This document shows positions 1-32,203 of a stretch of DNA of 32,203 nt, piece by piece. The notes below the pieces were generated by a model. The model saw nothing but the letters and a program-made list of their open reading frames with translations. It did no database searches and was not told where the DNA came from. The stretch lies in the NCBI GenBank assembly GCA_944391575.1, contig CALXUC010000019.1:1-32203 (forward strand), written 5' to 3'. Numbering within the stretch: position 1 is the stretch's first letter; the number at the start of each line of letters is the position of its first letter. Origin of the DNA: an uncultured Clostridia bacterium (GTDB lineage: Bacteria > Bacillota > Clostridia > TANB77 > CAG-508). A program made the position numbers and the translations under genes.

Positions 1-2
1 TT

Positions 3-101
3 GTGGCTGTAGAGAGAGAGAGAGAGAGAGAGAGAGTATCTCTTTATTCAACGTGGAATTCGTTTACTCGACTATATCGTATATTGTCATTTAGAAAATA
101 A
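3..101 (+). CDS. 3' part of a small ORF carrying an (AG)13 microsatellite; function unknown
   Basis: The frame that corresponds to the start-proximal frame of the second copy (29259-29387) runs from the window edge through Val-Ala-Val, an Arg/Glu dipeptide run encoded by (AG)13 at 11-36, and stops at 99-101 after the residues YRILSFRK, the same tail as the second copy. A different frame, open from 13 to the stop at 232-234, encodes a tail (IVYCHLENKK ... RAGPK) that is conserved in the second copy. Gaining one AG unit, or losing two, would join the upstream frame to that longer tail. I do not recognise the protein. The true start lies left of the window. Confidence 0.4.
   Translation: MAVERERERERVSLYSTWNSFTRLYRILSFRK
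11..36 (+). repeat. (AG)13 dinucleotide microsatellite
   Basis: There are thirteen uninterrupted AG units. The equivalent position in the second copy of this module carries a (TA)14 tract at 29335-29363. Both sit just after GGCTGT and upstream of the shared sequence CGTATATTGTCATTTAG. Such tracts are prone to slippage. Confidence 0.9.
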
Positions 102-132
102 AAAAAGAGAAAATAAGAATAATAGAAGTAGA

Positions 133-176
133 GATAGAACTATACTAAAAGTAAAAAATAGTATGGGGCTATCTTT
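133..176 (+). other. Conserved hairpin, degenerate terminator or part of a coding frame
   Basis: The arms at 133-147 and 159-173 pair as GATAG...CTATC and CTATACTA...TAGTATGG, with two mismatches and one wobble. Only a short T run follows. The matching hairpin at 29434-29476 is stronger and has a T5 tail. The same bases also lie in the alternative open frame ending at 234, so it may be a terminator, a coding segment, or both. Confidence 0.4.
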
Positions 177-281
177 ATGTGTGTTAAACGAAAAAAATTT
201 ACGTAAATATCAAAGAGCAGGACCTAAAAAGTAAAAAGATGTTTAATATATATATAAATTTAGTAAAAGGAAGGTAAAGTA

Positions 282-1907
282 ATGAAGGAAAAACAACTAA
301 AAAATAAAAAAGGAATAACATTAGTAGCGTTAGTAATAACAGTAGTAGTGATGTTGATATTGGCAGGAGTGGCAATAGCAGCAGTAGTAGATGGAGATGG
401 GTTATTTAGTAAAGCAAGACAATCAGCGGGAATTTATGAAAACGCTGCACAAGATGAGCAAGATAAAATTCAAAGTATGATAAATGAAATAGATGGATAT
501 TTAAATAATTCACAAAATAATTTTCAAGGCACTGCAACAGATGGTAGCTTTGATTCTACTTTAGGTTTAAACACGCCTGACACTTCTGCTTTACCAACAG
601 ATACTACAAAATATGTAACATGGAATTATAATGAAACGAATAGTATTTATGAAGAAATTTTATCAGATACTGCTCCAAATAATTGGTATGATTACAATAA
701 CGGTCAATGGGCTAACATTAAGACTACTGCCAATGGGCTAGAGGCTTATTGGGTATGGATACCAAGATTTGCATATAAAATGCCAAATACTACTGGTAAT
801 GGCGATGAAAAAGAAATAGAAGTTATATTCGTAAAAAACAACAGTAAAGAAGGAGCAAATGGAGAAACGTGTTATTATGCAACAGATACAGAAATAACAA
901 CAGATGGCTCAGGATTATATGTTAATAAAACAGCCGACGCATTAGATAAATGGATAGTACATCCAGCATTTACATTTGGAGATGACCAATTAAATGGAAT
1001 ATGGGTAGCAAAATATGAAGCTAGTAGTAGCAATCCTGATGCAGAATATGGAGGAGGTAACGTAACAAATTTACAAGTGCAAGTAAAACCAAATGTAACA
1101 AGTTGGAGAAATATACAAGTAGCAAATTCATTTACAGTATGTGAAAATATAACAAAAACAGGAGGAGCAATAGGAACTACAAGTGGAAATAATTCAACTA
1201 TAGATACACATATGATGAAAAATATGGAATGGGGAGCAGTAGCAGCTTTAAGTCAAAGTCAATATGGCGTATTTAATCCAGAAAGTGCTACGGGTGCAAA
1301 TGGTGATAGTACATTTAAAGTATGGAATAACCCAAATAGTAATTACATTGCAGGAAGCGCTGGAGATACAGCAGATTCGGCTGACCAAACTTCAACAAGC
1401 TCATATAATACCAATATAGGGGTGAAAGCAAGTACAACTGGAACAATATATGGTATATATGATATGGCAGGAGGAGCTTGGGAATATGTTATGGGACTAA
1501 TGTTAGTGAAGGAAACTGCAAATGAACCTTCTGTAGGACAAAATGATATAAATAATACAGGATTTAATGGAAAGTTTTCAAATGGTAATATATCTACAAC
1601 AGGGATAAGAGATTTGCCTGAAAGCAAATACTATGATTTGTATCCATATGGAACTACATTTAACGATCAAACTGCTTACGACCGTGGAAAAATTGGAGAT
1701 ATGACACGTGAACTTAATCCGATTAGTTTCTATGCATGGAATGGTGACTATGCAGTTGTTATAGGGCCAGTTAATCCAGTAGTAAGACGTGGTGACTATG
1801 TACTTGCTCTTAATGCTGGAGCAAATGCGGGGATATTTGCGTTTAACAGCAATAATGGTAATGTAAATGAGTATCATTCATTTCGAGCCACATTAGTAAT
1901 ATTATAA
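282..1907 (+). CDS. Prepilin-like surface protein with FGE-sulfatase/C-type-lectin-like C-terminus (putative DGR-type variable protein)
   Basis: The protein has 541 residues. Residues 1-35 resemble a type IV prepilin leader: a basic stretch, then G11 followed by ITLVALVITVVVMLILAGV. The usual Glu at mature position 5 is Ala. The C-terminal two thirds resemble the formylglycine-generating-enzyme/sulfatase-modifying fold: a VWIPRFAYKM motif, a MMKNMEWGAVA segment, YGIYDMAGGAWEYV (family NVWEW-like) and a final RRGDY...AGIFAF...HSFRATL block. This is the fold used by variable proteins of diversity-generating retroelements, and the last ~45 residues sit where the variable region would be. The RBS AAGGAAGG at 267-274 supports this start. 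A paralogue lies at 29582. The likely location is the cell surface; the role (adhesion or ligand binding) is inferred. No reverse transcriptase is visible here. Confidence 0.75.
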   Translation: MKEKQLKNKKGITLVALVITVVVMLILAGVAIAAVVDGDGLFSKARQSAGIYENAAQDEQDKIQSMINEIDGYLNNSQNNFQGTATDGSFDSTLGLNTPDTSALPTDTTKYVTWNYNETNSIYEEILSDTAPNNWYDYNNGQWANIKTTANGLEAYWVWIPRFAYKMPNTTGNGDEKEIEVIFVKNNSKEGANGETCYYATDTEITTDGSGLYVNKTADALDKWIVHPAFTFGDDQLNGIWVAKYEASSSNPDAEYGGGNVTNLQVQVKPNVTSWRNIQVANSFTVCENITKTGGAIGTTSGNNSTIDTHMMKNMEWGAVAALSQSQYGVFNPESATGANGDSTFKVWNNPNSNYIAGSAGDTADSADQTSTSSYNTNIGVKASTTGTIYGIYDMAGGAWEYVMGLMLVKETANEPSVGQNDINNTGFNGKFSNGNISTTGIRDLPESKYYDLYPYGTTFNDQTAYDRGKIGDMTRELNPISFYAWNGDYAVVIGPVNPVVRRGDYVLALNAGANAGIFAFNSNNGNVNEYHSFRATLVIL

Positions 1908-1973
1908 TTAACATAAAGCTTAATTTATAATTAAAATTGAATAGAAGAAAAAGATATATTGTAAAAAATTTTC

Positions 1974-2002
1974 AAAAAGAGTAAGAAAATCTTGCTCTTT
2001 TT
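1974..2002 (+). terminator. Rho-independent terminator
   Basis: A 12-bp stem (1974-1985 with 1991-2002, one T-G wobble) has a 5-nt loop and a T-rich 3' arm followed by CTTATTT. It lies 67 bp after the stop of the lectin-like gene. Confidence 0.75.
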
Positions 2003-2021
2003 CTTATTTATGTAGTATAAT
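1992..2021 (+). promoter_or_regulatory. Putative sigma-A promoter for the small pilin-like gene
   Basis: TTGCTC at 1992-1997, an 18-bp spacer and TATAAT at 2016-2021. The same -35, spacing and -10, with matching flanks (ATGTAG TATAAT ATAGATAA), recur at 27448-27477 in front of the AAA-ATPase/PD-(D/E)XK gene. The -35 overlaps the preceding terminator arm. Confidence 0.5.
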
Positions 2022-2145
2022 ATAGATAAAGTTTTTTAGAAAAATTAGTATAATGAATAAGTTAAAATAATAGGAAAATATTTACAACAAAAAAATTCTA
2101 TGATAAAATAATCTTGTATTAGTATAATAATATTAGGAGGAAGTT

Positions 2146-2583
2146 ATGAATATAAAAAACACAAATGGTATAACTTTAGTATCTTTAGTTATTTATGTAG
2201 TTATAATGCTCATGTTAATTGCTATAATAGCAGTTTTTAAAAACAACATAGATAAAAATTTAGATTCAATAGGAGAATATACATCTCTTGTTCCAATAAT
2301 TGATGAAGTGCATATGTATATGTTGGGTGAAGTAAATATAGAAAATAATAAAGTATTAAAAAGGAATTCTTCAGGTAGTTATATAGAATTTTCTTCAGGC
2401 AATACTTATATGTTTTCAGACGGTAGTTTATATAAAAATTCTGTAAAAATACTTTCAGATATAAGAGGCGGTTCATTTCAAGTAGGAACAGAAAATAATA
2501 ATGAGGTTTTATATGTTAATTTAAATTTAGGAGACGAATTGCAAAATAAGCAATTAAAGTATGTAATGAATCCATTAAGTTGA
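2146..2583 (+). CDS. Small type IV pilin-like (pseudopilin-like) protein
   Basis: The protein has 145 residues. After a short basic start it has G8 followed by ITLVSLVIYVVIMLMLIAII, a prepilin-type N-terminal helix lacking the usual Glu at mature position 5 (Ser here), followed by a small hydrophilic, beta-rich domain of about 110 residues rich in Ser, Asn and Gly. RBS AGGAGGAAG lies just upstream. Its N-terminus closely resembles those of the two lectin-like proteins in this window, so it may be exported or assembled by the same machinery. No pilus ATPase, platform protein or prepilin peptidase gene is in the window. The specific family is not recognised. Confidence 0.65.
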   Translation: MNIKNTNGITLVSLVIYVVIMLMLIAIIAVFKNNIDKNLDSIGEYTSLVPIIDEVHMYMLGEVNIENNKVLKRNSSGSYIEFSSGNTYMFSDGSLYKNSVKILSDIRGGSFQVGTENNNEVLYVNLNLGDELQNKQLKYVMNPLS

Positions 2584-2633
2584 AAAGCACAATAAAGAAG
2601 CAATAAAAATTGGTAAATTAGGGAGGTTTGTTA

Positions 2634-3203
2634 ATGAATAAGACCAAGAGGAGAATATTTAATACAGCAGTAAAAATTTTTTCAGATAAGGGATACGATA
2701 ATTCAAGCGTAGAAGAAATTACAGCAATAGCAGGCGTAGCCAAAGGCTCATTATATTACCATTTTTCAAAAAAAGAAGATATTTTCGATATGTTGCTAGA
2801 AGAAGGTTTTAAGATTTTAAAAAATAATATAGAAATAAAAACTAGAAAATGCGATACTGCATTAGATAAAATAAAAGCAGTTATATTAATACAAGTAAAA
2901 GTAACAGTAAAATATGAAGAATTCTTAAATGTTGTGTTTTCACAAATATGGGGCGAAGAAGAAAAAAATAAAAAATGTAAAAAAGCAGTTTTTAAATACA
3001 TAAAAATTATAGAAGATATTATAAAAGAAGGAATAGAAAATGGAGAATTTTACGATGGAGATGTAGAAGCTTTGGCATCAGGCGTTTTTGGTGTTACGTG
3101 TTCAAGTCTTATTTATAGATTAAAGAAAAATAGAGAGGTAGACATAGATGAAATATACGAAGGCTTTATTAATACAGTAGTAAGGGGATTAATGAAAAAT
3201 TAA
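2634..3203 (+). CDS. TetR/AcrR family transcriptional regulator
   Basis: The protein has 189 residues, a normal TetR length. The N-terminal helix-turn-helix is clear: ILNTAV-like IFNTAVKIFSDKGYDNSSV, then EEITAIAGVAKGSLYYHFSKKEDIF (about residues 8-50). The remainder is a helical ligand domain. I start it at the ATG at 2634 because GGGAGG at 2621-2626 gives a 7-nt spacing; an in-frame TTG at 2628 would be too close. It ends 17 bp before the Schlafen/AlbA-type ATPase gene, so the two are probably cotranscribed. It might instead control the downstream lipid genes, but no operator could be assigned. Confidence 0.85.
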   Translation: MNKTKRRIFNTAVKIFSDKGYDNSSVEEITAIAGVAKGSLYYHFSKKEDIFDMLLEEGFKILKNNIEIKTRKCDTALDKIKAVILIQVKVTVKYEEFLNVVFSQIWGEEEKNKKCKKAVFKYIKIIEDIIKEGIENGEFYDGDVEALASGVFGVTCSSLIYRLKKNREVDIDEIYEGFINTVVRGLMKN

Positions 3204-3220
3204 AAAGGAGCTGTTGGCAA

Positions 3221-4786
3221 ATGGAAAAAGAAGATATTTTAAAGATAATTCAAGAATTAAATGAAAAGCAAACAGAAACTATTTGTATTGAGGCTAAAAC
3301 AGCAAATAAAGGTAAACCCGAAAAATATTATGATACTATTTCTAGTTTTGCAAATACAATGGGTGGAGTTATATTATTTGGAATAGAGGAAAGAAAAATA
3401 AAGAATAAAACTACTTTTGTACCAGTAGGAGTATATGATGTAAATGATTTACAAAAAAATATAACTAATTTGTGTAGTACAGAGTTTGAACCTATTATAA
3501 GACCTGAAATAAGTGTGATAAAAATAGAAAATAAGGACATAGTAGCTGTAAGAATTGATGTATTAACTCAAAGAAATAAACCTTGTTATTATAAGCCAAA
3601 AGGCTTGCATAATGGCTCATATATAAGAGTTGGTGATAGAGATGAAAATATGACAGAATATGAAATATACAAATGTATATCATATAGAGAGAATGAACAA
3701 GACGACAAGAGACCTGTGTTAAATGCTACAATGGATGATTTCGACAAAGAATTGTTGAATGAGTTCATAATAAAGGCCAAAAAGGGAAAAGAAAAATTTT
3801 CAAAATTTAGTGATGAAGATATTTTGCTAACAATGGGTGTTCTTACTAAAGTGGAGCATAAAATTTTTCCAACAGTAGCAGGAATAATGGTATTAGGGAT
3901 ATATCCGCAAAAATTTTTCCCACAATGGTTTGTAGCTGCAATGCTTTTCCCCGGATTTAAGGTTGCAGAATTAGGCGAAGAAGGGCAAAGATTTAATGAT
4001 AATAAAAGAATAGATGGTAATATTCCAGAAATGTATAATGAAACAATAAATTTTATTGAAAGAAATACAAAATTAAAAATGAAAATAAATGAAAAAACAG
4101 GATTAAGAGAGGATATACCGGAATATCCTTTAGGAGCAGTAAGAGAAGCTGTTTCAAATATTTTAATCCATCGTGATATGAGCCCATATAAAGAAGGTAC
4201 TTATAGTTCAGTTAGTATATTTAAAAATAGAATAGAATTTAGAAATGTAGGAAATTTATACGGTTCAAATACAATAGAAAAAATAATATCTGAAAGAGAT
4301 ATAGAGGTAAGAAATAAAACAGTTGTTGGAATATTAGAAACTTTAGGAGAGGTGCTAGAAAATAGACATACAGGAATAAAAACTATGATTTCAGAGATGA
4401 ATAAAGTAAATTTACCAAAACCTGTTTTTGAAAATCAAAGAGAAGATTTCCTTGTTACTCTTTATAATGGTGAGTATGCAGAATTATTGCCTGAAAAATT
4501 GAAAGAAGAAGTAGGTAATAATGAAGTTACTTCCGATAAAAAAATTAAATTCGATGATAAATATTATAAAAATTTGGTTTTAAATTATATAGAAAAATCT
4601 GGAAGTATTACAAAGAAAGAATTAGATAATTTCTTAATTGATAAATTGCCAGATAATTTAAATATTGAACAGAAAAAAAGAAAAATAAAATATTTAGTAA
4701 ATGAAACTTTGGCTAAAAAAGAAAAATTATTAAAGAATATTGGAAAATTTAATAACCCAATTTGGACTTTAAATAAAAATGATTAA
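3221..4786 (+). CDS. Schlafen/AlbA_2-domain ATP-binding protein (RecG-like HATPase_c_4 family)
   Basis: The protein has 521 residues. The N-terminal part (about 15-150) has the AlbA_2/Schlafen pattern: ETICIEAKTANKG, SFANTMGGVILFGIEE and the GSYIRVGDRDENMTEYE segment. A central part holds the HATPase_c_4 signature, YPLGAVREAVSNILIHRD (about 305-322), then SVSIFKNRIEFRNVGNLYG and NKTVVGILETLGEVLENRHTGI. The last ~75 residues look like a winged helix. The family is widespread; proposed roles are in transcriptional control or nucleic-acid transactions, and the exact function is unknown. RBS AAAGGAG at 3204-3210. An 11-bp tandem repeat starts 4 nt after the stop and stays open in the same frame for 30 codons. 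Confidence 0.8.
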   Translation: MEKEDILKIIQELNEKQTETICIEAKTANKGKPEKYYDTISSFANTMGGVILFGIEERKIKNKTTFVPVGVYDVNDLQKNITNLCSTEFEPIIRPEISVIKIENKDIVAVRIDVLTQRNKPCYYKPKGLHNGSYIRVGDRDENMTEYEIYKCISYRENEQDDKRPVLNATMDDFDKELLNEFIIKAKKGKEKFSKFSDEDILLTMGVLTKVEHKIFPTVAGIMVLGIYPQKFFPQWFVAAMLFPGFKVAELGEEGQRFNDNKRIDGNIPEMYNETINFIERNTKLKMKINEKTGLREDIPEYPLGAVREAVSNILIHRDMSPYKEGTYSSVSIFKNRIEFRNVGNLYGSNTIEKIISERDIEVRNKTVVGILETLGEVLENRHTGIKTMISEMNKVNLPKPVFENQREDFLVTLYNGEYAELLPEKLKEEVGNNEVTSDKKIKFDDKYYKNLVLNYIEKSGSITKKELDNFLIDKLPDNLNIEQKKRKIKYLVNETLAKKEKLLKNIGKFNNPIWTLNKND

Positions 4787-4790
4787 ATTT

Positions 4791-4843
4791 ATCGCCGAAG
4801 TATCGCCGAAGTATCGCCGAAGTATCGCCGAAGTATCGCCGAA
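4791..4843 (+). repeat. 11-bp GC-rich tandem repeat, 4.8 copies
   Basis: The unit ATCGCCGAAGT is repeated four times exactly plus nine bases of a fifth. It is much richer in G+C than its surroundings. It begins 4 nt after the stop of the AlbA-type ATPase gene and has no stop codon in any forward frame. Confidence 0.95.
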
Positions 4844-4881
4844 AAATTTTATACTAAAAATCTCAAAATTACATTATACTG

Positions 4882-4914
4882 ACTTCCCAGTCTAAAGACA
4901 GGGAAGTTTTTTTG
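4882..4914 (+). terminator. Rho-independent terminator
   Basis: ACTTCCC pairs with GGGAAGT across a loop containing a further AGTC/GAC pairing, directly followed by seven T. It separates the TetR-ATPase pair from the acyl-CoA synthetase gene. Confidence 0.85.
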
Positions 4915-4923
4915 TGATATAAT
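4895..4923 (+). promoter_or_regulatory. Extended -10 promoter for the lipid gene block
   Basis: TGATATAAT gives an extended -10 (TATAAT at 4918-4923); the -35 AAGACA at 4895-4900 is weak, with a 17-bp spacer. Transcription would begin near 4930, which makes an ATG at 4929 unusable and supports the start at 4977. Confidence 0.5.
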
Positions 4924-4976
4924 GCAAAATGAATTTAAGGAAAGATTTTAAAAAAAAGAAGGAGAGATTTTTTAGA

Positions 4977-6695
4977 ATGAGTAAAAAATTATATGACTGT
5001 ATAGAAATTACAGATTTAAAAGATATGTTAAACAAAACGAAAGAAATATATGTTGATAGACCAGCATATAAAATAAGAGACGGAGAGGGAAAATATAAAA
5101 CTTTCACACATGGTGAAGTAAGAGATATGATAGATAGTTTAGGAATTGCTCTTTGCGACTTAGGATTAAAAGGTAAAAGAATTGCAGTTATAGGAGAAAA
5201 TAGATATGAATGGGAAATTGCATATTTATCAATAGTTTGTGGAACTGGTATAGTTGTTCCTGTTGATAAAGCATTACCAGAAAATGAGTTGAAATCAGTA
5301 ATAGAAAGATCAGAAGTAGAAGCTATTTTCTATTCTGAAAAATATTCAGAAAGTATTGAAAAAATTCAAAAGTATAAAGAGAATAAATTAAAACATTTAA
5401 TTTCAATGGATTTAGATAAACATACAAATGGTGTTTATTCACAAAATGAATTAATAGAAACAGGTAGAAAATTAATTGAAGAAGGCAATAGAGAGTTTTT
5501 AGATGCTAAAATAAATAGAGAAGAAATGAGTATTATGCTTTTTACATCAGGAACTACTTCAATGTCAAAAATAGTAGCATTATCACATAAGAATTTAGCT
5601 TGTAATTTAATGGATACAGCAAGTGTTTTAGATGTAAATAGTGAAGATGTTGTATTATCTAACTTACCATTGCATCACGTTTTTGAATGTACAGTAGGAT
5701 TCTTATTTTCTTTATATAAAGGGGCAGAAACTGTATTTTCAGATGGTGTAAAACATATAATAGATAATCTAAATGAATATAAAGTTACTGTTATGGCTTG
5801 CGTTCCAGGTATATATGAAATAATATATGGATTAATAAAAAAACAATTAGAAAAACAAGGTAAGTTACAAGAATTTTTAGAAAATCCAGATAAATATAGA
5901 GCATTATCAATGGAAGAAAGAAAACAAGAGTTCAAAGAAATTCACGATATGTTTGGCGGAAGAGTTAAAATATTTATATGTGGTGCAGCTGCTTTAGAAC
6001 CTAGTGTGCATGAAAATTTCAAATTATTAGGATTTAATATGACTCAAGGATACGGCTTAACAGAAACTTCTCCAGTTGTTACAATAGAAACTCCTAAATA
6101 TAATAGAGCAGGTTCTGTTGGAAAAACAATTCCAAATGTAGAGGCAAAACTTGTAGATGTAAATTCAGAAGGAATGGGAGAATTAATTGTAAAAGGACCA
6201 AATGTAATGTTAGGTTATTATGGTAATGAAGAAGCAACTCAAGAAGCTTTAAAAGATGGATGGTTCTATACAGGAGATTTAGCTAAAATAGATGAAGATG
6301 GTTATGTATACATATGTGGTAGAAAGAAAAGTGTAATAGTATTAAAAAATGGTAAAAACATATTCCCAGAAGAAATGGAAGGTTTAGTTAACAAAATAGA
6401 AGGTGTTAAAGAATCACTTATATTTGGAAAACAAGCTTCAGAAGATAAAGATGATATAAAAATAAATGTAGAAATAGTTTTTGACAGAGAAAGAGTAGAA
6501 GAAGTGTATAAAGTAAAGACAGATGAAGAAATATACGAAGCTTTACAAGGTAAAATAAAAGAAATTAATGAAATAATGCCAAAATATAAAGCTATAAGAG
6601 GTATAATTTTAACAGAAGCACCTTTAATAAAAACTACTACAAATAAAATAAAAAGGCAGGCAAATATAGATGCAATCGAAAAACTTAAAAACTAG
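4977..6695 (+). CDS. AMP-forming long-chain acyl-CoA synthetase
   Basis: The protein has 572 residues. It activates fatty acids with ATP and CoA through an acyl-adenylate. Motifs: phosphate-binding loop LFTSGTTSMSKIV (about 188-200; the usual TGxPKG is TSMSK), GYGLTETSPVV (about 358), WFYTGDL (about 431), GRKKSVIVLKNGKNIFPEE and the C-terminal catalytic Lys region TTTNKIKRQ (about 554). RBS AAGGAGAG at 4959-4966 selects this ATG over an upstream in-frame ATG at 4929. Its end overlaps the start of the biotin ligase gene by 26 bp, so the two are translationally linked. Placing it ahead of FASII genes suggests it recycles or imports exogenous fatty acids; this is inferred. An acyl-ACP synthetase is an alternative. 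Confidence 0.85.
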   Translation: MSKKLYDCIEITDLKDMLNKTKEIYVDRPAYKIRDGEGKYKTFTHGEVRDMIDSLGIALCDLGLKGKRIAVIGENRYEWEIAYLSIVCGTGIVVPVDKALPENELKSVIERSEVEAIFYSEKYSESIEKIQKYKENKLKHLISMDLDKHTNGVYSQNELIETGRKLIEEGNREFLDAKINREEMSIMLFTSGTTSMSKIVALSHKNLACNLMDTASVLDVNSEDVVLSNLPLHHVFECTVGFLFSLYKGAETVFSDGVKHIIDNLNEYKVTVMACVPGIYEIIYGLIKKQLEKQGKLQEFLENPDKYRALSMEERKQEFKEIHDMFGGRVKIFICGAAALEPSVHENFKLLGFNMTQGYGLTETSPVVTIETPKYNRAGSVGKTIPNVEAKLVDVNSEGMGELIVKGPNVMLGYYGNEEATQEALKDGWFYTGDLAKIDEDGYVYICGRKKSVIVLKNGKNIFPEEMEGLVNKIEGVKESLIFGKQASEDKDDIKINVEIVFDRERVEEVYKVKTDEEIYEALQGKIKEINEIMPKYKAIRGIILTEAPLIKTTTNKIKRQANIDAIEKLKN

Positions 6696-7245
6696 TTTTT
6701 TAGGCAGAAATATGTTTTATTATAAAACAATAGATTCAACTCAAAAAGAACTATTTAGAAGAATAGAGGAGAATAATATAAAAAATGGAACGGTAATATA
6801 CTCAGATTTGCAAACTTCAGGTGTTGGTACACATGGAAGAGTATGGTATACTGATGAGGAAAATAATATTGCTTTTTCATTTTTTATAGAAATGAATTGT
6901 GATTTAGAAAATTTAAACGGTGTAACTTTAGAAATAGCAGAAACGATACTTCAAGTTTTTGCAAGTAAGTATGATATATATTTGCAAATAAAAGAGCCTA
7001 ATGATATTTATTATAATGGTAAAAAATTAGGTGGAATTTTAACAGAGAGCAAAGTACTTGCAGGCAAAGTGAAATATTTAGTAGTTGGAATAGGAATAAA
7101 TACAAATAAACAAAATTTTCCACAAGATATTAAAGATATTGCTACATCAATTAAGAAAGAATTTGGAGTAAGTATAGATACTAAAGAGTTTATTATAGAA
7201 TTTTTTAATTGTTTTGAAAAGAAGTTAATAAAAAGGATAGTATAA
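6670..7245 (+). CDS. birA: Biotin--[acetyl-CoA-carboxylase] ligase, catalytic domain only
   Basis: The protein has 191 residues. It would attach biotin to the BCCP subunit encoded downstream (accB). The BPL/LPL catalytic core is visible: IDSTQKEL, a biotinyl-AMP loop SGVGTHGRVW (family GRGRxGR, altered here), FSFFIEM, and IKEPNDIYYNGKKLGGILTES with the expected Lys. It lacks an N-terminal HTH, so it is not a BirA-type repressor. It also stops without the usual C-terminal SH3-like domain, so it is shorter than typical BPLs. It overlaps the acyl-CoA synthetase gene by 26 bp. An ATG at 6712 is a possible alternative start but has a weaker RBS. Confidence 0.8.
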   Translation: MQSKNLKTSFLGRNMFYYKTIDSTQKELFRRIEENNIKNGTVIYSDLQTSGVGTHGRVWYTDEENNIAFSFFIEMNCDLENLNGVTLEIAETILQVFASKYDIYLQIKEPNDIYYNGKKLGGILTESKVLAGKVKYLVVGIGINTNKQNFPQDIKDIATSIKKEFGVSIDTKEFIIEFFNCFEKKLIKRIV

Positions 7246-7275
7246 GTTGAAAAAGAATTTAAGTCTTTTTCAACT
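7245..7275 (+). other. Perfect 12-bp stem hairpin after birA
   Basis: The arms at 7245-7256 (AGTTGAAAAAGA) and 7264-7275 are exact complements with a 7-nt loop. There is no T run after the stem, so it is a poor intrinsic terminator; it may protect the mRNA end or act as a weak terminator through its T-rich 3' arm. Confidence 0.6.
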
Positions 7276-7284
7276 AAACTAAGA

Positions 7285-7434
7285 GTTATAATTCACAACT
7301 TTATTATAAAACATATTAAAGTACTTATATATTAATATTTTTTATCAAAAAAACAAGCTTAGGTGTAACAATCCGGGTCTTTGATTGCAAAATATTAATA
7401 TATAAGTACCGCTGATATTTATTTAGCTGTGAAC
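7285..7434 (+). mobile_element. Family A hairpin element, copy A1 (150 bp, 8-bp target duplication)
   Basis: The inner arms at 7321-7340 and 7390-7409 are perfect 20-bp complements. The outer ends read GTTATAATTCAC and GTGAAC. The element is flanked by an exact 8-bp direct repeat AACTAAGA (7277-7284 and 7435-7442), a target duplication. The core contains CAATCCGGGTCTTTGATTG, which itself can fold. It lies between birA and fabD. It has no coding capacity. Confidence 0.85.
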
Positions 7435-7465
7435 AACTAAGATATAGAAAGGAATGAGAATGATT

Positions 7466-8399
7466 ATGAAAATTGCTTTTTTATTTCCTGGCCAAGGAAC
7501 TCAAAATATAGGTATGGGGAAAGATATTTATGATAAATATGAAGTTGCTAAAAATGTCTATGATAAAGTGCAAGAAATAACAAATATAGATATTGCGAAA
7601 ATATCTTTTGAAGGACCTGTAGAAGTTTTAAACGAAACAAAAAATACTCAATTAGCAATACTTACTAATAGCTTAGCTATACTAGAAGTTTTAAAAGAAA
7701 ATAATGTAGAAGCAGAAGTATCAGCAGGTTTAAGTTTAGGAGAATATACAGCTTTAATTTATAGCAATTACTTATCATTTGAAGAAGGAATAAAAATTGT
7801 TCAAAAAAGAGGAGAATATATGCAAAATCTTTTACCAGAAGGCGACTGGCAAATGTTAGCAGTTTTAGGTTTAAAAGATGAAGTAGTAGAAGAAGTTTGT
7901 AAGAAAGTAAAAACAGGTTTTGTAGTACCTGCAAATTATAATTTTGAAGGTCAAGTAGTAATATCTGGTGAAAAAGAGGCTGTATTAGAAGCGGGAGAAT
8001 TGGCAAAGGAAATGGGAGCAAGAGGAGTCATTCCTTTAAACACAGCAGGGCCATTCCATACAGAAAAACTAAAAGAAGCATCAAACGCATTAAAAAAAGA
8101 CCTTGAAAATATAAGTATAAATAAATCTAATAAAAAAGTATTTAAAAACATAGACGGCGAACCTTATAGGGATACAGATAATATTAGAGAAATTTTGGCA
8201 AAACATATCATAAGCCCAGTTAGATTTTCTAAAACTATACAAAACATGTTAAATGAAGGAATAGACACATTTGTAGAAATAGGACCACGGAAAAACTTTA
8301 TCAGGTTTTGTAAAGAAAAGTACAAAAGGTAAAGATGTGAGAATATTAAATATTAATAATGTGGAGAATTTAGAAGAAAGCATAAATATGTTGATTTAG
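7466..8399 (+). CDS. fabD: Malonyl-CoA:ACP transacylase, requires a +1 frameshift at 8285-8291
   Basis: FabD moves malonyl from CoA to ACP. The first 274 codons (7466-8287) hold FPGQGTQ, the Ser nucleophile in GLSLGEY (about residue 90), KRGEYMQ and the catalytic His in FHTEKL (about 197). At CCA CGG A (8285-8291) the zero frame gives ...IGPRKNF and stops at 8330-8332 (288 residues). Skipping the C at 8288 gives IGPGKTLSGFVKK and then 36 residues in total to the TAG at 8397-8399, a normal FabD ending and a total of 310 residues, the usual length. The same heptamer breaks the gene at 18699. I start at 7466 (MKIAFLFPGQG) because AGAAAGGA with a 10-13 nt gap is the habit of this operon; 7460 is possible. 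Confidence 0.9.
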
Positions 8400-8503
8400 T
8401 AAATTTGTTATTTATTTAGTAGTTGTTTTAAAATATAAATTTTGCAGAGTAAAACTATTCATAAGAAAATAGAGTTAGAATTAGAAAGGAATGAATTTTA
8501 AGT

Positions 8504-9238
8504 ATGAAAAAAGTAGCTTTAATTACAGGGGGAACTCGTGGTATAGGTAAGCAAATTGCATTAACTTTAGCTGAAAACGGATACGATATTGCAATTAATT
8601 ATAGAAAAGAAAATGAGGAAGTAAATAATACTAGAAAAGAGATAGAAGAAAAAAACGCAAAATGTTTTTTAGTTCAAGGAGATGTATCAAAATTTGAAGA
8701 CTGCGAAAGATTTATAAAAGAAATTATAGCAGAATATGGTAGAATTGATGTTTTAGTAAATAATGCTGGAATAACAAGAGATATGCTTCTAATGAGAATG
8801 AAAAAAGAAGATTTTGAAGATGTAATAAATGTAAATTTAGTAGGTACATTTAATGTAACTAAAAATGTAATTCCATATATGATGAAAGCTCGTGAAGGAA
8901 GAATAATAAATATTGCATCAGTTGTAGGAATCTCTGGAAATGCAGGTCAAACTAATTATTCAGCATCAAAAGCAGGAATAATTGGATTTACTAAAAGTTT
9001 AGCAAAAGAAGTAGCTTCAAGAAATATATTAGTAAATGCAGTAGCACCGGGATTTATAGAAACAAGTATGACAGATATTTTAAAAGATGAGATAAAAGAA
9101 GAAATAGCAAAAATGATACCATTAAAGAGAATGGGAAAAACTCAAGATGTAGCTAATGTTGTTAAATTTTTATCATCAGAAGATAGTTCATATATTACGG
9201 GGCAAGTTATTAATATAGATGGCGGTATGCTTATGTAG
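8504..9238 (+). CDS. fabG: 3-oxoacyl-[ACP] reductase
   Basis: The protein has 244 residues, a normal FabG. It reduces 3-oxoacyl-ACP with NADPH. It shows the SDR cofactor motif TGGTRGIGK (residues 8-16), NNAG, the catalytic Ser in NIASVVG and YSASKAG (about 152-158), and the C-terminal VAPGFIETSMT and GQVINIDGGM. AGAAAGGA lies at 8483-8490. It follows fabD by about 100 bp if the frameshifted FabD end is used, and precedes hairpin element A2. Confidence 0.95.
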   Translation: MKKVALITGGTRGIGKQIALTLAENGYDIAINYRKENEEVNNTRKEIEEKNAKCFLVQGDVSKFEDCERFIKEIIAEYGRIDVLVNNAGITRDMLLMRMKKEDFEDVINVNLVGTFNVTKNVIPYMMKAREGRIINIASVVGISGNAGQTNYSASKAGIIGFTKSLAKEVASRNILVNAVAPGFIETSMTDILKDEIKEEIAKMIPLKRMGKTQDVANVVKFLSSEDSSYITGQVINIDGGMLM

Positions 9239-9244
9239 GGTAAT

Positions 9245-9384
9245 GTTACATTTTATAGTTAAATAAATATTAGTATGCTTATATATTAATATTTTTATCA
9301 AAAACATATCTGGGGTGTAACAATCCGGGTCTTTGATTGCAAATATTAATATATAAGCACTGCAATATGTTTTATAGTAAATTA
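9245..9384 (+). mobile_element. Family A hairpin element, copy A2 (outer ends partly decayed)
   Basis: Perfect 19-bp arms at 9276-9294 and 9341-9359 are nearly identical in sequence to A1, and the core is the same CAATCCGGGTCTTTGATTG in the same orientation. The left end reads GTTACATTTTATAG; the right end is approximate and no clear target duplication is left. It lies between fabG and fabF, 6 bp after the fabG stop. Confidence 0.75.
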
Positions 9385-9406
9385 TTTAAGAAAGGTGAAT
9401 AAAAGT

Positions 9407-10648
9407 ATGAGTAGAAGAGTTGTAATAACAGGACTTGGAGCAATAACTCCAATAGGAAACACTGTAGATGAAATGTGGGAAGGTATTAAAAACAAAAAAT
9501 GTGGAGTAGATAATATTACATTATTTGATAGTTCAACATTTAAAACAAGTTTAGATGCAGAAGTTAAAAATTATAATCCTTCAGATTATTTTGATGTAAA
9601 AAGTGCTAAAAGATTAGATAGATCTTCTCAATTTGCTTTAATTGCAGCTAGAGAAGCTGTTAAAGCAAGTGGAATTACAGAAGAAAATACAGATTTTAAG
9701 AGAGTAGGCATTTTTGTAGGTACTGGGATTGGAGGATTAATTACAATTGAAAATCAATGTGAAATTAATTATTCAAAAGGAAATAATAGAGTATCTCCAA
9801 TGTTTATACCAATGGCTATAGGAAATATGGCATCAGGCAATATTTCTATAGAATTTGGATTTAAAGGTGAATCTGTTGCTACAGTAACAGCATGTGCGTC
9901 TTCAACTCATGCCTTAGGTGAAGCGTACAAAAATATAAAATATGGGTATGAAGATGTAATTGTATCTGGCGGAACAGAAGCAGTAATATGTCCTGTTGCA
10001 GTTGCAGGTTTTGAAAATATGAGAGCATTAAGTAATTCAACAGATAAAACAAGAGCTAGTATTCCATTCGACAAAGAAAGAACCGGTTTTGTTATAGGAG
10101 AAGGCAGTGGAATATTAATATTAGAAGAATTAGAACACGCTAAAAAGAGAAATGCTAAGATATATGGAGAAATAATAGGATTTGGAGCAACAACAGATGC
10201 ATACCATATAACATCTCCTCGCCCAGACGGAGAAGGTGCAGCAGATGCTATGATAAGAGCTATGGAAGATGCTAATATAAAACCAGAAGAAATAGATTAC
10301 ATAAATGCACATGGCACATCTACATCTTTAAATGATTCAACTGAAACTAAAGCAATTAAAAAAGCTTTAGGAGAAGAAGCAAGTAAAAAAGTAATGGTAA
10401 GTTCAACAAAAGGAAATATAGGTCACTTACTAGGAGCTGCAGGTGGAGTGGAAGCAATAATATGTTTAAAAGCAATGGAGAATGATTTAGTACCACCAAC
10501 TATAAATTATAAAGAAAAAGATGAAGAATGCGATTTAGATATAGTTCCAAATGAAGCTAGAAATGCAAAATTAAATATAGTTATGTCAAATTCATTAGGA
10601 TTTGGAGGACATAACGCAAGTATAATATTAAAGAAATGGGAGGAATAA
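9407..10648 (+). CDS. fabF: 3-oxoacyl-[ACP] synthase II
   Basis: The protein has 413 residues. It performs the elongating condensation of malonyl-ACP with acyl-ACP. The catalytic triad is visible: Cys in VTACASSTHALGE (about 164), His in NAHGTSTSLND (about 303) and His in GNIGHLLGAAGG (about 340), plus the GFGGHN ending. I use the ATG at 9407 (MSRRVVITGLG), 10 nt after AAGAAAGGTG; an upstream in-frame GTG at 9395 lies inside that RBS. The gene ends 4 bp before accB. Confidence 0.95.
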   Translation: MSRRVVITGLGAITPIGNTVDEMWEGIKNKKCGVDNITLFDSSTFKTSLDAEVKNYNPSDYFDVKSAKRLDRSSQFALIAAREAVKASGITEENTDFKRVGIFVGTGIGGLITIENQCEINYSKGNNRVSPMFIPMAIGNMASGNISIEFGFKGESVATVTACASSTHALGEAYKNIKYGYEDVIVSGGTEAVICPVAVAGFENMRALSNSTDKTRASIPFDKERTGFVIGEGSGILILEELEHAKKRNAKIYGEIIGFGATTDAYHITSPRPDGEGAADAMIRAMEDANIKPEEIDYINAHGTSTSLNDSTETKAIKKALGEEASKKVMVSSTKGNIGHLLGAAGGVEAIICLKAMENDLVPPTINYKEKDEECDLDIVPNEARNAKLNIVMSNSLGFGGHNASIILKKWEE

Positions 10649-10652
10649 TTTA

Positions 10653-11099
10653 ATGGAATATGATCAGATTAAAAAGTTAATAGAAGATATGGGCTCTTCT
10701 AAATTAACAGAACTTGATATTAATTTTCCTGACGGAACAAAAATTAGTATGAAAAAAGATGCACCTCAAGTAGTGACAAGTTTAAAAGAAGTAAAATTAG
10801 AAAATCAAGAAAGTGTAAAGACAGAAACAGAAAATGAGGTAGTAAAAGAAGAAACTTCTAAAAAAGGCAATATAGTAAAATCACCAATGGTAGGAACTTT
10901 TTATATAAAACCTTCGCCTACATCTCAACCTTACGTTGAGGTAGGAAAAGATGTTAAAGTAGGAGATACACTTTGCATAATAGAGGCAATGAAATTGATG
11001 AATGAAATTGAATCAGAATATGCAGGTAAAGTAGCAGAAATTTTAGTAAAAGACGGTGATGTAGTTGAATACGGAACTCCTTTATTTAGGATAGAATAG
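10653..11099 (+). CDS. accB: Biotin carboxyl carrier protein of acetyl-CoA carboxylase
   Basis: The protein has 148 residues. An N-terminal segment (1-35) precedes a Glu/Lys-rich linker (about 45-75) and a C-terminal biotinyl domain with PMVGTFYIKPSP and the biotin-accepting Lys in IEAMKLMNEIE (about residue 114). It is the carrier for AccC and AccAD and the substrate of the biotin ligase encoded at 6670. It sits between fabF and fabZ, an order common in Clostridia and other Bacillota. Confidence 0.95.
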   Translation: MEYDQIKKLIEDMGSSKLTELDINFPDGTKISMKKDAPQVVTSLKEVKLENQESVKTETENEVVKEETSKKGNIVKSPMVGTFYIKPSPTSQPYVEVGKDVKVGDTLCIIEAMKLMNEIESEYAGKVAEILVKDGDVVEYGTPLFRIE

Positions 11100-11114
11100 A
11101 AAGGAATAATTATA

Positions 11115-11537
11115 ATGTTAAATAAAGAAGAAATTAAAAAAATAATTCCACAAAGAGAACCTTTTTTAATGATAGATGAGGTTGAAGAATTTGTACCAGG
11201 AGAAAGTGCTATAGCATATAAAAATGTAGACGAAAGCGAATGGTATTTCAAAGGGCATTTCCCTGGAAATCCAATATTACCTGGAGTTTTAATTTGTGAA
11301 TCTTTAGCTCAAACAGGAGCAGTTGCAATTTTATCTATGGAAGAAAACAAAGGCAAAAATGCTTTATTTGGTGGAATAGATAAAATGAGATTTAAAAAGC
11401 AAGTAGTTCCAGGAGATAGGTTAAAACTAGAAGTTAAAATCATAAAAAGAAAAGGTCCAATAGGAGTAGGAGAAGCAATAGCAACAGTAGATGGAAAAAT
11501 TGCGGCAAAAGGCGAATTAACCTTTGCTCTAGTATAA
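11115..11537 (+). CDS. fabZ: 3-hydroxyacyl-[ACP] dehydratase
   Basis: The protein has 140 residues. It dehydrates 3-hydroxyacyl-ACP. Hot-dog fold signature: HFPGNPILPGVLICESLAQ with the catalytic His (about 49) and Glu (about 63), preceded by IPQREPFLMIDEV. AGAAAGGA (11098-11105) lies upstream, 9 nt from the ATG. It is 15 bp after accB. Confidence 0.95.
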   Translation: MLNKEEIKKIIPQREPFLMIDEVEEFVPGESAIAYKNVDESEWYFKGHFPGNPILPGVLICESLAQTGAVAILSMEENKGKNALFGGIDKMRFKKQVVPGDRLKLEVKIIKRKGPIGVGEAIATVDGKIAAKGELTFALV

Positions 11538-11562
11538 ATAACAGAAAGGAACAATATAAATA

Positions 11563-12912
11563 ATGAATAAAATATTAATTGCTAATCGTGGAGAAATTGC
11601 AGTTCGTATAATTAGAGCTTGTAAAGAAATGAATATTAAAACAGTAGCTGTTTATTCCGAAGTAGACAAAGATGCTTTACATACTCGTTTAGCTGATGAA
11701 GCAATTTGTATAGGCCCAGGAATTGCAAGTAAAAGTTATTTAAATATAAAAAGTATTATAGAAGCTGCTAATGTTACTAATTCTAATAGCATACACCCAG
11801 GCTTTGGATTTTTAGCTGAAAATGCTAATTTTGCAAAGATATGTGAAGAATCAAATATTAAATTTATTGGTCCAAAAGCAGAAGTAATTGATTTGTTAGG
11901 AAATAAAGTAAAAGCTAAAAAAATGATGAAAAATGCTGGAGTGCCAGTTATTCCAGGTTCAGATGGTAGTGTAAGTTCATTAGAAAAAGCAATAGAAATA
12001 TCAGAAAAAATAGGATACCCTGTAATAATAAAAGCTTCAGCTGGTGGTGGAGGAAAAGGTATTAGAGTAGTAAATACACCAGATGAATTAGAAAATGCTT
12101 TTAAAATAGTAAAACAAGAAGCTAAAAATTCATTTAATGATGATGAAATTTATATAGAAAAATGTATTCAAAATCCTAGACATATTGAAATACAAATTCT
12201 AGCAGATGAACATGGAAATGTAGTTCATTTAGGCGAAAGAGATTGTACAATACAAAGAAATCATCAAAAAATAATTGAAGAAACTCCATCTACAGTTATA
12301 GATGATAAATTAAGGAAAAAAATGGGGGAAGATGCCATAAAAGCAGCTAAAGCTGCAGGATATTCAAGTTGTGGTACAGTAGAATTTTTAGTAGATAAAG
12401 ATAATAATTACTATTTTATGGAAATGAATACTAGAATTCAAGTAGAACACCCAATAACAGAAATGAGAACGGGAATAGATATTGTAAAAGAACAAATTAA
12501 GATAGCAGCAGGAGAAGAATTAAAATATAAGCAAAAAGACATAAAGTTTGAAGGTCATGCAATAGAATGTAGAATAAATGCAGAAAATCCTAGTAAAAAT
12601 TTTAGACCTTGCCCAGGTAAAATAGAAGGCTTGCATTTGCCAGGAGGTAATGGGATAAGAATAGATACAGCGATTTATGATGGGTACACAATTCCAGCTA
12701 ACTACGACTCGATGATAGTAAAAATAATAACATACGGTAGTAATAGAAATGAAGCTATTAGCAAGATGAAAAGAGCCTTAGAAGAAGTAGTAATAGAAGG
12801 AATAGAAACTAATGTAGATTTTTTATTAGAAATTATAAGCAATTTAAATTTCATAAGAGGTAAATATGATACTTCTTTTATAGAAAAAGAAATGTTAAAA
12901 AAGGAAGTTTGA
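11563..12912 (+). CDS. accC: Biotin carboxylase subunit of acetyl-CoA carboxylase
   Basis: The protein has 449 residues, full length. It carboxylates biotin on AccB with ATP and bicarbonate. It begins MNKILIANRGEIAVRIIRAC, and shows HPGFGFLAEN, the ATP-grasp glycine loop ASAGGGGKGIRV (about 162-173), ERDCTIQRNHQKIIEE and MEMNTRIQVEHPITE. An AGAAAGGA site lies upstream. The stop is 3 bp before accD, implying coupled translation. Confidence 0.97.
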   Translation: MNKILIANRGEIAVRIIRACKEMNIKTVAVYSEVDKDALHTRLADEAICIGPGIASKSYLNIKSIIEAANVTNSNSIHPGFGFLAENANFAKICEESNIKFIGPKAEVIDLLGNKVKAKKMMKNAGVPVIPGSDGSVSSLEKAIEISEKIGYPVIIKASAGGGGKGIRVVNTPDELENAFKIVKQEAKNSFNDDEIYIEKCIQNPRHIEIQILADEHGNVVHLGERDCTIQRNHQKIIEETPSTVIDDKLRKKMGEDAIKAAKAAGYSSCGTVEFLVDKDNNYYFMEMNTRIQVEHPITEMRTGIDIVKEQIKIAAGEELKYKQKDIKFEGHAIECRINAENPSKNFRPCPGKIEGLHLPGGNGIRIDTAIYDGYTIPANYDSMIVKIITYGSNRNEAISKMKRALEEVVIEGIETNVDFLLEIISNLNFIRGKYDTSFIEKEMLKKEV

Positions 12913-12915
12913 TAA

Positions 12916-13752
12916 ATGATTGTAGATAAGATTAAAAAAAGAAAATCATCTTTGAAAAGTAATACTTCTAATGTAGATATTCCTATTGGGAAATGGATCA
13001 AATGCGAAAATTGTAAAGAAATTTTATATAAAGATGATATAAGAAAAAATTTAAGTATTTGCCCTAATTGCGGTCACTACTTTAGAATGCATATAAATAA
13101 AAGATTAGAATTAATAATAGATGAAGGTACATACAAGAAATTTGACATAAATATAGATACTACAAATCCTTTAGGATTAGAAGATTATCCTAAAAAATTA
13201 AAAATTTTGAGAGAAAAAACTAAAATACAAGAAGCCGTTTCATGTGGAGTTGGAAAAATAAATGGTGAAGATGTAGTAATATGTGTTATGGATAGTGGAT
13301 TTTTAATGGGAAGCATGGGCGCAGTAGTAGGAGAAAAAATAACGTATGCAATAGAAAATGCAATAAAATTAAAATTACCTCTCATTATATTTTCAGTCTC
13401 AGGTGGCGCAAGAATGCAAGAAGGTATAATATCTTTAATGCAAATGGCAAAAACAACAGCAGCACTTACAAAATTAGACGAAGTAGGGCTATTATATATA
13501 TCTGTTTTAACAGATCCAACATATGGAGGCGTAACAGCATCTTTCGCAAGTTTAGGAGATATAATATTAGCAGAACCACACGTAATGATAGGATTTGCAG
13601 GTCAAAGAGTAATAAAAGAAACTATAGGAGAAGAATTACCGGAAGGTTTCCAAACTGCCGAATTTTTATTAGAACATGGCTTTATAGATAAGATAGTTGA
13701 GAGAAGGGATTTGAAGGAGACTTTGTATAGGTTAATTCAACTTCACAAATAG
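12916..13752 (+). CDS. accD: Acetyl-CoA carboxylase carboxyltransferase beta subunit
   Basis: The protein has 278 residues. It forms the carboxyltransferase with AccA. The N-terminal zinc ribbon is intact, with Cys pairs in CENC and CPNC (about residues 30/33 and 49/52). The crotonase-like core shows SGGARMQEG and [13 protein letters not shown]. It starts 3 bp after the accC stop and precedes accA by 42 bp. Confidence 0.95.
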
Positions 13753-13794
13753 TTTTTTAATATAAAAATAATAAAAAAGGAGGGAATTTTAAAG

Positions 13795-14607
13795 TTGGCA
13801 ACTAAAAAAGTATCAGCTTGGGAAAAGGTTGAAATTGCAAGAAATCCAAAAAGAAAGACATCATTAGATTATATTGAAGAAATTTTTGATGATTTTATAG
13901 AATTACATGGAGATAGAAATTTTGCTGATGACAAAGCGATAGTTTGCGGTTTGGCAAAAATAGGCGAAGAAAATTTTACAATAATTGCAGAACAGAAGGG
14001 AAGAACAACAAAAGAAAATATTGAAAGAAATTTTGGAATGCCTAATCCAGAAAGTTATAGAAAAGCAATAAGATTTATGAAACAAGCAGAAAAATTTAAT
14101 AGACCTGTAATTACTTTTATAGATACAAAAGGAGCATATCCAGGTATTGGAGCAGAGGAAAGAGGACAAGGAGAAGCTATTGCAAGCTCTATGTTTGAAA
14201 TGGCAAAATTGCAAGTTCCAGTTATATCTATAGTAATTGGAGAAGGTTCAAGTGGTGGAGCATTGGCAATAGGTGTAGCAAATAAAGTATTTATGTTAGA
14301 AAATGCCATATACTCAATACTATCACCAGAAGGCTATAGTGCTATATTATGGAAAGATTCTTCAAGATATAAAGAAGCGGCTGAAAAAATGAAATTAACA
14401 GCTAAAGATTTATACGATTTAAAAGTAATAGATAAAATAATAAAAGAGCCAAAAGAAGTCGATGAAGAAGAATTTAAAAAAATCGCAAAAAATCTAAAAA
14501 AAGAAATAAACACATCTATTACAGAACTTAAAAAATTAAGTAAAGAAGAAATCAAAGAAGACAGATATTTAAAATTCAGAAATATAGGTGGATTTATTAA
14601 TATATAA
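13795..14607 (+). CDS. accA: Acetyl-CoA carboxylase carboxyltransferase alpha subunit (TTG start)
   Basis: The protein has 270 residues. Features: AWEKVEIARNPKRKTSLDYI, the segment FIDTKGAYPGIGAEERGQGEAIA, and IVIGEGSSGGALAIGVAN, all typical of AccA. No ATG is available near the start; TTG at 13795 lies 9 nt after AAGGAGGG (13778-13785), the best ribosome site in the operon. The stop codon falls in a sequence (14601-14624) that resembles the arm-loop junction of hairpin element A4. Confidence 0.93.
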   Translation: MATKKVSAWEKVEIARNPKRKTSLDYIEEIFDDFIELHGDRNFADDKAIVCGLAKIGEENFTIIAEQKGRTTKENIERNFGMPNPESYRKAIRFMKQAEKFNRPVITFIDTKGAYPGIGAEERGQGEAIASSMFEMAKLQVPVISIVIGEGSSGGALAIGVANKVFMLENAIYSILSPEGYSAILWKDSSRYKEAAEKMKLTAKDLYDLKVIDKIIKEPKEVDEEEFKKIAKNLKKEINTSITELKKLSKEEIKEDRYLKFRNIGGFINI

Positions 14608-14624
14608 CTATTTGCAAGTCAAAA
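14601..14624 (+). repeat. Possible short remnant of a family A element
   Basis: TATATAACTATTTGCAAGTC at 14601-14620 matches the junction of arm and core in element A4 (16790-16810), differing at one base, and overlaps the accA stop codon. It is too short for a firm claim. Confidence 0.35.
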
Positions 14625-14650
14625 TAATAATAAAATTAGGAGGTTAAATG

Positions 14651-15418
14651 ATGTTAAAAAATAAAAAAATCTTAATAATGGGAATAAGAAACAAGTGGAG
14701 TATCGCATATGGAATTGCAAAATCTGCTTATGAAAATGGTGCGAAATTAATATTTACATTTGCAGATGAAAATAATAAAGAAAAAGTAGAAGATTTAGTA
14801 AAAGAATTTGAAGGAAGCAAAGTATATTTATTAAGCGATGCTTCTCAAGATGAATTAGTAAAAGAAACTTTTACTAAAATAAAAGAAGAAAATGGAAAAG
14901 TAGATGGAATAGTTCACGCAATAGCACATGCTAATACAGAAGATCTACATAACGATTTTATATATACTAGCAAAGAGGGATACGCTCATGCAGTAGATGT
15001 AAGTAGTTATTCGTTTGTATTAGTTGCAAGAATTGCAAAAGAATTAGATATGTTAAATGAAAATGCAAGTTTAATTACATTAACATACTACGGTTCTACT
15101 AAAGTATTACCGGGATATAATGTAATGGGTGTTGCAAAAGCAGCATTAGAAGCAAGCGTTAGATATTTAGCTGAAAACTTAGGAAAAGAAAATATGAGAG
15201 TAAATGCAATATCAGCAGGACCAATAAAAACATTATCTGCTAAAGGAATTAAAGATTTTAGTTCAATATTAACAGTTATAGAAGAAAAGGCACCATTACA
15301 CAAAAATGTTACAATAGAACAAGTTGGAAATGTTGCTACATTTTTATTAAGCAATATGTCTCAAGCAGTAACAGGTCAAGTAATATATGCTGATAATGGC
15401 TATAATATTATGGGATAA
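14651..15418 (+). CDS. fabI: Enoyl-[ACP] reductase, FabI type
   Basis: The protein has 255 residues. It reduces enoyl-ACP with NAD(P)H. It begins [23 protein letters not shown], the divergent SDR cofactor loop of FabI, and has the Y-x6-K site in [13 protein letters not shown] and the substrate-loop sequence [20 protein letters not shown] at 14638-14643 gives 7-nt spacing to the ATG at 14651; the adjacent ATG at 14648 is only 4 nt away. Many Clostridia use FabK instead, so FabI here is a useful lineage mark. Confidence 0.93.
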
Positions 15419-15453
15419 GAATTAAATTAATATATATTATGGAGGTGAAGATG

Positions 15454-15693
15454 ATGACAGAACAAGAAATATTTGATAAATTAAAACCAATAATAGTAGA
15501 ACAATTAGGAGCAGAAGAAGAAAAAGTAACAATGGAAGCTACTTTTGTTGATGATTTATCTGCAGATTCTTTAGATATTGTTGAATTAGTAATGAATATC
15601 GAAGAAGAATTCGGTATAGAAATACCTGATGGTGATGCAGAAAAAATAACAACAGTTGGCGATGTAGTAAATTACATAAAAGAAAATAAGTAA
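15454..15693 (+). CDS. acpP: Acyl carrier protein
   Basis: The protein has 79 residues, strongly acidic. It carries the growing acyl chain on phosphopantetheine attached to the Ser in [11 protein letters not shown] (about residue 40). GGAGG at 15441-15445 lies 8 nt from the ATG at 15454 ([10 protein letters not shown]); an ATG at 15451 is a close alternative, while the in-frame ATG at 15439 overlaps the RBS and can be discarded. It lies 35 bp after fabI. Confidence 0.95.
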
Positions 15694-15717
15694 AATTATT
15701 AGAAAGGTAGATTTTTT

Positions 15718-16494
15718 ATGAAAGATTATTTTAATTTAAAAGGGAATGTAGCAGTAGTTACAGGTTCATCTTCAGGACTTGGATTACAAATGGCAAAAGC
15801 ATTAGCAAATCAAGGAGCTAATATAGTTTTATTAGCAAGAAGACAAGAGTTAATAGAAAAAAACGCTGAAGAAATTGAAAAAGAGTTTGGTGTACAAACT
15901 TTAGCAGTTAAATGTGATATAACAAATACAGACAATGTAAAAGAAGCTGTAAAAAAAGTTATGGAAAAATTTGGACGTGTAGATATATTAATAAATAATG
16001 CTGGAACAGGAGCTTGTGCACCTGCTGAAAATATTACTGATGAACAATTTGAAAATGAAGTAAATATAGATTTAACAGGAACATTTAAATGTTCACGTGA
16101 ATTTGCACAAGAAATGATAAAAGCAAGATATGGACGTATAATAAATATTGCATCTATGTATGGTTTAGTTGGAAATATGGTAAGAGGAGCAGAAGCAGCA
16201 CCATATCACGCAGCAAAAGGTGGAGTTGTAAATTTAACACGTGCATTAGCAGCGGAATGGGGACAATATGGAATAACAGTTAATTCAATATGTCCAGGAT
16301 ATTTTGTAACACCACTTACAAAAGCAACTTTAGAAACAGAAAGCTTTACACAATATGCTAAAAATTCTATCCCAGTAGGTAGATATGGACATGAAGGAGA
16401 ATTAGATACAACAGCTATCTATTTAGCATCTCCAAAATCTACATTTGTAACTGGTATGAATATAGCAGTAGATGGTGGATATACTTGTATATAA
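15718..16494 (+). CDS. Short-chain dehydrogenase/reductase (gluconate 5-dehydrogenase-like or second FabG-like)
   Basis: The protein has 258 residues. SDR motifs: VTGSSSGLG (residues 14-22), NNAG, Ser in NIASMYG and YHAAKGG as the Y-x3-K site, with the C-terminal GMNIAVDGGYT. Sequence style resembles gluconate 5-dehydrogenase-like SDRs, but it sits at the end of a fatty acid operon, 25 bp after acpP, so it may act on a lipid or ACP-bound substrate. The substrate cannot be read from sequence. Its stop is followed at 16502 by hairpin element B1. Confidence 0.8.
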   Translation: MKDYFNLKGNVAVVTGSSSGLGLQMAKALANQGANIVLLARRQELIEKNAEEIEKEFGVQTLAVKCDITNTDNVKEAVKKVMEKFGRVDILINNAGTGACAPAENITDEQFENEVNIDLTGTFKCSREFAQEMIKARYGRIINIASMYGLVGNMVRGAEAAPYHAAKGGVVNLTRALAAEWGQYGITVNSICPGYFVTPLTKATLETESFTQYAKNSIPVGRYGHEGELDTTAIYLASPKSTFVTGMNIAVDGGYTCI

Positions 16495-16501
16495 GTGATT
16501 T

Positions 16502-16754
16502 GTAACTGGATAATATTAGAATTATAAAAGCACTTGAAAATACTAGGATAAAATTAAAATCGAATGCACAGTAAAAGAATATTAGAAATTCTTGAGCTTT
16601 ATAATGGAAAATGTTCACGTCGAGCCTAAGCGAGGACTAAGTGAAAGGGTGCCATTATAAAGCTTTAGAATTTCAATATTCTTTTGCAAGCCGAGATTTT
16701 CAATTTTAGACTAGTATTTTCAAGTGCTTTACAAAACATATCATTATCCAGTTC
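16502..16754 (+). mobile_element. Family B hairpin element, copy B1 (253 bp)
   Basis: The ends GTAACTGGATAAT (16502-16514) and ATTATCCAGTTC (16743-16754) are inverted repeats. Long arms (16528-16555 with 16702-16730, then on to about 16606 and 16651) pair almost completely, apart from a conserved asymmetric loop: TCGAATG on one side and GCAAGCCGAGA on the other. The apical region is the conserved GTTCACGTCGAGCCTAAGCG and what follows (16613-16648). It abuts family A copy A4; the pair is flanked by AGTGATTT and GGTGATTT. Confidence 0.8.
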
Positions 16755-16895
16755 GTTGCAATTCAGCGGGCATTTAAGTAAAAGCTTGATATATAGCTAT
16801 TTGCAAGTCAAGATCCGGATTGTGTCACCCTAGCTATGTTTTGACTAAAAATAGCTATATATCAAGCTTTTAGCAAGTATATCCTGAATTGTTAC
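16755..16895 (+). mobile_element. Family A hairpin element, copy A4 (141 bp, different arms)
   Basis: Perfect 23-bp arms at 16780-16802 and 16849-16871 have a sequence unlike the arms of A1-A3, but the core (GATCCGGATTGTG next to GCAAGTCAA) matches A3 in the same orientation. The ends are GTTGCAATTCAG and CTGAATTGTTAC (10 of 12 complementary). It directly follows element B1. Confidence 0.8.
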
Positions 16896-16962
16896 GGTGA
16901 TTTTGCAATGTTACTTAGGAAAACTTGCTATTTTTCCATTTATGTTGTAAAATAATTATGTG

Positions 16963-16968
16963 TATAAT
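16963..16968 (+). promoter_or_regulatory. Possible -10 (TATAAT) ahead of the kinase-like gene
   Basis: TATAAT lies 62 bp upstream of the ATG at 17031 in an otherwise AT-rich leader. No convincing -35 is found at 16-18 bp. Confidence 0.3.
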
Positions 16969-17030
16969 AAATTTAAAAATTAAGCATAAAATATAAATAG
17001 AAAAATTATAAGATAGAAAGCAGGTTTATT

Positions 17031-18668
17031 ATGATTAAAGTAAAATACAATAACAATATTTTAGAAGTAGATAAAGGAAAACGTATAAAAGAAGTATTAA
17101 AAAAAGAGATAGAAGAAAAAGACGCTATTGCTTGTATGTATAATAACGAAGTAAAGTCATTAAATGAAATATTAGAAGAGGACTGTGAAATACGTTTATT
17201 AAATTATTCAGATAAAGATGGCAAAAGAGTATATAATAGAGGCATCATTTATATAATGACAAAGGCTTTACAAGAAGTATACCCAGAAGCATTATTAACA
17301 GTTAATTATCAATTAGGAAGTGCTATGTTTTGCGAAATTGATAATATGGAAGTAACAGAAGAATTCATAAAAAATATTAAAAATAGAATGGATGAAATAA
17401 CTAAAAGTAATCTTCCTATCGAAAAGTCAACTATGACTAGATTAGAAGCTCAAAAATTTTATGAAGAAAATAAAACATTAAAAGGTATATTACAATTAGA
17501 TGTTAAGGAAAGAGAAAAAATTTCGTTATATTACTGTGATGGATTTTTCAATTACTTATATGGCGTATTACCAGTTTCTACAGGTGTTATAAAAACGTAT
17601 GATGTTCATAAATACCAAGATGGATTTTTAGTACTTTTCCCAGAATTAAATACTAATAAAAAAGTTGCAGATTATAAAGAAAGTAAAAAGCTTTTTAAAA
17701 CACTTGAAGAATATGAAGATTTGCATAAAATTTTAGGTGTACAAAGAATTTACAAATTAAATAAAAAAATAAGAGAAAATGAAATTGATAATTATATTTT
17801 ATTAGCAGAAGCTTTGCACGAAAAGAAAATCGCTAATATAGCAGATGAAATAGTTAAAAGAAAGAATGTAAAAGTAGTTTTAATAGCTGGACCTTCATCA
17901 TCAGGAAAAACAACATTTGCACAAAGATTAGGAATACAAATGAGATTAAATGGATTAAAACCAGTGACAATTTCAGTAGATAACTATTTTGTTGAAAGGG
18001 AAGATACTCCAAAAGATGAAAATGGTAATTATGATTTTGAGAGTATTGAAGCCATAGATTTAGAATTATTTAATAGACATTTGAAAAAATTATTAAATGG
18101 TGAAGAAATAAATATGCCAACATTTAATTTTGCTATAGGTCATAAAGAGTATAATGGTAAAAAATTAAAGTTAGAAGATGATAATGTTTTAGTAATAGAA
18201 GGAATACATTGTTTAAATGATAGATTAACTTATGATATTCCAAAAGAGCAAAAATTCAAAGTATATATAAGTGCGTTAACAGTATTAAATATAGATTACC
18301 ATAATAGAATTTCAACAACAGATACTAGATTAGTAAGAAGAATTGTAAGAGATAATCAATTTAGAGGATATTCTGCATTGCATACTTTAAAAATGTGGTA
18401 TTCTGTAAATAGAGGAGAAAGAAAACATATATTCCCATATCAAGAAGAAGCTGATGCAATGTTTAATTCTTCCTTAATATATGAATTAGCAGTTTTAAAA
18501 GATTATGCAGTTCCACTTTTAAAAGAAATAGACAGTTCAGTTCCAGAGTATTCAGAAGCTAAAAGATTATTAAATATGTTAAGCTTTTTTGAATCTATAA
18601 AAACAGATGTAATACCAAAAACTTCACTTTTAAAAGAATTTATAGGTGGAAGCGCTTTTAAAGAATAG
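17031..18668 (+). CDS. TGS-domain nucleoside (uridine) kinase-like protein
   Basis: The protein has 545 residues. The N-terminal part (1-65) resembles a TGS domain; residues 65-200 resemble the second additional domain of threonyl-tRNA synthetase (RGIIYIMTKALQEVYPEALL). The C-terminal part is a uridine-kinase-like P-loop NTPase: GPSSSGKTTFAQRL (about 286-299), the Asp-containing SVDNYFVEREDTPKDENGNYDFE and VIEGIHCLND. This domain order is a known family in Bacillota annotated as nucleoside kinase; its physiological substrate is uncertain. It is followed closely by the RNHCP gene (30 bp). Confidence 0.85.
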   Translation: MIKVKYNNNILEVDKGKRIKEVLKKEIEEKDAIACMYNNEVKSLNEILEEDCEIRLLNYSDKDGKRVYNRGIIYIMTKALQEVYPEALLTVNYQLGSAMFCEIDNMEVTEEFIKNIKNRMDEITKSNLPIEKSTMTRLEAQKFYEENKTLKGILQLDVKEREKISLYYCDGFFNYLYGVLPVSTGVIKTYDVHKYQDGFLVLFPELNTNKKVADYKESKKLFKTLEEYEDLHKILGVQRIYKLNKKIRENEIDNYILLAEALHEKKIANIADEIVKRKNVKVVLIAGPSSSGKTTFAQRLGIQMRLNGLKPVTISVDNYFVEREDTPKDENGNYDFESIEAIDLELFNRHLKKLLNGEEINMPTFNFAIGHKEYNGKKLKLEDDNVLVIEGIHCLNDRLTYDIPKEQKFKVYISALTVLNIDYHNRISTTDTRLVRRIVRDNQFRGYSALHTLKMWYSVNRGERKHIFPYQEEADAMFNSSLIYELAVLKDYAVPLLKEIDSSVPEYSEAKRLLNMLSFFESIKTDVIPKTSLLKEFIGGSAFKE

Positions 18669-18698
18669 TATATATAATTTTAGAAAGGAAAGTAGTAA

Positions 18699-19005
18699 AT
18701 GAAAAAATTTACTAAAGTAGATGAAGAATTTATATGTGAAAATTGCGGAGCTAAAGTAGAAAAATTAGGCTATACTTGTAGGAATCACTGTCCAAATTGT
18801 CTATACTCTAAACACGTAGATATTAATCCACGGAGATAGAGCAGAAGAGTGCCATGGATTATTAGAGCCAATAGGTTTAGAAATAGATTCAAAAAAAGGA
18901 TATGTAATAATATATAAATGTAAAAAATGCGGAGCAATTAGAAAAAATAAAGCGGCAGAGGATGATGATATGAAAAAAATAATAGAATTAAGCGCCAAGC
19001 ACTAA
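18699..19005 (+). CDS. RNHCP-domain zinc-ribbon protein, requires a +1 frameshift at 18828-18834
   Basis: The zero frame (18699-18839) gives 46 residues: a zinc-ribbon half with CENC and CRNHCPNC, then SKHVDINPRR and stop. Skipping the C at 18831 converts the end to SKHVDINPGDRAEECHGLLEP and continues 57 residues to the TAA at 19003-19005, including a second ribbon CKKCG and RKNK. The joined 101-residue product has the order expected of RNHCP-domain proteins (RNHCP, SKHVD, PGDR, ECHGLMEPIG-like). The site CCA CGG A is identical to the one in fabD. TAGAAAGGA at 18681-18689 sets the start. The role of the family is unknown; RNA or nucleic-acid binding is a guess from the ribbons. Confidence 0.85.
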
Positions 19006-19015
19006 AAATAGAAAT

Positions 19016-19044
19016 TTGACTAAAATGTATTTAAGTGATATAAT
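19016..19044 (+). promoter_or_regulatory. Consensus sigma-A promoter
   Basis: TTGACT at 19016-19021, a 17-bp spacer and TATAAT at 19039-19044 with TGA just before it (extended -10). It drives the small Cys-rich gene at 19075. Confidence 0.75.
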
Positions 19045-19074
19045 AGAAACATATTGAATACGGAGGTGTTACAT

Positions 19075-19176
19075 ATGGCAGATACATGTGGAGATTGCAG
19101 ATACTATGGAAAAAGTGGTTGCTCAAATCCTCAATATGATAGTGACCATAGACCTTGTTCAGATTTTAAAAAATAG
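19075..19176 (+). CDS. 33-residue Cys-rich small protein
   Basis: ATG at 19075 follows a strong RBS, CGGAGGTG (19061-19068), and a consensus promoter, and the ORF ends before a terminator, so this is a complete one-gene unit. The product has four Cys in the pattern CGDC...GCSNP...PCSDF, which could bind a metal ion. The Cys-x2-Cys...Cys...Cys order resembles small domains with a DCRYYGKSGCSNP-type motif. Function unknown. Confidence 0.8.
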   Translation: MADTCGDCRYYGKSGCSNPQYDSDHRPCSDFKK

Positions 19177-19182
19177 AATAAT

Positions 19183-19208
19183 AAGCTCTAGTTTTTACTA
19201 GGGCTTTT
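19183..19208 (+). terminator. Rho-independent terminator
   Basis: AAGCTCTAGT (19183-19192) pairs with ACTAGGGCTT (19197-19206), one wobble, T4 loop and short T tail. It closes the small Cys-rich gene unit. Confidence 0.8.
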
Positions 19209-19288
19209 AAAATTTTAGAATAGTCTTGTAAAAAGTAAAAATATATGGTAATATAAATGGGAAAAAGTAAAAAAATAGGGAGAAAAAC

Positions 19289-20866
19289 ATGAAAAATATT
19301 TTAAATAAACATAAGGTAAAATTAATTTTTATAATAATTTTAATATTTCAAGTAATAGCAATAATATATGCAGCATCACAAAGAGTACATTTACATATGG
19401 ATGAATACTTATCTTTTGGATTTATTAGTAGTAAAGATATGTATATAAGTGCAAAAGAAGACTTTTTTAATACATGGCATACTAACGATTATTTCTATGA
19501 ATATTTGGAGATTAACGAAGACGAAGTTGAAGATTTTACACCTGTATATGAAAATCAAAAGAACGATGTTCATCCTCCATTATATTATTTGTTATTAAGA
19601 ACTTTCAATAATTTTTCAATAGATAATTTTACGATATGGTTTGCCATAGCGTTAAATGTAATATTATTCATAATATCTATGTGCCTAGTGTATTTAATAG
19701 GCAAAAAAATATTCAAAAACGAAAAGTATACTTTACTATTGTGTTTTATAGTAGGATTTAATATAGGAATAATACAAATGGCAATATATATAAGGATGTA
19801 TCAATTATTAATATTATGCGGTTTACTATTATTATATTGGCATTTATGTTATGGAAATAAGGAAAAACTGGAATTTAAAGATTGCCTGAAATTATCACTA
19901 ATAGTTGTTGCGGGCTTTTTAACACATTATTATTTTATAATATTCCTTGCAACACTATATCTTGTATATTTTATACAAAGAATAAGAGATAAGAAATTTA
20001 AAAACTTAATAAAATATACTTTATCCTTAATATTAGCAGTAGCAATAGCAACGGTTATATTTCCATATTGGATAAACCATATGTTCTCTAGTGGAAGGGG
20101 AAAAGAAGCTTATAACTTTTTATTAATAAGACCTTTGTATTTAGGGACTCTATTATATGAAGGTTTTATAGTTTTAGCTAAACGAGGTTTTAATTATACA
20201 TTATATGCGTTTTTATTAATTATATTAATATTTATGATTCTTACAATTTATTATAAGTTAAAAAATAAAGATAAGTTACCAAAAGATCGCAATATAGTAT
20301 ATGTTTTATATCCAACTTTGCTTTATTTTGTAATAATATTGTTTATTATACCTTATGGAGAAATAAGATATTTTTCTATAATTTTAGTAAATATAATAAT
20401 TTTATTGTTATATTATTTAAAGAAATTTGGAGAATATGTCTTAAAAAATGAAAAATCTTGTTTTAATATTATTTCAATTATATGCTTACTTACTACTTTT
20501 ATAAATCTTTTAAATATTAACGATAATTTGTATACGTACAAAGATAATAGAAACGCTTTGGAAAATATAGACGACACTTGTAGTTTAATATACGTTTATG
20601 GTGATAAAAAAGGTGCGTGGTACGATTCGTATGTAGTATTTTTGAAATATAAAAATAGTATTATTTTAGAATATAATGAAAATATAGTAGAAGATATTAG
20701 TAATGTGATTAAGGAGAAAAATTTAAAATCGAATGAATATGTCATTGGCACAGATAAGGCTGTGTATATAGATTTAAGAGAAAAGTTATTATCTACTCCA
20801 GAATATGAAAATTTAGAATTTTCTTATTATATTGGAAGAAGTGGCTTCTTGCAAAATTTATGTTAA
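19289..20866 (+). CDS. GT-C fold membrane glycosyltransferase (ArnT/PMT-like, family 39-like)
   Basis: The protein has 525 residues with about ten hydrophobic segments. An N-terminal membrane helix (about 10-30) is followed by HLHMDEYLSFGF, where the acidic pair is in the position of the catalytic Asp/Glu of polyprenyl-phosphate-dependent GT-C enzymes, then an extracytoplasmic loop with VHPPLYYLLLR. A hydrophilic C-terminal part (about 425-525) lies outside the membrane region. It probably moves a sugar from a lipid carrier onto a surface polymer or protein; the acceptor is unknown. Element B2 begins inside its last codons and supplies the TAA stop (see findings). Confidence 0.75.
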   Translation: MKNILNKHKVKLIFIIILIFQVIAIIYAASQRVHLHMDEYLSFGFISSKDMYISAKEDFFNTWHTNDYFYEYLEINEDEVEDFTPVYENQKNDVHPPLYYLLLRTFNNFSIDNFTIWFAIALNVILFIISMCLVYLIGKKIFKNEKYTLLLCFIVGFNIGIIQMAIYIRMYQLLILCGLLLLYWHLCYGNKEKLEFKDCLKLSLIVVAGFLTHYYFIIFLATLYLVYFIQRIRDKKFKNLIKYTLSLILAVAIATVIFPYWINHMFSSGRGKEAYNFLLIRPLYLGTLLYEGFIVLAKRGFNYTLYAFLLIILIFMILTIYYKLKNKDKLPKDRNIVYVLYPTLLYFVIILFIIPYGEIRYFSIILVNIIILLLYYLKKFGEYVLKNEKSCFNIISIICLLTTFINLLNINDNLYTYKDNRNALENIDDTCSLIYVYGDKKGAWYDSYVVFLKYKNSIILEYNENIVEDISNVIKEKNLKSNEYVIGTDKAVYIDLREKLLSTPEYENLEFSYYIGRSGFLQNLC

Positions 20867-21115
20867 AGAATAATGGTCATTCTATTAAATCATTAGAAAA
20901 TACTAGTATAAAATAGTAAATCTCGGTTTGCAAAAATATAAAGAAATTCTAAAGTTTAATTACAGGAACCTTTCACTTAGTCCTCGCTTAGGCTCGACGT
21001 GAACATTCCCTATAATTAAACTTAAGAATTTCTAATATATTTTTACTGCACATTCGATTTATATTTTATACTAGTATTTTCTAATGATTATAGATTTTAC
21101 CTATTATCTTGTAAC
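20862..21115 (+). mobile_element. Family B hairpin element, copy B2 (254 bp, inverted, 9-bp target duplication)
   Basis: It is inverted relative to B1 and B3: the apical conserved block reads CACTTAGTCCTCGCTTAGGC and the asymmetric loop is TCTCGGTTTGC against GCACATTCGA. The ends are GTTAAAGAATAATGG and CTATTATCTTGTAAC. It is flanked by an exact 9-bp direct repeat AAAATTTAT (20853-20861, 21116-21124). It lies between the GT-C gene and asp23. Confidence 0.85.
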
Positions 21116-21144
21116 AAAATTTATAAAAAAATTTAAAAAAAGTG

Positions 21145-21173
21145 TTGTAAAAATTTAAATAAATTGATATACT
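21145..21173 (+). promoter_or_regulatory. Putative sigma-A promoter for the asp23 operon
   Basis: TTGTAA at 21145-21150, 17-bp spacer, TATACT at 21168-21173 preceded by TGA (extended -10). It lies 49 bp before the asp23 ATG. Confidence 0.6.
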
Positions 21174-21222
21174 ATTAACATCAAAAATAAAAAAATAAAT
21201 AAAATTAATTAGGAGGTTTTTT

Positions 21223-21669
21223 ATGGAAAATCAAAATTTAGAAGAACAAAAAAATAATGAATTAGAAGTTGCTCAAACAAATATGCAAGGTGGAGCAGAA
21301 AGTGGTATTAAAATATCAGACGACGTTGTAGCTGTTATTGCCGGAATAGCAGTATCTGAAGTTAAAGGTGTAAGCGGAATGTCTGGAGGATTTGCTGGAG
21401 GTATTTCAGAAGTTTTAAGTGGTAAAAAGAATATGGCAAAAGGAATTAAAGTAGAATCAAATGAAAAAGATACAAAAATCGATGTTAATATTATTGTAGA
21501 ATACGGAGTAAGAATTCCTGATGTGGCTTTTGAAATTCAAAATAGAGTAAAAAAATCAGTTGAAACAATGACAGGTTTAAAAGTATCTGCTGTTAATGTT
21601 CATGTTCAAGGAGTTAAAACTGATATAGATGACACAAAAGACACACAAAATCCATCAAGTGAAGCATAA
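21223..21669 (+). CDS. Asp23/Gls24 family envelope stress protein
   Basis: The protein has 148 residues. An acidic, Asn/Gln-rich N-terminus precedes the Asp23 domain: IKISDDVVAVIAGIAVSEVKGVSGM, then DVNIIVEYGVRIPDVAFEIQNRVKKSVETMTGLKVSAVNVHVQGV. Family members are membrane-associated through AmaP and linked to alkaline or envelope stress. RBS AGGAGG. The next two genes encode AmaP-like and DUF2273 partners, so the set probably forms one envelope complex. Confidence 0.92.
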   Translation: MENQNLEEQKNNELEVAQTNMQGGAESGIKISDDVVAVIAGIAVSEVKGVSGMSGGFAGGISEVLSGKKNMAKGIKVESNEKDTKIDVNIIVEYGVRIPDVAFEIQNRVKKSVETMTGLKVSAVNVHVQGVKTDIDDTKDTQNPSSEA

Positions 21670-21714
21670 TAATAACAGAATTTGAAATTTTTATGAAGAA
21701 ATGAGGTAATAAGT

Positions 21715-22272
21715 ATGAACTTATTAAAAGAAATAACATTAACAATATTTTCTTTCCTTTTAATAGCTATGGCATTAGTATATAGTGTAATATTATTAGG
21801 TTGGGCTGATATAGATTTCTTAATAGATATGCATAACCATATAATGAATACAGCAAATATAAGATATGTATTATTAGCAATAAATATTTTAGTAATGATA
21901 TTTGCTTTATTAGCTGTTTTTGGTGGCCCAAGCAAAAAAGAAACTAGAAAAACAGGTGTATTGTTAGAAAACGAAAAAGGAAAATTATTAATTTCAAAAG
22001 AAACTTTAGAAAACTTAGTAAACAGTGTTTTAAAAGGATTTGAAAATGTTCACATGAATGCTATAAGAACAGAATTAGATGAAGACTCTAAATTAAATGT
22101 AAATATTTCTATTAGTGTTGGTGAAAATGTAGTTATTAAAGAATTATCAAATGCTATACAAAATCAAGTAAAAGAAACTATAAAGAAAGCTTCTGATTTA
22201 GAAGTAAAAAATGTTAATATAAGTATAAGAGGAATTCTTGAAGAGAAAAAAACAGTAGATAGTATTAAATAA
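21715..22272 (+). CDS. amaP: Alkaline shock response membrane anchor protein, AmaP-like
   Basis: The protein has 185 residues. Two hydrophobic segments (about 8-28 and 48-68) are followed by a cytoplasmic Asp23-like domain (GKLLISKETLENLVNSVLKGFENVH ... KNVNISIRGI). In the family this anchors Asp23 at the membrane. It sits 45 bp after asp23 and 27 bp before the DUF2273 gene. Confidence 0.88.
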   Translation: MNLLKEITLTIFSFLLIAMALVYSVILLGWADIDFLIDMHNHIMNTANIRYVLLAINILVMIFALLAVFGGPSKKETRKTGVLLENEKGKLLISKETLENLVNSVLKGFENVHMNAIRTELDEDSKLNVNISISVGENVVIKELSNAIQNQVKETIKKASDLEVKNVNISIRGILEEKKTVDSIK

Positions 22273-22299
22273 GTGCTTTAATGTAGGAGGTTTTATAGA

Positions 22300-22503
22300 A
22301 TGGATAGTTTCAAACAATTTTTAAAAGATTATTCTGGTGCAATAATTGGTGCAATAATCGCAATATTAATTTTAGTAACAAGATTATATGAATTAGTAAT
22401 ATGGATTATTATGATTTGTATAGGCGTGTTTGTAGGAAATTATGTTCAACATAATAAAAGTATGGTAAAAGAAAAAATTAAAAGATTTATAGATAGGTTA
22501 TAA
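22300..22503 (+). CDS. DUF2273 small membrane protein
   Basis: The protein has 67 residues with two adjacent membrane segments (about 12-27 and 30-48) and a basic tail. It matches the small protein regularly found with Asp23 and AmaP in Bacillota. AGGAGG lies 8-10 nt upstream. Function beyond membrane association is unknown. Confidence 0.85.
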   Translation: MDSFKQFLKDYSGAIIGAIIAILILVTRLYELVIWIIMICIGVFVGNYVQHNKSMVKEKIKRFIDRL

Positions 22504-22525
22504 AGATTTTATTTGTTTAGGATTA

Positions 22526-22558
22526 GAAACGACCTATTAAATAAAGGTCGTTTCATAA
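22526..22558 (+). terminator. Hairpin terminator after DUF2273
   Basis: GAAACGACCT (22526-22535) pairs perfectly with AGGTCGTTTC (22545-22554), followed by ATAATTTTT. The T run is not immediate, so termination may be partial, which fits continued expression of nusB downstream. Confidence 0.65.
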
Positions 22559-22616
22559 TTTTTGTATAGTAAACTTAAATAATAAAAGTAATAATATGTG
22601 GGGGTTAATTATAGAA

Positions 22617-23033
22617 ATGAATAGAACTACAATGCGAGAAAATGCATTTAAATGTTTATACGAGGTAGAAGTACAAAACGATATATCTGAAGAGCATATA
22701 AAAATGTTCTTTGAAAATAATAATATAGAAGATGAAGAAGTAAAAGAATATATATTAGATATAATAAATGGAGTATCAAGTAGAAAAGATGAAATAATAA
22801 ATATTATATCAGCACATTTAATAGATTCTTGGAAATATGAAAGAGTTTCTAAAGTAAATAAAACTTTATTAAAACTAGCAATATATGAAATGTTATACAA
22901 AAAAATAGATTTTAAAATAATAATAAACGAAGTTGTTGAACTAGCTAAAAGATATAGTGAAGTTTCAGCACCAAGTTTTATAAATGGCGTTTTAGCAAAC
23001 GTTGTTAAGAATTATAAATTAAGTATAAAATAA
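22617..23033 (+). CDS. nusB: Transcription antitermination factor NusB
   Basis: The protein has 138 residues. It begins MNRTTMRENAFKCLYEVEV and ends INGVLANVVKN, as in NusB, which acts with NusE in rRNA antitermination. An in-frame ATG at 22596 has no RBS; a G-rich stretch at 22597-22602 lies upstream of the ATG at 22617, somewhat distant. The stop (23031-23033) lies within the target-site repeat of element A3. Confidence 0.9.
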   Translation: MNRTTMRENAFKCLYEVEVQNDISEEHIKMFFENNNIEDEEVKEYILDIINGVSSRKDEIINIISAHLIDSWKYERVSKVNKTLLKLAIYEMLYKKIDFKIIINEVVELAKRYSEVSAPSFINGVLANVVKNYKLSIK

Positions 23034-23035
23034 AA

Positions 23036-23190
23036 GTTACAATTTACAACCTTTATTATAAAACATATTAAAGTACTTATATATTAATATTTTGCAATCA
23101 AAGACCCGGATTGTTTGCCTTAAGCTTGTTTTTTGATAAAAAATATTAATATATAAGTACACTAATATGTATTTAGATGTAAATTGTAAC
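23036..23190 (+). mobile_element. Family A hairpin element, copy A3 (155 bp, inverted)
   Basis: The terminal inverted repeats GTTACAATTTACA (23036-23048) and TGTAAATTGTAAC (23178-23190) are exact, as are 21-bp inner arms at 23073-23093 and 23140-23160. The core is the reverse complement of A1 (CAATCAAAGACCCGGATTG). Flanks AAATAAAA (23028-23035) and AAATAAAT (23191-23198) look like a target duplication with one change. It lies between nusB and xseA. Confidence 0.88.
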
Positions 23191-23229
23191 AAATAAATTA
23201 ATAAAAATAATTTTTAGAAAGTGAAAGTT

Positions 23230-24435
23230 ATGAATATAAAACCTATAAGTGTAACAGAATTAAATCTTTATATTAAAGATAAAATAAATAAAGATGAATT
23301 TTTAAATAACGTTTATATAAAAGGTGAAATTTCTAATTTTAAACATCATTATACAGGTCATATGTACTTTACATTGAAAGATGAAAAGTCACTTATAAAA
23401 TGTATAATGTTTAAATCTTCAACCGAAAGATTAAATTTTACTCCTAAAGACGGTATGAAAGTAAGAGTTTTTGGAACTGTTGCTGTTTTTGAGAGAGATG
23501 GAGTTTATCAAATATATTGTAAAGCAATGGAAGAAGACGGATTAGGAGATTTATATCAAAAGTATGAAGAGTTAAAAAATAAATTAGAAAAAAAAGGTTT
23601 GTTTGACTCAATACATAAAAAAAGAATTCCATTTATGCCAAAAGTAATAGGAGTTTTAACTTCAAGTACAGGTTCAGTTATTAGAGATATAATTAATGTT
23701 TCTACTAGGAGAAATCCAAATGTATATATTAGGTTATTACCAGTACCTGTTCAAGGAAGTGGGGCAGAAAAGGAAATTGCAAAAGCAATAGAGATTATGA
23801 ATGAAAAGAAATTAGCAGACGTAATAATATTAGCAAGAGGAGGAGGCTCCTTAGAAGATTTATGGCCATTCAATGAAGAAATTGTTGCAGAGGCTATATA
23901 TAATTCTAACATACCGATTATTTCTGCTGTAGGTCACGAGACAGATTTTACAATAGCAGACTTTGTTGCAGATTTAAGAGCTCCAACACCTTCAGCAGCA
24001 GCAGAATTAGCTGTTAAAGATATGAGGGACATAAATGAAAAATTAATGAATTATAATAAGAGATATAAGCTAGCATTAAATAAAAAAGTAGAATTTATGA
24101 AATTAAGATTTGAAAAAGTAATGAATAGAAGAGCTTACACTAATCCTTTGCAACGAATACAAGACGAATATGTAAGATTAGATAAAGTTATGAAAAATAT
24201 AGAAATTTCGATTATAAAGCAAGAAAAAGAATTAAGAGTAAAAACTATAGAATTAATAACTAAAATAGATTCATTAAGCCCTTTAAAAATATTAACAAGA
24301 GGATATGTAGTGGCAGAAAAAGAAGGAAATATAGTAAAATCTGTAGATGATATAAAGCTTAATGACGATATTAATGTTACTTTTTCAGATGGAAAAGTGA
24401 AAGCTAATGTAAAAGAAATTTTAAAAAATAAGTAG
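23230..24435 (+). CDS. xseA: Exodeoxyribonuclease VII large subunit
   Basis: The protein has 401 residues. An N-terminal OB-fold (about 1-100) is followed by the catalytic domain: PKVIGVLTSSTGSVIRDI, IILARGGGSLEDLWPFNEE and ISAVGHETDFTIADFVADLRAPTPSAAAEL, then a coiled coil and a short C-terminal strand region. I start it at the ATG at 23230, after AGAAAGTGA, rather than GTG at 23221, which lies inside that RBS. The gene is 33 bp before xseB. Confidence 0.95.
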   Translation: MNIKPISVTELNLYIKDKINKDEFLNNVYIKGEISNFKHHYTGHMYFTLKDEKSLIKCIMFKSSTERLNFTPKDGMKVRVFGTVAVFERDGVYQIYCKAMEEDGLGDLYQKYEELKNKLEKKGLFDSIHKKRIPFMPKVIGVLTSSTGSVIRDIINVSTRRNPNVYIRLLPVPVQGSGAEKEIAKAIEIMNEKKLADVIILARGGGSLEDLWPFNEEIVAEAIYNSNIPIISAVGHETDFTIADFVADLRAPTPSAAAELAVKDMRDINEKLMNYNKRYKLALNKKVEFMKLRFEKVMNRRAYTNPLQRIQDEYVRLDKVMKNIEISIIKQEKELRVKTIELITKIDSLSPLKILTRGYVVAEKEGNIVKSVDDIKLNDDINVTFSDGKVKANVKEILKNK

Positions 24436-24468
24436 TAATAAAGATATTTTTAGAAAGGTATAGAAATA

Positions 24469-24690
24469 ATGGAACAAGATTTTAATTTTGAAGACGCTAT
24501 TGCAGAATTAGAAAAAATAGCTCAAGAACTCGAAAATGGAAAATTAAATTTAGATGAGGCAATAAAAAAGTTTGAAGTTGGTATGGAGTTATCTAAAAAA
24601 TGTACAGATTATTTAGAAAATGCAGAAAAAAAGATAAATGTTTTAGTAGAAAAAAATGGTGAACTTGTTGAAGAAAAGTTTGAAAATTAA
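24469..24690 (+). CDS. xseB: Exodeoxyribonuclease VII small subunit
   Basis: The protein has 73 residues. It matches XseB: FEDAIAELEKIAQELENGKLNLDEAIKKFEVGMEL, then a short helix and tail. It partners the xseA product encoded immediately upstream. AGAAAGG lies upstream of the ATG. Confidence 0.95.
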   Translation: MEQDFNFEDAIAELEKIAQELENGKLNLDEAIKKFEVGMELSKKCTDYLENAEKKINVLVEKNGELVEEKFEN

Positions 24691-24719
24691 AAGTATATAT
24701 AAAAAGGGTAATAAAAAAT

Positions 24720-24779
24720 ATTACAATTCAGTAAAAATTTTGTAAAAACTCGCTATATAGCTATTTTTAGTTAAAATTG
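24720..24779 (+). repeat. Half-remnant of a family A element (A5)
   Basis: ATTACAATTCAG (24720-24731) and CTATATAGCTATTTTTAG (24753-24770) match one end and arm of element A4 (reverse strand), at similar spacing. The partner arm is not recognisable downstream, so the copy looks truncated or decayed. The remaining gap to the next gene (24780-24866) shows nothing else I can name. Confidence 0.55.
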
Positions 24780-24866
24780 TAACTACAATAAATTATATTT
24801 CGGCTTGTTATAGTTTTGTAAAAGTAGACGGTGACTTCTTTTTAAAGGAAAGGATAATATTTAAAA

Positions 24867-25307
24867 ATGGAATTTTTAATAGAAATTATTAATAATAAAT
24901 ATATCTATGTACCATTTTCATTATGGTTTTTCATACAATGTTTTAAAGTTGTATGGGATTTAGTAAAAACAAAAAGATTTAATTTTAAAAGAGTTCTAGG
25001 AGCAGGAGGAATGCCAAGTTCACATTCAGCCGTTGTATGTTCTTTAGCAACATTAGTAGGTAAAGATATGGGATTTTCATCGGCAGAATTTGGTATAGCA
25101 TTTATACTTGCGATTATAGTTATGTATGATGCCGCAGGAGTAAGAAGGGCAGCAGGAAAACAAGCTAAACTTTTAAATAAAATAGTAGCAACACCTGGGT
25201 TAAGCGCTTTACAAGTACAAGAAAAGTTAGTAGAAGTGTTAGGTCATACTCCATTAGAAGTTATAGTAGGAGCAGTTATAGGAGTTGCTGTGGGAATAAT
25301 AATATAA
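24867..25307 (+). CDS. DUF212 / divergent PAP2-family membrane protein
   Basis: The protein has 146 residues and about four hydrophobic segments. The signature is GGMPSSHSAVVCSLATLVG (about 50-68) and MYDAAGVRRAAGKQAKLLN (about 88-106), ending with HTPLEVIVGAVIGVAVG. The family is distantly related to PAP2 acid phosphatases; a lipid phosphatase role is possible but unproven. It precedes the SleB-like gene, separated by a strong hairpin. Confidence 0.88.
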   Translation: MEFLIEIINNKYIYVPFSLWFFIQCFKVVWDLVKTKRFNFKRVLGAGGMPSSHSAVVCSLATLVGKDMGFSSAEFGIAFILAIIVMYDAAGVRRAAGKQAKLLNKIVATPGLSALQVQEKLVEVLGHTPLEVIVGAVIGVAVGIII

Positions 25308-25341
25308 TATATAGGAAACAAAAAAATAAAATTTAGTATAA

Positions 25342-25382
25342 AAAAACCATTTTTGGAAAAAATATTTCTAAAGGTGGTTTTT
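25342..25382 (+). terminator. Strong hairpin with T tail overlapping the next gene's RBS and start
   Basis: A 5' arm of A6, CCA, T5, GGAAA pairs with TTTCTAAAGGTGG and T6, with three G-T wobbles, around an AATA-like loop. The T tail runs to the ATG at 25384. The arm contains AAAGGTGG, the only ribosome site of the next gene. It may be a terminator for the DUF212 gene, an RBS-hiding structure, or both. Confidence 0.7.
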
Positions 25383-25383
25383 T

Positions 25384-26079
25384 ATGGTTAAGAAAATTAT
25401 AAATAAAAGATTAATTTCTATTATGGTGCTTATTATAACAATAAGTAGTTACGTAGGAGTCACAGTATTTTTAAATAAGAATAACACCGTAGAAGTTTTA
25501 TCTAAGTACGGTTCAAGAGGAGAAGAAGTACGACAAATACAAACAAAATTGAAAAGATGGGGCTATTATAGTGGCAATGTAGATGGAATTTATGGTACAC
25601 AGACATTAAATGCAGTAAAATATTTTCAAAGAAAGAATGGCTTAGCTGTAGATGGGATTGCAGGTCCTAAAACATTGGCTGCTATGGGAATTATGAATAG
25701 CTCTAATAGCAGTAGCTCTTCTACAAGTAGTAGTGATTTAAATTTACTTGCAAGGATAATATATGGAGAGGCTAGAGGAGAGCCATATACTGGTCAAGTG
25801 GCAGTAGGAGCAGTAGTTTTAAATAGGGTAAGACATAGCTCATTTCCAAACACAATAGCTGGAGTAATTTATCAAAAAGGTGCCTTTGATGCTGTAGCCG
25901 ATGGACAAATAAATTATACTCCAAATTCAACAGCTATAAAAGCCGCACAAGATGCGTTAAACGGGTGGGATCCTTCTTATGGTGCAATATATTATTTTAA
26001 TCCTGCAACAGCTACAAATAAATGGATTTGGTCAAGACCAGAAACAGTAACAATAGGAAATCATAGGTTTTGTAAGTAA
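25384..26079 (+). CDS. Cell wall hydrolase: peptidoglycan-binding plus SleB domain
   Basis: The protein has 231 residues. A signal or membrane-anchor segment (about 8-31) is followed by a peptidoglycan-binding domain (SRGEEVRQIQTKLKRWGYYSG ... YFQRKNGLAVDGIAGPKTL, about 42-105), a Ser-rich linker (about 110-121) and a SleB/hydrolase_2 catalytic domain (LLARIIYGEARGEPYTGQVAVGAVVLNRV; catalytic Glu near 130). SleB is a spore-cortex lytic enzyme, so this suggests an endospore-forming ancestry, although related proteins also act in vegetative wall turnover. The RBS lies in a hairpin. Confidence 0.9.
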   Translation: MVKKIINKRLISIMVLIITISSYVGVTVFLNKNNTVEVLSKYGSRGEEVRQIQTKLKRWGYYSGNVDGIYGTQTLNAVKYFQRKNGLAVDGIAGPKTLAAMGIMNSSNSSSSSTSSSDLNLLARIIYGEARGEPYTGQVAVGAVVLNRVRHSSFPNTIAGVIYQKGAFDAVADGQINYTPNSTAIKAAQDALNGWDPSYGAIYYFNPATATNKWIWSRPETVTIGNHRFCK

Positions 26080-26103
26080 CGGTTATAATAAAGTAGAATG
26101 AAT

Positions 26104-26172
26104 ATATTATATTATTTCTATTCCGAAAAAATGAAAAAAACTTGACTTTTCGGAATAGAAATAATATAATAT
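26104..26172 (+). promoter_or_regulatory. Palindromic promoter/operator of the DUF4143 ATPase gene
   Basis: Arms at 26104-26129 and 26147-26172 are perfect 26-bp complements around a 17-nt loop. A promoter lies over the right arm: TTGACT at 26142-26147, 17 bp, TATAAT at 26165-26170. The palindrome core is TCTATTCCGAAAA. A near copy stands at 31185-31247 without a gene. Confidence 0.8.
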
Positions 26173-26188
26173 TTTTGAGGTGTTTAGT

Positions 26189-27382
26189 ATGAAACTTATA
26201 AAAAGAGAAAAGTATTTAAATAAATTAGTAAACGTAATAGGGACTCCTGATATTAAAGTTATTACAGGAATAAGACGTAGTGGAAAATCAAAATTATTAG
26301 AAGAATTAAAAAAATATATAAACGAAAAAATAGAAAAAAGCAATATTATACATATAAATTATAATTTACCTAGATATGAATCCTTAAAATCATATGATGA
26401 ATTAGTAAAATATGTAGAAAACAATTATAAAAAAGGAATGAAAAATTTCATATTAATAGATGAAGTACAAATGTGCAAAGAATTTGAAAAAGCTATAAAC
26501 GGGTTTCATGCTGAAGAAAAGTATGATATATATATAATAGGTTCAAACGCTTTTTTAATGAGTAGTGATTTAGCAACATTATTTACAGGTCGAACTTTTA
26601 AAATTGAAGTATATCCTTTTTCTTTTAAAGAATATCAAGAATATTATAAATTTAAAGATATACAAGAAGCTTTTGATAAATACGTGTATGAAGGTGGAAT
26701 GTCTGGCTCTTATTTATATAAAACGCAAGAAGAAAAGTATCAGTATATTAAAGATATATTTAATACTTTAATAGTAAGAGATATAAAACAAAAATATAAA
26801 ATAAGAAATACAGATATTATTCAAAATTTAACAGATTATTTAATGGATAATATTTCAAACTTAACATCCGTCAACAATATTACAAATGTCTTAAATTCAA
26901 ATAAAGTAAGTATAACGGATAAAACTATAAATAATTATATAGAATATTTATGTAATGCATTTGCATTTTATAAAATAAAAAGATTTGATATAAAAGGTAA
27001 ACAATATTTAAGTACACAAAATAAATATTATTTAGCAGACCAGTCTTTTCGATATGCAATGCTTGGAACAAGTAATATAGATTACGGACGAACTTATGAA
27101 AATATTGTTGCCATAGAATTGTTAAGGAGAGGCTATGAAGTTTATGTGGGAACATTATATAAAAAAGAAATAGATTTTGTAGCCCAAAAACAAGGAAAAA
27201 AGATTTATATACAGGTTTCAGATGATATTAGCAATGAAAAAACTTTTAAAAGAGAAGTCGAAGCTTTACTTAAAATTCAAGACGCTTATCCTAAAATAGT
27301 GATAGCACGAACAAGACACGGTACATATCAATATGAAGGAATAGAGATCATAGATATTGTTAATTGGTTAATGGAGGATTAA
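26189..27382 (+). CDS. AAA-family ATPase with DUF4143 C-terminal domain
   Basis: The protein has 397 residues. Walker A is TGIRRSGKSKLLEEL (about 25-39), Walker B is NFILIDEVQ (about 88-96), followed by GSNAFLMSSDLATLFTGR. The C-terminal half has the DUF4143 pattern, FYKIKRFDIKGKQYL...KYYLADQSFRYAMLG and GRTYENIVAIELLRRGYEVYVGTLYKKEIDFVAQK, which contains PD-(D/E)XK-like residues (E...E-I-D-F...). I start at the ATG at 26189 after GAGGTG; an in-frame GTG at 26180 lies inside the RBS. The family occurs widely in variable genome regions; its biological role is uncertain. Confidence 0.85.
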   Translation: MKLIKREKYLNKLVNVIGTPDIKVITGIRRSGKSKLLEELKKYINEKIEKSNIIHINYNLPRYESLKSYDELVKYVENNYKKGMKNFILIDEVQMCKEFEKAINGFHAEEKYDIYIIGSNAFLMSSDLATLFTGRTFKIEVYPFSFKEYQEYYKFKDIQEAFDKYVYEGGMSGSYLYKTQEEKYQYIKDIFNTLIVRDIKQKYKIRNTDIIQNLTDYLMDNISNLTSVNNITNVLNSNKVSITDKTINNYIEYLCNAFAFYKIKRFDIKGKQYLSTQNKYYLADQSFRYAMLGTSNIDYGRTYENIVAIELLRRGYEVYVGTLYKKEIDFVAQKQGKKIYIQVSDDISNEKTFKREVEALLKIQDAYPKIVIARTRHGTYQYEGIEIIDIVNWLMED

Positions 27383-27447
27383 GTATTATTAAACAAGTAG
27401 CATTTAAAGTCCAGTAACAAGTTCAATAAAAAAATTTAAATATGTAC

Positions 27448-27477
27448 TTGCTCTATATGCAGTTAATGTAGTATAAT
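27448..27477 (+). promoter_or_regulatory. Putative sigma-A promoter
   Basis: TTGCTC at 27448-27453, 18-bp spacer, TATAAT at 27472-27477, 30 bp upstream of the next ATG. It matches the promoter at 1992-2021 in both hexamers, spacing and about 20 nt around the -10. Confidence 0.6.
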
Positions 27478-27507
27478 ATAGATAACGTTTGAAGGGAGTG
27501 AGCTCAA

Positions 27508-29187
27508 ATGAAAAAACTACCATATGGGATAAGTAATTATGAAGAATTAATAGAAGATGGATATTATTACGTAGATAAAACGAGATATATAGAGAAGTTA
27601 GAAAACTTGCCAGAAAAGAGAATAATATTTTTAAGACCAAGAAAGTTTGGAAAAACCTTATTTACAAGTATATTAGAGAATTATTATGATATTAATAAAA
27701 AAGAAAAGTTTGAAAAATTATTCGGGGAGATGTATATAGGAAAAAATCCAACAGGACTAAGAAATAAATATTATATATTAAGATTCAACTTTTCAGGAAT
27801 AGACACAAGAGATGGAGAAAATACTGTACAGGGATTTAAGGGTAAAACTATAGTTTCAATAAGAAGATTTATTGAAAGATATAATTTAGATTTTTTTATA
27901 AATGAAGAAAAAGAAGCTGAAAATATATTATATAATTTATTTCAAGCTTTTGAAACACAAAAAAAAGGCGAAAAAATATATGTAATAATAGATGAATATG
28001 ATCATTTCGCGAACGAATTATTAGGATTTAACACAGATCAATTTAAAAATTTAGTATCAGAAAATGGAAAAGTAAGAAAATGGTATGAGATATTAAAAGA
28101 AGGGGCAGAAAGTGTAGTTGATAGGATATTTATAACAGGAGTAGCACCAATTACACTAGATAGTTTAACATCAGGATTTAATATAGGTTCAGATAAAACA
28201 ATGGATGGAAATTTAAATGAAATGCTGGGATTTACAAGAGAAGAATTAATAGAAATGATAGATATTCAAGGAATAACAAAAGAAAATAAAGAAGAAATAT
28301 TACCAATAATGAAAGAATATTATGATGGGTATAAATTCTCGTTACATGGAAAGACAAAGATATATAATTCAAATATGTGCTTATATTTTTTAAAAGAATA
28401 TATCCAATACGAAAGAATACCAGAAAAATTAATAGATGTAAATATAGCGAGTGATTATAGTAAATTAGGGAAAATGCTAGATTTGTGTAAGGGAGAGGAA
28501 AGAGAAAAAGTAATAGAAAAGACAGTAATAGGTGAAGGAATAATAAGTGAAATAACAGAAAAATTTAATCCTGTAATGGAATTTACAGAAAAAGATTTAA
28601 TATCAATGTTATATTATTTAGGATATTTAACAATAGAAGATGAAGAATTTGGAAAACCTGAATTAAATATTCCAAATAAAGTTATGAAAGAATTATATTC
28701 AGATTACTTTTTAAATATATTAAGTAAAAAAACAGATTTAGTAATACAAGAAAGCGATTATAACGAGATGCTAAAAGAAATAGCATTAGAAGGTAAAATA
28801 GATAAAATAATAGATGTATTAAAAGAATATTTAAATAATTTATCAAATAGAGATTATATAAAATTTGATGAGAAATATGTAAAGCTAATATTTTATTGTA
28901 TCGCAATGAATTTAAAAATATTTAGATTAAAATCAGAAATGGAAGTAGAAAGAAAGTATCCAGATATATTGTTGATACCAAAAAATAAAGAAAAAGGATA
29001 TAAAGCAGTAATGATAGAATTTAAGTATTTAAAAAAGGAAGAAGCAAATAAATTAAAGGAAAAACAAGAAGAAGGAATGAAACAATTAAAAGAATATGCA
29101 GATTTAGAAGAAATAAAAGCTATAGAAGGTTTAAGAAAATATTGTGTAGTGGCAGTAGGTGCAGATGTGATAGTGAGTGAGTTTTAA
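27508..29187 (+). CDS. AAA-ATPase-like protein with C-terminal PD-(D/E)XK nuclease domain
   Basis: The protein has 559 residues. The N-terminal AAA-ATPase-like domain begins KLPYGISNYEELIEDGYYYVDKTRYIEKLE, with a P-loop variant RPRKFGKTLFTSILENYYD (about 48-66) and a Walker B-like KIYVIIDEYDHFANEL (about 157-172). The C-terminal domain (about 470-559) has YPDILLIPKN...KAVMIEFKYLKKEE, the PD-(D/E)XK-type core. This architecture is abundant and multi-copy in gut Bacillota and Bacteroidota, function unknown. The gene has its own promoter and a GGGAGTGAG RBS. Confidence 0.9.
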   Translation: MKKLPYGISNYEELIEDGYYYVDKTRYIEKLENLPEKRIIFLRPRKFGKTLFTSILENYYDINKKEKFEKLFGEMYIGKNPTGLRNKYYILRFNFSGIDTRDGENTVQGFKGKTIVSIRRFIERYNLDFFINEEKEAENILYNLFQAFETQKKGEKIYVIIDEYDHFANELLGFNTDQFKNLVSENGKVRKWYEILKEGAESVVDRIFITGVAPITLDSLTSGFNIGSDKTMDGNLNEMLGFTREELIEMIDIQGITKENKEEILPIMKEYYDGYKFSLHGKTKIYNSNMCLYFLKEYIQYERIPEKLIDVNIASDYSKLGKMLDLCKGEEREKVIEKTVIGEGIISEITEKFNPVMEFTEKDLISMLYYLGYLTIEDEEFGKPELNIPNKVMKELYSDYFLNILSKKTDLVIQESDYNEMLKEIALEGKIDKIIDVLKEYLNNLSNRDYIKFDEKYVKLIFYCIAMNLKIFRLKSEMEVERKYPDILLIPKNKEKGYKAVMIEFKYLKKEEANKLKEKQEEGMKQLKEYADLEEIKAIEGLRKYCVVAVGADVIVSEF

Positions 29188-29258
29188 GCACAATTAGTTT
29201 TGCATAAATTAAAAAAATATAGTACTATAAAGGAAATAGCGAAAGGAGAAAATAAAAA

Positions 29259-29387
<129 letters not shown>

Positions 29388-29433
29388 AAAAGCAATAGTA
29401 TGTAGTTTTATAAATTTTAACAAAAAAATTAAA

Positions 29434-29476
29434 GATAGGACTATACTAAAATTTATTAGTATAGGTCTATCTTTTT
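29434..29476 (+). terminator. Hairpin with T5 tail between the small ORF and the lectin-like gene
   Basis: GATAGGACTATACTAA (29434-29449) pairs with 29456-29471 (14 of 16 Watson-Crick, one wobble) and is followed by five T. It has the form of an intrinsic terminator, yet it also lies in the alternative open frame that is conserved with copy 1. Confidence 0.6.
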
Positions 29477-29581
29477 GTTGTTATTACAAAGAAAAACGAG
29501 CAGGACCTAAGTATTATAAAATTAAAGTGTGACGATAACAGCATATTTACTATTATAAAATAAATTATTTGGAGGAAAGAT

Positions 29582-31153
29582 ATGAGAAAAGGTTTTAATA
29601 AATTAATTTTTAAGAAAAATGCGCAAGGAATTACATTAATAGCACTTATAATAACAGTAATTATAATGCTTATATTAGCAAGTGTAGCAATTTCAGCTGT
29701 TGTAAGTGACGACGGTTTATTTGATAGAACAAGATATGCAAAAGAAATTTATGAGAATATAACGGAAAAAGAAAATCAGATATTACATGATTTAATGCAA
29801 GACATAAATACAACATTAAATGAATTAAATCCAATAGCAGATGTAAATGTAAAATTAACAGAAGGAATGGTGCCGGTAAAATATAATAAAGAAGATAGTA
29901 GTTGGTATGTAGCCACAGAAGAAGAACTTAAAAATAATTCGTGGTTTTCCTATATAGATGCGAATAAAGCTGGAATGAAAAACCAAAGTAAGTGGGCAAA
30001 TGTGATGTTAAGAGATGGCTTAATAGTTGAGGATATAACTGATGCTAAAATTGCCGATTTATCAGAAATGTATGGAAAAAAAGTAACAAGAGAAGGAAGT
30101 ATGTATGTATGGATACCAAGATATGCATATAAAATAGATACAGGATACCATACTAGTACAGTAGGAACTATATCAATAAAATTTTTAAATACAGATAATA
30201 CATTTAAAAGTGGAGGCAACGAAACGTTATATTTAGTTCCAGATGAAGAACATAACACAAGTAATTCATATATATTACATCCAGCCTTTAATTGGGAAAA
30301 AGAAGATGGAACGCCAGTTGCATTAGAAGGAATATGGATAGGGAAATTTGAAGCAAGTGTAAGTGATGCGAATTATACTCCAATAATAACAGATTCATCA
30401 AAAGTAGGAAATGTACTCACATCAGATAGTGTAATATTAAGGAGTATAGGAAATGTAAGTAGTTGGAGGTATATATCTGGCAATAATATATTTTTAAATT
30501 GCTATAATATGAATAGTGAAAATAACGCAAATATATACGGAATATCAACAAATAAAGATGTAATAGATCCACATATGATGAAAAATATTGAGTGGGGAGC
30601 CGTTGCATATCTTACGCATAGCGCTTATGGAAAAAATGGAAAAGAAATAGCCATGAACTCTACAGGATTTGATACAGGAAATGGTTCTTATAAAACAAAC
30701 GTATCTATGAGTACAACAGGAAATGTTTATGGAATATACGATATGTCAGGTGGAGCATGGGAACGTACATCGGCATATATAGATTGCATAACAGATGAAA
30801 ATACGTCAAATACTTATTTAACAAGTGAGGAATTTGCTAAATCAATATACGAGGCAGATGATAAATATAAAGATGTATATGAAATAGCTTTAGATCCTAC
30901 TAATAAAAAAGATAATTATAATGCTAATAGTAATAAATATGGAGATGCTATTTTTGAGACAAGTATTGACGAAATAAATTGTAGTTGGAATAAAGATTAT
31001 TCTGCATTTCCAGATACTACAGCTCCATTATTTAATCGTGGTGGTATTTATAATAGTGCAAGATTAGAATATTCAGGAATATTTGCGTTTGTAGAAAGTA
31101 GAGGTAATGTAAGTGCGCAGAATAGTTTCCGTAGTATATTAACCGTACTTTAA
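29582..31153 (+). CDS. Prepilin-like surface protein with FGE-sulfatase/C-type-lectin-like C-terminus, second copy
   Basis: The protein has 523 residues and is a paralogue of the protein at 282. Prepilin-like leader: G16 followed by ITLIALIITVIIMLILASV, again without Glu at mature position 5. The shared landmarks are VWIPRYAYKI, HPAFNWEKEDGTPVALEGIWIGKFEAS, MMKNIEWGAVAYL, YGIYDMSGGAWERT and a final block RGGIYNSARLEYSGIFAF...NSFRSILTVL. The middle regions have diverged widely while the fold landmarks stay. GGAGG at 29571-29575. As with the first copy, the terminal block resembles the variable region of DGR target proteins. It is probably displayed on the cell surface. Confidence 0.75.
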   Translation: MRKGFNKLIFKKNAQGITLIALIITVIIMLILASVAISAVVSDDGLFDRTRYAKEIYENITEKENQILHDLMQDINTTLNELNPIADVNVKLTEGMVPVKYNKEDSSWYVATEEELKNNSWFSYIDANKAGMKNQSKWANVMLRDGLIVEDITDAKIADLSEMYGKKVTREGSMYVWIPRYAYKIDTGYHTSTVGTISIKFLNTDNTFKSGGNETLYLVPDEEHNTSNSYILHPAFNWEKEDGTPVALEGIWIGKFEASVSDANYTPIITDSSKVGNVLTSDSVILRSIGNVSSWRYISGNNIFLNCYNMNSENNANIYGISTNKDVIDPHMMKNIEWGAVAYLTHSAYGKNGKEIAMNSTGFDTGNGSYKTNVSMSTTGNVYGIYDMSGGAWERTSAYIDCITDENTSNTYLTSEEFAKSIYEADDKYKDVYEIALDPTNKKDNYNANSNKYGDAIFETSIDEINCSWNKDYSAFPDTTAPLFNRGGIYNSARLEYSGIFAFVESRGNVSAQNSFRSILTVL

Positions 31154-31184
31154 GATTTTCAAAAATATAAGTATAAAAAATATC

Positions 31185-31247
31185 TTATATTATTTCTATT
31201 CCGAAAAAATGAAAAAAATTGAGTTTTCGGAATAAAAATAATATAAT
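31185..31247 (+). promoter_or_regulatory. Orphan copy of the palindromic promoter
   Basis: Arms at 31185-31207 and 31224-31246 are complementary with one mismatch and nearly identical to the palindrome at 26104-26172, including TTGAGT (31219-31224), 17 bp, TATAAT (31242-31247). Downstream, TTTTCGATGTGTTAATTC resembles the leader of the ATPase gene, but no start codon or ORF follows; element B3 begins at 31270. Confidence 0.7.
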
Positions 31248-31269
31248 TTTTTCGATGTGTTAATTCTTA

Positions 31270-31522
31270 GTTACTAAATAATGTTCTTTCTATTAAATCC
31301 CTAGAAAATACTAGGATAAAATATAAATCGAATGTGCAGGAAAAATATATTAGAAATTCTTAAGCTTAATTAGAGGGAATGTTCACGTCGAGCCTAAGCG
31401 AGGACCAAGTGAAAGGTTCCTGTAATTAGGCTTTAGAATTTCTATATATTTTTACAAGCCGAGATTTACATTTTATCCTAGTATTTTCTAAGGATTTATC
31501 CAATATACCATTATCCAGTAAC
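31270..31522 (+). mobile_element. Family B hairpin element, copy B3 (253 bp, 8-bp target duplication)
   Basis: The ends GTTACTAAATAATG (31270-31283) and CATTATCCAGTAAC (31509-31522) pair at 12 of 14 positions. The flanks are an exact 8-bp repeat AATTCTTA (31262-31269, 31523-31530). It has the same internal layout and orientation as B1: TCGAATG opposite AAGCCGAGA and the apical block GTTCACGTCGAGCCTAAGCG. It fills the gap between the second lectin-like gene and marR. Confidence 0.9.
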
Positions 31523-31540
31523 AATTCTTACTATTATTTT

Positions 31541-31598
31541 TAGTTAGGTACTTGACTATATAAAAATAATGTGATATAAATAGTTAGGTAACTTACTA
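31541..31598 (+). promoter_or_regulatory. marR promoter with two operator-like repeats
   Basis: TTGACT (31552-31557), 17 bp, TATAAA (31575-31580) preceded by TGTGA. Two near-identical 18-bp repeats start TAGTTAGGTA, at 31541-31558 (over the -35) and 31581-31598 (just after the -10), 40 bp apart. This arrangement fits repression by the MarR product encoded next. Confidence 0.7.
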
Positions 31599-31634
31599 AA
31601 TGTATAAAATATATAAAGATAGGGGGATAATAAA

Positions 31635-32072
31635 ATGGAGAAAAATATAGCAAATGAATTAAAAAAACTAGATATTGAAATAGGAAAAAAATTATTTTCC
31701 ATTTCTAAAAAAAATAAAATAGAAACCGTCCCCAGTCCATTGCAAGCAAGAATAATCGATTTTCTAATAATAAATCAAGAAAAAGAAGATATATGCCAAA
31801 AAGACTTAGAAGAACATTTTAATGTTAGTAAAGCAACAATATCAGGTGCTTTGCAGATAATGGAAAATAATGGAATTATAAAAAGGGTAATTGCAAAAGA
31901 AGATGCAAGAAGTAAAAAAATAATTTTAACAGAAAAAAGCAAAAAAGCGCATAAAGAAATGTATATTATTTTCAAAAATTTAGACGAAGAACTAAAAAAA
32001 GGAATATCAAAAGAAGAATTAGAAATATTTTATAACATAATAGAAAAATTAAAGAATAATTTAAGAAACTAA
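31635..32072 (+). CDS. MarR family transcriptional regulator
   Basis: The protein has 145 residues. Winged helix: SPLQARIIDFLIINQEKEDICQKDLEEHFNVSKATISGALQIMENNGIIKRVIAKEDARSKKIILTEK is the usual MarR core (about 33-100), followed by a dimerisation helix. RBS AGGGGG lies upstream. It is preceded by a promoter carrying paired operator-like repeats, which suggests autorepression. The gene that begins at 32189 is probably its main target, as MarR genes often precede transporters. Confidence 0.9.
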   Translation: MEKNIANELKKLDIEIGKKLFSISKKNKIETVPSPLQARIIDFLIINQEKEDICQKDLEEHFNVSKATISGALQIMENNGIIKRVIAKEDARSKKIILTEKSKKAHKEMYIIFKNLDEELKKGISKEELEIFYNIIEKLKNNLRN

Positions 32073-32120
32073 ATTAAAATTAATTAAAATTAATTAAAAT
32101 TAATTAAAATTAATTATAAT
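32071..32120 (+). repeat. 10-bp AT tandem repeat, about five units
   Basis: The unit TAATTAAAAT occurs three times exactly (32081-32110), flanked by AAATTAAAAT and TAATTATAAT as variant units. It starts at the marR stop codon and occupies part of the leader of the next gene. Confidence 0.9.
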
Positions 32121-32188
32121 ATATATTTTTAGTATTTTAAATAATTATTAATAAAAGTAAATAAATTATTAAATGAAAGGGGATTTTT

Positions 32189-32203
32189 ATGATAAAAAAA
32201 TTA
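32189..32203 (+). CDS. Start of the next gene (truncated by the window)
   Basis: ATG at 32189 follows GAAAGGGG (32175-32182). Only the residues MIKKL are visible, so no function can be given. It lies in the same direction as marR. Confidence 0.6.

Follow-up and report, generated by a model that had tools for sequence, protein, structure and literature searches.

A covarying hairpin core inside MITE-like elements of a family of Clostridia

Hairpin elements at the locus

The window, by which we mean the whole 32,203-nucleotide stretch of DNA analysed here, is contig C19 of an 84-contig, 1.84-Mb assembly of an uncultured Clostridia bacterium. It holds three copies of a MITE-like hairpin, B1, B2, and B3 (Table 1). 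Elements of this B family contain no ORF and no transposase gene and occur as many dispersed intergenic copies. The initial annotation described B1, B2, and B3 as repeated hairpins of about 253 bp with exact duplications of 8 bp around B3 and 9 bp around B2; the lengths were confirmed from the coordinates, and both duplications were verified. The fold predicted for B3 has an energy of -101.4 kcal/mol, compared with a mean of -43 kcal/mol for dinucleotide shuffles (z = -13), and the hairpin is therefore not a product of chance. Each element is composed of two parts. The inner ~125-145 nt form the core, which is enclosed by a plain inverted repeat of DNA with GTTACTGGATAATG-type termini. DNA and model searches together recovered at least 19 cores in the genome to which the window belongs, in addition to several decayed half elements (L022, L023, L025, L026, and L027) and contig-end fragments.

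Table 1. Features of the window, with coordinates counted from its first nucleotide
Feature	Position	Strand	Remarks
B3, MITE-like hairpin	31270-31522	+ (core orientation)	253 bp; exact 8-bp duplication
B3 left target-site duplication	31262-31269	.	AATTCTTA
B3 right target-site duplication	31523-31530	.	AATTCTTA
B3 left terminal inverted repeat	31270-31283	+	GTTACTAAATAATG
B3 right terminal inverted repeat	31509-31522	-	GTTACTGGATAATG, as read on the - strand
B3 core	31325-31467	+	143 nt; match to covariance model R1, 160.5 bits
B3 internal loop, 5' side	31375-31381	+	variant form GGGAATG; invariant across the wider family
B3 internal loop, 3' side	31414-31420	+	variant AGGTTCC; family form AGGGTGCC
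B2	20862-21115	-	inverted, 254 bp; exact 9-bp duplication AAAATTTAT on both sides
B2 core	20918-21060	-	
B1	16502-16753	+	without duplication
B1 core	16557-16699	+	canonical invariant loop
C-type hairpin	about 16755-16907		directly adjoins B1
Three-copy hairpin	7300-7409, 9244-9389, 23044-23191		
Promoter-like site	31219-31247	+	TTGAGT-17-TATAAT, 10 of 12; just upstream of B3
Repeated ~93-bp block	26091-26184, 31169-31261		
MarR-family gene	31635-32072		downstream of B3

Other hairpins lie near the B elements. One, presumably the family A of the initial annotation, is present in three copies; its centre (ACAATCCGGGTCTTTGATTGCAAA) is conserved, and its arms are long and AT-rich. The right end of B1 abuts a second hairpin element, of the C type, with ends GTTGCAATTCAG, arms CTTGATATATAGCTATTT, and centre GTCAAGATCCGGATTGTGTCACCCTAGCTATGTTTTGAC. 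Its centre is like that of family A, and its arms hold the B core elsewhere in the genome (L288-L292).

B3 starts 22 bp downstream of the promoter-like TATAAT box and may be transcribed as the + strand. Promoter-like sites of this kind are no commoner than in shuffled sequence, and the repeated block that contains this one is the stronger clue. This ~93-bp block, which occurs twice in the window, includes the promoter-like site and a palindrome (TATTCCGAAAA...TTTTCGGAATA). One copy precedes an AAA_14/DUF4143 gene, and the other precedes B3 together with the MarR-family gene. The block is possibly a shared operator.

Folding and conservation of the core

Covariation was scored on 106 copies (104 distinct cores). 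In this alignment, which was fitted to the model and thereby favours structure, standard pairs occupy 92.5% of cells, compared with 72.2% in shuffled and at most 55.7% in slid controls. Changes on both sides are found in 42 of the 47 pairs of the core, and compensatory cells number 904 versus 258 after shuffling. The covariation score (0.488) exceeds both controls (0.148 shuffled; at most 0.075 slid).

A model-free check, in which pairs were counted in a fixed register running outward from the internal loop, reveals a difference between the strands. G.U outnumbers A.C by 35 to 5 in the inner helix and by about 96 to 1 in the apical stem. The outer arms, in a Watson-Crick-only alignment, contain 104 G.U and 121 A.C. 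The imbalance persists among 44 cluster representatives (core, 47 G.U versus 4 A.C; outer arm, 20 versus 15; p = 1.7e-4), although it is not significant for the inner helix alone after clustering (12 versus 3). These data support selection on the core as a folded single strand, the one that reads CACGTCGAGCCTAAGCG in the window copies. Evolution as a folded strand is concluded because the core combines covariation, strand-specific tolerance of G.U, and loop bases that are invariant across more than 20 genera, and the earlier proposal of a mobile element with a structured, RNA-like core and conserved unpaired loops is supported. RNA and folded single-stranded DNA cannot be told apart by strand asymmetry alone, since G.T versus A.C would look alike in the latter. 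Judged from its evolution, the core probably acts at the RNA level.

Loop conservation was assessed on 25 copies found by the model and not by the loop pattern. In these copies the base of the apical hairpin is near-invariant (5' GG-AAANNG-UUC, 3' GRA-AGGGUG-CC), and the top-base frequency reaches 0.99 in the 3' loop compared with 0.55 in helices 1 and 3, figures that retain some bias from a model trained on own-genome copies with the same loop. This 6x6 purine-rich internal loop, at the foot of the tip, is the most conserved part of the core. The sequence of helix 4a is kept too (UUAGAAWUUCUU in each arm), helices 1 and 3 vary freely as pairs, and conservation of the outer loop (GAAUG / CGA) is moderate.

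The apical tips are interchangeable and include CUUGN pentaloops, GCGA or GUAA tetraloops, and triloops. A longer tip, GUC-GA-GC...GC-GAG-GAC, displays a compensatory change of its own, from GUC/GAC to GCC/GGC. This subfamily-specific tip is the ~36-nt apical block that the initial annotation regarded as nearly invariant, together with the outer loop. Both are indeed near-invariant across B1-B3; however, the wider sample shifts the conservation to the 6x6 loop. The apical block (CACGTCGAGCCTAAGCG) is one of many swappable tips and varies freely outside one subfamily, but the internal loop beneath it does not.

The window copies differ from one another in this loop. In B2, B3, and two further copies from the own genome, the invariant loop is replaced by a variant, GGGAAUG / AAGGUUCC, in which extra pairs are possible; B2 and B3 read AAGGTTCC where the family loop reads AAGGGTGCC. 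B1 keeps the canonical 6x6 loop. B3 may therefore be an atypical copy.

Arms, ends, and distribution

The core is found within at least four types of arms in its own genome. These are the B-type arms (GTTACTGGATAATG ... GAAAATACTAGGATAAAAT), the arms at L020 (ends GTTTAGTATACATT, 9-bp duplication TTTATATAA), those at L024, and C-type arms (TTGATATATAGCTATTT-like) at L288, L289, and L290 and at the contig ends L291 and L292. Among the sequence fetched, an unrelated core, GTCAAGACCCGGATTGTGTCACCCTAGCTATGTTTTGAC, lies inside the C-type arms of seven other distinct elements. Evolutionary change in the arms is symmetric, as in DNA inverted repeats, whereas the core evolves as one folded strand. Nested palindromes are present at L124, L125, and L130, where a core-bearing, GTTAGAGTAGGC-ended element is centred in longer flanking inverted repeats (e.g., TTTGACAAAAATTTCCTAATAATTTGGTAT).

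The elements have inverted ends of the GTT(A/G/C)C type, with GTTAC-type ends at both sides. Duplications of 8 bp flank B3, L009, L205, L215, and L139, and duplications of 9 bp flank B2 and L020. A screen for terminal inverted repeats (TIRs) together with a duplication was passed by 44 of 132 elements, some of which are inner palindromes, and by 2 of 133 cross-paired controls. Ends of the GTTACTGGATAATG type were detected in 32 of 195 family genomes around many unrelated interiors and therefore represent a general MITE wrapper. GTTAC-type ends also wrap species-specific multi-copy hairpins with other centres, such as CCTAATAAAATGTATATTTT and GCATAATATTTAATGGCTCGT, at L282, L276, and L277 (G179), L268-L272 (G220), and L284 (G058). 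Comparison of insertion sites yielded a single weak case of an empty orthologous site, in the own assembly (L048 versus L047, which are paralogous small contigs); the orthologous spacer L257 versus L285 holds a different GTTAC MITE.

Duplications of 8-9 bp and inverted ends point to a DDE transposase, as is established for such anatomy. The defining features of a MITE were found where they could be tested, namely TIRs, a target duplication, and multiple copies without a transposase; a full insertion sequence (IS) was not recovered. The initial annotation suggested seeking the partner transposase through shared ends. Four contigs (C17, C38, C42, and C43) break off ~75 nt inside a repeat that opens with the same 30 bases, GTTACTGGATAATGGTTTTTAATAAAAAAA, and the stretch that follows exists in two versions at the broken ends. 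Such breaks are what a multi-copy IS would be expected to leave in an assembly, and this IS is probably the mobiliser. The search by shared ends produced identical, IS-like 30-bp termini at four contig ends but not a transposase gene. Only ordinary genes lie beside the TIR-bearing loci, and no IS pair with a duplication was found among the fetched loci. The IS256 family was rejected as the partner, as the IS256-family genes examined in these genomes end otherwise (GAGAGTATAG...).

The core is widespread within one family. R1, a covariance model built from 15 own-genome cores, matched 82 of 292 family genomes and 20 of 39 genera, with E-values down to 1e-24 beyond the own genome. R2, built from 106 cores, matched 126 of 287 genomes of the order in 23 genera, all but one within the same family. 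Sampling 391 genomes across the class gave eight positives, all from this family and none from others, which serves as a specificity control. The matches listed in a loop-pattern scan of named genomes were all metagenome-assembled genomes of uncultured Clostridia type. The core pattern was present in one viral contig; the TIR patterns tried were found in none. The genome scan by covariance model that the initial annotation proposed thus recovered the core from more than 20 genera of one Clostridia family, and the accompanying comparison with Rfam, at the gathering cutoff and in a permissive search (E<=5), matched the element to no known RNA family. The element is undescribed in the literature searched, to which the supplements of a report on thousands of microbiome structured RNAs (PMC8040213) did not belong. 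A coding function of the core was rejected on inspection, since the copies do not preserve a common reading frame.

Of 125 cores examined, none was located within an ORF, and cores sit nearer to gene 3' ends. Between tandem genes, the + strand of the core runs antisense to the genes 52 times and sense 26 times (p=0.004). This modest 2:1 avoidance of the sense orientation would be expected if the + strand core affected its own transcript, with an insertion preference as the alternative.

Interpretation and related elements

The best explanation is a DDE-mobilised MITE that carries a separable protein-binding or processing RNA hairpin, a reading to which we assign a probability of about 0.55. 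An IS with matching ends would move the wrapper arms in trans, and the transcribed core would form an RNA hairpin that is bound by a protein or processed by an endonuclease. Some ERIC and Correia insertions have been reported to affect the host transcript (PMC3049150; PMC2649163). The core hairpin could similarly change the fate of the transcript that contains it, with a function comparable to that of Correia or ERIC repeats within mRNAs, and such an effect would account for the depletion of the + orientation within co-directional genes. From its appearance, the invariant internal loop is predicted to be the protein-binding or processing motif. Counting against this explanation, a large part of the helix 4a sequence is conserved, which would be expected of a double-stranded binding site. 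Simple transposition of the wrapper leaves the presence of cores at the exact centres of different palindromes unexplained. We tentatively consider it possible that the core is a mobile structured-RNA or folded single-stranded DNA module that hitches between mini-transposon families, is placed at palindrome centres, and has a putative dedicated binding protein. If so, it would have its own conserved motif in more than 100 species of one Clostridia family.

The main rival is recognition of a folded single DNA strand. Here the core would serve a recombinase or transposase, in an attC- or REP-like manner, and would itself be mobile, inserting at palindrome centres; its mobility would explain why it sits amid several unrelated arm pairs. 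The same core in several arm types, two unrelated cores in the C-type arms of one genome, variable paired arms with conserved unpaired bases, the asymmetry between strands, and intergenic sites in both orientations all fit this proposal. However, the own genome and 29 of 126 core-bearing genomes lack Y1/HUH transposases, the most obvious enzymes to act on a folded single-strand substrate, and Y1 shows no significant enrichment with the core (97/126 versus 110/161, p=0.11). Most of the long, RAYT-like Y1 genes examined have unrelated GGGGACGTTTCC/GGGGACGGTCC repeats on their flanks, and only 2 of 12 long-Y1 loci have the core within the fetched 4.4-4.5 kb. Y1/RAYT was therefore rejected as the mobiliser. 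A 125-nt target also far exceeds known REP hairpins, and no clean core-only junction with its own duplication was found, which makes recognition of folded DNA doubtful.

If the core were a neutral passenger of a recently spread MITE, hairpin-mediated repair (template switching), not selection, would maintain its pairing. Near-perfect hairpins are common among MITEs, decayed halves are numerous among the copies, and the invariant loop is altered in B2 and B3. Yet repair would hit arms and core alike, while only the core shows invariant unpaired bases and strand-specific G.U, and it is recognisable over more than 20 genera whose arms are unrelated. Neutrality is thus rather unlikely. Alternatively, the conserved centre could be needed for transposition as the place where the element's own transposase, or a DNA-bending protein of the host, binds. 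The near-palindromic helix 4a (TTAGAAWTTCTT on both arms), conserved in both sequence and pairing, would suit a duplex site. Such a site predicts no G.U/A.C asymmetry, though, and the same core occurs in elements with different ends, and presumably different transposases, while other GTTACTGGATAATG-ended elements lack it; a DNA site is accordingly quite improbable. A self-cleaving or otherwise catalytic RNA, which the initial annotation had raised, would be consistent with a long hairpin that has conserved internal loops at fixed spacing, and the lack of an Rfam match leaves room for a new class. This is nonetheless very unlikely, given that no known ribozyme family matched at E<=5, no junction is predicted, and the most conserved unpaired bases reside in one purine-rich internal loop of a type that is often protein-bound.

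In this element, the mobile part of a MITE and its selected, RNA-like part can be distinguished by their evolution. The 6x6 purine-rich loop and the covariance models provide a defined, testable motif, and the core may represent a large unannotated structured-RNA family of gut Clostridia. If a host protein binds the core, it would be a bacterial parallel to SINEs borrowing host RNA-binding machinery.

In its mode of action, the B element appears to come closest to Correia elements and to the BOX and bcr repeats. Its new aspects are the evolutionary split between wrapper and core, the sharing of one core across wrappers, and its breadth in one bacterial family. The CREE/NEMIS elements of Neisseria are likewise small, non-autonomous mobile hairpins with inverted repeats around a conserved core and intergenic dispersal, and the transcribed Correia (CREE) hairpin is bound and cut by RNase III (PMC2649163). 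Unlike CREE as described, the B element has a strongly covarying core, an invariant internal loop, and a core that is common to different ends; it is also set apart by a different host phylum and by the lack of an Rfam link. The BOX, RUP, and SPRITE repeats of Streptococcus pneumoniae are AT-rich and modular, are predicted to form stem-loops when transcribed, are likely MITEs, and are enriched between convergent genes (PMC3049150). The B element shares this AT-rich, modular stem-loop MITE character. However, BOX modules are sub-units inside one family, whereas the B core occurs in several wrappers across genera. In the Bacillus cereus group, bcr1-bcr3 resemble MITEs and are frequently transcribed within UTRs, and bcr10 and bcr18 have conserved structures and are predicted to act as RNA (PMC3446304). 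In that description, MITE-like and RNA-like traits belong to different bcr families, while the B element combines both in separable parts.

REP/RAYT systems (REPtrons and TIRtrons) also resemble the B element, as they include palindromic intergenic repeats with conserved unpaired bases, and Y1 transposases are present in many of the genomes surveyed here. REPs are 20-40 bp long and have a GTAG or CGTC tag (PMC3733652). The B core falls outside this definition, since it is ~125-145 nt long, lacks the tag, conserves other bases, and is present in genomes without detectable Y1. RAYT-like Y1 transposase genes of about 262-303 aa were observed at L297-L305 and L307, mostly with GGGGACGTTTCC/GGGGACGGTCC-type inverted repeats. 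These GGGGACG-type repeats resemble the GGGGWSAS TIR motif of PMC3733652.
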